A DNA stretch of 64,000 nucleotides from Sporolactobacillus kofuensis. Lineage in GTDB: Bacteria; Bacillota; Bacilli; Bacillales; Sporolactobacillaceae. Each line of letters begins with the position of its first letter. The stretch's first letter is position 1. The stretch spans positions 186,001 to 250,000 of the forward strand of contig NZ_JAMXWN010000003.1 in NCBI RefSeq assembly GCF_024125425.1, written 5' to 3'. The notes beneath the pieces are model-generated. The model saw only the letters and a program-made list of their open reading frames with translations, ran no database searches and was not told the DNA's origin. The translations under genes and the position numbers were made by a program. Shown here in pieces: positions 1-64,000 of this stretch.

Positions 1-899
1 CACTGGTCCAAAAGGGTGTAGATCCCAAATTATTTACTATTGTGTCTAATCCTGAATTTCTAAGAGAAGGTACGGCCATTAAGGACATGGTCGATGCAGA
101 TAAGATTGTTGTAGGGAAGCAAAAGGATGATCAGCAATCGCTTGCCATTATGGAAGAAATCTATCAAAAAATTAATGCGCCATTCATTGTGACGACCTTA
201 TCCGGAGCTGAAATGATCAAGTATACATCGAACGCCTTTTTGGCGACAAAAATTTCATTTATCAATGAAATAGCCAGAATCTGTGATCAATATGATGTGA
301 ATGTTGAAGATGTGGTTAAAGGGATCAGTACGGATCCAAGAATCAGCCCGCACTTTCTCAACGCAGGGATTGGTTATGGAGGTTCGTGTTTTCCTAAGGA
401 TGTGCGTTCACTCGTACACAGCTCTTTAAAGAAAAATGTGAAACCCACACTTCTCCAAGCTGTTCAATCGGTAAATCAAACACAGGTCGATCTCTATCTC
501 GATAAATTGCTGACTGTATTACCCGATTTGTCTGGAAAGAAGATCACCGTATTAGGGATAGCTTTTAAACCGAACACGGACGACACAAGATATTCTCCAG
601 CTGTTGCACTCATTCAAAAATTAAGCGCACTCGGCTGCATCGTCCATTCGTATGATCCGCAAGCACATCTACCCGTTCCACAGAAAGAATCCGTAACACA
701 AGATCGAACCGTACAAGAATCGGTTGAGGATGCCGATTGCGTCGTGATTGCAACCGAATGGGATGAATTTCTAAATCTGAATTGGCAAGATCTGAAAAAA
801 TGGATGAATGGCGATTTAATTTTGGATGCACGTAATTGTCTGGACCCAACGGTTATCCGACAACACGGACTGCGGTATTTAGGAGTGGCTAAGTCATGA
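1..899 (+). CDS. UDP-glucose 6-dehydrogenase, 5'-truncated by window edge
   Basis: C-terminal ~299 residues of a UDP-glucose/GDP-mannose dehydrogenase family enzyme. The frame is open from base 3 to the left edge, so the first Rossmann half lies outside and the GTG at 42 is an internal valine. Seen here are SNPEFLREG, the central-helix motif EMIKYTSNAF, the catalytic cysteine in GIGYGGSCFPKD, and the UDP-binding C-terminal domain opening with KKITVLGIAFKPNTDDTR. The family oxidises UDP-glucose to UDP-glucuronate with two NAD+ in the cytoplasm. The stop codon overlaps the next start (ATGA), indicating translational coupling with the epimerase. Specificity for glucose rather than another UDP-sugar is inferred from overall similarity. 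Confidence 0.93.
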   Translation, partial: LVQKGVDPKLFTIVSNPEFLREGTAIKDMVDADKIVVGKQKDDQQSLAIMEEIYQKINAPFIVTTLSGAEMIKYTSNAFLATKISFINEIARICDQYDVNVEDVVKGISTDPRISPHFLNAGIGYGGSCFPKDVRSLVHSSLKKNVKPTLLQAVQSVNQTQVDLYLDKLLTVLPDLSGKKITVLGIAFKPNTDDTRYSPAVALIQKLSALGCIVHSYDPQAHLPVPQKESVTQDRTVQESVEDADCVVIATEWDEFLNLNWQDLKKWMNGDLILDARNCLDPTVIRQHGLRYLGVAKS

Positions 900-1843
900 A
901 CATACTCGTGACTGGTGCCGCCGGTTTTATCGGCTCTCATTTATGCGAAAAACTGTTAACCGATCGGGAAAATACAGTCGTCGGCGTCGATGCATTGATC
1001 GGTCCGACCCCAAAGACATTAAAACGCTCAAATCTCGACCATCTCACAAAACATCCTCGTTTTATATTATTAGAAGAGGATTTGATGGCCGCTGATCTTG
1101 AAAAAATGCTTCAAAATATTGATATGATTTACCATTTAGCAGGAATTCCAGGCGTTCGATCGAGTTGGGGCAAGGATTTTGATCCCTATGTCACCAACAA
1201 TATTCTTGTTACTCAACGTCTCCTCGAAGCGGCAAAAAATAAACCACTTCAAAAATTGATCTATGCATCAACATCATCCGTTTATGGTGAAAAACCGGGA
1301 AAGCTCGTTGAAGATGCCTATCTGACGCCGCTTTCCCCATATGGAATCACGAAGCTGACCGGAGAAAATTTATGTGCGGTCTATCATAAAAGCTTCAGCA
1401 TTCCAATCATTACTGTTCGTTTTTTTACGGTCTATGGCCCTAGACAGCGTCCGGATATGGCCTTCCATCGCTTCATTGTTCAAATTCTAAAAGGTGAACC
1501 CATCACTCTATTTGGGGATGGCACTCAATCCAGAGATTTTACCTACGTTGATGATTGTGTTGAAGCGCTCGCCGCTATGATTCATAAAGACAACTTGACC
1601 GGCAAAACGATTAATATTGGCGGAAAAGAACGCGCTACTGTGAATGAAGCTCTTTCAATGATCGAACACTTAACGGGGACAAAGGCGAGGATCAACTCTT
1701 TATCATCACTCAGAGGAGAACCGAAGCATACATGGGCGGATATTTCCAGAGCACAGAGCCTATTAGGCTATCATCCAAAAACTGCACTCAAAGATGGCCT
1801 AGCGCAAGAAATTGAGTATATACGGCATATTTATCAGTTATAA
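896..1843 (+). CDS. NAD-dependent nucleotide-sugar epimerase/dehydratase (extended SDR)
   Basis: A 315-residue extended short-chain dehydrogenase. It has the N-terminal Rossmann motif GAAGFIGSH (residues ~7-15), the STSSVYGE strand, and the catalytic Tyr-x3-Lys in PYGITKLTGEN. It also has VRFFTVYGPRQRPDMA and the late substrate-site RDFTYVDD motif, as in GalE and UDP-glucuronate 4-epimerases. It starts inside the stop codon of the UDP-glucose dehydrogenase, so the pair probably makes UDP-glucuronate and then epimerises or otherwise converts it for surface polysaccharide. UDP-glucose 4-epimerase or UDP-xylose-type activity cannot be excluded from sequence alone. Confidence 0.88.
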   Translation: MNILVTGAAGFIGSHLCEKLLTDRENTVVGVDALIGPTPKTLKRSNLDHLTKHPRFILLEEDLMAADLEKMLQNIDMIYHLAGIPGVRSSWGKDFDPYVTNNILVTQRLLEAAKNKPLQKLIYASTSSVYGEKPGKLVEDAYLTPLSPYGITKLTGENLCAVYHKSFSIPIITVRFFTVYGPRQRPDMAFHRFIVQILKGEPITLFGDGTQSRDFTYVDDCVEALAAMIHKDNLTGKTINIGGKERATVNEALSMIEHLTGTKARINSLSSLRGEPKHTWADISRAQSLLGYHPKTALKDGLAQEIEYIRHIYQL

Positions 1844-2068
1844 AGGAAAAGCCGGGGGGACCTTATATCCTGATACACGCGTCGTGCAAAATTCATACTT
1901 TTTGCAGTCTTTATCTTGTGACCATGACCGTTCACATGTGTTCACCTCACCCATTCTATGAAAAAGAAACATTTTCATCAGATTGAATAACCATGCCACT
2001 TCTTTCTATGAACATAACATGCTAGTGAACTTAAAAAAAGTTCAATAAAAAGATGAGGGTGATTTTGC

Positions 2069-3787
2069 TTGAAAGAAAATAAGGTGAGTCATTCGAACAG
2101 ACAAAAGAATTGTGACGGATGCAAAAACAGACAATCCTTTCCGATCCATCAGAGTCCCCAGGTGTCAACAACCTCCTCCTCACCCATTTCCGGCGGATCC
2201 GCGAATTTAAATTTTCCAAGTAGTGTCGGCACGGGTAATCAGCCGACGACATTCCGGATCTTTAACAAAGAAGAAATTAGAAATTTTTGTGGCTATGATC
2301 CTGAAAGGGACTTTGAGCGCTGCCTGCGTGCACATGAAGACGCAGTACCCTCAAATTGGACAAGAGCACAGGCGGAACGGATTCGAATCACGCCGGATAA
2401 TGTCACCACAGAAATTAACGAACCTTTTCCAAGAATTTCGCCTGATCTTTGGATTTGGGATATGTGGCCATTAACTGAGAAGGACGGATCAACAGCTGTT
2501 CTTCCGGGAGGCTGGCGCGTCCTGTTTGCGCTCACTGCTCCGAAAAGTGTCTTGCCGGGGAAAAGACATGACGTCGCTCGCATCGGTTATTTCTATTCAA
2601 AGAATGGTAATGATTGGATTCAAGGCGGCACTGTATTTCCTGAAGGTGACGCGCTGGGTTCCCGGCAATGGGCGGGCTCGGCATTCGTAGAAGATGACAC
2701 AATTAATTTCTTCTATACCGCAACAGGAAGACGCGGTGAAAGTCAGGTCACTTATGAACAGCGTATCGCACTTGCGAGAGGACGTGTAATTTCTGATTTG
2801 AACGGTGTACTCTTTGATGATTGGGCACCACATCAAGTCATTCTTGAACCTGATGGCGTATTGTACCAAACGCTTGAACAATCCTTAAGCGGCGGCATCA
2901 TTTATGCATTCCGTGATCCATTCTTTTTTAAAGATCCGGCATCAGGTTGCGAATACCTATTATTTGAAGGAAACATTGGTGGCGTCGCCGGTGAATTTGA
3001 TTGTGGCCCAGGTGTCCCGCCTGAAGCTCGATTCTATACAGGGAACATTGGCATTGCCCTTCTAAGAAATGAAGACTTTACCGAGTGGGAATTGCTTCCT
3101 GCCTTACTTCAAGCACCGTGTACGAACCAACAAACCGAACGGCCACATTTAATCGTTAATGGGGGCCGTTACTATCTCTTTACCGATAGTCATCAATTCA
3201 CGTTCGCACCTGGGCTTGTACCCGGACCAGGACCAGATGGCTTGTATGGGTTTGTTGCAGGAAGCCTACGCGGGAATTATACCCCGTTAAATGGCGGAGG
3301 GCTTGTCGTGACTAACGCTCCTCAAGAACCCTTCCAGGCCTACTCATGGCTCGTTCTTCCTGACTTTACGGTGTTAAGCTTTATTGATAATTTTAATCTT
3401 CAAGGGATTTCTATTGAAGAAGTAGGGCTTCTTCCAGATGAATTTCAATTCGCTCATTTTGGTGGGACCTTAGCACCGACATTACAACTTAAAATCTTTC
3501 CAAATAATACTACAAAAATTGTTAATGAACTCGGCTATGGCGTGCTGACCCTATCCCAAACCGAGAGTCCTAAATGTAATCAACAGTTTTGTAATGAATG
3601 CGATGATGTATGTTTACTATGTAGCGATGATTCGAAACGAAATAAGAGCGCAGACAAAAAGGAACAGCACAGAAGGAGCCAAAAGAAGCACGAACGTACA
3701 CATGGGAACAAGCAAGAAAACAAATCGAAGAAAGATCGTGATTCGAAACAAAAGAACGTGCAGAAAAAGTGTTCATCATGCGTATAA
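2069..3787 (+). CDS. GH68 (levansucrase/inulosucrase-type) protein without signal peptide, with Cys-rich termini
   Basis: A 572-residue protein starting at TTG 2069 behind the ribosome site GAGGGTGAT. The five-bladed propeller motifs of GH68 are visible: WIWDMWP (nucleophile Asp131), AFRDPFFF (transition-state Asp283) and TERPHLIV (acid/base Glu357), followed by RYYLFTDSH. The family transfers fructosyl units from sucrose to water or to growing levan/inulin. The ERP form resembles Gram-negative-type GH68 rather than the DEIER of SacB. It is odd in that there is no signal peptide or membrane segment. The N-terminus carries CDGCKN, and the last ~75 residues are a Cys cluster (residues ~503-523, several CxxC) then a Lys/Arg/Gln-rich tail ending KKCSSCV. 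This suggests a cell- or spore-associated enzyme (inference). A CATA-N3-T element at 2013-2020 resembles a mother-cell sigma -10. Confidence 0.88.
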   Translation: MKENKVSHSNRQKNCDGCKNRQSFPIHQSPQVSTTSSSPISGGSANLNFPSSVGTGNQPTTFRIFNKEEIRNFCGYDPERDFERCLRAHEDAVPSNWTRAQAERIRITPDNVTTEINEPFPRISPDLWIWDMWPLTEKDGSTAVLPGGWRVLFALTAPKSVLPGKRHDVARIGYFYSKNGNDWIQGGTVFPEGDALGSRQWAGSAFVEDDTINFFYTATGRRGESQVTYEQRIALARGRVISDLNGVLFDDWAPHQVILEPDGVLYQTLEQSLSGGIIYAFRDPFFFKDPASGCEYLLFEGNIGGVAGEFDCGPGVPPEARFYTGNIGIALLRNEDFTEWELLPALLQAPCTNQQTERPHLIVNGGRYYLFTDSHQFTFAPGLVPGPGPDGLYGFVAGSLRGNYTPLNGGGLVVTNAPQEPFQAYSWLVLPDFTVLSFIDNFNLQGISIEEVGLLPDEFQFAHFGGTLAPTLQLKIFPNNTTKIVNELGYGVLTLSQTESPKCNQQFCNECDDVCLLCSDDSKRNKSADKKEQHRRSQKKHERTHGNKQENKSKKDRDSKQKNVQKKCSSCV

Positions 3788-3814
3788 GGTACGTTCGATG
3801 ACTCGTAGCTAAAT

Positions 3815-3865
3815 AAACTCATGGTGGCCTTCATCTGCTTTTGAAGACACCATGAGTTTTTTACA
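3815..3865 (+). terminator. Rho-independent terminator after the GH68 gene
   Basis: A 12-bp perfect stem AAACTCATGGTG (3815-3826) / CACCATGAGTTT (3848-3859) is followed by a T-run. The opposite strand is also U-rich after the stem, so it may serve selO as well, which converges on it. Confidence 0.85.
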
Positions 3866-3970
3866 TTTTGTCTGACTTAACTTTTCATGCGGCAGCTAGA
3901 TCGCACAAGGTAATCGCTACCACGTGACCTAATGTGCTTCGAATAGATTGAGCCGTTCTTCGTGCCAATC

Positions 3971-5434
3971 TCAAGTTCCGCAAAAAGTCTGGTAAGGCCT
4001 TGTTGACACGGGAAGTGTCGCATATTCATTCTGTTCGGCTGAATAAGCATAAGGACTTGAAAGAACAGCCAACAACCGCTTCATCACACTGTCGTCTCCC
4101 TGCTCTACTGCAGCTTTCAGTGCCTCTTCCACACGATAATTTCTTGGTATAAGTGCAGGATTGTTCTTCCGCATCAACGCATTCGCATCCTCTTTCGATT
4201 CCTGCTGCCTGGCTAATCGTTCTTGCCAAAGCTTATGCCATTCTGCAAATTCAGGGGTTCCAAAGAGCTTGGAGCCAGCCTGTGTATTTAAAGTGAACGC
4301 ACGGAAGGTATTGGTATAGTCTGCACGATACTTCTTCATCAAACTGAGCAGTCGATCAATCAACGCTTCATCCTGTTCCTCTTCATTAAATAGCCCCAGT
4401 TTCGCTCTCATCCCTGCCAGCCAATGGGATTGATAAAGCGTCGCAAAATTTGATATTTCTTCCTGCGCAAGTTCAATGGCTTGCTCCTGATGGTCATGCA
4501 AAAGCGGCAACAACGTTTCCCCAAATCGTGCAAGATTCCAGCCGGCAATACGCGGCTGATTCCCATAAGCATAGCGCCCACGGCGGTCAATTGAACTAAA
4601 TACTGTTCCCGGATCATAGGCATCCATGAAGGCGCAAGGACCATAATCGATGGTTTCTCCACTAATAGTCATATTGTCGGTGTTCATGACTCCGTGAATA
4701 AAGCCAACCAGCTGCCATTGAGCAATTAACGCAGCCTGACGCTTCACGACTTCCTGAAGTAGCGAAAGATATTGATGCTCCTCATTTTCTATGTGGGGAT
4801 AATGACGCCTGATTGTATAATCAGCCAGTGCCTGAAGTTCATCTTTCGTGCCCCATGCTTTCGCATATTCGAACGTACCAACGCGCAAATGGCTGGCAGC
4901 GACACGAGTCAGAACAGCACCCGGAAGTTCCGTTTCACGCATGATTGACTCACCGGTGGTCACGACCGCTAGACTACGGGTAGTTGGAATACCAAGTGCA
5001 TGCATTGCTTCACTAATCATGTATTCGCGGAGCATCGGGCCGAGCGCTGCGCGACCATCGCCGCCGCGAGAGTATGGCGTTCTGCCTGGCCCTTTAAGCT
5101 GAATGTCATACCGTTCACCTTGAGGCGTTATTTGCTCACCGAGCAGCACAGCTCGTCCGTCCCCTAACATGGTAAAATGTCCAAACTGATGCCCTGCATA
5201 GGCTTGAGCAAGGGGTGCAGCACCTTCAGGAATATGGTTTCCGGCAAATACAGCGATGGCCTCTTCACTTTGCAGTGCTTCAACAGACAAGCCCAGGGAT
5301 TCGGCCAAAGAATGGTTAAGAATCATTAATTTAGGTGCGCGTACAGGAGTCGGATTAATTCTGGAAAAAAATGTTGCTGGCAGACGAGCGTAGCTGTTGT
5401 CAAAGTTCCATCCTGTTTCTTTACTCCTTGTCAT
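3971..5434 (-). CDS. selO: SelO-family protein adenylyltransferase (YdiU/UPF0061)
   Basis: A 487-residue pseudokinase-fold protein of the SelO family, whose members transfer AMP from ATP to Ser/Thr/Tyr of target proteins. Family motifs are clear: [11 protein letters not shown] at the N-terminus, [10 protein letters not shown], the glycine-rich [40 protein letters not shown] and [11 protein letters not shown] (metal/active-site region). The length matches the bacterial family. It ends CGT with an ordinary cysteine and no selenocysteine. The start is set by AAGGAG five bases upstream of ATG 5434. It is a single gene, with a candidate -10 TATAAT at 5549-5554. No link to neighbouring genes is evident. 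Confidence 0.95.
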
Positions 5435-5649
5435 CGTTTCTCCTTTTCATCTTGTTCTATCCTTGTGATTCGTTCATACTCTGCGTGCGCTCTGCATACA
5501 ACATACAAAATGCAGTGCGCAGCTCCTTTAATAACGACGTACATCACTATTATACGTAGTCATACGAAGATAACTCCCTTTAAGTCGTGTTCATTTACCT
5601 TTACGTACAAATTCTCCATGGCTAATTGATGTGCGTGTCATATTGCGGA

Positions 5650-6156
5650 TTACGCATGCTCAAAAGTCAATAAGCTTTGTATTTCTTCCGCTATCCTTGC
5701 TGGAGATTTGTTGTCCGTGATGATCGTGAAGTCGGCTGATTGTTCATAAGCGTACATTCTCCGCTGATAAAGCGTAAAAAACGCTGCATAGGACTGGAAA
5801 AGTGGACGCGTATTGTCCCCATGTAACCGACAAATGACTGAGTCTAAAGAAGTTTTGAGATAGATGACTGGCGCAGTATTTTTCTCTAACAACTGTCGAT
5901 TTTGGACGCTCCCGATCGTCCCTCCTCCTGTTGATAAAATTCCGGGTTGTTCAAGAACCTTTACCAGCAGCTCTGTTTCCAAATCCCTAAAATATTTTTC
6001 ACCCTGTTCAGCAAAGAGTTGATTAATCGTTTTTTTGGCGTACTTGACAATCAGGTCATCGAGATCTAGATGTGTGCAATGAGCCGTCCTAGCCAGTAAT
6101 TTACCAATCGTTGTCTTCCCACTTCCCATGAATCCGGTGAGAATTGCTTCTACCAT
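5650..6156 (-). CDS. aroK: Shikimate kinase
   Basis: A 168-residue cytoplasmic enzyme phosphorylating shikimate with ATP in the chorismate pathway. It shows the P-loop GFMGSGKTT (residues ~8-16), the shikimate-binding DLDDLI, the Arg of YFRDLE, the GGGT motif (STGGGT) and the lid arginine in NTRPLF. I place the start at ATG 6156 because AGGTGAT lies about five bases upstream; the in-frame GTG three codons earlier would overlap that ribosome site. It lies 40 bases after the tyrA stop and is the last gene of the tyrosine operon. No convincing terminator follows before selO. Confidence 0.95.
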   Translation of the reverse strand: MVEAILTGFMGSGKTTIGKLLARTAHCTHLDLDDLIVKYAKKTINQLFAEQGEKYFRDLETELLVKVLEQPGILSTGGGTIGSVQNRQLLEKNTAPVIYLKTSLDSVICRLHGDNTRPLFQSYAAFFTLYQRRMYAYEQSADFTIITDNKSPARIAEEIQSLLTFEHA

Positions 6157-6195
6157 TCTTATCACCTGAATTTTTCTTTAAGTTTTTCGATTCGT

Positions 6196-7067
6196 TTATT
6201 GAGAATCATGATCCAAAATTGTCCGTACTGCTTTGGCTTGTTCAAAAAATTGATTGATGCCTTCCCTGTCGTCCTTTTGAAGTGCCCTTTTAACTTTATC
6301 TAGAGAACGACAAAACTGTTCAATTTGTTGAATGAGTATAGACGAGTTGCTTTGCAAAATCGCCGTCCATAGTTGCGGATCCGACGCAGCGATACGTGTC
6401 GTGCTTTTAAAACCACCTGCTGCATAATCGAGAGAAAAATGATTTTGCTCTGCTGCACATTTTGTCATATTGACCAGACCGGCGGCAATAATATGTGGGA
6501 GATGGCTCAATTGGCCGACCACTTGGTCATGCTCCTCAGCTGTAATCTGCTGCCAGCACACCTGTAATCCGGACAAGAGTGTTTTCAATTCAGCAATTGC
6601 CCGTCGACTTTTCAGGCTACCATCAGGGCAACCAGAAAATAATTAGCCTTTTGAAAAAGATCTGGTCGTGCTGAGCGGAGTCCACTTTTATGCGAGCCGG
6701 ACATCGGATGCCCGCCGATAAACGTAACGCCTTCATGAACGAGTGACTTTGACTGCTCCATAATCTGTTGCTTCGTACTCCCAACGTCTGTAACGATGAC
6801 ACCATTCTTCAACTTCATCCCCAACAACAATTTTATATGGGAAAGAATCCGATCAACTGGGGTTGCCAACAGAATAAGATCTGCCTGTGAAGCAATTGAA
6901 TCCAAAGTTTCAAAGCCTTCATCAATAAAACCCCGGCTTTTTGCAAAAGCCAAAGATTCCTGGTTGATATCCACAGCGAAAATTTTCCATTCCGGCGATT
7001 GCCTTTTAATCGCTAAAGCAAGCGAACCGCCAATCAGTCCCAACCCATCAATGACTATTGTTTTCAT
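6196..7067 (-). pseudogene. tyrA: Prephenate dehydrogenase, interrupted by a single-base frameshift, no ACT domain
   Basis: Two adjacent frames together encode a ~290-residue TyrA. The N-part (7067 to ~6628) has the NAD motif GLGLIGGSLA, ATPVDRILSH, TDVGSTK and the catalytic-His region GGHPMSGSHKSG. The C-part has EEHDQVV, SHLPHIIAAGLV and AAGGFKSTTRIA, all typical of the helical dimer domain. The frames join if one C is restored in the GGG/CCC run at 6626-6628, giving YFLVAPDGSLK. This is therefore either a genuine one-base deletion or a homopolymer sequencing error; as written, translation stops at 6612. The enzyme converts prephenate to 4-hydroxyphenylpyruvate with NAD+. Compared with Bacillus TyrA (~370 residues) the C-terminal regulatory ACT domain is absent. 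The start is ATG 7067, just ahead of the NAD motif. Confidence 0.9.
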
Positions 7068-7161
7068 CTGCTCAGGACTTCTTCCTTTTTTAAAATGGTT
7101 ACTTTCATCAGAGAATGGAACGTATCCAAGCGAGCTCTGGCTATGTGCTATGTTCGAGCAA

Positions 7162-8625
7162 TCACTTGATCTGCCCTTTCTCCCGCACATGAATTTGATT
7201 GTTTTTCGATCGGTTGATAATCGTTTGATAGATTTCCTTACAATATTGCCTGTTCTCCGTATCGGCGACCTGCCGATCTATTCTGTCCATGATTACCTGT
7301 TCGCGTTCCGGATCATATACATCCCTTTGCTGTTCCAGTTTCTTGATGCCGATCTCTTGTGTTAATCTAAATCGTCTATTCAGCAGGCGAATGATCCAAT
7401 AGTCGATCCTATTAATTTGACGGCGTTCCTTCTCATAGGGTGCCGGATGATCGACCAACAGCATAAGATGCTGCCCAATTAGACAGAATATAAATGACAG
7501 GAGTGCGATCACTACATCGACGCGCAGGACAAGCGACAGGCTGATTTGAGACAACATCCCTGTAATAATGGGAATCGTAAATGAAGCAAGGCTTCCAAAC
7601 GAGAAGAAAATGCCGGTAATTTTTCCTTTCTTCTCAGGAAAGAGACTTCCGAAAACATTCAAGCCAACCTGCATCACACCACCCGCTGCAGTCACCCCAA
7701 ACAGTAAGGAACAAATGCTGACAATGAAGGAATTTCCTGAAAAACAAATCATCAGCATAAGTAAGAATGAAAGACCATTCATAACGGCAACGAGCTTCAT
7801 TGGATTAATCGATCGTCTCAGCAGAACAAAAATGAGCAGTACACCTGTAATCGAACCGATACTGTAGAGCGACAGCAGAAAATGAGCCGCCATATTGCTC
7901 ATGTGTAAGACCTCGGTACCATAGAGGGTAATCCATTGTGTGAAGAGAATCATTAAGGCCATAGAACTGTAGCCGTAGAAAGACAAGATCATGAATAAGC
8001 CTACCCGAGCTCCGGACCTTTTGACGGGTTGTGCACTTTGCTGATTTGCATTTGCTCGAAGCTGGGTTTGCTGCGGAAATTGCAGTCGAATAAGCATGAG
8101 TAAATTAGCCACAAGGATGACTCCAACCAGAATAAAAATGATGCCATACCAACCTTTGATCGTTTCATTCAATCCAATCAGAATCGGCAGAACAAATTCG
8201 CCAAGAGACATCGCTGCTTTGATCAGAATATTGGCAGATCCATTTTCTCCTTTCAATTCAAGAAATGTTGGGTAGGTTCCGGAATCTAATGCTGAATTTG
8301 CGATACCGGCGAGAATGGCTAGTCCATACGCGATTCTAAAATCCGTTGTGAATGCCATACCAATGAAGAAAATGGTGTACATAACCATCCCGGTAGCAAT
8401 AAAGAATTTCCGTCCATATTTATCAGATAAACTGCCTAAAACATAGTAGGCAAACAAACGCCCAATGCCGACACCAGAAATAACATAAGAGACTGTGGCT
8501 AGCGGTGTATGCCAGCTTTGGCTCAAAGCGTTCATGTTTTGTGTCAGAATGATTAACCCCATTCCGTGAACAAGGTAATTTAAATACAATACCGTTTTTA
8601 ATCGGAAATAGTTATGATTTTCCAA
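7162..8625 (-). CDS. MFS transporter fused to an AroQ-type chorismate mutase
   Basis: A 487-residue protein with two parts. Residues 1 to ~395 form a major facilitator transporter with about 12 hydrophobic segments and the loop 2-3 motif GSLSDKYGRKFF. Residues ~397-480 align with the AroQ chorismate mutase fold and keep the catalytic set known from the E. coli P-protein: Arg401 (R11), Arg418 (R28), Lys429 (K39), Asp438 (D48), Arg441 (R51), Glu442 (E52) and Gln477 (Q88). The motif VYDPERE is diagnostic. The mutase would sit on the cytoplasmic side. It is the first gene of the tyrosine operon, followed 95 bases later by tyrA and then aroK, and it has a Tyr leader-peptide attenuator upstream. 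The substrate is unknown; an aromatic acid, amino acid or pathway intermediate is the reasonable guess from context. Confidence 0.9.
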   Translation of the reverse strand: MENHNYFRLKTVLYLNYLVHGMGLIILTQNMNALSQSWHTPLATVSYVISGVGIGRLFAYYVLGSLSDKYGRKFFIATGMVMYTIFFIGMAFTTDFRIAYGLAILAGIANSALDSGTYPTFLELKGENGSANILIKAAMSLGEFVLPILIGLNETIKGWYGIIFILVGVILVANLLMLIRLQFPQQTQLRANANQQSAQPVKRSGARVGLFMILSFYGYSSMALMILFTQWITLYGTEVLHMSNMAAHFLLSLYSIGSITGVLLIFVLLRRSINPMKLVAVMNGLSFLLMLMICFSGNSFIVSICSLLFGVTAAGGVMQVGLNVFGSLFPEKKGKITGIFFSFGSLASFTIPIITGMLSQISLSLVLRVDVVIALLSFIFCLIGQHLMLLVDHPAPYEKERRQINRIDYWIIRLLNRRFRLTQEIGIKKLEQQRDVYDPEREQVIMDRIDRQVADTENRQYCKEIYQTIINRSKNNQIHVREKGQIK

Positions 8626-8658
8626 TCGTCTTCTCTCCCATTCATATAAAAAAAATAA

Positions 8659-8684
8659 CCAGTCAGATTGGATAATCTGACTGG
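8659..8684 (-). terminator. Attenuator terminator in the tyrosine operon leader
   Basis: Segment C, CCAGTCAGATT (8684-8674), and segment D, AATCTGACTGG (8669-8659), form an 11-bp perfect stem with a four-base loop. A U-rich tract follows at 8658-8643. It lies 33 bases before the transporter ATG, so it must be bypassed for expression. Segment B, AATCTGGCTGG (8732-8722), can pair with C instead (11 bp, one G-U) as antiterminator. Segment A, CCAGCCGGAT (8756-8747), can pair with B (10 bp, one G-U). Confidence 0.9.
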
Positions 8685-8825
8685 TTTCGAAAATCTCAAG
8701 AGAATCATGATGAGCTCGCTGCCAGCCAGATTCTTAATAGTAGTGCATCCGGCTGGTACGTACATTATGCTTCCCAACTCCAGATACAAACGAAATAATC
8801 GTTCATACCGTGAGCCGGTACGAAC
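8685..8825 (-). promoter_or_regulatory. Alternative-structure region of the Tyr attenuator
   Basis: Between the leader peptide and the terminator lie several competing pairings. Hairpin P is GTTCGTACCG (8825-8816) with CGGTATGAAC (8810-8801), 10 bp with one G-U, starting right after the leader stop codon. CCGGCT in P (8818-8813) is also complementary to AGCCGG in segment A (8754-8749). The Tyr-codon stretch ATTATGCTT (8851-8843) is perfectly complementary to AAGCATAAT (8772-8764). Together with the A:B, B:C and C:D pairings these give a translation-responsive switch. No T-box core sequence is present. Confidence 0.75.
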
Positions 8826-8882
8826 TTATCTAAAGTAAACGTAAGCATAATAATAAGTCTTGCTGAGCTTCAAATGGTTCAT
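8826..8882 (-). CDS. Tyrosine leader peptide (attenuation), 18 residues
   Basis: A short reading frame, ATG 8882 to TAA 8826, encodes MNHLKLSKTYYYAYVYFR. Five of eight consecutive residues are Tyr, with one Phe directly after. AAAGGA lies 11 bases upstream as a slightly distant ribosome site. It falls between a strong promoter (-10 at 8920-8925) and a leader terminator, the layout of pheL/trpL-type leader peptides. Its role would be to stall the ribosome when charged tRNA-Tyr is scarce. The peptide itself probably has no function after synthesis. The frame is too short for gene finders. Confidence 0.85.
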   Translation of the reverse strand: MNHLKLSKTYYYAYVYFR

Positions 8883-8919
8883 GATCTTTGAGATCCTTTC
8901 TTTTTAAAATTTGTTTATC

Positions 8920-8947
8920 ATTATAGCACTCCATGCGAAAATAGCAA
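8920..8947 (-). promoter_or_regulatory. Promoter of the tyrosine operon
   Basis: -35 TTGCTA (8947-8942), a 16-base spacer and a perfect -10 TATAAT (8925-8920) on the minus strand, placing the transcript start near 8912, about 30 bases before the leader peptide. It lies only 13 bases after the stop of the quinone reductase gene. Confidence 0.8.
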
Positions 8948-8959
8948 CAGAGCAAAAGA

Positions 8960-9832
8960 TCAGTTTTTACTAGAAATTTGCTTTACGATTTGAGCAACTG
9001 CCTCTTTGATTGGGGTCACCGGATGACCGAGCAGTTTTTCAAAATCCTTGCTCTCGACTTCCAGCGTGTTTTCGCGAATACTTTTTTGGATGCCGACAAG
9101 CATCGGAATAAGAAAATCAGGTACACCGGCCTTTTTGACTATATCGGTATATACGTCGTCCTCAACCTGCTGCACGGATACTTCTTTTCCTAATACCTCA
9201 CCAACTACCGAAGCAAGCTCGTCCTGTGTCATTAACTTTCCGGAAAGCTCATAAACTGTCTTTTCATGTCCGTGCCCGGAGAGTACTGCTGCTGCAGCTT
9301 CTGCATAATCTTGTTTCAGTGCCCAGCCCACTTTACCGGTTCCAGCGGAGGTTACCCAAGGCCCTCCTGCCAAGACAGCCTGAATATTGGAAATTTCGTT
9401 TTCCAAATACCAGTTATTGCGGAGAAAAGAATAAGGAATACCTGTCTTTAAAATCGCCTCTTCTGTTGCCTGATGCGTCGAAGCGAAAAGGTTCTTGCTT
9501 TTCTGTGCGTTGACAATGCTTGTATAGGCAATGAATTTCACCTGAGCACGCTCCGCAGCGGCTACCGCATTTTTGTGCTGCTTGGTTCTTGTCTCATTAT
9601 CACCATCCGTAGAAATAATCAGCAGCCTATCAATACCGGAAAATGCAGAATCCAACGTTTCCGGGTGATCAAAATCCCCCTGGCGAACTTCTACGCCGCG
9701 CTCCTGAAATTTGTTTGCTTTCTCAACGTTACGAACGCTGACAACCAGTTGATTTGCCGGTACTCTATTCAATAATGATGTAACAATTTTAGTACCTAAA
9801 TCTCCTGTTGCTCCGGTTACTAATAATTTCAT
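8960..9832 (-). CDS. QorB/NmrA-like NAD(P)H-dependent quinone oxidoreductase
   Basis: A 290-residue atypical SDR of the NmrA/QorB (YtfG) type. It has the N-terminal dinucleotide motif LLVTGATGDLGTK, the VSVRNVEKA strand-loop that selects NADP(H), the acidic turn QGDFDHPETL, YTSIVNA, and PYSFLRNNWYLEN typical of the QorB group. Such proteins reduce quinones or act as redox sensors in the cytoplasm. The start is taken at ATG 9832, nine bases after GGAGG; the ATG at 9841 touches that site. It is monocistronic, with its own promoter and a palindrome some 280 bases upstream, which suggests regulation by a quinone- or stress-sensing HxlR/MarR-type repressor not present in the window. Confidence 0.88.
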   Translation of the reverse strand: MKLLVTGATGDLGTKIVTSLLNRVPANQLVVSVRNVEKANKFQERGVEVRQGDFDHPETLDSAFSGIDRLLIISTDGDNETRTKQHKNAVAAAERAQVKFIAYTSIVNAQKSKNLFASTHQATEEAILKTGIPYSFLRNNWYLENEISNIQAVLAGGPWVTSAGTGKVGWALKQDYAEAAAAVLSGHGHEKTVYELSGKLMTQDELASVVGEVLGKEVSVQQVEDDVYTDIVKKAGVPDFLIPMLVGIQKSIRENTLEVESKDFEKLLGHPVTPIKEAVAQIVKQISSKN

Positions 9833-10114
9833 CAGCCTCATCCTCCATTTCGGTTCATTGACAAAGAACTCATTCGAGCGCTTTACTCGTTAAATTTTTG
9901 GGGTGCATTGGTTTTGCCAACCTTTGCTCCACCAAAACTTAAACCTTTCGAAACCACTTTCCTCAGCATACCCATTATTCTCCGGATGATCACGGAACTT
10001 ATATGGACGAGAAAACCATGAATACAAGGGTTTGAACGGACGACAGTTAGAGAAAGGCTTGATGAAGTAAACGAAAAGGCATACTCATTTTTCATCAATC
10101 CTAGCCCCGTCGCT

Positions 10115-10149
10115 GTAACAATTCTAGTTACAATTGTATCACCTGTCAA
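10115..10149 (-). promoter_or_regulatory. Promoter and overlapping operator for the QorB-like gene
   Basis: Perfect -35 TTGACA (10149-10144), 17-base spacer and -10 TAGAAT (10126-10121). An inverted repeat GTAAC-N7-GTTAC (10115-10131) covers the -10. Its geometry matches operators of HxlR-type redox repressors such as YodB (TTACT-N7-AGTAA type), though the half-site differs. The transcript would have a ~280-base leader (9833-10114) in which I see no convincing gene or riboswitch. Confidence 0.7.
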
Positions 10150-10242
10150 TTGTTCTGCTTTGTTCCCGCTGTTTCAACGATGATACTGCTCTTTTGTCTC
10201 ATGGAGCACCGGAAGCCATTTCCTTAGACAATACAGTTTAGA

Positions 10243-10728
10243 TTAAAAATGCTGAATCAAAAATATGCCTGCAATCATCAGTATGATACCGAAAATACGT
10301 TGTCTGTTTATCGGATGTTTGGGTACCCCAAACCAGCCGAAATGATCAATAATGAGTGCGATGACCATCTGACCACATAATGCTAAAACAACGGTTAAGG
10401 CCGCCCCGATGATTGGTAAAAGAAAGATATTGGAGGTAACAAAAATAACACCAAGCATCCCTCCGATCCAGAGCCACCAAGGACTTCCTGAGATGATCAT
10501 TTTTCCCTTTTCTAAGAGGTTCGTATTGACTAATCGGTGATGCTCAAGAATTAACACAAGAAGTATTAGCGCTAATGTTCCTACTGAGAAAGAGACAAGA
10601 GCGGCTACCAATGGAGATTGGATAGCACTTCTCAGCTCTGAATTAATCGAGGTTTGAATCGGCGACAGCATTCCTGCAACCAGGCCAAGCAACATATATA
10701 TGATTAAATAGGACGATTTGTTTTTCAT
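10243..10728 (-). CDS. DMT-type small transporter (DUF606/YdcZ family), second of a pair
   Basis: A 161-residue integral membrane protein with five hydrophobic segments. It starts with a short charged N-terminus and has the family signature LSPIQTSINSELR after the first helix, PWWLWIGGMLGVIFVTSN in the middle and FGWFG(V)PKHPIN before the last helix. DUF606 proteins are half-size members of the drug/metabolite transporter superfamily that probably pair to form a full carrier. It lies 21 bases after a paralogue, so a heterodimer is likely (inference). Substrate unknown. Expression appears to depend on the TetR-type operator upstream of the first gene. Confidence 0.85.
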   Translation of the reverse strand: MKNKSSYLIIYMLLGLVAGMLSPIQTSINSELRSAIQSPLVAALVSFSVGTLALILLVLILEHHRLVNTNLLEKGKMIISGSPWWLWIGGMLGVIFVTSNIFLLPIIGAALTVVLALCGQMVIALIIDHFGWFGVPKHPINRQRIFGIILMIAGIFLIQHF

Positions 10729-10749
10729 GGAGGAAAACTCCCTTGTTCC

Positions 10750-11199
10750 TTAATATTTTTTTATGACGTAGACGCCAACGAACATAAGCAAAATACCGAT
10801 CATTCGTGGACCATTTAATTCATGAATGGGTATGTGAAACCACCCAAACTGATCAATCGCGATCGCCATGATCATTTGACCAAGCAACGTAACGACAACC
10901 GTTAACGCTGAACCAAGCCGCGGCAGCAAAAGAATGTTAGAGGTTAGATAAAAAACGCCAAGGCAGCCGCCGCCAATGAGCATCCACCAAGGAATAGAAG
11001 TGAGAAGCTCACGATCCGATACACCATATGACCCTGTTAGAAGAGAAACGATGAGCAAGACCAGCGTACCAACCAAGAACGAAATTGCAGATGCTATGTA
11101 TGGAGATTTCACCTGTTGGCCAAGCCGAGAATTAATCGACGTTTGAATGGGGATCGTCATTCCAGATAAAAAACCGGCAATCAACATAAAAAAGATCAT
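10750..11199 (-). CDS. DMT-type small transporter (DUF606/YdcZ family), first of a pair
   Basis: A 149-residue membrane protein clearly paralogous to the next gene: TIPIQTSINSRLGQQ, PWWMLIGGGCLGVFYLTSN and FGWFHIPIHELN match at equivalent positions. It has five hydrophobic segments and no soluble domain. It is preceded by AAAAGGAG about 12 bases from ATG 11199 and by a perfect 24-bp palindrome at 11227-11250. It lies 69 bases after the TetR gene, so the three genes form a regulator-plus-transporter unit. The substrate cannot be told from sequence. Confidence 0.85.
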   Translation of the reverse strand: MIFFMLIAGFLSGMTIPIQTSINSRLGQQVKSPYIASAISFLVGTLVLLIVSLLTGSYGVSDRELLTSIPWWMLIGGGCLGVFYLTSNILLLPRLGSALTVVVTLLGQMIMAIAIDQFGWFHIPIHELNGPRMIGILLMFVGVYVIKKY

Positions 11200-11226
11200 A
11201 ATCGTTTAAGACTCCTTTTCATTTAA

Positions 11227-11250
11227 TTATCGGAATGATCATTCCGATAA
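11227..11250. promoter_or_regulatory. Palindromic operator upstream of the DUF606 pair
   Basis: A perfect 24-bp palindrome with half-site TTATCGGAATGA lies between the TetR gene and its transporter genes. The core GGAAtGATCaTTCC shares GGAA-n-GATC-n-TTCC with the palindrome upstream of the TetR gene, so both are probably bound by that regulator. Confidence 0.8.
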
Positions 11251-11268
11251 AGTGCAAAAAAAATTGGC

Positions 11269-11844
11269 TTACAATAGCGATAATACCTGTTGAATCATCT
11301 CAATAAAATCTTCTTTATTGTGATTGATTTTGGACGTTATATTAATGCTGTGGTGTAAATTAAGGAAAAGAAATGCCCATTTTTTCGAATCAATTGTTGG
11401 ATCGATTTGACCACTTGCTTTTCCCTTTTCCAAGAGGTTCATTAAGGCCTTTTCAATATCCTTAAAGCTTGTTTCTATCGCATCCTGAATAAAAGTGCTC
11501 TGATGATCAAGAGTAGCTGTCGTACTCGTGATTAAGCAGCCATCCGGTGCCTGCTCATCGAAGACACGATCAATATGATTCTGAAAATAGTGCAGGATAC
11601 TCAGTCGAACATCTCTGGAGTCGTTAAGCACCTCGCGTTCTGACTTTCTGGCATCCATATAGTACTGAATCGCTTCAAGAAGTAACTTGTCTTTATTACC
11701 AAACGTCTCATACATACTTGAGCGACTAATGTTCATTTCTTTTAATAAATCGGCAATGCTGGCACCATCGACGCCTTTCCGCCAAAACACAAGCATGGCT
11801 TTCTCAAGTACCTTTTGCCGATCAAAGTCACGAGTTCTTGTCAA
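11269..11844 (-). CDS. TetR-family transcriptional repressor of the DUF606 transporters
   Basis: About 191 residues. The N-terminal helix-turn-helix reads VLEKAMLVFWRKGVDGASI...LLKEMNISRSSMYETFGNKD, the classic TetR DNA-binding domain. The C-terminal helical domain contains FDEQAPDGCLITSTT, as in the YxaF/LmrA-like group with a TetR_C domain. I place the start at TTG 11844, eight bases after GGAG; an upstream in-frame TTG at 11865 lacks a ribosome site. Its promoter carries an operator-like palindrome right after the -10, so negative autoregulation is expected. It likely represses the two downstream small transporters until an inducing compound binds. Confidence 0.9.
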   Translation of the reverse strand: MTRTRDFDRQKVLEKAMLVFWRKGVDGASIADLLKEMNISRSSMYETFGNKDKLLLEAIQYYMDARKSEREVLNDSRDVRLSILHYFQNHIDRVFDEQAPDGCLITSTTATLDHQSTFIQDAIETSFKDIEKALMNLLEKGKASGQIDPTIDSKKWAFLFLNLHHSINITSKINHNKEDFIEMIQQVLSLL

Positions 11845-11874
11845 AGCCCTCACTCCAAAGTTCAACCATTTATT

Positions 11875-11922
11875 GGAACGATCGTTCCTTTATAATATAA
11901 ATTTATCTCGGCTTTATGTCAA
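11875..11922 (-). promoter_or_regulatory. Promoter with operator for the TetR gene
   Basis: Perfect -35 TTGACA (11922-11917), 17-base spacer, -10 TATATT (11899-11894), then the palindrome GGAACGATCGTTCC (11875-11888) over the likely start site. The palindrome core is shared with the site at 11227-11250. Confidence 0.8.
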
Positions 11923-12132
11923 TAAATCACTGAAATAAAAGAACCCCACTTACTTATGATGCGGATTTTTCGCAACTACATGAGGTCTAAAACGATTTAT
12001 AAGGTTCATTTGCGGCTCTAACTGTCTAATCACCCACTTGCCACTAATGGATGGTTTGTTCTCTGGTTGCATATAGCTGACTGCCAAAAAGGATGTTAAA
12101 ATAGATGAAATGCATCAAGAAGGAGCACAAGC

Positions 12133-13485
12133 ATGCAACAAAAACGATCATTTTCTACCTATGCCATCATTGGCACGATGCTGTTCGGAATGTTCTTTGG
12201 TGCAGGAAATTTAATTTTTCCGATCCAAATGGGACAGCTCGCAGGCACGAATTTTTGGCCGGCATTATTCGGCTTTCTCATCACCGCAATCGGATTGCCA
12301 TTTATGGGGATTTTAGCGTTTGGTTTATCCGGGAGTAGTGGATTGCGTCATTTAGCCAGTCGGGTCCATCCTCTATTTGGCGTCGTCTTCGCCATGGCTC
12401 TTTACTTAACGATTGGACCACTTTTTGCAATACCACGGACAGCAACGGTTCCTTTCGTCGTTGGTTTTGAGCCGTATATCAATCCAGACCATATCCGTAT
12501 ATATCTCGGGCTCTTTAGCTTTGAGTTTTTTGCAGTTGTCTATTATTTATCGTTAAATCCGGCAAAAATTATCGACTATATCGGCAAATATTTAACCCCT
12601 GCGTTTTTAGTGTTTTTATTCCTCTTAATTTTTATTACCCTCGTCAAACCGATGGGCCACTTTGGTAAACCAACGGGTGACTACAGCCACTTGGCTTTTA
12701 TCACGGGCTTTGAAGAAGGTTATAACACGATGGATGCACTTGCATCACTTGCATTCGGTATTGTTGTCATACAGGCGATTAAGAGACAAGGCATCACTAA
12801 TCCGAAGGAGATCGCGAAAGCCACTTGGAAATCAGGTGTTTTCGCCATGGTACTGATGATGCTGATCTATGGACTGATTACCTATATGGGCGGATCGAGT
12901 GTATCGGCGATCGGAACATACGATAATGGGGGTTTAATCTTTGCTGCAGTGGCGAAACATTATTTCGGATCATTCGGCTCCATTTTATTGGCAATTATTA
13001 TCGTTCTCGCCTGTTTAAAAACGAGCATCGGACTGATTACGTCATGCAGCGAATTTTTTAATCGTACATTTCCAAAAGTGAGCTATAAATTGTTTGTTTT
13101 GGTACTATGCCTCACGTCGTTTGTGATTGCCAACTTCGGTCTAAATAATATCATTCACTATGCAGTACCCGTATTAATGTTACTGTACCCTTTGGCCATT
13201 GTTTTGATCTTATTGACCCTTTGTTCACCTTTATTCCGACATAAACAAAGTGTTTACGCAGCCACAATGTTCTTCACTTTTTGCGTGAGCTTGTTGGACG
13301 GGTATAGCAGTTTAGTCAACAGTTTACCCGGCGCGTCTCTCACTTTGTTTGAATCCATTAGATCATTCTACATGGATTATTTACCCCTTTACCGTATTGG
13401 GCTTGGCTGGATTTTACCAGCGCTTATTGGTGCATTTATCGGTAGTTTATGGCCGATGCGTACTCCAAAAAATGCTGTTCACTAA
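12133..13485 (+). CDS. brnQ: Branched-chain amino acid:cation symporter (LIVCS family)
   Basis: A 450-residue membrane protein with about 12 hydrophobic segments. It opens with the family hallmark GTMLFGMFFGAGNLIFP and contains TIGPLFAIPRTATVPF and EGYNTMDALASLAFG, all diagnostic of BrnQ carriers that import Leu, Ile and Val with Na+ or H+. The ribosome site AGAAGGAGC sits seven bases before ATG 12133. It stands alone between divergent neighbours. The 200-base upstream region shows a possible -10 TAAAAT near 12099 but no leader peptide or T-box that I can recognise. Confidence 0.95.
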   Translation: MQQKRSFSTYAIIGTMLFGMFFGAGNLIFPIQMGQLAGTNFWPALFGFLITAIGLPFMGILAFGLSGSSGLRHLASRVHPLFGVVFAMALYLTIGPLFAIPRTATVPFVVGFEPYINPDHIRIYLGLFSFEFFAVVYYLSLNPAKIIDYIGKYLTPAFLVFLFLLIFITLVKPMGHFGKPTGDYSHLAFITGFEEGYNTMDALASLAFGIVVIQAIKRQGITNPKEIAKATWKSGVFAMVLMMLIYGLITYMGGSSVSAIGTYDNGGLIFAAVAKHYFGSFGSILLAIIIVLACLKTSIGLITSCSEFFNRTFPKVSYKLFVLVLCLTSFVIANFGLNNIIHYAVPVLMLLYPLAIVLILLTLCSPLFRHKQSVYAATMFFTFCVSLLDGYSSLVNSLPGASLTLFESIRSFYMDYLPLYRIGLGWILPALIGAFIGSLWPMRTPKNAVH

Positions 13486-13672
13486 ATTTAGTTGGCGTAT
13501 TTGATAAATTATTTGGCCTTTGCCCATTGATTCTACGATTACTGCTTGGTTATGCAATAATAGTAGTAAATGATGCCCATCACTGCCTGAAGAACACATG
13601 GGGAACAATTGAGTATTTGGTGAACTGTGGATTTCTGATGTAAAAAAATAAAAAGTTAAATGAGGGATGGAA

Positions 13673-14137
13673 TTGTCCTATATCGTTGATTTTAAAAATG
13701 TGTCTACGGTTGGTTTAGAGTCTTCGCCTGTGGCAGACACGCTTGCCGGTTTACGTGCTCATGAAGCCCGTTATTTTATGAACAAATACAAGCATGAATT
13801 TACGGTTGTGCCAGCCAGTGAAAGCCAGGAAACGCTTGATTATGTGAACCGGATTTTGAAAGAAGAACGTGCTCTTGAATTTGCGGCCAAGCCTTTAGAA
13901 ACGTCACGTTTCCAAGTAGAAAATATCAAATTTGCCTACGTCATTTATGAGGATGGGCTTGAGGTTAACGTCATGTACACGATCGATAACCCTAAGAAGC
14001 GCGCTGTTGGTTTTAAGCTTTCAGAGGGGATGGAGGTACCGAAGGAGTTAGTAGAAAAGTTTAAGTTTGCTCGGCAGAAGTCAAAACTCGCTGGAACCAT
14101 TCGGGGCTCGTTTTTTGTCATTAAGGGAGAATATTAA
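13673..14137 (+). CDS. Conserved hypothetical protein, function unknown
   Basis: About 154 residues, soluble, with no signal peptide or membrane helix. I do not recognise the family. Visible features are an acidic, alternating alpha/beta composition with SSPVADTLAGLRAHEARYF, a central basic/acidic helix YVNRILKEERALEFAAKPLE and a C-terminal SKLAGTIRGSFFVIKG. The start is probably TTG 13673, because GAGGG at 13662-13666 abuts the ATG at 13667 but is well spaced from the TTG. It lies ~190 bases after brnQ with no terminator in between, so it may be co-transcribed, and a strong terminator follows. Confidence 0.7.
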   Translation: MSYIVDFKNVSTVGLESSPVADTLAGLRAHEARYFMNKYKHEFTVVPASESQETLDYVNRILKEERALEFAAKPLETSRFQVENIKFAYVIYEDGLEVNVMYTIDNPKKRAVGFKLSEGMEVPKELVEKFKFARQKSKLAGTIRGSFFVIKGEY

Positions 14138-14195
14138 TCAAGCAAAAGGGCAAAAACAGCCACACGAAGTGTACATCAAGACATTCAAAGAACAA

Positions 14196-14288
14196 AACAG
14201 CACCTTTCTGTGATTTGAACCCCCAAAGTTGGCCTTTCGTTGTCCAACTTCGGGGGTTCAGTTCAGGGTGCTGTTACTTTTTTTGCAA
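14196..14288. terminator. Nested bidirectional terminator
   Basis: Outer stem AACAGCACC (14196-14204) / GGTGCTGTT (14267-14275) encloses an inner stem GAACCCCC(A)AAGTTGG (14217-14232) / CCAACTTCGGGGGTTC (14244-14259). ACTTTTTTTT follows on the plus strand. It separates two convergent genes and may serve both. Confidence 0.85.
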
Positions 14289-14342
14289 TAATCCTTATAT
14301 GCTGAAGGTATGGTTTACCATGCCAAGCATAAAAGTAACTAC

Positions 14343-17300
14343 TTAGGGCTTTTCAAACTCTTTTTTCATAATATAATAGGTCTGCTTCAGACGTTCACTG
14401 TATTGTGGCGTATTCCATGGCTTCCAGCGATACATTTGCGTTTGTTTTATGCTCAGTTTATTCTTTGATAATTTTGGAAAACTGTTGATCACTGATGAGG
14501 CACGTAAATTTAAAGGATTTCCATTCTTCAATGGCTTATTGAGAAGCAGAGCGCCAATCTTTATCCCCTTAATTTTTTCACCCTTTGCCAATCCTGTTTG
14601 CCACATATCACCCATGATTTCCAGTTGACTGGGATCTCTAAAATTAAGCATCAGCCAGGGTATCCGAATCTCAATAATTCCATTAGAGCGATTTATATAG
14701 TAATCGGACAAGGAATTGTAGTTTTTACTGTCCGGATTTCCGTTTCCAAACGTCAATTTTCCAGTCTCATAGGCCAACACATTTTTTCCTGATTTCAAAT
14801 CAACTTTGTTAAGAACGAGTTTTTCCGGATTAAAAATACCTGTATTAGCTTTCCCGCCGTACGGCTGTTTCTTCATCAAATTCAAGCGGCTGTATTGATA
14901 ATACGTCACGTCGTAGTAACTATCGACCAGGATCCGGGAATTATTTTTTTTATCTAGATAGAGAACAAATTCGCTACCGCCCGGGTAATCAACAGTACCC
15001 ATTTTTTGATTTCCGGCATTGTTTCGCGTATCAAAATAAATGAGGATCGGATTGTCTCCCTTTTTGGCAGAAGTCTTTTCAAGACCGTTTACTTTAAATT
15101 TCAAATAGAGATAGCGCTCATCATGATCCGCTTGCATATTAACAAGTTGAGGTCCTGATGTTTTCTGAGCTTTCTGCCGGTATAGGAACGGTGAATGTTT
15201 CCAATCAGAATCCTGCCCATCAACTTTTATTTTAAGTCGGTCAAAGCTTAGCATTCCGAATTGCTGTTCACTCGTTTGTGCATTTGACCAAAACGGACGA
15301 CGGTTAGGATCGTCGTAATCCATCGTGTTCCAGGTGCGTTTGAACCACTCATCTTGCCAGGAAAAAATTAATCCGCCGAGCAGCTTTTCAGCCTTTATAT
15401 CCTGAAAAAGCGAGGCATCAACCTTCCCTTGTTGTTCCTCTGATAATTGACCCTGATTCATACCAAATGGATTATTATGTGTTTTTCCTCTCGAACTGGG
15501 TACCCCGAACTCAGCCACCAAGATAGGTAAATGCTGGGCGTTATCCAATTCCTTAAGATAGCCGGCATAATTGTCCTTTTGACCTCGACTATTTTTGAAA
15601 TTCAGATATTTTTTCTCAAGGTTGAGTGAATCCGGATAATACGGATAGATGTGATAGGATGCAAATTCGCCTGCCGGCATATTCTTATTAAGATAAATAT
15701 GGTCCGGATTCACACTCACTTCGTCTTCTTTTGGAAGAGGTTCGCCAGGATGTTTGAGTAGGTCGGTAGTTACCCAGTTCGTAAAACTGATTGGGCGCAT
15801 CACATGGTAGTGCGTTTGCTCGTATTTAATGGTTGAATCCATCATCCCTGCTAGCCATGATTCAAACGGATTTGCTCCTTTTGTATAAACAAAATTTCCT
15901 CTATATTGTGGATCGTTTTTATGCAATGCATTGGTGTGCATCACCATATCGGGATCCCACTCAATTCCGATAATCCAGCCGATGACATATTTGGAAATAT
16001 CAGCAGAATAGATACCACTGGCGTTCCCGGGTACATAGGGCACGTGTGCATTTCCGTGAATCACGTCAATCTGCTGTTTGATTGCCTTTCGGAATGCTGA
16101 CGACACACCCCTGTTATAGGCATCGTTTGCCTTAATCATGTCGGGCTCGTTAACCCAAACACCTTGAAACAGATAGATTGGGTTTTTTGAGTGTTTTTTA
16201 TTGTATTGATAAAGTGCCCGATAAAATCCGGGTGGGTTCAGCGTATAAACGCGAATTGTATTCGCATGCATTTTCCCGATTTCCGTCAGCCAACGGTAAT
16301 ATTCATCTTGTGTTATGGCCGTTTCCCCGGGAAACTTTCCAGGTTTGCTGATTCCTATATTGACACCCTTAATCTTAATCTTTTTCCACTTTCCATTTTG
16401 AAGAACAGAAAAAGACCGTTGATTAACTTTTGCGTAATAAGGCTTTGTTTGTATGTGCTTTGCTTGCTTAAGCTTCGATTGCTTAAGCTTTGTTTGTTGT
16501 ACGTGGACCTTTTGTCTGTCTTTCAAAATTGTCGTCATTAATGGAACATATGTTTTCCAGAAGAAAGCGTCTGTATCTCCTCTGCTCCCGGATGCAAACC
16601 AGCGACGCATTGTCGGAATCCCTTCATACTGATGAAGAAACAGCGATTGGCCGGAATCAACATAATCACCGGCAAAATAATAGTTTCTGCTTTGATTATA
16701 TGTTTGCATGGTAATCGCAGGAAATGAACGTGGAATTTCATTTTTTTGCAAAAGTTCTTTCCCGCTGGATGTTAATTTCCATTGGTAGGTTGCCAACTCT
16801 TCGGCACCGTTTGTATTTAGAATATCAAACCAATAATTGTAATTAGGCGATTGTTTCAAATGAAAAATATTTTTTCCCTCAGAAGTAAAGGAGACCTGTA
16901 TGCCTTGGCCTTTGACTTGTTTGTTCTGCTGCAAGACAAGAATATCCCCGTTCTCTTTTGAGAGGACAAATCCTGACCCTTTAAAGGTCCATTTTTTCCC
17001 GTATTTATTTTTGTAATCTCGGGGCACCCATGACGGCAGATCCGGATTATTTTTGGCCTGGAGATTAGGAAAATATCGGCCAATCCATCCAGTCCAATGA
17101 ATCCCAAATAATCCTTCCATACCTGCACGCGTTTTTGCTGAGGTTGGACTTTGTAATGTGTTATATTCAGCAATCACTGTGGCATGATTCTTTTTTATTT
17201 GCTGATCGATCCATGATAGTTCTTTAGATGTGGTTCCCCCGTAAATGGGCTTCTGGTAGCGCTCTTCTTGGTGACGGTATACGCCATAGGTATCGGCTAA

Positions 17301-17597
17301 ATAGATCAGATCAGCCTTTTGTTTCTCATTTTCGAGTGGAACGATTTTCGAGCCACGTTTCTTCTCGGGGTGATAGCCCGCATAGTCTACTACTGAATAG
17401 TCCTTAGCACTCGTAGTCGGGACGATTTTTAAATAATTTAATAACCAAGTTAAAGATTGATGTTCACGATAATTAACGGTCGGCACAGTCTTGTCCAAGA
17501 TGACGACATTTAGTGGCGTGACCGGTTTGAAATACCAGATGATCGCCGGGATGAGCGGAATCAAGAGCAAGGTAGAAATTAAGAGCCATTTTTTCAT
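14343..17597 (-). CDS. Membrane-anchored clan GH-A-like glycosidase with C-terminal CBM9-like domain
   Basis: A 1084-residue protein. A single N-terminal hydrophobic anchor (residues ~4-23) points a large extracytoplasmic part outward. The middle (about 410-770) looks like a retaining TIM-barrel glycoside hydrolase: ANTIRVYTLNPPGFY, then IGIEWDPD (candidate acid/base Glu546) and ILVAEFGVPSS (candidate nucleophile Glu696). A Lys/Gln-rich linker precedes it, and residues ~785-1050 resemble a CBM9/DOMON beta-sandwich (VDGQDSDW...). The exact GH family is not recognised. The start is ATG 17597 with AGGTGA six bases upstream, which includes the stop codon of the glycosyltransferase. It is the last gene of a four-gene operon, so it probably trims, cleaves or releases the polymer made by the upstream synthase (inference). 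Confidence 0.75.
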   Translation of the reverse strand: MKKWLLISTLLLIPLIPAIIWYFKPVTPLNVVILDKTVPTVNYREHQSLTWLLNYLKIVPTTSAKDYSVVDYAGYHPEKKRGSKIVPLENEKQKADLIYLADTYGVYRHQEERYQKPIYGGTTSKELSWIDQQIKKNHATVIAEYNTLQSPTSAKTRAGMEGLFGIHWTGWIGRYFPNLQAKNNPDLPSWVPRDYKNKYGKKWTFKGSGFVLSKENGDILVLQQNKQVKGQGIQVSFTSEGKNIFHLKQSPNYNYWFDILNTNGAEELATYQWKLTSSGKELLQKNEIPRSFPAITMQTYNQSRNYYFAGDYVDSGQSLFLHQYEGIPTMRRWFASGSRGDTDAFFWKTYVPLMTTILKDRQKVHVQQTKLKQSKLKQAKHIQTKPYYAKVNQRSFSVLQNGKWKKIKIKGVNIGISKPGKFPGETAITQDEYYRWLTEIGKMHANTIRVYTLNPPGFYRALYQYNKKHSKNPIYLFQGVWVNEPDMIKANDAYNRGVSSAFRKAIKQQIDVIHGNAHVPYVPGNASGIYSADISKYVIGWIIGIEWDPDMVMHTNALHKNDPQYRGNFVYTKGANPFESWLAGMMDSTIKYEQTHYHVMRPISFTNWVTTDLLKHPGEPLPKEDEVSVNPDHIYLNKNMPAGEFASYHIYPYYPDSLNLEKKYLNFKNSRGQKDNYAGYLKELDNAQHLPILVAEFGVPSSRGKTHNNPFGMNQGQLSEEQQGKVDASLFQDIKAEKLLGGLIFSWQDEWFKRTWNTMDYDDPNRRPFWSNAQTSEQQFGMLSFDRLKIKVDGQDSDWKHSPFLYRQKAQKTSGPQLVNMQADHDERYLYLKFKVNGLEKTSAKKGDNPILIYFDTRNNAGNQKMGTVDYPGGSEFVLYLDKKNNSRILVDSYYDVTYYQYSRLNLMKKQPYGGKANTGIFNPEKLVLNKVDLKSGKNVLAYETGKLTFGNGNPDSKNYNSLSDYYINRSNGIIEIRIPWLMLNFRDPSQLEIMGDMWQTGLAKGEKIKGIKIGALLLNKPLKNGNPLNLRASSVINSFPKLSKNKLSIKQTQMYRWKPWNTPQYSERLKQTYYIMKKEFEKP

Positions 17598-17602
17598 ATT
17601 TT

Positions 17603-19042
17603 TCACCTATTTACTGTACTTGTTGACGAAATACCCTTTCGTTCCATACTCTTCCATTTGTTACTCTTAGTGAACATCTGCAAAATCCCTGTAAAGCGGA
17701 AAAACGTGATCAGAGGTCTATACCAGAATGATTCTGTAAGCGCAAGAACGAATAAAGCCACTAGATCCGTAACTTTAGGGTATTTTTTTAAACTCCACTC
17801 TTCAAGAAGCACGCCACACATGGATAAGAGAGAACCCAAGAGCAAGCTGAAGCAAAAGAGAAGTAACGCCATTTTCACTGAAATTAACGAGAATAATGCT
17901 CCGAAAATCAGAATTAGATAACCAATAAATTCAACAAATGTTCCAAGTAATTCGATCAAGAAAAAGTAGGGTAATGAAATGAGTCCGACGCTCTTATATT
18001 TCGGATTAAAAAGCATTTTCTTATGCATCCAAAGCACTTCGAACAGCCCTCTGTTCCAGCGCGCACGCTGACGCCATAGCATTCTCATGCTTGAAGGGGC
18101 TTCTGTCCAGCATACGGGATCGGGTATATATTTCACTTGCTTTTTTTGCTTTTCTTTCTTTATCAGTTCGTGAAGGTGAACAACAAGTTCCATGTCTTCT
18201 CCGACCGTTTTTGTGTTGTACCCTTTCGCTTTAATTACCCAGCTTTTATTAAAAACACCGAATGCTCCGGATACAATCATCAGGATGTTGTATTTACTTA
18301 AGCCTATTCTCCCGATCAGAAAAGCGCGCAGATACTCAATCACTTGCATAATAACAATGGGGTTTCGATCCAGACTGATTTTCATGACTTCACCCGCAGT
18401 AATTGAACAACCGTTGGCAATACGGACTGATCCTCCCACAGCGATGACCGATTCGTCTGAATCAATAATTGGTTTCATCACTTTTAAAAGCGCATTGCGT
18501 TCAAGAATAGAATCACCATCAATGGTGCAGAAATAAGGGTATTTGGACAAATTAATCCCCGCGTTCAAGGCATCCGCCTTTCCACCATGATCTTTATCAA
18601 TCATGAACACATTTGGGGAAGACTTTGACCTATAAACGGCACGAATTGGTGCGCTGTTCAGGACTTTTCTGATTACAATAGGAACCTTTTCCATCTGAAA
18701 CTGGTCAATCATTACACGTAATGTATCGTCTGTTGACGCATCGTTAATCACAATAATTTCATATTCAGGATAGATAAGGCTCAGCAAGGAATTGACACTT
18801 TCCGTTATGCCCATTGCTTCATTGTGTGCTGGGACAAGAATCGAAATCGGCTTGGTATCATAAGACCTGATCAATTCTTCATAAGGGTCGACCTCATCCA
18901 GTTCTTGAAGCTTTTTCAATTCGAAAGCTGAAACAATGAATATAATGAAATAAAAACAGACAACGCCTAACATATAAATAAGAATCAGCAGCCCTACCGT
19001 ATAGAAGAGCGTTGATATCGATTGGTTGAGTACATCCATCAT
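17603..19042 (-). CDS. Processive family 2 glycosyltransferase (membrane polysaccharide synthase)
   Basis: A 479-residue membrane enzyme with an N-terminal helix, a cytosolic GT-A domain and several C-terminal helices. It shows the family signature: PAHNE, the DGDS pair (Asp175, Asp177), GED (Asp283) and QRARW (Gln325 to Trp329), as in hyaluronan, chitin, PNAG and cellulose-type synthases. It would polymerise a sugar from a UDP-donor and export it. The start ATG 19042 overlaps the stop of the HEAT gene (ATGA). It has no PilZ domain, so control by c-di-GMP would need a partner. The polymer cannot be predicted from sequence. Confidence 0.9.
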   Translation of the reverse strand: MMDVLNQSISTLFYTVGLLILIYMLGVVCFYFIIFIVSAFELKKLQELDEVDPYEELIRSYDTKPISILVPAHNEAMGITESVNSLLSLIYPEYEIIVINDASTDDTLRVMIDQFQMEKVPIVIRKVLNSAPIRAVYRSKSSPNVFMIDKDHGGKADALNAGINLSKYPYFCTIDGDSILERNALLKVMKPIIDSDESVIAVGGSVRIANGCSITAGEVMKISLDRNPIVIMQVIEYLRAFLIGRIGLSKYNILMIVSGAFGVFNKSWVIKAKGYNTKTVGEDMELVVHLHELIKKEKQKKQVKYIPDPVCWTEAPSSMRMLWRQRARWNRGLFEVLWMHKKMLFNPKYKSVGLISLPYFFLIELLGTFVEFIGYLILIFGALFSLISVKMALLLFCFSLLLGSLLSMCGVLLEEWSLKKYPKVTDLVALFVLALTESFWYRPLITFFRFTGILQMFTKSNKWKSMERKGISSTSTVNR

Positions 19043-20088
19043 AAGTTGAGTTCCGCCCTTTGAATCCATTGATCCGCCATATCTTGGGCAAATTTATCCT
19101 TGCTTCCAAAAGCTATTTTTCTTAACACGTCCATCCCTCCCGGTGTGTGAGCGATTGCCTCGCCCGAATAATGGCGCACCCACCAGTTTCTGCTTGTCAG
19201 AAGGTTTTTAAGTGCTGGAAGGTACTCAGGTGTTTTTAACCCCTTTGCAATCTGGCAAAAAATCATCTGTTCAATCCAGTAATCCGAGTTAGCAAAAGGA
19301 AGAAGTTTCTCATTCTTACTGATATACGAAAAGTCACGTATCGTCTTAAGGGCGTGAATACGAATGTCCATGCTTTGATCGGACAAATGATTTTCAACAA
19401 AGGGAAGATAGTGTAATTCACGTTTCTCCCCAATTACAGATAGTATAGAGATCCTCAACTCTTGAGTGCATTCATCGAATTGATCAACGAGATGTTTGAA
19501 TAGTCGCCCATCCATCTTTGAAATGACTTGTTTATAAAAATAAACAGAATGATATGGTGGTTTTGTCATTAATTGACTAATGACGCGCAGATCGTTTGCC
19601 TGTGCATTGATTCTTAAAATGATATATTGTTCCTGACGAGAAATGTGCTTTCGGTAATAGACTTGCCATAGATTAATCCATGACGCTGCAGGTCCCAGAC
19701 TTTCAAGGAGATATAAGGTATTCATTCGCTCACTCCAGCTGTGTACCCCTAATCTTTTTTTGATCACTGGAACAATGTATTCTTCGAACGTCTTTGATTG
19801 AATGAAATTAAGCGAATTTAAATCGAATTGATTGTTAATTTCTTTTACTAATTCAAGGATTGAATCCCCAAATGGCCTTTTTTTAGAATACATTTCCAGA
19901 GAATGCTCTTGGTTCCAAAATAAATTCTGAAAGATCAGAGGTTGTATCTTCCTTTTTAATTGTTCAACACTGGCCTGACTGTTGTTTTCATAAATTTTAT
20001 GCACGACAAGAATAATAAATAGAACCGACAGTATAATAAACAAAGTGATCACTGACCAGACAACAATCTTAATTGAAAGAGGAAACAA
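19039..20088 (-). CDS. Membrane-anchored HEAT-repeat protein
   Basis: A 349-residue protein with one N-terminal transmembrane helix (IVVWSVITLFIILSVLFIIL) and a cytoplasmic alpha-helical region. Helical repeats are visible in the second half: RIHALKTIRDFSYI, EYLPALKNLLTSRNWWVRHYSGEAIAHT and GGMDVLRKIAFGS, which match HEAT/PBS-lyase-type repeats. Such repeats scaffold protein complexes. It starts at TTG 20088 inside the end of the response-regulator gene (20-base overlap) and ends inside the start of the synthase, so it is probably a tightly co-translated partner of that membrane enzyme. Confidence 0.75.
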   Translation of the reverse strand: MFPLSIKIVVWSVITLFIILSVLFIILVVHKIYENNSQASVEQLKRKIQPLIFQNLFWNQEHSLEMYSKKRPFGDSILELVKEINNQFDLNSLNFIQSKTFEEYIVPVIKKRLGVHSWSERMNTLYLLESLGPAASWINLWQVYYRKHISRQEQYIILRINAQANDLRVISQLMTKPPYHSVYFYKQVISKMDGRLFKHLVDQFDECTQELRISILSVIGEKRELHYLPFVENHLSDQSMDIRIHALKTIRDFSYISKNEKLLPFANSDYWIEQMIFCQIAKGLKTPEYLPALKNLLTSRNWWVRHYSGEAIAHTPGGMDVLRKIAFGSKDKFAQDMADQWIQRAELNL

Positions 20089-20884
20089 GTTCTCTCATCC
20101 TTTTCGTCATGTTCTTAATTCTTACCGCCATTTCTTGGTGTTTCAGCGGCTTCTCCATAAAGTCATTGACACCGAATTTAAACGCGCTGAGCGCATCTTC
20201 TTCTCTTTTTCTTCCCGAAAACATCATGATCGAAACTGTATCATCAGCGTAATTTTTCCTAATTTGCTTAACAATTTCAAGGCCAGTTATTCTGGGAAGT
20301 ACATTCTCCAGAAGTACAACGTGCTTTCCAGGTTCTTCAAGGCGTTTACTTTCAAAAAACGATTGCCCTTCTCGAAAAGTCTTAACATCTGAAGGACAGT
20401 CCCAATCTTGTCGTTCAATAAATTCATTAAGGAACGATCGTGCAATCGGATCGTCATCGATGACTGAGAAATGTAAGGGCTCTGTAAATGACCCGGCAGC
20501 TATCATACTGCTGACTCCATTTGCATCATAAAAAATTTCAGGTTCATACTCATTGAGCAAGTTAATCAACTTTTTTTCGAAATCCTCTGTCCTGTCATCA
20601 AAAACAGTAATTTTTACACCGGGTTGATCTGAGCGGAAGCAATCGGTATCCTTTACATTTTTTTGCGTCACGTTTGGAAAAATAAATAGAGTCACCGATT
20701 CCGTTATGGACAAACAAAAAAACGCATTCATCTCAGTAAAAAGTAATTTTCCCGCATGAGATTCACGATCTTCATGATGCGTAATCACCACATGATAAGG
20801 TAAATGCGCGTGACTCAAAAACGCTCTGTTCATCTTGAATAGGTATAATAGCTCAGAAATCAGCCCCGAACGATTCCCGTTCAT
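20069..20884 (-). CDS. Response-regulator-like protein with degenerate receiver (Asp to Glu)
   Basis: 271 residues in two parts. Residues 1-130 form an alpha/beta domain I do not recognise. Residues ~138-265 are a receiver domain with the acidic triplet Asp143-145, the Ser of MMFSG and the conserved Lys245 (FMEKP). The phospho-acceptor position in LLENVLP is Glu193 instead of Asp, which should prevent normal phosphorylation and may mimic the active state. There is no DNA-binding or enzymatic output domain. ATG 20884 has AGGTG upstream; the GTG at 20896 overlaps that site. It is the first gene of the four-gene polysaccharide operon and probably regulates the synthase by protein contact. Confidence 0.8.
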   Translation of the reverse strand: MNGNRSGLISELLYLFKMNRAFLSHAHLPYHVVITHHEDRESHAGKLLFTEMNAFFCLSITESVTLFIFPNVTQKNVKDTDCFRSDQPGVKITVFDDRTEDFEKKLINLLNEYEPEIFYDANGVSSMIAAGSFTEPLHFSVIDDDPIARSFLNEFIERQDWDCPSDVKTFREGQSFFESKRLEEPGKHVVLLENVLPRITGLEIVKQIRKNYADDTVSIMMFSGRKREEDALSAFKFGVNDFMEKPLKHQEMAVRIKNMTKRMRELVSSFN

Positions 20885-21103
20885 TTGTAAACACACCTCT
20901 CTATCTCTCTAAACTCTATTTTTTAAGTAAACTGCAGATTTGTTAATTTTCTTACATCATTCAGTTTCTAAATATTACTACAGAGATATGAACAAATTCT
21001 GAACATTTTGTTACAGACTATGATTCAGGACAAGAAACGACCCGGCAATGAGCACATGATCCAGTGTTTAAACGCTTTTGACCTTGGTAATTGGTAATTA
21101 GGC

Positions 21104-21137
21104 AAATAAAAACCGGATCCACGTTTACGAGATCCGG
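21104..21137 (-). terminator. Orphan minus-strand terminator in the gap 20885-21254
   Basis: Stem CCGGATC / GATCCGG (21114-21138) is followed on the minus strand by TTTTTATTTG. No minus-strand gene ends here: the next minus start is 230 bases further on, at the polysaccharide operon. It could be a leader attenuator for that operon or the end of a small RNA. The rest of the 370-base gap shows nothing I can name. Confidence 0.5.
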
Positions 21138-21254
21138 ACAAGTCTTCTCTTATCCTTTTGTGCTCTCACTTTTTTCCGTTTGCTGGATATCTTTAAAAGC
21201 GTAGACGTTGTATCATAGATAAGAGACGTAACGACGTTTAGGATGACGATCATA

Positions 21255-21875
21255 ATGAAGCAAATAAGGATGGAGAAAAAGTTGACTCGGGCAGAAGAGT
21301 ATAAACGCACACAGCAAAAAATCATTCAGACCGCCAACAGGCTATTTATGAAAAAGGGCTATAATGCTGTGTCCACGCGTAAAATTGCAAAAGAATGTGG
21401 CTTAACACAACCTGCGTTATACCATCACTTTCACGACAAAGAAAGTATTTACTTAGCCGTGATTCATCAGATTACTGCTGATATTAAACAAGAGTTCTCA
21501 AGACTAAACGACCACAATCTTCGAGAATCACCACGAGTGATATTAACTAAAATGTTGCTGATCTTAATTGAAAAACATCCGACAAATGTAATGATGATGA
21601 TTGAGGATATTTTTACTGAATTCGACCAAAAAAATCAATACATCCTCTATGAACTTTGGCAGCAAACCTATTTAATGCCCTTTAAAGAATTATTTGCAGA
21701 GTGGGCCAAGCATGGCCTAATCAGAGAACAATTAGACATTGATGCAGCTGCACGCTTTTGCCTTTCATCTATTGTTCCACTTACATCCAAACACTCAGTA
21801 AGTGCACAGGAACCCTCTCTCTCCAACAAGTTGAACACAACGATTGATTTTTTACTTCATGGCCTGCTAAAATAA
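21255..21875 (+). CDS. TetR-family regulator of the adjacent ABC transporter
   Basis: About 206 residues. The helix-turn-helix is textbook TetR: IIQTANRLFMKKGYNAVST...AKECGLTQPALYHHFHDKES. The remaining helical domain is the ligand/dimer part and carries no special motif. The start is uncertain among ATG 21243, 21255 and 21270; 21255 has AGGA 11 bases upstream. It is followed after ~100 bases by an ABC permease and ATPase, with a perfect inverted repeat in the intervening promoter. It likely represses that transporter. Confidence 0.88.
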   Translation: MKQIRMEKKLTRAEEYKRTQQKIIQTANRLFMKKGYNAVSTRKIAKECGLTQPALYHHFHDKESIYLAVIHQITADIKQEFSRLNDHNLRESPRVILTKMLLILIEKHPTNVMMMIEDIFTEFDQKNQYILYELWQQTYLMPFKELFAEWAKHGLIREQLDIDAAARFCLSSIVPLTSKHSVSAQEPSLSNKLNTTIDFLLHGLLK

Positions 21876-21906
21876 AGATGTATTTTGAATTGTCAAAGTA
21901 CTTTTT

Positions 21907-21939
21907 TTGACTCCTTTCACTTATCACCTGATAAGTGAA
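21907..21939 (+). promoter_or_regulatory. Promoter with TetR-type operator for the ABC transporter
   Basis: -35 TTGACT (21907-21912), 17-base spacer, -10 GATAAG (21930-21935). A 10-bp perfect inverted repeat TTCACTTATC-ACCT-GATAAGTGAA (21916-21939) fills the spacer and -10, ideal for steric repression by the TetR protein encoded immediately upstream. Confidence 0.8.
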
Positions 21940-21971
21940 TCCAAATGTGTTTCAAGCGAGGAGGGATTGGT

Positions 21972-23045
21972 GTGTTTTTAGCCTGGAATGAACTAAAAAG
22001 CGCCAAATTACGTTTTTTACTCATTATTGGCGTCCTAACTTTAATGTCTTATCTTGTCTTTCTTTTATCCGGGCTAGCCAACGGATTAGCTGAATTAAAC
22101 CGAGAAGCGGTTGATCAATGGGGCGCAGATGCAATTGTTTTATCCGATGAATCCAACATTAATTTGCCACAATCCAGTATGACCATCCAATCTGCCCAAA
22201 ATATCTCAGCAAAAGATAAGGCTCAAATTGCTCAGATTCTTCTCGTCGCAAGAAAAAGTGGTACTAAAATTAAGGAAAGCGTGGCCGTTACAGGCATTCA
22301 AAAGGACCAATTTCTGATGCCCAAAATATCTGAAGGCCGCGCCTTTACTACAGACAATGAAGTGGTTGCGGATGATTCATTGAAAGCAGACGGATTAAAA
22401 ATAGGGGATCACTTAAACATCTCATCCTCGGATCAGAAACTGATTATTGTTGGCTTTACTAAAAACGCTAAGTTTAATGCAGCACCCGTACTTTATACAA
22501 CACAATCAACCGTTCAAAAAATAAAATACGGTAAGGCAAATGCCAGTGGAAAAGGCTTGATTAACGGTGTTGTCCTTCGCGATCCTCACTTTGCTCACTT
22601 AAAAGTCGATCCTAAACTTAAACTGACACCGATCGAAACGTTTATTGAGAATATGCCCGGATACACGCCTCAAAAAATAAGCTTAGATTTCATGATTTAC
22701 TTTTTATTTGTCATTGTTTCCGTGACGATCGGTATCTTTCTCTATGTACTCACCATTCAGAAAGTAAGTATATTTGGCGTGATGAAAGCTCAGGGCATTT
22801 CTTCAGGATTTCTCATCCGGTCAGTTATTGCGCAAACATTCCTGCTCGCACTATTCGGTGTTTTTATCGGATTGGTATTGACGACAATCACAGGCGTATG
22901 CTTACCCGCAGCTGTCCCCATCCAACTAAATATACCAGCGCTCTTCGTCTACGGCATAATCTTTATCCTTGTCGCAACGCTTGGTAGTTTGTTCTCTGTT
23001 CAAACGATTGTGAAAATCGATCCTGTTAAAGCGATAGGGGGCTAA
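21972..23045 (+). CDS. ABC transporter permease (FtsX/MacB-like)
   Basis: A 357-residue permease of the FtsX/MacB-DevC type. It has one N-terminal helix (LRFLLIIGVLTLMSYLVFLL), a ~200-residue extracytoplasmic MacB-PCD-like domain, and three C-terminal helices (residues ~235-350) ending DPVKAIGG. The start is GTG 21972, six bases after GGAGGG. Such permeases act as mechanotransmitters or lipid/peptide exporters with a cognate ATPase, which follows four bases later. TetR control and gene order suggest a drug, peptide or lipid efflux role. Confidence 0.88.
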   Translation: MFLAWNELKSAKLRFLLIIGVLTLMSYLVFLLSGLANGLAELNREAVDQWGADAIVLSDESNINLPQSSMTIQSAQNISAKDKAQIAQILLVARKSGTKIKESVAVTGIQKDQFLMPKISEGRAFTTDNEVVADDSLKADGLKIGDHLNISSSDQKLIIVGFTKNAKFNAAPVLYTTQSTVQKIKYGKANASGKGLINGVVLRDPHFAHLKVDPKLKLTPIETFIENMPGYTPQKISLDFMIYFLFVIVSVTIGIFLYVLTIQKVSIFGVMKAQGISSGFLIRSVIAQTFLLALFGVFIGLVLTTITGVCLPAAVPIQLNIPALFVYGIIFILVATLGSLFSVQTIVKIDPVKAIGG

Positions 23046-23049
23046 TAAG

Positions 23050-23760
23050 ATGAGCATCTTACAGATTCAGAATGCCTCAAAGATTTACGGCAGCGGACAT
23101 ACTGAAGTGAACGCATTGAAACCCACCCATTTTAGCGCTGAAAAAGGTGAATTGATTGCAGTCATTGGGCCTTCAGGATCCGGGAAGAGTACGTTTCTGA
23201 CAATCGCAGGTGGACTACAAAGACCAACTGAAGGTTCCGTGTTGATTAATGGTCAGGATGTAACAAAACTAAGCGAGAAAAAAAGATCAAGGATCCGTCT
23301 CAGCGAAGTTGGGTTTATTCTACAAGCTTCTAATCTCATCCCTTATTTAACGGTTGAGAATCAGTTTCGTCTGCTTGATAAAGTTAAAAAGGGAACGATG
23401 AACCCAAATGAGAAAGAGAAACTACTCAAACAGTTGGGCATTGACGATTTAGTAAAGAAGTATCCTGCTGATCTTTCAGGAGGAGAAAAGCAAAGAGTAG
23501 CAATTGCTAAAGCACTCTACACCAAGCCCAGCCTTCTGTTAGCCGATGAACCTACAGCTTCTCTTGATTCAGATCGAGCCTTTGAAGTCATGTCTATTCT
23601 GTCGCTAGAGGTCAAAGAAAAAAACAAGGCGGCGATTATGGTGACCCATGATCACCGTTTAACAAAGTATTGTGATAAAGTATTCACCATCGTTGATGGC
23701 CAGTTAAGTCAGATTGCTCATGGAGACCGGGCAGATGCACAGTTAAACGCTTCGGATTAA
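23050..23760 (+). CDS. ABC transporter ATP-binding protein (LolD/MacB-like)
   Basis: A 236-residue cytoplasmic ATPase with Walker A GPSGSGKST, Q-loop GFILQASN, signature LSGGEKQRVAIAKAL, Walker B LLLADEPTASLD and switch His in MVTHDHR. It belongs to the MacB/LolD subgroup that partners FtsX-type permeases such as the gene just upstream. A terminator follows, so the TetR regulator, permease and ATPase form a complete unit. Confidence 0.95.
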   Translation: MSILQIQNASKIYGSGHTEVNALKPTHFSAEKGELIAVIGPSGSGKSTFLTIAGGLQRPTEGSVLINGQDVTKLSEKKRSRIRLSEVGFILQASNLIPYLTVENQFRLLDKVKKGTMNPNEKEKLLKQLGIDDLVKKYPADLSGGEKQRVAIAKALYTKPSLLLADEPTASLDSDRAFEVMSILSLEVKEKNKAAIMVTHDHRLTKYCDKVFTIVDGQLSQIAHGDRADAQLNASD

Positions 23761-23798
23761 GGTCCACCTACTTTTCGTCACATCTTATAAATAAGAAT

Positions 23799-23840
23799 AA
23801 GGCAAAAGTTCCCATCAAGAGAGCTTTTGCCTTTTCTTTA
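23799..23840 (+). terminator. Terminator after the ABC transporter
   Basis: Stem AAGGCAAAAG (23799-23808) / CTTTTGCCTT (23824-23833) with trailing T-rich sequence. It lies 40 bases after the ATPase stop. Confidence 0.85.
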
Positions 23841-23979
23841 GAAATGTGTTTTTCAATGTATTTAAGGAAACGGGACGTCCGTTCGCCTTTAGGGCCGCCA
23901 AAGCAGCACCCTTATTTGGGTTTAATGCTATTAAGCGGCAAGCAGGTATGAAGCCCACAGAAAATGACGAAGCGTCCGA

Positions 23980-26166
23980 TTAACTAATCATTTTTCTCTT
24001 TTGTTCCTCTTCTAAAATTGATTTCCCCTCAATATCTAGATCGGGCAAAATTTTATCCAGCCATTTAGGCAAGTACCAAGCAGATTTTCCCATCAACGTG
24101 ATAACCGCAGGGACAATGGTCATGCGAACGATGAAGGCATCAAACAAAACCCCTACAGTTAGAGACAGACCCATGGACTTGATGATCGGTTCCGGAGTCA
24201 TCATAAATCCTGCGAATACTGCCACCATGATGAGGCCAGCTGCCGTGACCACACTACCACTTTCTCTCATGCCGATCAGAACCGATTTTTTTGCATCTCC
24301 CGAATGGATGAATTCTTCGCGCATTCGACTGACGAGAAAAACTTCATAATCCATGGCTAGTCCAAACAGTATACCAACCACGATAACGGGTAAAAAGCTT
24401 AGGATCGGCGTGCTCGTCGGAAATCCGAACAAGTTGATCAGATGACCATCCTGAATCGCAAAAACCAAAAATCCTAATGTTGCAGCGAGAGAGAGAATAA
24501 ATCCAAGTACCGCTTTTAAAGGGATAAGAATCGACCGAAAGACAACGACGAGCAAGATAAACGCAAAACCTACAATTAAGAGACAAAACCCTGGTAATGC
24601 ATCGCTTAATTTTTGTGAAATATCAATATTAACCGCAGTTGCACCCGTTACATACAATTTCACATGCTGACTTTTTTGTAGGCTCAGTGATTTTTTCCTA
24701 ATCGCATGAACAAGATCGCTTGTTTTCGTATCGTTTGGCCCTGTTTTTGGTGTTAGTGAAATCATGTATACACCATGTAATGAGCTTGGGATCGCCGGAG
24801 TCACACTTTTGACATTAGCCAAGGAACTAATCGCTTTAACTGTACGATTAATCGCTTCTTGTGCATGCTTTGTCTTAGTGTTTGTTTGCGCTAAAATGAC
24901 GAGCGGTGCATGAACACCTTCACCATATGCTTCTGTTTGCAAATCGTAAGCTCTTCGATCCATTGTTGTTTTTGACTTCATCCCATTATCAGGAAGCCCA
25001 AGATTCATGTGGAAAAAAGGGATACTAATACTGATCAGTATGGCGACGAATAGAATGGTGACCAAGAGTGGACGCGTCGTGACAAACTTACCCCACCTAT
25101 TTGAACCCACCTTTTTATTTCCCCGGCTTATTTTTTTCAAAAATTTATTTTGCCGTGATGGACCAATTTTTCCTCCAATTAGTCCTAATAATGCAGGAAC
25201 AACAAGGATGGCGACCAATATAGCAATGAACACACTGAATGCCGCCGACACACCCATTACGGTTAAAAAGGGAATCTTGGCAACGGACAAGCCTAATAGT
25301 GCAACAACTACCGTCATCCCTGCAAAGACAACCGCATTACCCGCTGTTCCAATGGCGATCCCTATAGATTCCTTAATGGAGTACCCATTGCCTAATTCTT
25401 TTCTAAAACGGGTGATAATGAACAAAGCATAATCAATCGCGACCGCTAATCCTAACATCGCCGATAGCGAAAGTGCGTAGGAGGCGATATCCATGTAATT
25501 GGTGGCAAAGATAATGCCCATCAATCCAATACCAAGTCCGATTAAAGCGGTAAGAATCGGCATACCTGCTGCTAAAAAGGATGTAAAGGTTACTGCGAGA
25601 ACCAAGAAAGCAACCAAGACACCAATTCCTTCTGTTACTCCGCCAACTTCAATACTTGAAAATGAAACATCACCGGCTAATTCGGTTTGCATACCTGCTT
25701 TTCTTGCTTTTTTTACGACTTTTAAAATTTTCTCTTTGGATGCTTCGCTAACTTTTGTTGCTGTAGATTTGTACGTAACAAGCGCATAACCAATTCTTTT
25801 ATTTTTACTGTAGTTTTGAAGGACTTCAGGAGCAGCAACCGAAGATACAGCCTTATCCTTTTTAATAGCATTTATTGTTTCTGATATAATTTTTTGCTCT
25901 TTTTTAGACTCCAGTGTCTTATCCTTTGGTGCCTTAAATAGTACTTGTACTTGCGCTTTTGCATTTTTTGTTGAAGGAAATGCCTTTGTCAAAAGCTTCG
26001 ATGCTTTTTGGGATTCCGTACCGGGTATGGTCATCTTATCACTAAAGGACGGTCCCATACTTAAAGCAAGAACAACAAGAGCGATTAATACCCCACATGC
26101 ACCCAAGAGCACTTTCTTTTTATTATCTGCTGCCCATTTTCCTAGACTATATAAATATTTTGCCAT
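23980..26166 (-). CDS. MMPL/RND-family transporter
   Basis: A 728-residue membrane protein of the MMPL (YdgH-like) family. One N-terminal helix is followed by an extracytoplasmic domain (residues ~40-180), a block of five to six helices containing AVAIDYALFIITRFRKEL, a second extracytoplasmic domain, and a second helix block with FGLAMDYEVFLVSRMREEF. The two Asp-Tyr motifs are the proton-relay hallmarks. Such proteins export lipids, surfactants or drugs. ATG 26166 is better spaced from GAGGAG than ATG 26169. It lies downstream of a two-component system on the same strand but behind a terminator, so it may be a target of it. Confidence 0.92.
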   Translation of the reverse strand: MAKYLYSLGKWAADNKKKVLLGACGVLIALVVLALSMGPSFSDKMTIPGTESQKASKLLTKAFPSTKNAKAQVQVLFKAPKDKTLESKKEQKIISETINAIKKDKAVSSVAAPEVLQNYSKNKRIGYALVTYKSTATKVSEASKEKILKVVKKARKAGMQTELAGDVSFSSIEVGGVTEGIGVLVAFLVLAVTFTSFLAAGMPILTALIGLGIGLMGIIFATNYMDIASYALSLSAMLGLAVAIDYALFIITRFRKELGNGYSIKESIGIAIGTAGNAVVFAGMTVVVALLGLSVAKIPFLTVMGVSAAFSVFIAILVAILVVPALLGLIGGKIGPSRQNKFLKKISRGNKKVGSNRWGKFVTTRPLLVTILFVAILISISIPFFHMNLGLPDNGMKSKTTMDRRAYDLQTEAYGEGVHAPLVILAQTNTKTKHAQEAINRTVKAISSLANVKSVTPAIPSSLHGVYMISLTPKTGPNDTKTSDLVHAIRKKSLSLQKSQHVKLYVTGATAVNIDISQKLSDALPGFCLLIVGFAFILLVVVFRSILIPLKAVLGFILSLAATLGFLVFAIQDGHLINLFGFPTSTPILSFLPVIVVGILFGLAMDYEVFLVSRMREEFIHSGDAKKSVLIGMRESGSVVTAAGLIMVAVFAGFMMTPEPIIKSMGLSLTVGVLFDAFIVRMTIVPAVITLMGKSAWYLPKWLDKILPDLDIEGKSILEEEQKRKMIS

Positions 26167-26231
26167 CATAATCTCCTCTCTAAGTTCATCTTTCTACACA
26201 ATTGTTCGTTTTTATTTTATAAGATCTAAGT

Positions 26232-26272
26232 AAAAAAAAAATCGTACATTGGGGCAACTTCCTAATGTACGA
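26232..26272 (-). terminator. Terminator after the two-component system
   Basis: Stem CGTACATT/AATGTACG (26243-26271) is followed on the minus strand by ten T residues (26241-26232). It separates the response-regulator gene from the MMPL gene. Confidence 0.88.
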
Positions 26273-26293
26273 AAGGGCATAGTCTGTCTTTTC

Positions 26294-26935
26294 TTAGAGA
26301 TGAATGAGATTCCGTTCAAGAGCGACTGCAACTGCTTCTGTTCTTGTGCTCACGCCAAGCTTGTTAAAAATATTTGTAAAATAGGCCTTAACCGTGCGTT
26401 CTGCAATGCCCAGGTCACTGGCAATCTTCCGATTTTGAGCGCCCTTAGCTGCTGCCGTTAAAATGAACAATTCTTTTTTTGTCAGATTAACTGGTTGAGA
26501 CTCAATGTTTGATTCTCCTTCTTTTGCTTGCAATAATTTCGCCATAATTTCCGGCTTAAGTAGTGTATCACCATGGACTGCAGAGACAATAGAATTGAAA
26601 AGATCTTCACGCCCAGTATCTTTTAATAAGTAGCCTTTAGCACCTAATTCTAACCCTTTCAGCATGAGCTCATCTTCGTTATAGGTGGTCAATATAACAA
26701 TGGGGATCGAAAGGCCTTTTTCTTTTATGGCCTTCATGGTCTCCAGTCCACCCATAACTGGCATAACAAGATCCATTAAAATGACATCTGGTTTTTGTTT
26801 TTCTAAAAAAGATAGAGCCGCTTTACCATTCTCGGATTCCCCTATGACTTGAAATAGATCATTGGTTTCTAAAATTAACTTCAAACCCTCGCGAACAACC
26901 AGATGGTCATCAACAATTAATAGCTTATATTTCAA
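26294..26935 (-). CDS. NarL/LuxR-family response regulator
   Basis: 213 residues. The receiver domain has the acidic pair IVDDH, the phospho-acceptor Asp in VILMDLVMP, Thr in ILTTYNED and Lys in LLKDTG. The C-terminal LuxR-type helix-turn-helix reads RKIASDLGIAERTVKAYFTN. It starts at TTG 26935, seven bases after GGAG. It is paired with the histidine kinase upstream (15-base gap) and is similar to the LiaR/DesR/VraR group that responds to membrane or envelope stress. The adjacent MMPL transporter gene is a plausible target. Confidence 0.95.
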   Translation of the reverse strand: MKYKLLIVDDHLVVREGLKLILETNDLFQVIGESENGKAALSFLEKQKPDVILMDLVMPVMGGLETMKAIKEKGLSIPIVILTTYNEDELMLKGLELGAKGYLLKDTGREDLFNSIVSAVHGDTLLKPEIMAKLLQAKEGESNIESQPVNLTKKELFILTAAAKGAQNRKIASDLGIAERTVKAYFTNIFNKLGVSTRTEAVAVALERNLIHL

Positions 26936-26950
26936 ATTACCAACTCCATA

Positions 26951-28150
26951 TCAAATGGGTACAGAAATTTTAATTTTGGTGCCCTTTCCGAGTACACTCG
27001 TCACGTCGATCTTACCATCAACCAATCGCGTTCTTTCTCTTAACCCCAACAATCCATATTTTCCTTCATTGTTGCCGCTCGCTCTCATCTTAAACCCAAT
27101 TCCATCGTCTTCAATGCGCATGATTACGTTCCTGTCTTGAACTTTTACCACGATTTTTACGTTCTTCGCTTTCGCGTGTTTCGCCACGTTTGCCAAGCAT
27201 TCACTAAATATATATAACATATGTTCTAACTTAAGAGAGGACAACTTCGGCAAAGGATCAACTTTATAATCGGTCTGGATCGAAGTTAGATTCGTAAATT
27301 CTTTTATCTTTTTTAGCGTTGCCTGCTCGAAACTAACCTTTTCGATAACCTCTGCTCGTAAATTATCAATGGCCAATCTGGCATTACTCAACGTTTCCCT
27401 TGCCCTAATCATTGACTGTTTAATAATTTCTTTGGCGCGCGTATAATTTTCTTTCTGCAGATGTGCATCGACCGCCTCTAACTGCATGATTAGTCCCGCG
27501 AGACCCTGTGCTAATGTATCATGTAAATCCCGGGCGATACGATGTCGTTCGTTAGCTAAAGTCAATTCTTCAACTTTCAGCTGCGCCGCCTCTAATTCAC
27601 GCACGTAATATTCCATTCGCATCCTTGCATCAACTTGTCTGCTATAAATGATGGAATAGAAGCTAACAATGACTAAAATTAATAAGAAGATCAGAATAAA
27701 CATTGGTAATCTTTGCGGTCCATAGTTTACGCCAATAACGATGCAATAGAGGGAATAAAAGATACAAAAAATGACCAAAGCTTTTCTTTTCTCGTGAAAG
27801 ACCGTCATACTCTGAGCGACTATTATAGGAATCAGACCAATTAATAGAACAGGAGAACCATTCGGAATCAAAAGTGCAGAAGTGAAAACGAGTCCGCCAT
27901 GAAGAATAAAGTACAACCAAACCCATTTTTTTGTAAATAAAAACGAAAACCAAAACAAAAAACAATTTAACGGAACAACAAGAATTAATGTAAAAGCAAG
28001 AATGCCAATCATAGACTGATCATAGACATGTTGGAGCATCAAAGATCCGATATATATAGCTATTGACCAGAGAACAGTAGCAATTCTCAATGGTGATGCC
28101 ACAAATGAGTCACTATTAAAAGACATTATGAGACGATTACCCTTATGCAT
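26951..28150 (-). CDS. Sensor histidine kinase, DesK/NarL type
   Basis: About 399 residues. Five to six hydrophobic segments (residues ~20-175) form an intramembrane sensor with no large external domain. A HisKA_3 dimerisation motif, RHRIARDLHDTLAQGL, holds the phospho-acceptor His, and a HATPase domain has the N-box ECLANVAKHAKA, G1 IEDDGIGF and GLLGLRERTRLV. ATG 28150 is eight bases after AAAGGAG. It phosphorylates the response regulator encoded downstream. The membrane-embedded sensor suggests sensing of membrane state or lipid-active compounds. Confidence 0.93.
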   Translation of the reverse strand: MHKGNRLIMSFNSDSFVASPLRIATVLWSIAIYIGSLMLQHVYDQSMIGILAFTLILVVPLNCFLFWFSFLFTKKWVWLYFILHGGLVFTSALLIPNGSPVLLIGLIPIIVAQSMTVFHEKRKALVIFCIFYSLYCIVIGVNYGPQRLPMFILIFLLILVIVSFYSIIYSRQVDARMRMEYYVRELEAAQLKVEELTLANERHRIARDLHDTLAQGLAGLIMQLEAVDAHLQKENYTRAKEIIKQSMIRARETLSNARLAIDNLRAEVIEKVSFEQATLKKIKEFTNLTSIQTDYKVDPLPKLSSLKLEHMLYIFSECLANVAKHAKAKNVKIVVKVQDRNVIMRIEDDGIGFKMRASGNNEGKYGLLGLRERTRLVDGKIDVTSVLGKGTKIKISVPI

Positions 28151-28216
28151 TCTTCCTTCTCCTTTCACCAATGTAGACTAAAATGCTTCTCATTTTTCAG
28201 GGATAAAAAACTTCAT

Positions 28217-28696
28217 TTACTTGTGATACGGTTCACCTCTCATGATCTTGAATGCGCGATAGATCTGCTCAATTAAGATGAGGCGCATAAGCTGATGAGG
28301 AAAGGTGAATTTGGAGAAAGAGAGCTGGAAGTCGGACCGTCTTAAGACTTCATCGCTGAGTCCGTTCGATCCGCCAATGATAAAGGCGAGATCGCTGTGC
28401 CCATAGGTGGCAAGATCCTGAATCTTTGCTGCAAATGTTTCCGACGGCATTTGTTTGCCCTGAATCGCCAGTGCAATAGCATAAGCCGTTTCGGGCAACT
28501 TTTTCAATAGGCGATCACCTTCTGCCTGCTTGACTTGTTCGATTTCTGCGTCGGATAAGTTCTCGGGGGCTTTCTCATCAGGAACTTCGATCATCGTCAC
28601 TTTAGCATAAGGCCCTAATCTTTTTGCATATTCTTCAATGCCTTGTTTGAAATATTTTTCTTTCAGTTTTCCCACTGATAAAATGCTGATATTCAC
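28217..28696 (-). CDS. rlmH: 23S rRNA (pseudouridine1915-N3)-methyltransferase
   Basis: A 159-residue SPOUT methyltransferase that methylates Psi1915 in helix 69 of 23S rRNA on the 70S ribosome. Family motifs are present: [14 protein letters not shown] at the N-terminus, the knot motif [14 protein letters not shown] and the C-terminal [26 protein letters not shown]...GEPYHK. The length is exactly that of the family. It starts at GTG 28696. Its upstream region is packed with DnaA boxes. Confidence 0.97.
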
Positions 28697-28720
28697 AACT
28701 TATCCCAACCTTATTTGGAG

Positions 28721-29099
28721 TTATACACAGAAGTTATGCACATATCCACAGGCAATTGCTATATTCTGTATGGAATCACGCGTTTGCCACAAGATATGCA
28801 CATTGAAAAATGTTGAAAATTGACGAATGTGGATAACTATTTTTATCAAAACGGCTCAAATTTTGTCGCTTTTGCTAAATTTTTTTTATACCGCTTCTTT
28901 TTACGAACACTTGATTCTGCATAGAGTCATTTTCCCCATCAAATCAAGATTTTTCCCCATTTTATTTTCAGTAATCTAACTTAGGCACATTCATTTTATC
29001 ATAGATAAATGAGGTGAATTTTCAGAGTTATTCACATTTCACCTTAAAATGTGAATAACTTGTTGATAACTTATCGTCTATGTGCACAACTTGTCCACA
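28721..29099. promoter_or_regulatory. DnaA-box cluster upstream of rlmH
   Basis: The 616-base gap between htrA and rlmH carries many DnaA-box-like 9-mers: TTATACACA (28721), TTATGCACA (28734), ATATCCACA (28742), the perfect TGTGGATAA (28828), TTATTCACA (29028), TGTGAATAA (29050), TGTGCACAA (29081) and TTGTCCACA (29091). Most differ from TTATCCACA by one base. It resembles the origin-proximal DnaA-box clusters of Bacillus, one of which I recall lies by yydA (rlmH). It is probably a DnaA titration site controlling initiation. Confidence 0.75.
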
Positions 29100-29160
29100 T
29101 TATGAACGTTTTTATACACCTTTCTACTTGTTCTTCTAAGAAAACCGGGCGAATTAACAC

Positions 29161-29220
29161 TCGGTCCTTATTTTGCATCACTTGCACTTCGATTGCTCGC
29201 TTCTCGCATCTTCGCCGCCT
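29161..29220. repeat. Dispersed intergenic repeat, copy A (short form)
   Basis: Shares TTATTTTGCATCACT, CTTCGATTG and TCTCGCATCTTCGC with the copy at 47124-47212, with the middle part missing. It is one of five related intergenic copies in the window. Confidence 0.65.
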
Positions 29221-29256
29221 TTTTATGTTATAAGCATTTTACTTTCTTATCTTTCC

Positions 29257-29295
29257 AAAAAAAACGGATCGAAAGACTTATTTGTCCTTCGATCC
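29257..29295 (-). terminator. Terminator of htrA
   Basis: Stem GGATCGAAGGAC / GTCTTTCGATCC (29266-29295, one wobble) with eight T residues on the minus strand, 18 bases after the htrA stop. Confidence 0.9.
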
Positions 29296-29312
29296 ACCTC
29301 AATAATCTTTAT

Positions 29313-30548
29313 TTATGAAAAAGTCTTGCTGCCAAGTTTCAAATGCGAATGATGAAGCTTGCCCATTCGGTAAAAGTCAATCGTAACTGTCTGACCCGCA
29401 CGGAGCTGCGTATACATATATGTGGAGAATTCAATATAGCTTTTGATTTCGTGCCCGTTAATTTTCGTAATCACATCGCCAGCCTCAAGCCCGCTTTTCG
29501 CTGCAGGACTTGAATTTTGCACATCGGTGACAACCAGACCTGTTTTTATACTCGATGGCAGTTGCAGCTGATTTACTTCTTCATTAGGTACCATTGACAA
29601 GTCAACAATACTTACACCAAGCATCGGGCGCTCAATCTTGCCGTTCTTCTCCAATTTACTAATTACCGGTTTGGCCACATTAATTGGTATCGCAAAGCCA
29701 ATTCCTTCTACCCCTTCATCGGTACCACTGCCCGTCGAAGCGATTTTCGATGAGTTAATACCAATGACCTGCCCGGCTATATTCACAAGTGCACCGCCAC
29801 TGTTGCCAGGGTTGATGGCCGCATCCGTTTGCAGTACCTGAGCTTCAATCGATGCATTATTACTTTCAACCGGGATCGTTCGATTCGTAGAGCTAATAAT
29901 CCCTTCGGTTACTGAACCGGAAAAGCCAAGCGGATTGCCAATCGCAATTGCCGGTTCGCCACGTTTCAATTCCGAAGAATTCCCAAATTCAGCAACTGAC
30001 TTTACATTCTTCGCTGGAATTCTGAGCACCGCCAAATCATACAGGGCATCCTTCCCAAGAACTGTGGCATTCGTTTTTAACTGATCATTCAAACGGACTT
30101 CCACTTTCTCCGCCCCGGAAACCACGTGATTGTTGGTTACAACATAGGCATACTGATTGTCTTTTTTATAAATAATTCCGGAACCAATGCCTGATTCAGT
30201 ATACTTATTGTCGAAGAAGTTCGCCTTCTGCAGGTTAATTACGGCAACAACCGCCGGAGAAACCTTATCCACAGCTTGGGTTACCGATGATGTAACGTTG
30301 ACGTTTATTTGACGGTTGAATGTTGGGTTGCTGACATTACTTGAATTTTGCGCGCCTGTCGAAACCTGATATGGAAATACGCCTAGATCTGATAATATTG
30401 GAGCAAAGATCAGAAGGCAAACCATGCCGACAATGGCACCAACGAAACCAGAAAAAAACCAGCCCCCGCGGATGCGGGTCTCATGTGATTGGCGAGATTT
30501 TTCTTTTGATTCCGGATCATTCCCTATTTGGTTGTCGTCATACCCCAT
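29313..30548 (-). CDS. htrA: HtrA-type membrane-anchored serine protease
   Basis: A 411-residue S1C protease. It has a cytoplasmic acidic N-terminus, one transmembrane helix (residues ~32-52), a trypsin-like domain with His in VTNNHV, Asp in LYDLAVLRI and Ser in NPGNSGGALVN, then one PDZ domain (GLEAGDVITKINGHEI). It degrades misfolded exported proteins at the membrane surface. ATG 30548 has GAGGAGG upstream; the in-frame start at 30581 is less likely. It lies downstream of the wal operon, as yyxA/htrC does in Bacillus, in its own transcription unit ended by a terminator. Confidence 0.95.
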   Translation of the reverse strand: MGYDDNQIGNDPESKEKSRQSHETRIRGGWFFSGFVGAIVGMVCLLIFAPILSDLGVFPYQVSTGAQNSSNVSNPTFNRQINVNVTSSVTQAVDKVSPAVVAVINLQKANFFDNKYTESGIGSGIIYKKDNQYAYVVTNNHVVSGAEKVEVRLNDQLKTNATVLGKDALYDLAVLRIPAKNVKSVAEFGNSSELKRGEPAIAIGNPLGFSGSVTEGIISSTNRTIPVESNNASIEAQVLQTDAAINPGNSGGALVNIAGQVIGINSSKIASTGSGTDEGVEGIGFAIPINVAKPVISKLEKNGKIERPMLGVSIVDLSMVPNEEVNQLQLPSSIKTGLVVTDVQNSSPAAKSGLEAGDVITKINGHEIKSYIEFSTYMYTQLRAGQTVTIDFYRMGKLHHSHLKLGSKTFS

Positions 30549-30797
30549 ACCTATTCCTCCTCTGATGCATTCACAGAGCATTCCAGCACATGAAAAGGCA
30601 CATCAAATTGAGCATCGCAAATAGTTCGGTTTTCTTTGACAAAGGTGCCGCTCTCAAGTGCTGATCTCTCTTGTATTCTGTACTCTTAATGTACCACCTA
30701 ATATTTCCATTATAAAAATTATGTGACTATTTCTATAAGCATCGCAAAATTACCGTTCTTCTATGTAAAGAATAGCCACAATCTAATGGGAATAAAC

Positions 30798-31592
30798 CTA
30801 AATAGCTGTTAATGAGGTTGAATGTTCCGGATCCGTATCGAAGAGACCGACTTCGCGTCCTAACTTTAATCCAATGCTCTCTAGTCGCTGACCCACGCTC
30901 ATTCTCGCCAATTCTTTCATATTGTTGTCTTTACTTAGGTGTGCAAGATAGATCTTCTTCGTGCGATCACCAAAGACCTCAGTAAGTGCGCGTCCCGACT
31001 CTTCATTCGAAATATGGCCGGTATCCCCAAGAATACGCCGTTTGACGCTCCAAGGGTAGCGTCCCATCATCAACATTTCTGTATCATGGTTTGCCTCCAT
31101 AATATACGCATCCGAATCACGAATTAACCCTTTAATATGATCGGAGACATAACCAAGGTCGGTCAATAGCGTTAACTGCTTCTCCTGATGACGCACAACA
31201 TAAAACATCGGATCAGCTGCGTCGTGAGAGACAGAAAAAGACTCTATGTCTAAATTACCAAACGTTTTTGACGTATTTGCAGAAAACGCAAATTTCTGTT
31301 CAACAGGGATATCCCCAATCACTGAGGCCATTGCTTGCCAAGTTTTCGGGTTTGCGTAGACAGGTGTATGGAACCGCCGCGCGAAGACACCAAGTCCCTT
31401 AATATGATCACTATGTTCGTGGGTGACGAGGATCCCATCAATGTCTTCTGGGCGTCGACCAATTTGTCCGAGCAGTTCAATCATTTTCTTGCCACTTAAT
31501 CCACAATCAATTAATAGATGCTGCTGCTCAGTCTCTATATAGAGAGAATTCCCCGTACTACCGCTTGCCAGTACGCTAAAATTAAAAGCCAC
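30798..31592 (-). CDS. walJ: Metallo-beta-lactamase-fold nuclease WalJ (YycJ)
   Basis: A 264-residue cytoplasmic protein with the metal-binding motif [20 protein letters not shown] at the N-terminus, the NHD region (EANHDTEML) and a late His (LAHLSKDNN). It belongs to the YycJ/WalJ 5'-exonuclease family linked to mismatch repair and to coordination of division with replication. GTG 31592 follows GGGAGGGG closely. It is the last gene of the wal operon, 47 bases after walI. Confidence 0.94.
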
Positions 31593-31639
31593 TTCTACCC
31601 CTCCCAAGGGTGATTCACAAATCACGATCAATCTCTTTT

Positions 31640-32452
31640 TTAATTAATCGATTGTACATTCCCGGATACTGCATTAATAAAATAGTCCGTTGTTCCACTC
31701 ACTGTATGAACCACGATATGCCATGCAGGTACAAAAATCAACGGTTCGGCACTCTCATCGCCTACCGTGTTCACGTAGCAAAGCTGAATGGCTTTAATAT
31801 GAAGCAAATTGTAGCCCACCAAATCGGTTCGATCTGCTAGATAATTGATTGCTTGACTGGCTTCAATCAGATCGACGTGGCTGTGTTTATTTGAGCTCAG
31901 CTTCAAATAGCTCTGATGAAAACCAGTGACTTGTTTGTTGCGCACGGTGAAATCAAGCATCTGCGTTTTGTTGCGGCTACTTATAAAGACCGGTCGGCTT
32001 TGATACAACTGCACAAACTTCAGCGAACTTTTATCATCCGCGGATTGCCAATAAATATAATCTTGTCCCTGGTATACCTTGGCAAGCAAATTTTTTTGTA
32101 CATCCTCATTATTGATGTCCCCAAGAGCTAACGGTTTTGCAAAAGTACCCGTCAACTGTTGTCCGTTTTCGTTAACAGTCATTTTCTGTTTCCCAGAAAC
32201 AATGTCACCCGTTGATAAACCGCTGATCGCCTCTTTTTTTTGCGTAAAATTAATTCGAGTTCCTCTTAGAAACGTCACATCTTTCGGCAATGTGGGCATA
32301 ACTGTGTCAATTTTATAGTTATATTGTCTTTTTTCATCATGAAGGCCCTCAATACTCTCGTCCTGCTGCCTCATGTACATCTCAAAGACTAGGAAAACAT
32401 CGAGAAGAAGGAAACAAATGATAAAAATGGACTTTGTTCTGCTCCAATTCAT
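31640..32452 (-). CDS. walI: WalK-regulating membrane protein WalI (YycI)
   Basis: A 270-residue protein with one N-terminal transmembrane helix ([18 protein letters not shown]) and an extracytoplasmic domain of the YycI type. It contains the conserved [18 protein letters not shown] and a C-terminal [25 protein letters not shown] strand pair. With WalH it forms a membrane complex that restrains WalK. It overlaps walH by four bases, so the two are translationally coupled. Confidence 0.93.
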
Positions 32453-33774
32453 GATGGAGTCTCCTTCCCACTATTGATGCCACGAGCGTTCATAAGCGCA
32501 CTCGTCACGGAGTACCAACGACCGCCTATCTTATAAAACCAATCCGGTGTCGCTGAAATGGACTGATCAGAATCAGATGTTGGATTTTTCAGCTCATAGC
32601 CTATAGTCAAATCTTCAATCTTCTTAACTTGTACATTCGTATTACTGCTCAGTTGATCAAGTATTTCTTTACCAGAGTCGAGTGCAATTCGTCCTTGACC
32701 ACCTACAGGATTAAGATCAAGCAAGGTTCCTCTATAGTTGCTCAACTCACCGCTCTTCCAGGACAACTCGATCAAGCTCAAGTACCAATTAGGATAGGTC
32801 TCTGTATTGAACACCATATAATTACCTAAGGTCATCCGAAATGTAGCCGTGCCATCTCCTCGAGAATTCTTGAGAGAAACACCTTGGTAAATATAATTGT
32901 CTGTCCATATTTTAAAATTGTTCATCCACTCAATGCTTCCAATAATCGGATCCTGCTTCTGTCCTGAACTGCTGGTGATGCCCGGATTAACAAATTGGAT
33001 CACATTATTGGTTCGCTCCATCTGCCGTTCACTATCCGTGTACTCTGTCTTCCCTCTTGATGGAAAGACATTATCCGGATCAGTGAAGAGTATCGGTATG
33101 AATTCTTCGAGTGACAAGCGTTGGTAATAGCTGATCTCTGAGTACATATAGGTCTTATTATCCGGCAAATAGACAATCTTACCATTTAACGCTTGACGAT
33201 CATAAGGATGGAGATTGGTGTCTACATACAACCCCTTCAAGTTATTCATGTTCAGATGGTCCACCGTTGTATACAGCTTGCTTCTTTCATCAGGCGAATA
33301 AAAAACTGCGTTCACATTTCGCCCATTAGGTGAGCTGAATACCTCAACACGATCAATGAGCAACTTACTTCTAGTTAATGATTTGTCGTTATCATCAAAC
33401 GAAAATACTTTACTGAGTGCATCAATCGTGAGCGGTGCCGGAAAGACCAATGTATAATGGGGGTTGTTATTCGTGCCTTGTCCAATCGTATAATTGGTTG
33501 ATTCACGAAAAATCGATTGGCGAAGCAGCGTATAGACTCTCTGAATCTGATTGGTGCTGTTTTGTCCGAATTCACCATTGCTATTATGTTCCAGCATCAA
33601 ATTTGGACGAATGACCTCGGGAATATTACGCGCTTGAGCGATGGCAACCCGCTTTGTTGAATTCGGGTTGTAGTTCTCGAAATCCGATTTATAGAATAAT
33701 ATGTTAAAAGTCATCGTAACACTTGCAAGCACAAGAGCGCCAAGCAATATGGATTTGAACACTTCGCGATGCAT
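32449..33774 (-). CDS. walH: WalK-regulating membrane protein WalH (YycH)
   Basis: A 441-residue protein with an N-terminal membrane anchor (ILLGALVLASVTMTFNILFY) and a long extracytoplasmic YycH domain. Recognisable stretches are TVDHLNMNNLKGLYVD, LPDNKTYMYSEISYYQ and LSLEEFIPILFTDPDNV. Together with WalI it inhibits the WalK kinase through transmembrane contacts. The start is one base after the walK stop, as usual for this operon. Confidence 0.93.
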   Translation of the reverse strand: MHREVFKSILLGALVLASVTMTFNILFYKSDFENYNPNSTKRVAIAQARNIPEVIRPNLMLEHNSNGEFGQNSTNQIQRVYTLLRQSIFRESTNYTIGQGTNNNPHYTLVFPAPLTIDALSKVFSFDDNDKSLTRSKLLIDRVEVFSSPNGRNVNAVFYSPDERSKLYTTVDHLNMNNLKGLYVDTNLHPYDRQALNGKIVYLPDNKTYMYSEISYYQRLSLEEFIPILFTDPDNVFPSRGKTEYTDSERQMERTNNVIQFVNPGITSSSGQKQDPIIGSIEWMNNFKIWTDNYIYQGVSLKNSRGDGTATFRMTLGNYMVFNTETYPNWYLSLIELSWKSGELSNYRGTLLDLNPVGGQGRIALDSGKEILDQLSSNTNVQVKKIEDLTIGYELKNPTSDSDQSISATPDWFYKIGGRWYSVTSALMNARGINSGKETPS

Positions 33775-33775
33775 C

Positions 33776-35590
33776 TCAATTATCCCTTCTATCTAACGGA
33801 AGTACAAAATGGATCGTCGTTCCTCTATTCCAGTCACTTTCCGCCCAAATTTCTCCGCCCTGTGCTTCAATCATCTCTTTGGCAATTGCAAGTCCGAGTC
33901 CCGTACCACCCAATTTTCGTGAACGTGCACGATCAACTCTATAGAAACGGTTGAAAATCTTAGGCAGATTTTCCTTTGGAATACCCACTCCTTGGTCACT
34001 GATCATCGTCCGGATGTTGCGTCCTCTGCGCGTAATCCGAAAGGTGATCGTTCCGCCTTCTGGAGAGTATTTGATTGCATTCGAGAGAATGTTATCAATC
34101 ACTTGTGTCAGCTTATCACGGTCAACATTGACATAAAACGATCCCCTTGGAAAATAACGAACAAATTCGATGTTCTGTTTCTTTGACATCTCAAAACGAT
34201 CCATAATACTTTGACAGAACTCGACATACTCCGTTCGCTCTAAATGAATTTTATAATCTCTGGAATCAAGTCGTGAGAGTTGCAATAAATCATTTACTAA
34301 CCGAATCATACGCTCGGTTTCACGCTGAGTAACCCCGAGAAATTTGGTTGCCAGAGCAGCGTCTTCCACCGCACCGTCTTGAAGTGCCTCCAGATAACTT
34401 TTCATCGTTGTCAACGGCGTGCGCAACTCATGAGAGACATTGGCAACGAATTCTCGACGCTCCATGTCTACTTGTTCCTGTTCCGTCACGTCATGAATGA
34501 CCGCAATGAGACCATTTGTAATTCCATTGTCCTTTTTCACAACTGAAAAGTTTGCTCTGAGTAGGATTGTTTCATCATCTGTACTAAAATCCAGTACGAT
34601 CGAGTCCGTTAACTCATAGAGGTCCATAATCTTATGCTCTTTGCGTATTTTCAACAAGTCGAGGATCGAATTGCCGGTCACATCATGGCGGTAGACCCCA
34701 AGCAATTGTTCCGCCCGGTTATTCATCAAAATAACATTACCCTTACGATCCGTTGCAATGACGCCATCCGTCATATAGGTGAGTACCGATTTCAATTTAC
34801 GCCGCTCTGATTCAGTCGTGGCATTCGCCTCGCGTAGCTTCATCGTCATATTGTTAAATGATGTGGCCAGTTGTCCAATTTCATCCGGCTCAGTCATCTG
34901 TACTTTTCGCGTAAAATTACCTTGGGAAACAGCAAGAACTTGCCGTTGCATCTGTACAAGCGGTCGAGTAATTGTTCGCGCCAGGAAGAACCCAAGTACA
35001 GCAGTCACTAATAAGGCAAATATTGTTGCAGAAGCCAAAATCTGATTAATCTGCTGCAACTGTGCGTAGACACTTTCAAAGCTCTTTTCCACGTAGAGAA
35101 TACCATAATGCTGATTATCCACTTTAATCGGTGTCGTCACAATATCCACACGTTCACCGCTTTTATGATCGGTTCGTCGATATTTATTCGTCACATTTGA
35201 TGATAGGTTTTGGATAATCAACCGATTCGTTGTTCGTTTCCCAACAACATCCTCGTGTTTCTCATCGGCGGCGACAATCACCGTATTCTCATCAATAACT
35301 TCTACTTCTCTGATGTTGTTATCGAGTTCCATAAGCTGATTTTGGATTTGATCGGTCACATGATTCGGATCATCGACATTGGTATCCCGGGCTTCGCGAA
35401 TTGCCTCGCCTACATTCCAGGAAATGAGCTGACTCTGGCTTTCTAGTGACTTTTCAAAGCTATCCAAAGTAATCGTTTTAACACGATCAGAAAAATAGAC
35501 ACCAATCAACTGCATGGCGAGCAAGATTAACAGAGTATAGATCAAAACCATTTTAAACTGAATCGATTTAAAAAAACCGACTTTATTCAT
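33776..35590 (-). CDS. walK: Essential sensor histidine kinase WalK
   Basis: A 604-residue kinase with two transmembrane helices flanking a ~150-residue extracytoplasmic domain, then HAMP ([14 protein letters not shown]), PAS ([21 protein letters not shown]), HisKA with the phospho-acceptor His in [13 protein letters not shown], and HATPase with N-box [15 protein letters not shown] and G boxes. It controls cell-wall hydrolases through WalR. ATG 35590 is seven bases from AGGAG, and the walR stop TAA overlaps this region. Domain order and length match the Bacillus protein. Confidence 0.97.
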
Positions 35591-36302
35591 CACTATTCTC
35601 CTGATTTGGTTCTTTCAAATAATAACCGACGCCTCGGCGCGTAATAATCCATGCTGGTCGACTTGGATTATCTTCAATCTTCTCACGTAATCGGCGCACT
35701 GTAACATCGACTGTCCGCACATCGCCAAAGTAGTCATAACCCCAAACCGTTTGAAGTAAATTTTCACGAGTCATGACTTGTCCTATATGATCGGCAAGAT
35801 AGTGCAGCAGCTCAAATTCACGGTGCGTAAGCTCAACCATTTTTCCGCGCTTTGTAACCACGTACGCGTCGAGGTGAATTACCAGATCCCCAATTTCTAT
35901 ATTATTTTCCTGCTTCTTATCTTCTTCGGTGCCTTCCTGCCTGTGCCGCCTTAAGTTCGCTTTAACTCGGGCAATCAATTCACGGTTGCTGAACGGCTTC
36001 GTGACATAATCATCTGCTCCCATTTCAAGACCCAGCACTTTATCTATTTCTGAATCTTTCGCTGTCAACATAATGATCGGCATATTATGTGTCTTCCTGA
36101 CCTCGCGGCATACCTCCATGCCGTCTTTGATCGGTAGCATCACATCGAGCAGAATCATATCCGGATTTTCCTGCTCTACCTTTTCCAGTGCCTCTTCACC
36201 GTCATAAGCGCAAACAACCTCATATCCTTCCTTTTCCAAATTAAATTGCAGGATATCCGCAATCGGTTGTTCATCATCGACAACAAGAATTTTATTTTCC
36301 AT
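35583..36302 (-). CDS. walR: Essential response regulator WalR
   Basis: A 239-residue OmpR-family regulator. The receiver has IVDDEQPI, the phospho-acceptor Asp in [16 protein letters not shown] and DYVTKPF. The winged helix carries [21 protein letters not shown] and the DNA-contact region [18 protein letters not shown]. It is the first gene of walRKHIJ and activates autolysin genes. It overlaps walK. The ~330 bases upstream, as far as the tRNA genes, show no promoter I would call with confidence. Confidence 0.98.
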
Positions 36303-36546
36303 AGGGTAAACCCCCTTCTCAAATCTTGTGATGTATTTCTCATGTATTTTCGTTTATTCAGGTCCTATTTAATGTTCTTCCTAATTAATAAAGAATTGCG
36401 TTAATCGTGATGGCTCGATCGATGCGATGACCATGAATTTCTAAAAGGGCTCTCTATAGCATTCGCATCCCCTTAATCATTTCGCTCGTACCCGCACATT
36501 TACCTTTTTATTTTAACATAATCATGATGACTGTCCTAATCAAGCG

Positions 36547-36586
36547 AAAAGGACAAGACCTTCAGAAAGTTCCGAAAGTCTTGTCC
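36547..36586 (-). terminator. Terminator after the tRNA cluster
   Basis: Stem GGACAAGAC / GTCTTGTCC (36551-36586), with an inner CTTTC/GAAGG arm, is followed on the minus strand by TTTTCG. It lies ~55 bases after tRNA-Phe. Confidence 0.75.
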
Positions 36587-36639
36587 TCTAATAAAACATA
36601 TTCTATTAAGAGCGTACATCGCTTATATTTGACAAAACA

Positions 36640-36712
<73 letters not shown>

Positions 36713-36719
36713 ATAATAA

Positions 36720-36795
36720 TGGCGGATCCGATCGGATTTGAACCGACGATCTCCTGCGTGACAGGCAGGCATGTTAACCCCTACACCACGGATCC
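36720..36795 (-). tRNA. tRNA-Asp (GTC)
   Basis: A 76-base cloverleaf with acceptor GGATCCG/CGGATCC, anticodon loop CTGTCAC (anticodon GTC), T-loop GGTTCAAATCC and encoded CCA. Confidence 0.97.
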
Positions 36796-36797
36796 AT

Positions 36798-36874
<77 letters not shown>

Positions 36875-37021
36875 ATATTATGCAGTTAAAAACGAAGTAC
36901 CTTTTTGCGGCACAAGAAACATTTTACCATGATCATTCTATTAACGCAACTGATATTTCATTTTTATGATTTAATGGGTTTGAAAAACTGGGTAAATAAC
37001 CGCTTAATGCTTCTTTGTGTA

Positions 37022-37150
37022 TCAATTATGCTGCGCATGCTCGCTTACCGCGGGTACACCGGAATCCCCCTCGAAGGCAAAAGTCTGCGGGGTCTTAGCA
37101 CGCGATCACCAGGAGCGATCCCGCAGGCATCACGCATCTTTGCTGCATTT
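37022..37150. repeat. Dispersed intergenic repeat, copy B
   Basis: A GC-rich patch in the gap between purA and tRNA-fMet (36875-37228). It shares CGATCCCGCAGGCATCACGCATCTTTGC and GCATGCTCGCTTACCGCG-like elements with copies at 47.1, 48.6 and 52.5 kb. No reading frame is credible. It lies just beyond the purA terminator. Confidence 0.6.
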
Positions 37151-37156
37151 TTACAC

Positions 37157-37197
37157 ACAAAAAAACGTTGCGGCATCATTTATGTGACCACAACGTT
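37157..37197 (-). terminator. Terminator of purA
   Basis: Stem AACGTTGTGG / CCGCAACGTT (37164-37197, one mismatch) with seven T residues on the minus strand, about 30 bases after the purA stop. Confidence 0.88.
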
Positions 37198-37228
37198 TTC
37201 CTTAATTGGATTTTTACCGATTATAAAC

Positions 37229-38515
37229 TTAAGCGAATGGACTGCGTACTTCGATCGTTTGTGTTCGATCAGGACCTACCGAAAAGAGCGACAATGCGAC
37301 TCCGGTTAGTTGTGCAATCCGTTCCATGTAATGACGTGCATTGGCCGGAAGATCAGAAAGGGATTTCGCCTGTGTGATATCCTCAGTCCAACCAGGCATT
37401 TCTTCATAAACTGGTTCGCACTCAGCCAAGATATTCAAGCTTGCTGGGAATTCCTCGACCAGCTTGCCGTTATATTTATAAGCCTTACAGATTTTTACCG
37501 TTTTAAGTCCGGTAAGTACGTCGACACAGTTCAAAGATAGGTCCGTCAGACCACTGACACGACGTGAGTGACGAACAACGACACTATCGAACCAACCGAC
37601 ACGACGGGCACGTCCAGTAACGGTGCCGTATTCATGACCGACTTCACGAATCTGATCGCCAATAGCGTCATTTAATTCTGTCGGGAAAGGTCCATCACCA
37701 ACACGTGTTGTATATGCTTTAGCACAACCAACCACATGGTTTATTTTCGTTGGTCCGACACCCGCACCGATGGTTACACCACCGGCTACCGGATTGGATG
37801 ATGTAACGAATGGGTAGGTTCCTTGATCAATATCAAGCATGCACCCCTGCGCACCTTCAAAGAGAACACGTTTGCCAGAATCAAGTGCGTCATTCAAGAC
37901 AACGGATGTATCGCAGACCAGCGGTTTGAGGCGTTCTCCATAAGCCAGATATTCATCGTAAATATCATCAATCTGAAAACCTTCACTGTCATACATTCTC
38001 TCAAGAAGCCTGTTCTTTTCCTTAAGGTTCTTCTCCAATTTTTCCCGGAAGGTTTTTGGTTCCAAAAGATCGGCCATTCGAATACCGATACGTGCCGCCT
38101 TATCCATATAAGCAGGTCCAATACCCTTTTGGGTGGTTCCAATTTTTGACGTTCCTTTACTTTCTTCTTCGAGCATATCCAATTTCAGATGGTAAGGGAG
38201 AATGACGTGTGCACGGTTGCTTATACGCAGATTGCTCGTGCTCACACCGCTTTCCTTCATGTAGTCCAGCTCTCTGCACAGTGATTTCGGATTCACAACC
38301 ATACCGTTGCCAAGGACACAGATTTTTTCTTTATACAAAATACCTGAAGGCATCAAGCGTAATTTATATGTTTTTCCGTTCCAGACGATCGTATGACCAG
38401 CATTGTCTCCACCTTGATAACGTGAGACCACTTCCGAGTTTTCCGAAAGGTAGTCGGTAATCTTTCCTTTTCCTTCATCGCCCCACTGTGCGCCAACAAC
38501 AACAACAGAAGACAT
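37229..38515 (-). CDS. purA: Adenylosuccinate synthetase
   Basis: A 428-residue enzyme joining IMP and aspartate with GTP to form adenylosuccinate in AMP synthesis. It shows the N-terminal GTP loop [17 protein letters not shown] with the catalytic His, [26 protein letters not shown], the arginine loop [11 protein letters not shown] and C-terminal [10 protein letters not shown]. The length is typical. ATG 38515 follows AGGGGGC. It has its own terminator and its own upstream gap of ~150 bases, so it is probably monocistronic as in Bacillus. Confidence 0.98.
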
Positions 38516-38664
38516 TCATTTAGCCCCCTACTTCTACAAATAATATTTTAGTTCACTAAAGCCACTGTTTAGTCTAACAGGTAATGGTTTTAAAAGTCAA
38601 TGAAGAGACGAACATTCCACAACCAATTTTTATTAACGTTCGGAATCAAGAACCTAGCAGCAGA

Positions 38665-40035
38665 TCATGCTCCTCTTGGTACGTCGTCATCACTGTGTTT
38701 CCGATCAATGTTCACGAACTTGCTGTATTCCTTAACAAATGCCAGTTCTACAGTACCCACTGGGCCATTACGCTGCTTCGCAATAATGATTTCAATAATA
38801 TTCTGTTTTTCACTCTCTTTATTGTAATAGTCGTCACGATAGAGAAACGCAACGACATCGGCATCTTGTTCAATACTTCCTGACTCACGAATATCGCTCA
38901 TCATCGGCCGCTTATCTTGTCTTGATTCAACACCACGAGACAGCTGTGATAGGGCGATTACCGGTACATCCAATTCTCTAGCCATTGCTTTTAGCGTTCT
39001 CGATATTTCCGAAACCTCTTGCTGACGGTTCTCCTGCCTAGTTCCACCACCTGAGCCCATAATCAACTGTAAATAATCGATCATGACCATATCCAGGCCT
39101 TTTTCTTGCTTCAACCGTCGGCATTTTGAACGAATGTCGTTCACGCGTATACCTGGCGAATCGTCAATATAGATCCCGGCACGGGAGAGACTCCCCATTG
39201 CCATCGTCAATTTTTGCCAATCTTCATCTTCCAGGCTGCCTGTCCGCAGTTTCTGTGCATTAATATTCCCTTCTGCGCATAACATACGCATCGCCAGTTG
39301 CTTAGCACCCATTTCAAGACTGAAAATGGCAACATTTGCATCGTTTTTTATTGCTACATTTTGTGCAATATTTAGAGCGAACGCAGTTTTACCAACAGAC
39401 GGACGTGCGGCAACAATGACCAAATCACTTTTCTGAAAACCAGCGAGCATTCGGTCAAGTTCAAGAAAGCCTGTCGGTGTTCCGGTAACATCATCGTGAC
39501 GGCTTTGAAGCAGCTCAATATTGTCATAGGTTTCAACTAGGATATCCTTGATTGACTGGAATTCTCCGCTTCGTTTACGTTCAGCAACTTCGAGAATTTG
39601 ACGTTCAGCATCGTCAAGAATACCTTCCACGCCATCATCACGGGTGTATCCGTCAGAAACAATTTGTGTTGCTGTACGGATAAGACGTCTAAGTGTCGCT
39701 TTTTCGGCAACAATAGTACAGTAGTATTCAATATTTGCAGCCGTTGGTGCTGAATTCGCCAGCTCAGCCAAATAGGAGACTCCACCAATTTCTTCAAGAC
39801 GTTTGGCCGTCTGAAGTGCATTGGTCACAGTCACAACATCAACGGGATCATTACGTTCTGATAAATCCAACATAACAGAAAATATTAATTGGTGACTGGT
39901 GCGATAAAAATCTTCAGGGATCAGCAATTCCGAAGCAGTAATGACCGTCGAAGGTTCCAGAAAAACGGCCCCTAGAACGGCCTGCTCCGCCTCCATATTG
40001 TGCGGAGGAATCCGATCAGCAAATAAGTCGCTCAT
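38665..40035 (-). CDS. dnaB: Replicative DNA helicase (DnaB family; dnaC in B. subtilis)
   Basis: A 456-residue ring helicase. The N-terminal DnaG-binding helical domain (PPHNMEAEQAVLGAVFLEP) is followed by a RecA-like motor with Walker A ARPSVGKTAFALN, Walker B MVMIDYLQLI, the SQLSRGVE arginine region and DLRESGSIEQDAD-type motif (IRESGSIEQDADVVAFLYRD). It unwinds DNA at the replication fork. No intein is present. It is 56 bases downstream of rplI in the same direction (gdpP-rplI-dnaB), the conserved Bacillales order. Confidence 0.98.
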   Translation of the reverse strand: MSDLFADRIPPHNMEAEQAVLGAVFLEPSTVITASELLIPEDFYRTSHQLIFSVMLDLSERNDPVDVVTVTNALQTAKRLEEIGGVSYLAELANSAPTAANIEYYCTIVAEKATLRRLIRTATQIVSDGYTRDDGVEGILDDAERQILEVAERKRSGEFQSIKDILVETYDNIELLQSRHDDVTGTPTGFLELDRMLAGFQKSDLVIVAARPSVGKTAFALNIAQNVAIKNDANVAIFSLEMGAKQLAMRMLCAEGNINAQKLRTGSLEDEDWQKLTMAMGSLSRAGIYIDDSPGIRVNDIRSKCRRLKQEKGLDMVMIDYLQLIMGSGGGTRQENRQQEVSEISRTLKAMARELDVPVIALSQLSRGVESRQDKRPMMSDIRESGSIEQDADVVAFLYRDDYYNKESEKQNIIEIIIAKQRNGPVGTVELAFVKEYSKFVNIDRKHSDDDVPRGA

Positions 40036-40091
40036 GTGGCGCCCCCTTCCTTACGTATGCATTCGTCACTTGCAAGTTGAAAAATGCTTCT

Positions 40092-40535
40092 TTATTCCTC
40101 AGTCACATGCACCTTAACATTGACGGTCACCTGGGGATGTAGCTTCAGCGGCACATCTGTGAAACCAAGTGTTCGGATCGGTTCAGGTAAATCAATTTTG
40201 CGTTTATCTATAGAGACATTGGCTTTTTTGAGTGCTTGAGCAATTTGTTTGCTTGTTATAGACCCAAACAGGCGACCGCCCTCACCGGATTTTGCTTTAA
40301 GCTCAATTGTCATTTTTTCAATTTTTGCCTTGAGTACTTCCGCTTCTTTATGCTCGTTTTCCTCAATTTCATGCTGTTTCTTCTTTTGCGCTTCCAACTG
40401 ATTTAAACTTCCTTTATTTGCTTCTACCGCAAATTTTTTAGGAAGGAGATAGTTACGTGCATAGCCTTCTGAGACGTCCTTGATTTCTCCGGATTTTCCC
40501 TTTCCTTTAACATCTTTTAAGAAAATTACTTTCAT
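40092..40535 (-). CDS. rplI: 50S ribosomal protein L9
   Basis: A 147-residue two-domain ribosomal protein. The N-terminal rRNA-binding domain reads [17 protein letters not shown] and [18 protein letters not shown] long connecting helix rich in Lys/Glu leads to a C-terminal domain with [13 protein letters not shown] and [15 protein letters not shown]. The ATG overlaps the gdpP stop (TAATG), and its ribosome site GAAGGAGG lies inside the last gdpP codons, so the two are coupled. Confidence 0.98.
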
Positions 40536-42514
40536 TATGTTAAACCTCCTTCAAGATATTCATCAATTGCATGGTGAACACGCTCGAGTGCTTCTTCAAT
40601 AGTTGCATCTGCCATCTGAGTCGCTGCGTTATTAAGATGGCCGCCGCCTCCGATACTCTCCATGATCACCTGCACATTCATATCACCAAGTGAACGTGCG
40701 CTAACCCCAATAAGTCCATCGGTCCTTTTCCCTATGACAAATGAAGTTCGGATACCCTCAAGCATCAGCATCGTATCCGCGGTCTGTGCAAGCAATACTT
40801 GATCATAATTCTGTTTGCTACTACCGACTGCAATTCCGATCGTGTTCTTATAAATTTTTGTCTGACGAATTAATTCTGCACGTTGATTGAACTGATCCAG
40901 ATCATCACAGAGGAATTTCTGGACTAAGATTGTATCTGCACCATGCGCGCGTAAATAGGACGCCGCATCAAAGGTACGAAATCCGGTTCTGAGTGTAAAA
41001 TTCTTCGTATCCACTGCAATACCGCCAAGCATTGCGGTGGCTTCAATCAAATCGAGCGGTCGTTCATTAGGTTGGTATTCCAGTAACTCTGTGACCAGCT
41101 CGGATGTTGAAGAGGCATAAGGTTCCATATAAACAAGTACCGGATCTTTAATGAATTCCTCTGCCCTTCGATGATGGTCTATAACTACAACACGCGGAAC
41201 ACCGGCAAGCAACGCCGGGTCAACAACAAGCGATGGTCGATGCGTATCGACAATAACTAATAACGTCCTCTTTGTGACTTGATCAACCGCTTGATCCGCA
41301 GTAATAAAATTAGACCATAGATTCTTTTGTTTCTTTAGTTCATCCATGAGTTTGGCGACCCCAGAGACATTGTTCGATTGATCCAAGATAATTTTGGCGC
41401 TTCGCCCATTGGCATGTGCAATTTTCAATATGCCAATACAGGAACCGATTGAATCAAGGTCAGGTGCCCGATGTCCCATAATCATCACCTGATCACTTTC
41501 GAGCATAAGCTCTGATAAGGCATGAGAAATCACACGCGCACGTACTCGTGTCCTTTTCTCCACAGGATTTGATTTTCCACCATAGAATCGGACATCACCA
41601 TCAGGACGTTTAATTACTGCCTGATCACCACCTCGTCCAAGTCCGAGGTCAAGCGCAGACTGAGCATAGCTTCCCAAGTCCTCCAATGCGGCCGTCCCCG
41701 CGCCGACGCCGATACTTAAAGTTAGCGGGATATGACTATGGGGCACCGTGATTTCACGTACTTTGTCCAATACCGAGAAATGTTCTTCCTCAATCGCGTT
41801 TAGTAGCCGTTCGTTTAATATGGCAAGAAAACGATCAGATGCTGTACGTCGCAAATAGATGCCATGTTGCGTCGCCCATGTCTTAATAATTGTGGTTGTT
41901 TCATTGTTGATCGTGCTGCGCACTTGGTCTTCGATCCCTTGAGTCACTTCATCGTAGTTATCAAGAAAGATTAACGCAAGCACCGTTTTCTCGTTGTAAT
42001 ACTGTTTTTTTATCTCTAATATATCGGTAATATCGGTAAAATAAAGTAAGCGTTCTGAACGTTTCAGCCGTACTCTATATTGTCGATCATTTAATGCAAC
42101 AATCATTGACTCTTTGTCCGAAGCAACCAATTTTTCTATTGCCTCGGAAATTTCATTCAAAGATCTTCCAATAATCGTCTTCGATTCGCCATCAACGATT
42201 TGATTAAGATAAGGGTTTACCCATTCGACATGCTCTGCTTCATCATAGAGTAAAATGCCAATCGGCATATTGAGCAGCACTTCATTGCCAACCTTTTTTA
42301 ATCGATAAGACAAGCCTGCCACATATTGAATCAATTCTTTATCAAATTGCCGTTCATTGAGCAAGAACCATAATGCGGACAGAGCAAGAAGTAAAAGACC
42401 GGCAATCGCCAGCATCCAGTTTAAAAATGCGATAAAAACAAGAAAAAGGAGAAAGAGCAGGCCGATCATACTGAGTAGATCGCTGCGCCACCGATGTTTA
42501 AATTGATTCGCCAA
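40535..42514 (-). CDS. gdpP: Cyclic-di-AMP phosphodiesterase GdpP (YybT)
   Basis: A 659-residue membrane enzyme. Two N-terminal helices (residues ~15-55) precede a PAS-like haem/ligand domain, a degenerate GGDEF domain, and a DHH/DHHA1 phosphodiesterase with [28 protein letters not shown] and the terminal [11 protein letters not shown]. It hydrolyses c-di-AMP to pApA and so sets potassium homeostasis and wall-stress tolerance. It lies upstream of and coupled to rplI, and downstream of yybS. Confidence 0.97.
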
Positions 42515-42699
42515 AATTATTCAGCTCCTGTGGCCGCATTTGTCTACCTTTATTCTGAAAAAGTAGATACCGATCAAGCAAACATCAACAGAAAATAACA
42601 ATTTGATTCACTACGATGTTTTCAGTTTCGTTTCTCTGAAATGTCGATTGTTGATTTCCGATGAGCAACTGATTCTATCATGCACGTCTACGCGGCTTC

Positions 42700-43644
42700 T
42701 TATGATTTCTTCTGACTGATACGTTTCCGGAGATTGAAACCCAGGTCAATTATACCCAATATCCATACCAATTGCAGTAGCAAAGCGCCCAGCAGCAAAA
42801 ACAGTACGGTCAACGTAATCGGTACAATCACCGGGAATTTCTTTTCATGTGCAAAGTAATAGATAAAGCTAAAGCCTTGAATTGCCAGTAACATTTGAAG
42901 AATAAAACTAATATTAATTACAGCCGTATTTAACGGTGTCCCATTCTCCATACCTATCTGGCCGATAAACAGAACGACTAGATAGAACCAGATCACGCTT
43001 TTTGGTACTTGCCACAACCTAAAGGGTACCCATCGCGGAGTCTCCACCTTAAGACGCTTTAAGATTGGTAAACTAATCAGTTCAACAATTAATGCGTAGA
43101 GCACGCCAATCATAATCAATAACGTTGGTGCCAAACGTACAAGAATATCCAATTGACTCTTATAGATACTAACGATCTCGCTTGTATCTTGCTCCACCAA
43201 CGGTTGAATTTGAGCGATTGTCTGTTGCAGTGAATCATTTAGTGCTGCTTGAGCCGCCGACACAGGATTAAAATGGTAAGCCAGTACCGATATTGCCAAA
43301 TAAATAATCAATACTGCACTATTTGTCAAACTACCGGCAAGCAAGAGCGCAAATGCAGACTTTTTGAGACGAATCATAAATCCGAGTACAAAACCAAGTA
43401 TCATAAAAAATAAAGGGAACAATAAATAGAAGGACTGATCAATAATGACGAGAAGGATCAGTCCAAGTCCCATAGTCACTAGTGCATTCTTCCAACCATC
43501 CCGCGCCACTACGTACATAATTGGCAGGGGAATAAACCAGGTCGACACGAGTGAAACATAGGGTACAAAGAATGTGAGTGCAATGAGTACATAGAGAACT
43601 AGTAGTGCAAGCGCTCCTCTTTTCAGAGCGTTCCGATCAGTCAT
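42700..43644 (-). CDS. yybS: YybS-family membrane protein (DUF2232)
   Basis: A 314-residue integral membrane protein with about seven to eight hydrophobic segments. It is recognised by family position before gdpP-rplI and by LFPLFFMILGFVLGFMIR and a central extracytoplasmic loop (residues ~130-175). DUF2232 proteins may be ECF-type transporter-like components, but the function is not established. ATG 43644 follows GAGAGGTG; a longer in-frame start at 43707 lacks a ribosome site. A divergent -10 TATAAT-like element at 43795-43800 could drive it. Confidence 0.85.
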   Translation of the reverse strand: MTDRNALKRGALALLVLYVLIALTFFVPYVSLVSTWFIPLPIMYVVARDGWKNALVTMGLGLILLVIIDQSFYLLFPLFFMILGFVLGFMIRLKKSAFALLLAGSLTNSAVLIIYLAISVLAYHFNPVSAAQAALNDSLQQTIAQIQPLVEQDTSEIVSIYKSQLDILVRLAPTLLIMIGVLYALIVELISLPILKRLKVETPRWVPFRLWQVPKSVIWFYLVVLFIGQIGMENGTPLNTAVINISFILQMLLAIQGFSFIYYFAHEKKFPVIVPITLTVLFLLLGALLLQLVWILGIIDLGFNLRKRISQKKS

Positions 43645-43838
43645 GTTGACACCTCTCAAAAAGTAGGGAATCGCCGTAAGTTCCACGTTCCCCAAATCAT
43701 AATCCATTTCTATTTTTTCTGTTGCTCGACAACCTTATTGGACAAGATCTCTTGCATCGTCAAGCAATCATTTTCTAAGAACTTCATAAATTTTATTATA
43801 ATACAAAAGTTCTTTTCATTGAAAGAGAGATCTTTGGC

Positions 43839-43867
43839 TTGCAATTTACAAGCGCTCTTCATATAAT
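43839..43867 (+). promoter_or_regulatory. Promoter of the CDF transporter gene
   Basis: -35 TTGCAA (43839-43844), 17-base spacer and perfect -10 TATAAT (43862-43867). The start would fall near 43875, giving a ~230-base leader before the CDF gene. Confidence 0.75.
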
Positions 43868-44031
43868 GAAAATGTTCTATTCAAGAAAAAAGAAAGCGTT
43901 TTTATTTTTGCCCCTATGCTTATTAATAACGATATAAGGGTATCTACTTACCCTCCCAAATTATTGACTAATCTATCAACGAGAGTTGGTACCGTGATGA
44001 GAACTTTGCTTATTATTATACATTTTTTTTT

Positions 44032-44068
44032 AAAAGGCGATCCGCTTGCGGATTGCCTTTTCCGTTTC
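44032..44068 (+). terminator. Terminator-like hairpin in the CDF leader
   Basis: A 12-bp stem AAAAGGCGATCC / GGATTGCCTTTT (one G-U) with loop GCTTGC is followed by a weak T-rich stretch, all inside the 5' leader of the CDF gene. An intrinsic terminator in the leader of a metal exporter is typical of riboswitch control, but I cannot match a known metal riboswitch consensus. Confidence 0.55.
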
Positions 44069-44105
44069 TTGCCTCCGGCAAACAATTTGAGGGGTGTGAA
44101 TCATT

Positions 44106-45041
44106 ATGACTTATGAAGGACCAAAAGCACTATTTACTGCATGGGTCAGTTTGGTAAGTAACTTGCTTCTTACATTAATAAAAATCATTTTCGGAATGAT
44201 TTTCCATAGTACTGCGCTTGTCGCTGACGGTGTCCACAATGGTGGTGATGTCATTGCGTCCATTGCGACTATTGGCTCAATGAAGTTGTCCAATCATCCT
44301 GCCGATCGTGAACACCCTTACGGACATGGCAAAGCAGAAGATATATCAACAGCCTTTATTTCTATTATCCTTATTCTTGCCGCTTCGTTCTTAACTTATG
44401 AAGCAATCAAGGCTTTGTTCGGTCCTGCATCTTCAGTTAGCGTTTGGGCTTTTGGTGCTGCTCTTATATCCGCAGTATGGAAATGGCTTTTATATAGTTA
44501 CACGAAGAGAGCTGCAGACCGGTATCATAGCAAGAGCTTACACGCAACTGCCGCCGATCATTTAGCGGATATTTATGCTTCTATTGCTGCAGCTCTTGGA
44601 CTCGGCATCAGTTGGATGGGCAGTATTTTTCAACTTCCCTATACCCATTATGGTGATCCGGTTGCAGGTATTGTCGTCTCGATTCTTATTTTGAGAATCG
44701 GTGTGATCATGATGATAAAATCGACAAACGTCCTTATGGAAAGCAGCGTGAATCCAGTAGATCAGGAAAAATACAGCGAGGTGTTTCTCTCATTTCCTGA
44801 AGTGAAAAAAATTGATATCTTACGTGCACGGGAACATGGAAACGTTGTGCTCATTGATGCCCAAATTCGTATACCCGCTTCCTTTACGATTCAAAAGGGT
44901 GATGATCTAACCGAGGCAATTCGAGCAAAGATCATCCAGCAGTACCCCGATGTAGGAGAAGTATTAATTCATATCAATCCATGGTACAGCGACAGAGAAA
45001 TCATTGAACCAGATTCTGTTCCGCATTTGGAAAATAAATGA
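44106..45041 (+). CDS. Cation diffusion facilitator (CDF) metal exporter
   Basis: A 311-residue metal/H+ antiporter with six transmembrane helices and a C-terminal cytoplasmic ferredoxin-like domain (residues ~215-295). The metal-site motifs are visible: STALVADGVHNGGDV in helix 2 (Asp, His and Asp) and HPADREHPYGHGKAED in the loop, plus ATAADHLADIYAS in helix 5 (His-x3-Asp). This set fits the Mn/Zn/Fe-type CDF groups. It exports divalent metal. It is preceded by a long leader with a hairpin that may respond to metal. Confidence 0.93.
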   Translation: MTYEGPKALFTAWVSLVSNLLLTLIKIIFGMIFHSTALVADGVHNGGDVIASIATIGSMKLSNHPADREHPYGHGKAEDISTAFISIILILAASFLTYEAIKALFGPASSVSVWAFGAALISAVWKWLLYSYTKRAADRYHSKSLHATAADHLADIYASIAAALGLGISWMGSIFQLPYTHYGDPVAGIVVSILILRIGVIMMIKSTNVLMESSVNPVDQEKYSEVFLSFPEVKKIDILRAREHGNVVLIDAQIRIPASFTIQKGDDLTEAIRAKIIQQYPDVGEVLIHINPWYSDREIIEPDSVPHLENK

Positions 45042-45168
45042 CGCGTCCATTCTTTTCGTTTATAGTATTAAGTAATTCTCGATTCTGTTCGAAATAGTAA
45101 AAAGAGAGAGAGCATTTCTGAATTTTTTTCTGACATGCTTTCATTTATATCAATAGAGGTGATTTGAA

Positions 45169-45648
45169 TTGGCAGCAAGTTCAGAAATTTACTCCGGTAT
45201 TTCCTTGTTCGTGGGTAGGGAGGAACTTGGCGTATTCATTCGTGACATTCAAGAGATCATCGAACCCATTCCTATATTATCCGTACCGGTCACTCATCCT
45301 TATTTTTCCGGACTCATTTCATTGAGAGGATCTGTTCTTCCTGTCCTTGCACTAAACGCTGTCTTCCACTCATCAGAAAACGCATTTTCGAATAAAGATA
45401 GAAAATATGTAATTTGTCAATCGGGCTCAGAATCTTTAGCGATTGACGTGGATGCAGTTGGTGACACTTTTGAATCCGATCAATTGATTGACGCTGATGA
45501 ACGGTTCACGCAACCATTCATTAACTCAGCAATTGTGCATAATGATAAGACATTACCGCTACTCAACATTTCGGATTTAATCACATTGACTTCTCATTTA
45601 AATCAGGAAAAACGAAAAGATAGTGGTTATGTATTGACCGACAACTAA
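45169..45648 (+). CDS. CheW-domain protein
   Basis: A 159-residue single-domain CheW-like protein: SLFVGREELGVFIRDIQEII at the start, PYFSGLISLRGSVLPVLAL in the middle and the second-barrel LPLLNISDLI at the end. CheW proteins scaffold chemoreceptors and the CheA kinase at the membrane. It starts at TTG 45169 after GAGGTG. No other chemotaxis gene is in the window, so it is an orphan here; it may also be a CheW-like regulator unrelated to motility. Confidence 0.9.
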   Translation: MAASSEIYSGISLFVGREELGVFIRDIQEIIEPIPILSVPVTHPYFSGLISLRGSVLPVLALNAVFHSSENAFSNKDRKYVICQSGSESLAIDVDAVGDTFESDQLIDADERFTQPFINSAIVHNDKTLPLLNISDLITLTSHLNQEKRKDSGYVLTDN

Positions 45649-45701
45649 GTCACGAAAAGTAACGGTTGTCCTAATATTTTTTCAAGCGGGAGGAGAAATT
45701 T

Positions 45702-46358
45702 ATGGGTATTCATAAATATTTTCAAAGCTTGTCTGACCTGGAGGGCATTTATCGCTGTCCAGGCGTTTTTAAATACCAAGAACATTCGGTCGCCAGCCAT
45801 TCGTTCAAGGTGGCAACCATTGTACAGTTCCTAGCAACTGTTGAGGAACAAAATGGGCAAACAGTAGATTGGAAAACTGTCTATGAGAAAGCGATCAATC
45901 ATGACTATTCCGAACTGTTCACCGGCGATATTAAGACACCAGTGAAATATGCACTGCCCAAATTACGGGAGCTCTTTTCTCAGGTTGAAGGGTCAATGAC
46001 ACAGGAATACTTGAACAAAGAGTTTCCTCAGCAATTTAGGCAAGTCTATGAAGGGCGGTTCAAAGAAGGAAAAGACCGGTCTCTCGAGGGAAAGCTTCTT
46101 GCCGTCGCCGACAAAATTGATCTTCTTTATGAGGCCTATGGAGAAATCCAGAAAGGGAACCCGGAGCCTTTGTTCTTCCAAATTTACAAAGAAGCACTCA
46201 CTTCAATTATTCAATTTAAACATTTGGCATCGGTGCATTATTTTATTACAGTGATTCTCAAAGAGATGATTGAGGAAGAATTTACCACGCACACACGAAT
46301 CAAAAACATAACTGAACAGTTACTTTCTGAAAAAAATGCCCCCTCTTCACCGGAATAA
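45702..46358 (+). CDS. HD-domain hydrolase (YfbR/HDDC2-like, nucleotidase type)
   Basis: A 218-residue soluble protein with the HD metal-binding pattern: His in HSVASHSF, His-Asp in INHDYSELFTGDIKTPVKY and a distal Asp in AVADKIDLLYEA. The motif after HD strongly resembles YfbR-type 5'-deoxynucleotidases, which cleave deoxynucleoside monophosphates. GGGAGGAG lies seven bases before ATG 45702. It is 53 bases after the CheW gene and is probably in the same transcript. The substrate is inferred from the family only. Confidence 0.85.
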   Translation: MGIHKYFQSLSDLEGIYRCPGVFKYQEHSVASHSFKVATIVQFLATVEEQNGQTVDWKTVYEKAINHDYSELFTGDIKTPVKYALPKLRELFSQVEGSMTQEYLNKEFPQQFRQVYEGRFKEGKDRSLEGKLLAVADKIDLLYEAYGEIQKGNPEPLFFQIYKEALTSIIQFKHLASVHYFITVILKEMIEEEFTTHTRIKNITEQLLSEKNAPSSPE

Positions 46359-46455
46359 GACTGTGCCCTGTCCAGCTTTTTTTCTTGATTCCTTCTTACA
46401 TCTCCCCTATGATAAAATAAATGTGTCTGTTTTATGACGAAGGAGTTGCCAAATC

Positions 46456-47025
46456 ATGCGGAAACAAGTGGATGCGCAGGTTGGACAAGATAAGGCGAAA
46501 GCGAACAAGCGCTATGTCGTGTCCATTCTTTTTTTTTCTGTGGTTGCTGATGCATTGATCCTTTTGCTTTTTTTTGCACCTTTTATAGGTTACAAAGGAC
46601 ATATCGGATTCGATGTTTATCTGCTCCCGCGTTTGAACGCTCTGTTCAATAGCTTTACCTTTATTTTTCTCATCGCCGGACTGGTTGCAATTAAGAATAA
46701 GAAGATTACGATTCACCGTGGATTCATTCTTGCGGCTTTTACATCCACACTGCTGTTCTTATTCTCCTATCTTTCGTTTCACTATCTTGCTCCACCTCCT
46801 CATTACGGTGGCGTAGGGATCATTCGGCCGATTTATTTCTTTATTCTTATTACGCATAGTGCCTTAGCTGCGATCGTCGTTCCTTTAGCCCTACTCTCAC
46901 TTGTATGGGGCTGGACGATGCAAGTAACTAAGCACAAACGAATTGTTCGTTGGACCATGCCGATCTGGCTTTATGTAAGTCTTACTGGAGTTATTGTTTA
47001 TCTGATGATGGCTCCGTATTATTAA
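46456..47025 (+). CDS. DUF420 membrane protein (YozB-like)
   Basis: A 189-residue membrane protein with five hydrophobic segments. Family features are LPRLNALFNSFTFIFLIAGL with Asn in helix 2, KKITIHRGFILAAFTSTLLFLFSYL with a helix-3 His, ITHSALAAIVVPLAL, and HKRIVRWTMPIWLYVSLTGV. The spaced histidines suggest a haem-linked respiratory accessory protein similar to CtaM/YozB (inference). It is followed by a clear terminator and stands ~100 bases after the HD gene. Confidence 0.88.
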   Translation: MRKQVDAQVGQDKAKANKRYVVSILFFSVVADALILLLFFAPFIGYKGHIGFDVYLLPRLNALFNSFTFIFLIAGLVAIKNKKITIHRGFILAAFTSTLLFLFSYLSFHYLAPPPHYGGVGIIRPIYFFILITHSALAAIVVPLALLSLVWGWTMQVTKHKRIVRWTMPIWLYVSLTGVIVYLMMAPYY

Positions 47026-47038
47026 TCGTTTAGATGCG

Positions 47039-47074
47039 AAGCTCCGAGTTTCTCGGGGCTTTTGTTTTACCTTC
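47039..47074 (+). terminator. Terminator after DUF420
   Basis: Stem AAGCTCCGAG / CTCGGGGCTT (47039-47061) with loop TTT and trailing TTTGTTTT. Confidence 0.88.
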
Positions 47075-47123
47075 TAATGGGAACAGTGGGGAAAGAAAAA
47101 GTACGGCAAATAACGTCCAGTTA

Positions 47124-47212
47124 TTATTTTGCATCACTATATGCGCTTCGATTGTTTGCTTGGCTCGCGATCAGTAGGAACGCTCCACAGGCGTCTCGCA
47201 TCTTCGCTTCAT
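47124..47212. repeat. Dispersed intergenic repeat, copy C (longest match to copy A)
   Basis: Contains TTATTTTGCATCACT, CTTCGATTG and TCTCGCATCTTCGC in the same order as copy A at 29161-29220, plus a middle block GCTCGCGATCAGTAGGAACG that parallels copies B and E. It sits between two terminators in non-coding DNA. Confidence 0.7.
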
Positions 47213-47245
47213 TTCACGTAAAAATAGGTTATACTTACTTATCTT

Positions 47246-47298
47246 TCAAAAAAAGAGGATGTCTCCGTCCCGAGTACCCGGGAGAGAAACATCCTCTT
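47246..47298 (-). terminator. Terminator of the rpsF-ssb-rpsR operon
   Basis: Stem AAGAGGATG / CATCCTCTT (47253-47298) with a long internal arm around CCCGGGTACTCGGG-like sequence; seven T residues follow on the minus strand. Confidence 0.88.
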
Positions 47299-47311
47299 CT
47301 TCATCTCTTCA

Positions 47312-47542
47312 TCATTCCGTAGTGTACGGAAGCAAAGCCATCTGACGCGCGCGTTTGATCGCTCTTGTCAGTTGACGTTGGTACTTCGCGCTTGTTCCTG
47401 TTACACGACGAGGCAAAATCTTTCCTCGTTCAGAAATAAAGCGTCTCAGCAAATCAACATCCTTATAGTCAATATAAGTAATATGGTTAACGGTAAAGAA
47501 ACATACTTTACGACGTTTACCACGTGAGCGGCGTACTGCCAT
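47312..47542 (-). CDS. rpsR: 30S ribosomal protein S18
   Basis: A 76-residue ribosomal protein starting [16 protein letters not shown], with [39 protein letters not shown] and the end RQMALLPYT, all standard. ATG 47542 follows GGGAGGTG; an in-frame GTG at 47551 lies in that site. It carries one Cys rather than the zinc-ribbon set. It is the last gene of rpsF-ssb-rpsR. Confidence 0.98.
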
Positions 47543-47580
47543 TATCGGCACCTCCCTTAATTTTCATTTAACCATTTGAA

Positions 47581-48090
47581 TCAGAACGGCAAATCATCAT
47601 CCGATATATCAATCGGTTTGCTGTCATTTGCGAAAGGATCATCGAAAGAAGGAGTGCCTTGGCTTTGACCTTGGCCATTGCTTTGGCGATTGGCCGGAGC
47701 ATAACCGCCACGCTGATCTGATGGCGACGGTGCAGTTGACGCAAAGCTACCACTGTCCGTGTTTCTTGAACCTTTAGGCTCAAGGAACTGTACACTGTCA
47801 GCAACAACTTCCGTAATATACACTCGACGACCTTCGTTATTTTCATAACTGCGTGTCTGAATGCGGCCATCAACTCCGGCAAGATTTCCCTTTTGCAGGA
47901 AATTTGCTGCGTTTTCAGCCTGTCTTCTCCAGACAACAACCGGTATGAAGTCAGCATCTCGTTCACCCTGTTGGTTCGAAAATGGACGATTGACTGCGAT
48001 CGTAAAACTTGTCACAGCAACACCATTCGGCGTGTACCTTAATTCAGGATTTTTTGTCAGCCGGCCAACCAAAACAACGCGATTGATCAT
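47581..48090 (-). CDS. ssb: Single-stranded DNA-binding protein
   Basis: 169 residues. The OB-fold (residues ~1-107) opens [21 protein letters not shown] and includes [18 protein letters not shown] and [14 protein letters not shown] Gly/Gln/Ser-rich disordered linker follows, ending in the acidic tip ISDDDLPF that recruits replication and repair partners. It is between rpsF and rpsR in the conserved order; the start is ATG 48090. Confidence 0.98.
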
Positions 48091-48120
48091 CAAGACCAGT
48101 CCCCTTTCTTATTCAATCAA

Positions 48121-48426
48121 TTATTTCGCTTCTTCAGGCTTGCGTTCGTCTTGAATCGTCATGAAACGAAGCACGTCTTCATTGATCTTAACAAGACGAT
48201 CAAATTCGTTGATGGCTTCGCTACCGGCGGTTACGTACAGAACGACATAGACACCAGCATTCAAATCATTGATTTCATAGGCTAGGCGACGTTTGCCCAT
48301 TTCCTTGACTTCATTGATTTCGGCGCCATTGTCCGTCAGAATAGAAGCCAGTTTTTCCTTAACGGCTTTTTCCTGTTCTTCTTCCAGATCCGGACGGAGA
48401 ATGTACATAATTTCATATTTGCGCAC
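48121..48426 (-). CDS. rpsF: 30S ribosomal protein S6
   Basis: A 101-residue ribosomal protein with [36 protein letters not shown] and [18 protein letters not shown]. The start is GTG 48426, six bases after GGGGAGGTG. It is the first gene of rpsF-ssb-rpsR. It binds S18 and 16S rRNA in the platform of the small subunit. Confidence 0.97.
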
Positions 48427-48571
48427 GAGGTTCACCTCCCCTTGGACTAAGCGGCTCCAAAAATGGAGCAGAGAGCAATTTTACTCACTCATAGATCAAT
48501 ATCATAGCATAAATCGTTTAGTGGTTCAAGTTATTTTTGAATTAATGTATGTGTTTCGTTTTTCTCGACTT

Positions 48572-48630
48572 GAGCTTTCGGTACTCGTTTGCTGCGGGCG
48601 ATCCCGCAGACGTCTCGCACCACGGCTTCC
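48572..48630. repeat. Dispersed intergenic repeat, copy D
   Basis: CGATCCCGCAGACGTCTCGCA matches copy B with few changes. It lies between rpsF and ychF, ending right at the ychF stop. Confidence 0.55.
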
Positions 48631-48639
48631 TAATCCCAA

Positions 48640-49740
48640 TCAAACGTTGAATCGGAAGTTAACAATGTCGCCATCCTGCATCACGTAATCTTTACCTTCT
48701 AGACGCAGTCGTCCCATTTCTTTTGCTGCGCTTTCCGATCCTGCAGCAATAAGATCATCATAGGAGACAATTTCGGCACGAATAAACCCTCGTTCAAAAT
48801 CCGAATGGATGATGCCTGCAGCCTGGGGAGCTTTCGTACCTTTTCTGTATGTCCAGGCGCGTACTTCCTTTTCTCCTGCAGTAAAATAGGTTTCGAGTCC
48901 GAGTAAATCGTAGGATTTGGCGATCAAACGATCCAGGCCAGATGAATCCAGGCCCAGTTCCTCAAGAAATACTGCTTTTTCTTCTCCATCCAGTTCAGCA
49001 ATTTCAGATTCAATACGTGCTGAGATGACAACAACTTCAGCACCGTCCTTTTCAGCGAATGCCTTGACCTCTTGAACAAACGGATTATCATCCGGATTCG
49101 CAACATCATCCTCTGAAGTATTGGCAACATAGAGCACCGGTTTTTTCGTTAGAAAATTAAATGGTTTAATTGCTAACTCCTCATCTTCAGTTAGGGAGAC
49201 ATGTCTTGCTGGTTTGCCCTCTTCAAATGCCTCTTTTAACTTTTGTAACGCTGAAAACTCAACAATCGACGCCTTGTCTTTTTGCTTCGCCAACTTCTCA
49301 ACACGATCAATCCGCTTATTGACCTGTTCCATATCTGCAAGTACCAGTTCTAGATTAATCGTTTCAATGTCATCAATCGGATCAATTTTCCCTGACACGT
49401 GTGTAATGTTCTTATCCTCAAAGCAACGTACAACGTGAGAAATTGCATCAACTTGACGAATATTGGCAAGGAATTGATTTCCTAATCCCTCACCTTTGCT
49501 TGCGCCCTTTACAAGCCCTGCAATATCGGTAAATTCGAATGTTGTCGGGATTGTTTTCTTTGGGTGGTACATTTCAGTTAATTGATCGAGTCGTTTATCC
49601 GGCACACTGACAATACCGACATTAGGCTCAATGGTGCAGAATGGATAATTTGCCATTTCTGCACCCGCTTGTGTAATTGCATTAAACAATGTCGATTTTC
49701 CAACATTGGGCAAACCAACAATTCCTGTTGTCAAACTCAT
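48640..49740 (-). CDS. ychF: Ribosome-binding ATPase YchF (OLA1 family)
   Basis: A 366-residue Obg-related P-loop protein: G1 GLPNVGKST, G3 DIAGLVKGASKGEGLG, and NTSE in place of the GTP-specifying NKxD, which is why the family prefers ATP. A coiled-coil insert (residues ~130-165) precedes the C-terminal TGS domain (TYFTAGEKEVRAWTYRKG and GYVMQDGD-type end KDYVMQDGDIVNFRFNV). It binds ribosomes and links to stress responses. It is downstream of a DUF951 gene, as in Bacillus (yyaF-yyzM). Confidence 0.97.
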   Translation of the reverse strand: MSLTTGIVGLPNVGKSTLFNAITQAGAEMANYPFCTIEPNVGIVSVPDKRLDQLTEMYHPKKTIPTTFEFTDIAGLVKGASKGEGLGNQFLANIRQVDAISHVVRCFEDKNITHVSGKIDPIDDIETINLELVLADMEQVNKRIDRVEKLAKQKDKASIVEFSALQKLKEAFEEGKPARHVSLTEDEELAIKPFNFLTKKPVLYVANTSEDDVANPDDNPFVQEVKAFAEKDGAEVVVISARIESEIAELDGEEKAVFLEELGLDSSGLDRLIAKSYDLLGLETYFTAGEKEVRAWTYRKGTKAPQAAGIIHSDFERGFIRAEIVSYDDLIAAGSESAAKEMGRLRLEGKDYVMQDGDIVNFRFNV

Positions 49741-49832
49741 TTCTGCTTCAGCTCCCTGGGTTCCTCTTCCAATGCTTTTCCCATCACTATTCGTTACTTG
49801 TACGATCGTTCATATCACCGCTACATGGCGAC

Positions 49833-50051
49833 TTATTCACCATTTTCAGCATCCGACCCGTGTTCAAGAATTTTCTTGATCTTCCGTTGAAATTCACTCC
49901 TCGGCATCAGAACGCTGTGACTACAACCGAGACACTTAATGCGGATATCCGCGCCCATACGAATGATTTTCCATTTATTTTCACCACATGGATGAGCTTT
50001 CTTCATCTCAACAACATCATTCAAATCAAAGTGGATACGGGGATTAGACAT
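49833..50051 (-). CDS. DUF951 small protein (YyzM-like)
   Basis: A 72-residue protein with the DUF951 signature: FDLNDVVEMKKAHPCGENKW, IIRMGADIRIKCLGCSHSVLMPRSEF. Two Cys in CLGC plus the upstream HPCG suggest metal binding, and a nucleic-acid role has been proposed for the family. It sits 92 bases upstream of ychF, the same pairing as in other Bacilli. Function is not established. Confidence 0.9.
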   Translation of the reverse strand: MSNPRIHFDLNDVVEMKKAHPCGENKWKIIRMGADIRIKCLGCSHSVLMPRSEFQRKIKKILEHGSDAENGE

Positions 50052-50112
50052 CGTCTTTCCTCCTTAGTGGCGCATGTGTTGCGTGTACATGTAATTCTTA
50101 ATCACACTTTTA

Positions 50113-51495
50113 TTAGAATGCAATTTTTTCTTTAATAAACGCAGAAAGTTCACTGATCGGCAGTCGCACTTGATCCATCGTATCACGATCTCTAACAGTG
50201 ACTTTACCATCTTCCTTAGAATCAAAGTCATAGGTGATGCAGAACGGTGTTCCGATCTCATCCTGTCGGCGATAACGTTTGCCAATTGATCCTGTTTCAT
50301 CAAAGTCAACCATATAATCCTTGGCCAGTTCTTGGTAAATAGCCATTGCCTCTTCACTCAACTTCTTCGACAGTGGAAGAATACTTGCTTTATATGGTGC
50401 GAGTGCTGGATGAAAATGAAGTACGGTACGTGTATCTTTTTCGCTAATCTCTTGCTCCTCAAAGGCATCTGCAAGAAAAGCAAGTGTCACACGGTCGGCG
50501 CCTAATGATGGTTCAATGACATAAGGAATATAGCGTTCATTATTATTTTGATCAATGTATTGAAGATCTTGGCCGGATACTTCCATATGACGGCGCAAAT
50601 CATAATCTGTACGTGAGGAGAGACTCGATAATTCGCCCCAACCAAATGGGAATAGATATTCAATGTCGGTCGTTGCATTACTGTAATGCGGGAGTTCTTC
50701 CTTTTCATGATCGCGCAAACGCAAATTTTCTTCTTTTACATTTAAGGATTTTAACCATTCATAGCCAAATGTGCGCCAATATTGGAACCATTTCTCATCG
50801 TCACCTGGCTTGCAGAAGAACTCCAATTCCAGTTGTTCAAACTCTCTTGTTCTGAATGTAAAGTTTCCTGGCGTAATTTCATTTCTGAACGATTTACCAA
50901 CCTGGCCAATACCAAATGGAATCTTCTTGCGCATCGTACGCTGCACATTCTTAAAATTAACGAAAATACCTTGTGCCGTTTCAGGGCGAAGATAAATCTC
51001 ATCCTTCGCTGTTTCAGTTACTCCTTGATACGTCTTGAACATCAAGTTGAACTGACGAATGGATGTGAAATCATGTTCACCACATTCCGGACATGAAATA
51101 TGATGTGATTCAATCAGTTGTTCCATCGTTTCAAAATTTAATCCATCAACCGGTCCCGGAAGTTCAGTCTGAGGAATATTGCTTTCAATGAGTTTATCTG
51201 CACGAAAACGAGAGTTACACTTTTTGCAGTCAATCATTGGATCGTTAAAATTTGTAATATGTCCGGAAGCTTCCCAAGTCTTCGGATTCATAAGAATAGC
51301 TGCATCAAGGCCCACATTATAAGGCGATTCCTGAACAAATTTCTTCCACCATGCTTTTTTTACATTATTCTTTAGTTCTACACCGATTGGGCCGTAATCC
51401 CATGTGTTCGCAAGCCCACCATAGATTTCTGATCCTGGAAAGATAAAGCCTCGCTGCTTCGCTAGATTTACAATTTGCTCCATTGTTTTACTCAT
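50113..51495 (-). CDS. glyQS: Glycyl-tRNA synthetase, alpha2 (single-chain) type
   Basis: A 460-residue class II synthetase: [22 protein letters not shown] at the N-terminus, motif 2 [11 protein letters not shown]-type (VGKSFRNEI), class II core [14 protein letters not shown], motif 3 [14 protein letters not shown] and a C-terminal anticodon-binding domain ([14 protein letters not shown]). It is the homodimeric form, not the alpha2beta2 GlyQ/GlyS form. Start MSKTMEQI at ATG 51495. A T-box leader with a Gly-type specifier precedes it. Confidence 0.97.
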
Positions 51496-51524
51496 CTGCA
51501 ATGACTCCTTTATCGAAATAAAAT

Positions 51525-51755
51525 AAGCTTTCATCCTTAGGCTCTTGCCTAGGGACGAAAGCTTTAGTATGCTCACGCGGTTCCACCCTAATTGGTACAG
51601 ATCACTGTACCCACTTTAGTACGCTGTGGCTCTGGAATGCCTTCCTCAAATGCTGCAATCAGGCTCTCACTATCCCCGAATCGCTACCTGCAGCTACAAT
51701 GAGTACTCCTTTCCATCATTGCCTACCTATAAATAGTTCCTGCTTATTTTCTGAT
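51525..51755 (-). promoter_or_regulatory. T-box riboswitch (glycine) with leader terminator
   Basis: The T-box core AGGGTGGAACCGCG reads on the minus strand at 51589-51576. It is followed by a terminator stem AAGCTTTCGTCC / GGATGAAAGCTT (51566-51525) with ATTTTATTT. Upstream lies a long stem I region closing with GCTGCA/TGCAGC; a candidate specifier GGC is at 51641-51639. A -10-like TATACT at about 51758-51763 suggests the promoter. Uncharged tRNA-Gly would stabilise the antiterminator and turn on glyQS. Confidence 0.92.
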
Positions 51756-51886
51756 ACATAGTATATCCTATTTCTAGTAAAAAAGACAGATTTTTAATTA
51801 AGTCTACACAAAATCTTTTCTATCCCTTGCCTGTATAAAAAATTCGTTTTCCTCATATACTGTTTGTAGTTTGGAGGCGCGAATCT

Positions 51887-52492
51887 ATGAATCTAAAAGT
51901 TGATCGAACGCAAGAACAACGGTTGGGAACACCGATTCACTATCAAGATCACAGTAGACATCATTCACTCGTTCAAGCCATTCGTCGACTATTGCCTGAG
52001 ATGAACACAGCACCCATAGTCGTTGTTTGCATTGGAACAGATCGTTCCACTGGGGATGCCTTAGGTCCACTCGTTGGTTCCTATCTTGAAGGTCGCCATT
52101 TACCTGATACTTATATTTATGGAACGCTTGAAAAGCCGGTACACGCGGTCAATTTAAATGAAACCATCGCATTGATTCACGCTTCCTATAAAGATCCTTT
52201 TATTATTGGTATTGATGCTTGTCTTGGCAAGCAGCAAAATATTGGGAATATTACCGTTTCTGAAGGTCCTGTATTTCCTGGTGCAGGTGTAAAAAAACAG
52301 CTGGTTCCTGTTGGCGATATCAACATTACAGGGGTCGTCAATATTAGTGGATTCATGGAGTACTCTGTCCTTCAAAATACACGGCTTAACCTTGTCATGA
52401 ATTTATCACGGGTGATCGGTCAAAGTCTCAGTCTGGCTCTCGTTTCAAGGAAACGTAGCCGTTTTCTTTCAAAACTCTTACTGATGGATTAA
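51887..52492 (+). CDS. yyaC: Sporulation protein YyaC (DUF1256, GPR-like fold)
   Basis: A 201-residue soluble protein with VVVCIGTDRSTGDALGPLVG, GTLEKPVHAVNL, IGIDACLGK, and GPVFPGAGVKKQLVPVGDINITGVVN, all characteristic of YyaC. The fold resembles the spore germination protease. It is expressed in sporulating cells and conserved only in endospore formers, so it marks this organism as one. ATG 51887 is preceded by GGAGGCG. It is transcribed opposite to its neighbours. Confidence 0.95.
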   Translation: MNLKVDRTQEQRLGTPIHYQDHSRHHSLVQAIRRLLPEMNTAPIVVVCIGTDRSTGDALGPLVGSYLEGRHLPDTYIYGTLEKPVHAVNLNETIALIHASYKDPFIIGIDACLGKQQNIGNITVSEGPVFPGAGVKKQLVPVGDINITGVVNISGFMEYSVLQNTRLNLVMNLSRVIGQSLSLALVSRKRSRFLSKLLLMD

Positions 52493-52525
52493 ACGTTCAT
52501 GATGCCTGATTTTGATGATGCGTCA

Positions 52526-52600
52526 GTTGCTCGCATCAGCTAGGACAGCCGCTGGGACTCACTTGGCTCGCGACTTCCGCAGAAGTCTCGTACCTATGCA
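52526..52600. repeat. Dispersed intergenic repeat, copy E
   Basis: TTGGCTCGCGACTTCCGCAG and AAGTCTCGTACC parallel GGCTCGCGAT and CGTCTCGCATC of copy C. It lies between the yyaC stop and the parB terminator. Confidence 0.5.
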
Positions 52601-52647
52601 TTTGGTTCATAACCTCTTGCTTTTGAAAGCATATACTTTCTTTACTG

Positions 52648-52677
52648 TAAAAAAAGGCCGGCATCATAGCCGCCCTT
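52648..52677 (-). terminator. Terminator overlapping the parB stop
   Basis: Stem AGGGCGGC / GCCGGCCT with one G-G mismatch (52654-52677), then seven T residues on the minus strand. The parB stop codon (52664-52666) lies in the hairpin. Confidence 0.75.
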
Positions 52678-53524
52678 CCATGATTTCAATTAACCGATAT
52701 AAATCTTCCGACGAATAGTAGTCAAGCTCAATCTTTCCTTTTCCTTTGTTTACACCTGGCTTTATCTTTACAGAAGTACCGTATCTTTCACGCAAGCTAT
52801 ACACTCGATCTTTTAATTCAGGCGACATCACCCATTGTTTCTTATTGGATGTTTCACGTGGAACATTATTGTTAAGCTTCTGAATCAATGTCTCAAGTTG
52901 GCGAACATTCATTTGTTCCTTTAATACCTTATTAACCACAAGTGGCATTTGTTTCTTATCTTTTAACCCTAACAGTGCACGTCCATGCCCCATCGATAGT
53001 TTTCCTTGTTCAATAAGTGCAGTGACTTTTGAATCCAGTTGAAGTAATCGCAGATGATTCGTAATATGTGGCCTACTCTTGCCTAACTTTTTTGCAAGTT
53101 CTTCTTGAGTCATGTGTAAACCCTTCATCAGCTTCTTATACGCAACGGCTTCATCAATTGGATTCAAATTTTCACGTTGAAGATTCTCGATTAACGCGAT
53201 CTGCATCATTTCTTCATCAGAAAGTTCTTTGATCACAACAGGAACCGTGGTCAGATCAGTTTGCTTCGCTGCCCGAAATCGACGTTCACCAGCTACGATA
53301 TCATAGCCCTTAATACTTTTTCGTACGATAAGCGGTTGGATGATTCCGTGCGCACGAATTGATGTGGCGAGTTCTTCCAATCCTTGTTCATCAAACTTTT
53401 TTCTCGGTTGATAGGGATTTGGGCGCAAATCAGTCAGCTTCACATGTTCAACAGCGTTATCCAGTTCTTCAGTAAATGCTGTAGGAAAAAAAGCATTTAA
53501 CCCTTTCCCCAACGCTTTAGTCAT
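52664..53524 (-). CDS. parB: Chromosome partitioning protein ParB (Spo0J)
   Basis: A 286-residue CTP-dependent clamp that loads at parS. It starts MTKALGKGLNAFF. The N-terminal nuclease-like CTPase domain has LRPNPYQPRKKFDE and the arginine patch GERRFRAAK. The helix-turn-helix is MTQEELAKKLGKSRPHITNHLRLL. The C-terminal dimer domain ends DYYSSEDLYRLIEIM. The first eight bases overlap parA. A perfect parS site lies inside the gene. Confidence 0.97.
   Translation of the reverse strand: MTKALGKGLNAFFPTAFTEELDNAVEHVKLTDLRPNPYQPRKKFDEQGLEELATSIRAHGIIQPLIVRKSIKGYDIVAGERRFRAAKQTDLTTVPVVIKELSDEEMMQIALIENLQRENLNPIDEAVAYKKLMKGLHMTQEELAKKLGKSRPHITNHLRLLQLDSKVTALIEQGKLSMGHGRALLGLKDKKQMPLVVNKVLKEQMNVRQLETLIQKLNNNVPRETSNKKQWVMSPELKDRVYSLRERYGTSVKIKPGVNKGKGKIELDYYSSEDLYRLIEIMEGRL
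52850..52865. promoter_or_regulatory. parS site inside parB
   Basis: The 16-mer TGTTTCACGTGGAACA is the exact reverse complement of the consensus parS TGTTCCACGTGAAACA. Confidence 0.97.
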
Positions 53525-54278
53525 TCGTGATCACTTCCTTTGCGAAATCAAGATAAACCTCAGCACCTTTGGACCTGGAATCATAGATGATAATCGGTTG
53601 TCCATGGCTTGGTGCTTCGCTTAAACGAACGTTTCGAGGAATGATGGTTTTAAATACCCGATCTTGAAAATATTTTTTCACCTCTTGGATCACCTGTAGG
53701 CCAAGATTTGTTCGTGCATCAAGCATCGTCAATAAGACACCCTCAATAGCTAAATGGTGATTTAAATGCTTTTGAACAAGTCGGACCGTATTGAGCAACT
53801 GGCTTAGTCCTTCAAGGGCATAGTACTCACACTGAACAGGTATGATAACCGCATCTGCCGCAGTTAATGCATTAATTGTTAAAAGTCCCAGTGATGGAGG
53901 ACAATCTATGATTATATAATCATATGTATCTTTTATTTTTTCCAAGGCGCGTTTCAATCGAACTTCTCTTGAAATCGTTGACACTAGTTCAATTTCAGCA
54001 CCTGCTAGTTGAATTGCTGATGGGACAACATCAAGATTTTCAATTGCTGAACGATGAATGACCTTTGAGATCTCAACTTCGTCCACGAGAACATCATAGA
54101 CGCACTCATCTACCTCACCTTTGTCCACACCAGAACCGCTTGTCGCATTTCCTTGTGGATCAACATCGACTAATAAAACTTTACAGCCCAGTGACGCCAT
54201 ACATGCACTGAGGTTCACTGCGGTTGTTGTCTTGCCGACCCCACCCTTTTGGTTTGCGACTGCTAATGTCTTGCTCAC
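53517..54278 (-). CDS. parA: Chromosome partitioning ATPase ParA (Soj)
   Basis: A 253-residue deviant Walker ATPase with ANQKGGVGKTTTAVNL at the N-terminus, the Walker A' DVDPQGNATSG region, IIIDCPPSLGLLTINAL and QCEYYALEGL. It partners ParB in origin segregation and, in Bacilli, controls DnaA and Spo0A-linked checkpoints. GTG 54278 lies close to AGGTGG; an upstream in-frame start (54296) is less likely. It is co-transcribed with parB. Confidence 0.97.
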   Translation of the reverse strand: MSKTLAVANQKGGVGKTTTAVNLSACMASLGCKVLLVDVDPQGNATSGSGVDKGEVDECVYDVLVDEVEISKVIHRSAIENLDVVPSAIQLAGAEIELVSTISREVRLKRALEKIKDTYDYIIIDCPPSLGLLTINALTAADAVIIPVQCEYYALEGLSQLLNTVRLVQKHLNHHLAIEGVLLTMLDARTNLGLQVIQEVKKYFQDRVFKTIIPRNVRLSEAPSHGQPIIIYDSRSKGAEVYLDFAKEVITND

Positions 54279-54375
54279 ACTTCCACCTACTCTCAATCTT
54301 CAATCGCTATAGTCCATTTTAGCATGAATTGATTGGAACAGGACATTGTAACTTTAATTTAAAAACAAAAAAAAG

Positions 54376-54392
54376 AACCATCATCGATGGTT
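54376..54392 (-). terminator. Terminator of noc
   Basis: A short stem AACCATC / GATGGTT with eight T residues following on the minus strand, 18 bases after the noc stop. Confidence 0.75.
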
Positions 54393-54409
54393 TCAGTTTT
54401 TTGTTCGTG

Positions 54410-55264
54410 TTATTTATGCTTTGGAATACGGATCGTGAACTGATAATAGTCGCCCATATCTTCTTCGTTTGTATCAATATCAAGCCCGGAATCAGTAACC
54501 ATATGAACCGATTGCCTTATGGTATTTACCGCAATGCGCGTATCTCTGCTTAATGAGAAGCGTCTTGCTTTTTTCGTCTCTTCTGTCTTTTCTTCCTTGC
54601 TTTTTTCTAGACAGCGTCTTACACGATTTTCTGTTTGCTTTACATTTAGTTGTTTCTCAATAATTTCAGTAAGCAATTTCTCCTGAAGATCAGGATCCTT
54701 AAGAATAATGAGTGCTCGAGCATGCCGTTCTGTAATTTTCTTTTCAAGAATGGCACTTTGTACGGAGGTTGGTAATTTTAGCAGTCGAAGTTTATTCGCA
54801 ATTGTTGACTGCCCTTTCCCTAGTTTTTCAGCCAGGCTTTCCTGCGTCAATCCATGGATATCAATCAGTCGCTCATAGGCCATTGCTTCTTCAATAGCTG
54901 TTAATTCTTCGCGTTGTAAATTCTCGATCAAGGCGATTGATGCAGACTGATCATCGTCTAGTGGTTTAATAATTGCCGGAATGGTTTTCCATCCTAAAAT
55001 AGAAACCGCACGCCAACGACGTTCACCGGCAATGATTTCATACTTGTCCCCTAGTGGTCTGAGTACAATGGGTTGAATAACCCCGTGCTCATCAATCGTT
55101 GCAGCCAATTCTTGGAGCTTTTCTTCATCGAATACGGATCGTGGTTGATATTGATTAGGTGTAATTAATGAAACGTCAATTTCCTGAACCCGACCCAGTT
55201 CAACATCCTGTGCGGCTGCTGCTTCCTCACCATGATTAAATATTTTTGAAAAATGATTTTTCAT
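54410..55264 (-). CDS. noc: Nucleoid occlusion protein Noc
   Basis: A 284-residue ParB-family paralogue. The N-terminal basic/amphipathic helix ([14 protein letters not shown]) is the membrane-targeting feature of Noc. [48 protein letters not shown] and [13 protein letters not shown] follow. It binds Noc sites rather than parS and keeps the Z-ring away from the nucleoid. It is about 85 bases downstream of rsmG, with a parS site in that gap. Confidence 0.95.
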
Positions 55265-55332
55265 GTTCGCGCCACCACCTTTTACTCTCTGCCTTGTTAT
55301 ATTCTCCTAACAACTCGTGATTCCTTCCATAA

Positions 55333-55348
55333 TGTTCCACGTGAAACA
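55333..55348. promoter_or_regulatory. parS site between rsmG and noc
   Basis: A perfect 16-mer TGTTCCACGTGAAACA immediately after the rsmG stop codon. Confidence 0.97.
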
Positions 55349-55349
55349 C

Positions 55350-56057
55350 TTAGAGAGGATTTTTCGCTGGAACTCCTGGCTTTCTTGGATATTTACCTGG
55401 AGTGGATGATGTTTTATTAATGCACACCAAGACCCTTTTCCCGGATTCTTCTGGAAGATCCAAAGCAACGGATTGACCAAACGTTCCACCCAGTTGATGA
55501 ATCGCATGATCCGCTTGCTGTACTTCATCTTCTGCATTCATACCTTTCAATGCAATAAATGAACCGCCTTGCCGAACGAGCGGCAAACAGTATTCAGTAA
55601 GCACGGACAACTTTGCGACAGCTCGCGCCGTAACAAGATCAAATTGTTCACGCATGTCGGACTTATGTGCAAATGTCTCGGCCCGATCGTGGCAAAGTGT
55701 GACATGATCCAAAGCTAAGCTGTCAACCACAGTCTGTAAAAAAGCCAATCTCTTCTTCAACGAATCAACGATTGTCAGTTTTAATTCAGGAAAGAGTATT
55801 TTGAGTGGTATACCTGGAAAACCAGCACCAGAGCCAACATCGCAGAGTGTCCGTATGTCACGGAAAGAAAAATAGAAAACCGGTGTCAGGGAATCAAAGA
55901 AATGTTTGATCGCTACTTCCTTTTCATCCGTTATTGCGGTCAAATTCATTTTCTCGTTCCACTCAATCAGCAACTCAAAATATCGCTGAAATTGCTGGCT
56001 TTGCACTGCACTTAACTGTATCTCATTATCCTGTAATAATTCTTCAAGTAATTTCAT
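55350..56057 (-). CDS. rsmG: 16S rRNA (guanine527-N7)-methyltransferase
   Basis: A 235-residue SAM-dependent methyltransferase: MKLLEELLQ start, WNEKMNLTAITDEKE, DSLTPVFYF, the SAM motif LCDVGSGAGFPGIPLKI, LKKRLAFLQ and VTARAVAKLSVL. It modifies G527 in the 530 loop of 16S rRNA. ATG 56057 is seven bases after GGGAGG. It follows mnmG by 20 bases. Confidence 0.97.
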   Translation of the reverse strand: MKLLEELLQDNEIQLSAVQSQQFQRYFELLIEWNEKMNLTAITDEKEVAIKHFFDSLTPVFYFSFRDIRTLCDVGSGAGFPGIPLKILFPELKLTIVDSLKKRLAFLQTVVDSLALDHVTLCHDRAETFAHKSDMREQFDLVTARAVAKLSVLTEYCLPLVRQGGSFIALKGMNAEDEVQQADHAIHQLGGTFGQSVALDLPEESGKRVLVCINKTSSTPGKYPRKPGVPAKNPL

Positions 56058-56077
56058 AATTGCCTCCCGCTTGATCA

Positions 56078-57967
56078 TCAACCCGTTCTTCTAGCTAGTT
56101 TACCCTCTTCCAAATAAACAAGCAGAATGGCGATATCACTCGGATTGACACCTGAAACTCTCGAAGCTTGGCCTACAGAGATTGGGCGTACATCCGTGAG
56201 CTTCTGTCTTGCTTCCGTTGCAATGCCATCAATTTTACTGTAATCCAAGTCCTGAGGGATTTTTTTCTTTTCCATTCGCTTCATCTTCTCAACCTGCTGA
56301 AGCTGCTTGTTAATATAGCCCTCATATTTTACTTGAATTTCCACTTGTTCACCGACTTCTACAGGAATCGATCCATGCTCCGGAAGTAGACTTGCGACAT
56401 CTTGATAGGACAGCTCAGGCCGTTTCAACAATTGCTCTGCCTTCATTGGTTCCCTAAGTAGCGCAGCATCTTTCGATTTCATTAATGCATCCACTGATTC
56501 TGATGGCTTGATTGTTGTCACAGCAAAATATTGCCGTTCTTGTTCAATTAAATGCTTTTTCGCAAGAAATCGTTCATAGCGTTCATCGGGAATCAGGCCA
56601 ATTTGATGCCCAATCTCGGTCAAACGAAGATCAGCATTGTCATGGCGCAGAAGCAATCGATATTCAGCACGTGAAGTTAACAACCGGTAAGGTTCCTTCG
56701 TTCCTTTAGTCACTAGGTCATCGATAAGAACACCAATATATGCCTCAGATCGGTCAAGAATCAATGGCTCTTTGCCAAGTGCCTTTCTTGCCGCATTAAT
56801 GCCTCCCATCAAGCCTTGCCCTGCCGCCTCTTCATATCCTGATGTGCCATTAATTTGGCCGGCTGTAAAGAGGCCACTGATTTTCTTTGTTTCAAGAGAT
56901 GGCCATAATTGTGTTGGCACAACCGCATCATATTCAATGGCATAACCAGGGCGCATCATCTCTGCATGCTCCAAACCTGGAATTGTTGCAAGCATCTTTC
57001 TTTGCACCTCTTCAGGCATGCTCGTCGATAAGCCGTCTACATAGACTTCTTTTGTTGCTTTGCCTTCAGGTTCAAGAAAAAGTTGATGCCGGTTTTTGTC
57101 ATTGAACCGAACAATTTTCGTTTCAATTGATGGACAATACCGCGGACCAGTCCCTACAATCGCACCTGAAAAAATAGGTGATCTGTCCAAATTCTCTTGG
57201 ATGATTTTATGCGTCTCCAAATTTGTATAAGTCAGCCAGCATGGAATTTGATCTTTAATAAATTCCTTTGTGTCGTAGGAAAATGCAAGTGGCGCGTCAT
57301 CGCCCGGCTGAATTTCCGTCTTCGAATAGTCCACTGTGCGCCCGTTTACACGGGGCGGCGTACCCGTTTTGAAGCGTACGAGATCAAAGCCAAGCGCCTT
57401 AAGGTGATCCGACAATTTTACTGAAGCCTGCATATTATTCGGACCACTTTCATATTGCAGTTCACCGATAATAATCTTTCCTTTAAGGTAGACACCGGTG
57501 GTCAAGACAACGGATTTAGCATAATATGCAGCACCTGTTGCCACAACGACACCTTTGCATACACCCTCTTCAACGATCAGATGGTCTACCATACCCTGCC
57601 TCAACGTCAGATTTTCTGTTTCCTCAATCGTCTCCTTCATCGCACGCTGATAAAGTTGTTTATCTGCTTGTGCGCGAAGTGCGCGGACAGCCGGACCCTT
57701 CCTCGTATTAAGCATCCTCATCTGAATGTACGTTTTATCTATGTTATGGCCCATCTCACCGCCTAGCGCATCGATTTCCCGAACCACAACGCCCTTGGCC
57801 GGCCCACCCACGGATGGGTTACAAGGCATGAAGGCTACCCCTTCAAGGCTGATCGTCAGCATTAACGTTTTGGCACCCATACGTGCCGCAGCAAGTCCCG
57901 CTTCAACACCGGCATGTCCGGCACCAACAACAATCACATCATAAGTACCGGCATTGTATGATTTCAT
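56078..57967 (-). CDS. mnmG: tRNA uridine 5-carboxymethylaminomethyl modification enzyme MnmG (GidA)
   Basis: A 629-residue FAD enzyme: [22 protein letters not shown] dinucleotide site, [22 protein letters not shown] with the catalytic Cys, [29 protein letters not shown] and [16 protein letters not shown]. With MnmE it makes cmnm5U at the wobble position of tRNAs. Start ATG 57967 ([10 protein letters not shown]); GGAAGG lies seven bases before. It lies 58 bases after mnmE. Confidence 0.98.
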
Positions 57968-58025
57968 TTCTAATCCTTCCTTTCTGTTCATTGAGTATTC
58001 CTCTATAGTCAAACTGCCGAGCAGT

Positions 58026-59414
58026 TTATTTCCCCAAACAAAATTTCGAGAACAATTCATTGATCAAACGATCGGACACCGTATCTCCAACAATTTCTCC
58101 AAGTAAGTCCCAAGTGCGTTTGATGTCGATTTGTGTCATATCAACCGGCAACCCTTGATCTGCCGCTTCAAGCGCATCATTAATTGCAGAGCGCGCTTGT
58201 TTCAGAAGTGCGATATGTCGCGTATTGGAGACATAAGCCTCTGCCCCTGTTGACACATCTTGACTAAAGAACAGCGAGGCAATCGCTTTTTCTAGTTCAT
58301 CCAGACCTTTCTCATTAATCATTGAGGTCTTAAGGACGGGCCTTTCACCTGCCAGCTGCGCCACTTCATCAATTGATGCTTCGAGCGGCAGATCGGCTTT
58401 ATTTAATAAGATAATCGCCGGTGTTTTTCCGATCAGTTGAAAAAGTCTGCGGTCCTCATCGGTTAATTTTTCATTTCCATTAACTAAGAGCAAGATAAGT
58501 TCTGCTGACTGAAGCAATTCCTTTGAACGGGTTACACCGATCTTTTCAACAATATCATCCGTCTCTCTGATCCCGGCTGTGTCAATAAGTTTCAATGGCA
58601 CGCCGCGAACATTGACATATTCCTCAATCACGTCACGTGTTGTTCCGGGAACATTCGTGACAATCGCTTTGGATTCATGAACAAGCTGATTGAGCAGCGA
58701 GGATTTTCCAACATTAGGGCGCCCAACGATCACGGTTGATAACCCTTCTCGCAAAATTTTTCCTTGTCGTGCCGTAGATAAAATCCTGTCGATCTGTTGC
58801 CGCACTTCTGACGCTTTTTCATGAAGAATATTATTTGTCATCACTTCAGCATCGTCATATTCCGGATAATCGATATTTACTTCTACCGCAGCGAGAATTT
58901 CAAGCAATCGATCCCTCAGTTTCCGAATCAATATCGAAAGTTTACCTTCCATTTGACTCATCGCGACGTTCATTGCCTGATCAGTTTTTGCACGAATAAG
59001 ATCCATCACGGCCTCAGCCTGAGAAAGATCAATTCTGCCATTTAAAAAAGCGCGTTTCGTGAACTCTCCCGGCTCTGCTAATCGGACATTTTGGTCCAAT
59101 ACCAGTTCAAGCACACGATGAACACTCGTTAAACCACCATGGCAATTAATTTCCACGACATCTTCACGAGTAAATGTCTTTGGTTTTCTCATTACGGAAA
59201 CCATCACTTCTTCAACCGATTGACCCTCTTGAGGATCAACAATTTTTCCGTAATGAATGGTATGACTATGAACCTCACTTAGGGATTTACTGCCCTGAAA
59301 TAAACGGTCAGCTGCAGAAATGGCATCCGGTCCGCTCAATCGAACAATACTGATAGCACCTTCACCCACTGGGGTCGAGATCGCGGCAATTGTATCATAA
59401 TCCAATTTTATCAC
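58026..59414 (-). CDS. mnmE: tRNA modification GTPase MnmE (TrmE)
   Basis: A 462-residue GTPase. The N-terminal folate-binding domain has [23 protein letters not shown]. The G domain, inserted in the helical domain, has [22 protein letters not shown] and NKAD. The C-terminus ends CLGK, whose Cys is needed for modification. It partners MnmG, encoded downstream. Confidence 0.98.
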
Positions 59415-59627
59415 CTCTTTCTATTTTCGTCTTTTTCAAACACTGTCCTTCATTAATGGACACAGAACACCGAATTTATCAGAAAGTTCCCTTCAAACGG
59501 GAACGGGGTTAGCAAAAGGTAAACTTTTTCAAAGTCTATCATACATTATTTTTTCGCCAAATGAAAAATGGAAGTTATTTGAGATACTCAAAAAATGATG
59601 CAAAATGCGCCTAAAGTGGAAGAAGCT

Positions 59628-59663
59628 TTTAATATGAAAAGAAGCCCGCGATTTGCGTGCTTC
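59628..59663 (-). terminator. Probable terminator after jag
   Basis: GAAGC(A)CGC / GCG(G)GCTTC stem at 59641-59663 with TTTTC on the minus strand, 23 bases after the jag stop. The remaining 59415-59640 shows nothing further. Confidence 0.65.
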
Positions 59664-59685
59664 CTTCATTTCATCCATTTATTGA

Positions 59686-60306
59686 TTAGGAACGCGGCGC
59701 AACAATTAAATAACGCCTGGGTTCATCACCCTTTGAATAGGTCTGGATCTTTTGATTTCGGGACAAAGCATGATGGACGATTTTTCGTTCAAAAGCAGGC
59801 ATAGGCTCAAATCGGTACGGGCGACCGCTTCTGACTGTCTTATCTGCGATACGCTGAGCAAGTTCAACCAACGCTTTTTTTCTGGCTGCACGATAGTTTT
59901 CAGCATCAAGGAAAAAGCTTAAATGATGTTCAGACAAACTGTTCACCATGCGCTCCGCTAAAAACTGCAAAGCATTCAATGTTTTTCCGTGTTTTCCGAT
60001 CAGTAGCGCAGCATCGTGTCCGACCAAACGGCATCGGCAAACACGCGCATTGCGTTCTTCAACCTGAATATGGACAGACAATCCACTCTGCTTAATGATT
60101 TCTGTTAAATAATCGACACCACTATCAAAAAATGTTTTATTGAGCATAACTTTGACCAGTGCTTTTTTTGCACCAATGCCAAAGAAACCGGATCTAGGTG
60201 CTTCAACGACCTGAACAGTCACCTGTTCGACGGTCGCGTTTAACTCTTTGAGGGCGATGGATACCGCATCTGCAACCGTCTTTCCATACTTGGTTACTTC
60301 CCTCAC
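59686..60306 (-). CDS. jag: RNA-binding protein Jag (KhpB)
   Basis: A 206-residue protein with three domains: an N-terminal Jag domain (VTKYGKTVADAVSIALKEL with GFFGIGAKKALVKV), a KH domain (AALLIGKHGKTLNALQFL) and an R3H domain (RPYRFEPMPAFERKIVHHAL). It binds RNA and affects division and, in spore formers, the SpoIIIJ pathway. Its GTG start overlaps the yidC stop (GTGA), so the two are coupled. Confidence 0.96.
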   Translation of the reverse strand: MREVTKYGKTVADAVSIALKELNATVEQVTVQVVEAPRSGFFGIGAKKALVKVMLNKTFFDSGVDYLTEIIKQSGLSVHIQVEERNARVCRCRLVGHDAALLIGKHGKTLNALQFLAERMVNSLSEHHLSFFLDAENYRAARKKALVELAQRIADKTVRSGRPYRFEPMPAFERKIVHHALSRNQKIQTYSKGDEPRRYLIVAPRS

Positions 60307-61082
60307 TTCTGCTTAGCGCCTCCCGCTGGCTGTTGTGCTTTATTATCGTCATGTTTTTCATAAATAATATAGGTTTGGAAAATCATAAAAATATTTCCGA
60401 CAACCCAATAAAGAGCCAATGCTGATGGAAAATAAAATGCCGGAACAGCAATCATTATTGGGAACACATACATCATCATGGCCATTTGTGGGTTTGTATT
60501 CCCCATTCTGCCCATCATAATCTTCTGCTGCAAGAAGGTCGTTGCAGCCGCAATGATCGGTAAAATATAAAAAGGATCTGAATTTCCAAGCTGAAACCAC
60601 AAGAACGATTGTGCTTTGATTTCCTGTGTTCTCATAATTGCCTGATAAAATGCAAATAAGATCGGCATCTGAACCAAGATTGGAAGGCAACCTGCAAGTG
60701 GATTAACCTTATTTTCTTGGAAGAGCTTCATCTGCGCTTCTTGAAGTTTCTTTTGAGTATTTTGATCTTTGGAACTGTACTTTGCTTGTAGTTCTTTAAT
60801 TTTCGGTTGGAGATCTTGCATCGCTTGAGAACTCTTGACTTGCTTCGCCATCAATGGCATCAGCACCAGTCGAACAATGATCGTCGTTACAATAATTGCA
60901 AGCCCATAGCTATTCCAGAGCGTTTTTGCAACAAAAATGATAAATTCAGATAAAGGATAAACAAACCATCTGCTCCAAATTCCTGTACTCTGCGCATTTA
61001 TTGGTTCATTTACATTCGCACAACCTGCCATTATTACGGTCAAAAGAATCAGCGAACCGATGGCCAACATTTTTTTCCTCAA
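60303..61082 (-). CDS. yidC: Membrane protein insertase YidC (SpoIIIJ)
   Basis: A 259-residue lipoprotein insertase. A lipobox LTVIMAGC sets the mature Cys at about residue 21. Five transmembrane segments follow, with the hydrophilic-groove Arg in VTTIIVRLVLMPL, a cytosolic hairpin (LQPKIKELQAKYSSKDQ...), and NPLAGCLPILVQMPILFAFYQAI. The TTG start at 61082 follows GAGGAGGTAG. It lies between yidD and jag in the usual order and is equivalent to the sporulation insertase SpoIIIJ. Confidence 0.97.
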   Translation of the reverse strand: MRKKMLAIGSLILLTVIMAGCANVNEPINAQSTGIWSRWFVYPLSEFIIFVAKTLWNSYGLAIIVTTIIVRLVLMPLMAKQVKSSQAMQDLQPKIKELQAKYSSKDQNTQKKLQEAQMKLFQENKVNPLAGCLPILVQMPILFAFYQAIMRTQEIKAQSFLWFQLGNSDPFYILPIIAAATTFLQQKIMMGRMGNTNPQMAMMMYVFPIMIAVPAFYFPSALALYWVVGNIFMIFQTYIIYEKHDDNKAQQPAGGAKQK

Positions 61083-61086
61083 AACA

Positions 61087-61356
61087 CTACCTCCTCGAAC
61101 AATCCGAACGATGCCTGAACATGCCCGTCTTTTTATGTGTACATTTTTCTGGAACAGGATCTATCCCTCCAGGATGAAAAGGCTGACATTTTAATAGACG
61201 TTTGACTGTTAGCCACCCTCCTTTGATCACACCAAATCGAGTGAATGCTTCTACGGCATACTGAGAACAGGTCGGATAAAAACGACAAGTCGGTGGTGTG
61301 TATGGAGAAATGAATTTTTGGTACAAACGAATAATAAAAATCAACAGATATTTCAT
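61087..61356 (-). CDS. yidD: Membrane protein insertion efficiency factor YidD
   Basis: An 89-residue protein with the YidD signature: [49 protein letters not shown] and the end PVPEK. Cysteines are conserved. It supports YidC in membrane insertion. The ATG overlaps the rnpA stop by four bases. Confidence 0.96.
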
Positions 61357-61715
61357 CTCTGTAATTCCCTGCGGACAGTGGCAAGAACATGTGCCTTCTT
61401 CAGAACATGCTCTAAGCTCTTCTGCATTTCTACATGAGACATTGTACTTACCGGCTTGCGAGAAATAATAATGTAATCATTTCCAACCTCAAGCCTGTCC
61501 GAAAACTCACGAAAAATAGCTTTAATATATCGTTTAATGTGATTGCGCATCACTGCATTACCCATCTTTTTGCTCACAGATAAGCCCAGCCTTGAATAAG
61601 GCTGATTCGGCTGATTCAGCACGTAGACGACAAATTGTCTGTTTGCAAAAGATTTGCCGTCTTTGAAGACGACCTGAAAATCCTGGTTTTTCTTTAATCG
61701 TTTTAATGTCTTCAT
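61353..61715 (-). CDS. rnpA: Ribonuclease P protein component
   Basis: A 120-residue RNA-binding protein that helps the catalytic RNA process tRNA 5' ends. Family motifs: [48 protein letters not shown] (the RNR motif region) and [24 protein letters not shown] precedes ATG 61715. It is separated from rpmH by 450 bases and a terminator, and has its own candidate promoter. Confidence 0.97.
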
Positions 61716-61832
61716 TTTGTCCCTCCATGGGACGTCTCAACTTGAGTTCGTATTTAGCAATACCGTGTTTCGTAAAAAAGCCCTGCTGCTTTCTCGTCAT
61801 TCCAAACTTTTCTTTCAATCATTCTACTTTTC

Positions 61833-61860
61833 AGTATAAAGATTAGGATTGGAATAACAA
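61833..61860 (-). promoter_or_regulatory. Candidate promoter for rnpA-yidD-yidC-jag
   Basis: -35 TTGTTA (61860-61855), 16-base spacer, -10 TATACT (61838-61833), about 118 bases before rnpA. The rest of the 61716-62135 gap shows nothing else I can support. Confidence 0.6.
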
Positions 61861-62135
61861 GGCTTTCCTCTTTGAAAATTGCATAAGCCAATACTTTTAC
61901 ACTCTGTTTCATAAGCAGGCAACCCTTTTGGTACTCACCCGACCCATGATACTCAATTCTGCCGACGTTTAATCATTGTCAATTCATATCGTTTTACATT
62001 TTAAAAAAATGAAACGCTCTTTATCCCAATAAGAAAGGTATAAGATTACTTTGCTTCATTAACCTCTAGAAAAATGAAGTCAACGATGCACTTATAACAT
62101 TTTCCCCAAATTTTCTAAATATCCTTTAATCGTAT

Positions 62136-62165
62136 AAAAAAACCACTGCTGGTCACACAGTGGCT
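62136..62165 (-). terminator. Terminator of rpmH
   Basis: Stem CCACTG / CAGTGG (62143-62163) followed on the minus strand by seven T residues (62142-62136), starting three bases after the rpmH stop. Confidence 0.85.
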
Positions 62166-62300
62166 TTATGCTGATAGAACTTTTCTTCCCTTGCGACGAC
62201 GAGCAGCGAGTACCTTGCGGCCATTTGCTGTTGCCATCCGCGCGCGGAAGCCGTGAACTTTTTTCCTCTTACGGTTATTCGGTTGAAAAGTACGTTTCAA
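62166..62300 (-). CDS. rpmH: 50S ribosomal protein L34
   Basis: A 44-residue ribosomal protein: residues 1-12 [12 protein letters not shown] after the initiator, then [20 protein letters not shown] and [10 protein letters not shown] at the end. It starts at TTG 62300 behind GGGAGGTG. It lies on the side of oriC opposite dnaA and is divergent from it, as in all Bacilli. It is too short for most gene scans. Confidence 0.97.
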
Positions 62301-62580
62301 TTGATACACCTCCCAGCGGCATAGAATTAGGATTGCCGACAAATCAAATGTTATATCGCGAAATTCATCATTCGCTTACTCTATCCATTTAGCCGATCTG
62401 TCAAAATACCACAATAAGAATCGAAAACATCAGTAAAATTGCTCACTCATGAATTTCTTTTCTTATCTTTGTTCAGCCCCAAAATTCATCGGCTTTAATT
62501 CCAAAACCAGTCTGACTTATTATAAATAGTTCCCTTTGAAAAGTCAATCCTATCCCCTGCTTCAATCTATTCAGCTTGCC

Positions 62581-62919
62581 TGTGGATTATTTTTCAACAG
62601 GATTCGTTTTTCCACACTGTTTATCGACAATTTTTTCACAAATTGACCCCCTGTGAATAACTGTTCTGTGCATAAAGATATCCACTGTGGATAACATTTG
62701 TCGATCATTGCTTTAAAAGCGAATATTTGATATGATCATAGTGCATTTATTTAGGTGAGCGAAGTTGTACACAGAAAGTTTTCCACGGCTTGTGGATCGT
62801 TCTGTGTACATTTATTAACACCTGTGATTCATAGTTATCCACAACATATGCACCTTGTTGATAACTTTGCTACTATGCGATTACACTGTCTCCTATCTGC
62901 CTATGCTGTTTGTGGATAA
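62581..62919. promoter_or_regulatory. oriC: DnaA-box cluster between rpmH and dnaA
   Basis: Perfect DnaA boxes at 62686 (TGTGGATAA), 62835 (TTATCCACA) and 62911 (TGTGGATAA), plus one-mismatch boxes at 62581, 62608, 62652 and 62667 and weaker ones at 62765 and 62791. The 874-base gap also contains AT-rich stretches. A second box cluster and the unwinding element would be expected between dnaA and dnaN, beyond the window. From 62301 to 62580 I see only the rpmH upstream region, with a TTGACA at about 62402-62407 but no clear -10. Confidence 0.92.
62708..62736 (+). promoter_or_regulatory. Candidate dnaA promoter
   Basis: -35 TTGCTT (62708-62713), 17-base spacer, -10 TATGAT (62731-62736). It lies among the DnaA boxes, so autoregulation by DnaA is expected. 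Confidence 0.6.
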
Positions 62920-63174
62920 AAATCGTATTGATAAATTGTGAATCTGTTCAAGAACTGAACGACAAGATTGCTTGTATGAAAATTCCTGATTGAATCTTGC
63001 CCCATAGAATAATGAGAGAAGCCGGAAGCATGCTTTTCGCACTGCTCGGCGTCTTTGTGTTTGTTATTTTTTGTCTTTTTAACGGACGCTCACACATTTG
63101 CTCATTTACCCGAAGGCTAAGGCTGGTTAGGTTTTCATCGTACTTATGCAACTTTTGAGGAGGGTAGCCCCACT

Positions 63175-64000
63175 TTGAACAACCTTCAAGAGATATGGAA
63201 ACAGACTTTGGACATTATTAAGAAGAAATTGAGTAAGCCAAGTTTTGAAACCTGGTTAAAAGAAACGCGCGCTCAATCAATTAATGGTCAAATGATGGTT
63301 GTTAGTGTGCCTAACGAATTTTCACGTGATTGGCTTGAGGAACACTATGCAAAACTCATTTCCGATATTCTTTACGAGATCACAGGATCCCGTTATCATG
63401 TCCAATTTGTCATTCCAAATAAAAATTCCGACAATGATGCCGCGCCTGCTGCAGCAAATAATGGAAAGAGTGATGGAATGCATTTCAGTCCGCAAAATGC
63501 CCAGAATGAGAACTACGGGAGCATGAATCAGCGAAACCGGCATCGCGTTGAAGAATTGAATAATAGCATGTTAAATTCAAAGAACACCTTTGAAACATTT
63601 GTAATTGGTTCTGGGAATCGTTTCGCTCATGCAGCGTCGCTTGCGGTTGCCGAGGCACCGGCGAAAGCTTACAATCCTTTATTCATCTATGGTGGCGTTG
63701 GGCTAGGAAAAACACACCTCATGCACGCAATTGGACACTATGTCATTGAACATAATCCTTCAGCACGCGTTGTTTATCTCTCCTCGGAAAAATTCACGAA
63801 TGAATTTATTAATTCCATCCGAGATAACAAAACAGTTGAATTTCGCAACAAATATCGGAGTGTTGATGTATTGTTAATTGACGATATTCAGTTTCTTGCG
63901 GGGAAGGAACAAACACAGGAAGAATTTTTTCACACTTTTAACGCGCTTCACGAAGAATACAAGCAAATCGTCATTTCAAGCGACCGTCCGCCAAAAGAAA
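63175..64000 (+). CDS. dnaA: Replication initiator DnaA, 3'-truncated by window edge
   Basis: The first 275 codons of DnaA. The TTG start at 63175 is ten bases after GAGGAGGG. Domain I is [26 protein letters not shown] Gln/Asn-rich linker (residues ~85-115) follows. The AAA+ domain begins [18 protein letters not shown], with Walker [16 protein letters not shown], Walker [15 protein letters not shown] and sensor [10 protein letters not shown] at the edge. DnaA binds the boxes upstream to open oriC. Confidence 0.98.

Follow-up and report, generated by a model that had tools for sequence, protein, structure and literature searches.

The leader of an operon in Sporolactobacillus kofuensis is probably a ribosome-mediated transcription attenuator sensing charged tRNA-Tyr, as judged from its own sequence and from those of its relatives. 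It lies in a 64,000-nucleotide stretch of DNA (the window) and combines a short Tyr-rich reading frame (ORF) with an RNA of seven segments, which can pair either as 1:2, 3:4 and 5:6 (the read-through set) or as 2:3, 4:5 and 6:7 (the termination set). Both predicted alternative helix sets are shown to covary, and the putative regulatory codons are shown to match the amino acid of the operon. The regulation itself, the working order and the sign of the switch are what we infer. An earlier note on this DNA had described four segments, A to D, and a hairpin P; its coordinates for the promoter, the ORF, the four segments and the terminator hold on the minus strand (Table 1), and its placing of an attenuator before what appears to be a tyrosine operon was borne out.

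Table 1. Features of the window leader and of the operon behind it (window coordinates)
Feature	Coordinates	Strand	Remarks
Promoter-like site TTGCTA-16-TATAAT, TG before -10	8920..8947	-	consensus match alone, 10 of 12 bases
Leader ORF, MNHLKLSKTYYYAYVYFR and stop, 18 codons	8826..8882	-	five Tyr codons, at -9, -8, -7, -5 and -3 from the stop
Segment 0, ACUUUAGAUA, end of the ORF	8827..8836	-	possible 10-bp pairing with segment 3, suggestive only
Segment 1, first base directly after the stop codon	8816..8825	-	partner 2
Segment 2	8799..8810	-	alternative partners 1 and 3
Segment 3, absent from the earlier note	8774..8793	-	alternative partners 2 and 4
Segment 4 (A of the earlier note)	8745..8756	-	alternative partners 3 and 5
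Segment 5 (B)	8722..8732	-	partner 4, or 6 as antiterminator
Segment 6 (C), terminator 5' arm	8674..8686	-	partner 5 or 7
Segment 7 (D), terminator 3' arm and U-tail	8648..8669	-	partner 6
MFS transporter fused to type II chorismate mutase, first gene	7162..8625	-	
tyrA (prephenate dehydrogenase)	6196..7190	-	two frames, 7190-6612 and 6588-6196, in this assembly
aroK, shikimate kinase	5650..6165	-	

Leader peptide and seven-segment RNA

The leader ORF has the SD AAAGGA, and the terminator comprises 13 pairs, a loop of 4 and a U-tail. The folding energy of the 265-nt leader is -95 kcal/mol, whereas shuffled sequences give -55.7 +/- 4.75 (z -8.3), none of 200 shuffles being as stable. In the window fold the SD and start region of the leader (8883-8904, minus strand) is paired with the spacer that separates segment 5 from segment 6 (about 8691-8712). 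By eye, several Sporolactobacillus relatives allow the same pairing, which could stop translation of the leader once the spacer has been synthesized.

The tyrA gene of the operon is split in this assembly, and no second copy was found in the S. kofuensis genome. Its two parts lie in a single frame in 19 of 35 related loci, which are those holding both parts. The split may be a mutation of the strain or an assembly error.

Using the MFS-chorismate mutase protein as query, 35 loci were obtained in named genomes, which belong to Sporolactobacillus and to several genera of the Lactobacillaceae; in a number of Lactobacillaceae relatives the match is limited to the transporter part. In 34 of the 35 loci the RNA is immediately preceded by the end of an ORF that has 2-5 Tyr codons, in agreement with the tyrosine leader peptide first proposed. 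The exception, L025, has kept the Tyr run, but its usual stop is out of frame and the frame continues. Tabulated leaders carry three to five Tyr codons in 36 of 37 cases and two in the remaining one. Their N-termini vary, and the pattern of the last ten codons is kept (e.g. YYYGFAYFM, YYYSFYYFR, YYYGYAWFR). In the last nine codons of these 37 leaders Tyr leads with 151 of 333 residues (Phe 62, Trp 15), and both Tyr codons occur.

Chance was gauged at 20,000 random positions in loci L005-L039, where, with the true leaders left in, 39 and 200 leader-like ORFs had at least four and at least three residues of one kind, respectively. A leader-like ORF had 12-34 codons and an end within 12 nt, one kind of Tyr, Phe or Cys being counted in its last ten codons. 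At least three Tyr, Phe or Cys of one kind were present in 37 of the 38 homologous leaders counted. The ORF and the structure of the window leader exceed chance.

For covariation, 34 of 39 leaders were aligned (A1), leaving out the near copies L011, L029, L032 and L049, and L039 with its long loops. A blind scan of every column pair, with no structure supplied, returned eight stems: 1:2, 2:3, 3:4, 5:6 and 6:7, plus 3:6, 5:7 and a shifted 6:7, the last three arising because even segments resemble one another, as do odd ones. The 4:5 helix, which is interrupted by a gap column, was counted separately. In the read-through set 97.0% of the cells were paired, with 52 both-side changes against 19.2 in shuffles; the corresponding values for the termination set were 95.0%, 85 and 28.6. 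Sliding the partners by 1-3 columns left 26-40% paired.

Since these shuffles leave relatedness in, the count was repeated on 36 other leaders (A2), namely 34 of 40 Lactobacillaceae loci together with L160 and L173; L189, L194, L201, L202, L205 and L207 were left out, as were L148, L167 and L168, which had been prepared. The A2 leaders come from the same families as those of A1, and the model by which they were searched held the termination set only, without read-through pairs. The read-through set was 95.5% paired, with 91 both-side changes against 23.6 in shuffles, and the termination set 97.6% paired, with 119 against 25.1. The blind scan of A2 gave 11 stems, including all six consecutive ones, which were likewise among the 18 stems of a streptococcal-type alignment (31 distinct of 32 leaders, the non-streptococcal L106 included).

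The leader thus has an intrinsic terminator and a mutually exclusive antiterminator. The pairings A:B, B:C and C:D, proposed as mutually exclusive, correspond to 4:5, 5:6 and 6:7 and covary. Aligning homologous leaders, the check named in the earlier note, found both the Tyr run and the competing stems conserved, the stems with covariation. Of its four-segment layout the A-D pairings stand and the number of segments does not, seven being present, including the missed segment 3 that links P to A.

Distribution of the leaders and their codon runs

Genomes were searched with a covariance model of the attenuator that contained the termination pairs only. Within the genus, 12 of 15 genomes gave strong matches; one (G013) gave a weaker match without a Tyr-rich ORF, and G010 and G012 gave no strong match. 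In the Lactobacillaceae set, built around the genome that holds a named Liquorilactobacillus locus (the names given here to other families are our own assignments), 174 of 397 genomes matched at E <= 1e-6, and the loci read scored about 60 bits or more. A predicted translatable short ORF with an SD and a run of regulatory codons ends at the RNA in all 40 Lactobacillaceae loci read. A leader was also present in 31 of the 32 loci L143-L174; the exception, L164, had a short flank and showed a leader when reread as L204.

Beyond this set, matches at E <= 1e-4 were found in 43 of 335 genomes of a family taken for Streptococcaceae, in one genus of ten, and in 20 of 105 genomes of an Enterococcus-like family, where six of the 20 loci (L106, L225, L227, L228, L239 and L242) have an aromatic leader. 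Among genomes drawn from the class, in a sample that may itself include Lactobacillaceae, 9 of 398 matched at E <= 1e-5, and three of the nine matches (L108, L109 and L110) have no leader. Because a part of such weak matches lack a leader, the counts at low scores include false hits.

Several loci are peculiar. L111 (G002:C1:3490444-3490634) is a second strong copy of the attenuator, with a truncated MFS gene and a transposase-like gene downstream. At L179 and L180 (G744, G542) two attenuators lie about 1.5-1.7 kb apart amid paralogous ABC binding-protein genes. In the streptococcal-type leaders L122, L124 and L129 the frame stops four bases early and UAGAUAG, lying in part past the stop, is kept, which hints at a role of these bases at the RNA level.

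The genes behind the 40 Lactobacillaceae leaders were assigned to classes by our own short sequence patterns, and the Tyr and Phe codons among the last ten were compared between them. Means for Tyr/Phe were 4.4/1.6 before aroE (7 loci), 3.8/1.9 before MFS(-CM) genes (17 loci), 3.5/2.5 before chorismate mutase/aroC (2 loci) and 0.0/5.0 before TrpX-like ABC transporters (12 loci). The single pheA leader had 0.0/3.0, and the single leader followed by an unrelated, transposase-like gene (L205) had 4.0/1.0. Pfam confirmed representatives of aroE, aroA (L160), chorismate mutase with aroC (L173) and the PF04392 binding protein. No Pfam match was obtained on the 175-residue pheA frame, the label of which is our own reading, and the TrpX model matches the transporters at a score below its cut-off. 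In Fructilactobacillus lindneri, the one case of its kind, a leader ending in NCCCTCCMI precedes a cystine-type binding protein (its best model, though below the cut-off) and a MetQ/NlpA lipoprotein. Streptococcal leaders (e.g. YYYFSFFR) carry Tyr and Phe ahead of a TrpX-like transporter. The leader codons track the operon: Tyr with MFS, aroE, aroA and aroC, Phe with pheA and the ABC transporter, and Cys once.

According to the part of PMC6816091 consulted, solved relatives of these transporter binding proteins bind Tyr, Phe or Trp. In our alignment, read by eye against residue positions given there, the position of Glu-263 in CD0873 is taken by Ser in both binding proteins compared, and that of a Gln in the Trp-binding SP1069 by Tyr. 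These binding-site residues were rejected as a means of telling Tyr from Phe specificity, since they do not discriminate and oppose Trp only. A Trp-type homologue in S. suis is under T-box control (PMC9382623, in excerpt).

Proposed working of the switch and other readings of the leader

The 3' edge of a ribosome lies about 12 nt past the first base of the codon in its A site. On this footprint, a ribosome stalled at Tyr -9, -5 or -3 would have its edge at -15, -3 or +3, counted from the stop codon's first base; past the stop, a ribosome on the stop codon would cover about ten bases, and one at Tyr -9 to -3 at most one. Segment 1 could therefore be covered only by a ribosome on the stop codon, so that the switching would be done by the ribosome that is not starved.

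When charged tRNA-Tyr is ample, the ribosome would reach the stop codon and cover segment 1, and 2:3, 4:5 and 6:7 would form, leading to termination. When it is scarce, the ribosome would wait on a Tyr codon 3-9 codons before the stop and leave segment 1 free, upon which 1:2, 3:4 and 5:6 would form and the operon, with segment 6 occupied, would be transcribed. The ORF end, by pairing with segment 3, may stabilize read-through or, where the leader is not translated, may set the outcome.

Equilibrium folding weakly supports this predicted sign. The helices 1:2 and 2:3 are of similar mean energy (-15.8 and -17.6). When 4 to 11 bases past the stop of the window leader are covered, 2:3 takes the place of 1:2, and for 5 to 10 bases 3:4 is lost as well. 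With segment 6 out, a ribosome at Tyr -9, -5 or -3 gives a P(5:6) of 0.91-0.99, and one at the stop that covers 10 bases gives 0.24. The value depends on the number of covered bases: 0.17-0.48 for 9-11, 0.75 for 8 and above 0.9 for 7 or 12. When segment 5 is just out, the window leader prefers 2:3 and 4:5, whether the ribosome is stalled or at the stop.

Across 34 leaders, covering segment 1 lowered P(5:6) by more than 0.1 in five and raised it in two. With the ORF masked, the expected and the opposite response numbered 6 and 1 for 8 covered bases, 5 and 3 for 10, and 4 and 5 for 12. Mean P(5:6) at the three stalls was 0.76-0.78 in Sporolactobacillus against 0.57 at the stop, and 0.75-0.90 against 0.83 in mixed Lactobacillaceae; leaders of the Lentilactobacillus type did not respond (0.09-0.15 against 0.13). 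As a proof of the switch, equilibrium folding was rejected as not general and sensitive to the assumed footprint. Given its weakness on the last step, the read-through form must be largely kinetic; as folding does not show that step, we infer the sign from geometry and parity, with a kinetic effect assumed. The three genomes of the genus that lack a strong match, the out-of-frame stop of L025 and the split tyrA also count against the attenuator reading.

Three other readings were weighed. In the first, which we regard as unlikely, segment 0 sets the attenuator: the unoccupied end of the ORF would pair with segment 3 and lead to the terminator, and a stalled ribosome would cover segment 0 and free segment 3 for 4. 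This agrees with an 8-10 bp complementarity of 0 and 3 in the Sporolactobacillus rows, with a TTT at codon -2 (36 of 37 leaders, and 63 of a further 70), and with a P(3:4) of 0.00 in the window leader without a ribosome. In A1 the leaders' own 0:3 pairs reach -6.38 against -5.19 when swapped, none of 300 swaps being as low, but such swap tests are inflated by relatedness, and streptococcal leaders give no swap signal (179/300). Against it, the window leader without a ribosome keeps P(5:6) at 0.89 with segment 6 out, segment 0 is out of reach for a ribosome at the first Tyr codon, and by eye only 3-4 pairs are left in several Lactobacillaceae leaders.

More improbable still is a switching of the same two folds by a ligand or a protein, the Tyr-rich ORF being incidental. 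Conservation of two alternative folds would suit it, the regulation being predicted from sequence, and the position of the ribosome moves equilibrium folding weakly. But 34 of 35 homologous loci have an ORF with an SD directly before segment 1, the codons change with the operon (in the 12 transporter leaders no Tyr and a mean of five Phe, Tyr in aro/tyr leaders, Cys once), and neither the window leader nor 15 relatives match an Rfam riboswitch or T-box.

Least probable, and very doubtful, is the mechanism of the earlier note, in which stalling at the late Tyr codons puts the ribosome over the 5' arm of P and the P loop (CCGGCT) captures A (AGCCGG): its A-D pairings are real and covary and the two motifs are complementary in the window, but by eye this pairing and the loop sequence are not common to the other alignment rows, segment 3 can provide the link, its helix 3:4 covarying, a Tyr-stalled ribosome with the usual footprint falls short of segment 1, and covering segment 1 favours 2:3 in equilibrium folding.

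Relation to known leaders and meaning

In trpL, pheL and hisL of enterobacteria, the leader codons and segment 1 overlap, and a stalled ribosome masks this segment. Features that the window leader has in common with them are an amino-acid-rich leader peptide, an intrinsic terminator, an exclusive antiterminator and an operon for that amino acid. Its segment 1 starts after the stop codon, so that it does not have the trpL/pheL architecture; it further differs from the three in its seven alternating segments and in the ribosome at the stop as the putative actor.

The statement that Firmicutes usually control such operons by T-boxes or TRAP, pheL/trpL-type attenuation being characteristic of proteobacteria and actinobacteria, was too strong. 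Excerpts of PMC5864092 describe the Listeria Rli60 or ilv-leu leader as a branched-chain leader-peptide attenuator, whose terminator consists of segments 3 and 4, and a Leu-rich attenuator peptide of the branched-chain ilv operon in S. aureus is reported in part of PMC5794164. Both share Firmicute leader-peptide attenuation with the window and differ in serving branched-chain amino acids. His-leader attenuators have been predicted in the B. cereus group, Peptostreptococcaceae and Erysipelotrichales, the commonest his control in Lactobacillales being T-boxes (both in the portion of PMC9413887 consulted); these predicted leaders resemble the window in leader peptide, terminator and antiterminator, and differ in the amino acid, histidine, and in lineage.

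T-boxes (RF00230) sense the charging of one tRNA and control a terminator in Firmicutes (PMC9382623, in part). The window leader would use a translated ORF, and T-boxes serve other genes in this genome, tyrS included. T-box identity was rejected, the T-box covariance model matching neither the window leader nor 15 relatives. Elsewhere in the S. kofuensis genome 15 T-boxes match, 12 of them over the cut-off, and one precedes its own tyrS; two systems therefore coexist in one genome. T-boxes occurred in all ten attenuator-bearing genomes checked. Within the window, a T-box match of 70 bits, below the cut-off, lies at 51548-51728 (minus strand) before a glycyl-tRNA synthetase-like gene.

One locus, L106 of an Enterococcus-like genome (G148), matches RF02863, 'Enterococcus sRNA 2410', at 68.5 bits (cut-off 61). 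In Rfam 15 that cut-off was not reached by 30 other sources (15 loci, 14 loci and the window), and a known Rfam element was rejected for the window and all loci scanned except L106. RF02863 is filed as an sRNA and not as an attenuator; the entry may represent the terminated leader of an operon for aromatic amino-acid transport.

No description of Tyr, Phe or Cys leaders of this type was found in open-licence full text, a body that takes in neither preprints nor subscription papers; searching the same body for the MFS-chorismate mutase fusion gene brought up none either, nor do the portions of PMC8632094 and PMC9426450 consulted mention them. What appears to be new is these Tyr, Phe and Cys leaders; leader-peptide attenuation itself is old, and known for Firmicutes too.

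The leaders may well form a modular attenuator family of Lactobacillales and Sporolactobacillus, in which one alternating chain carries exchangeable Tyr, Phe or Cys runs and the finishing ribosome, not the stalled one, is the effector. Such a family would mean that a group regarded as relying on T-boxes also has a widespread amino-acid sensor coupled to translation, and that a single testable rule holds for aromatic biosynthesis genes and for aromatic or cystine-type transporters in bacteria of food, the gut and the mouth. Since nature would here have swapped codon runs within a single RNA frame, what the ribosome reads could be set against the action of the RNA, and the chain of seven segments would suit the study of co-transcriptional folding kinetics.
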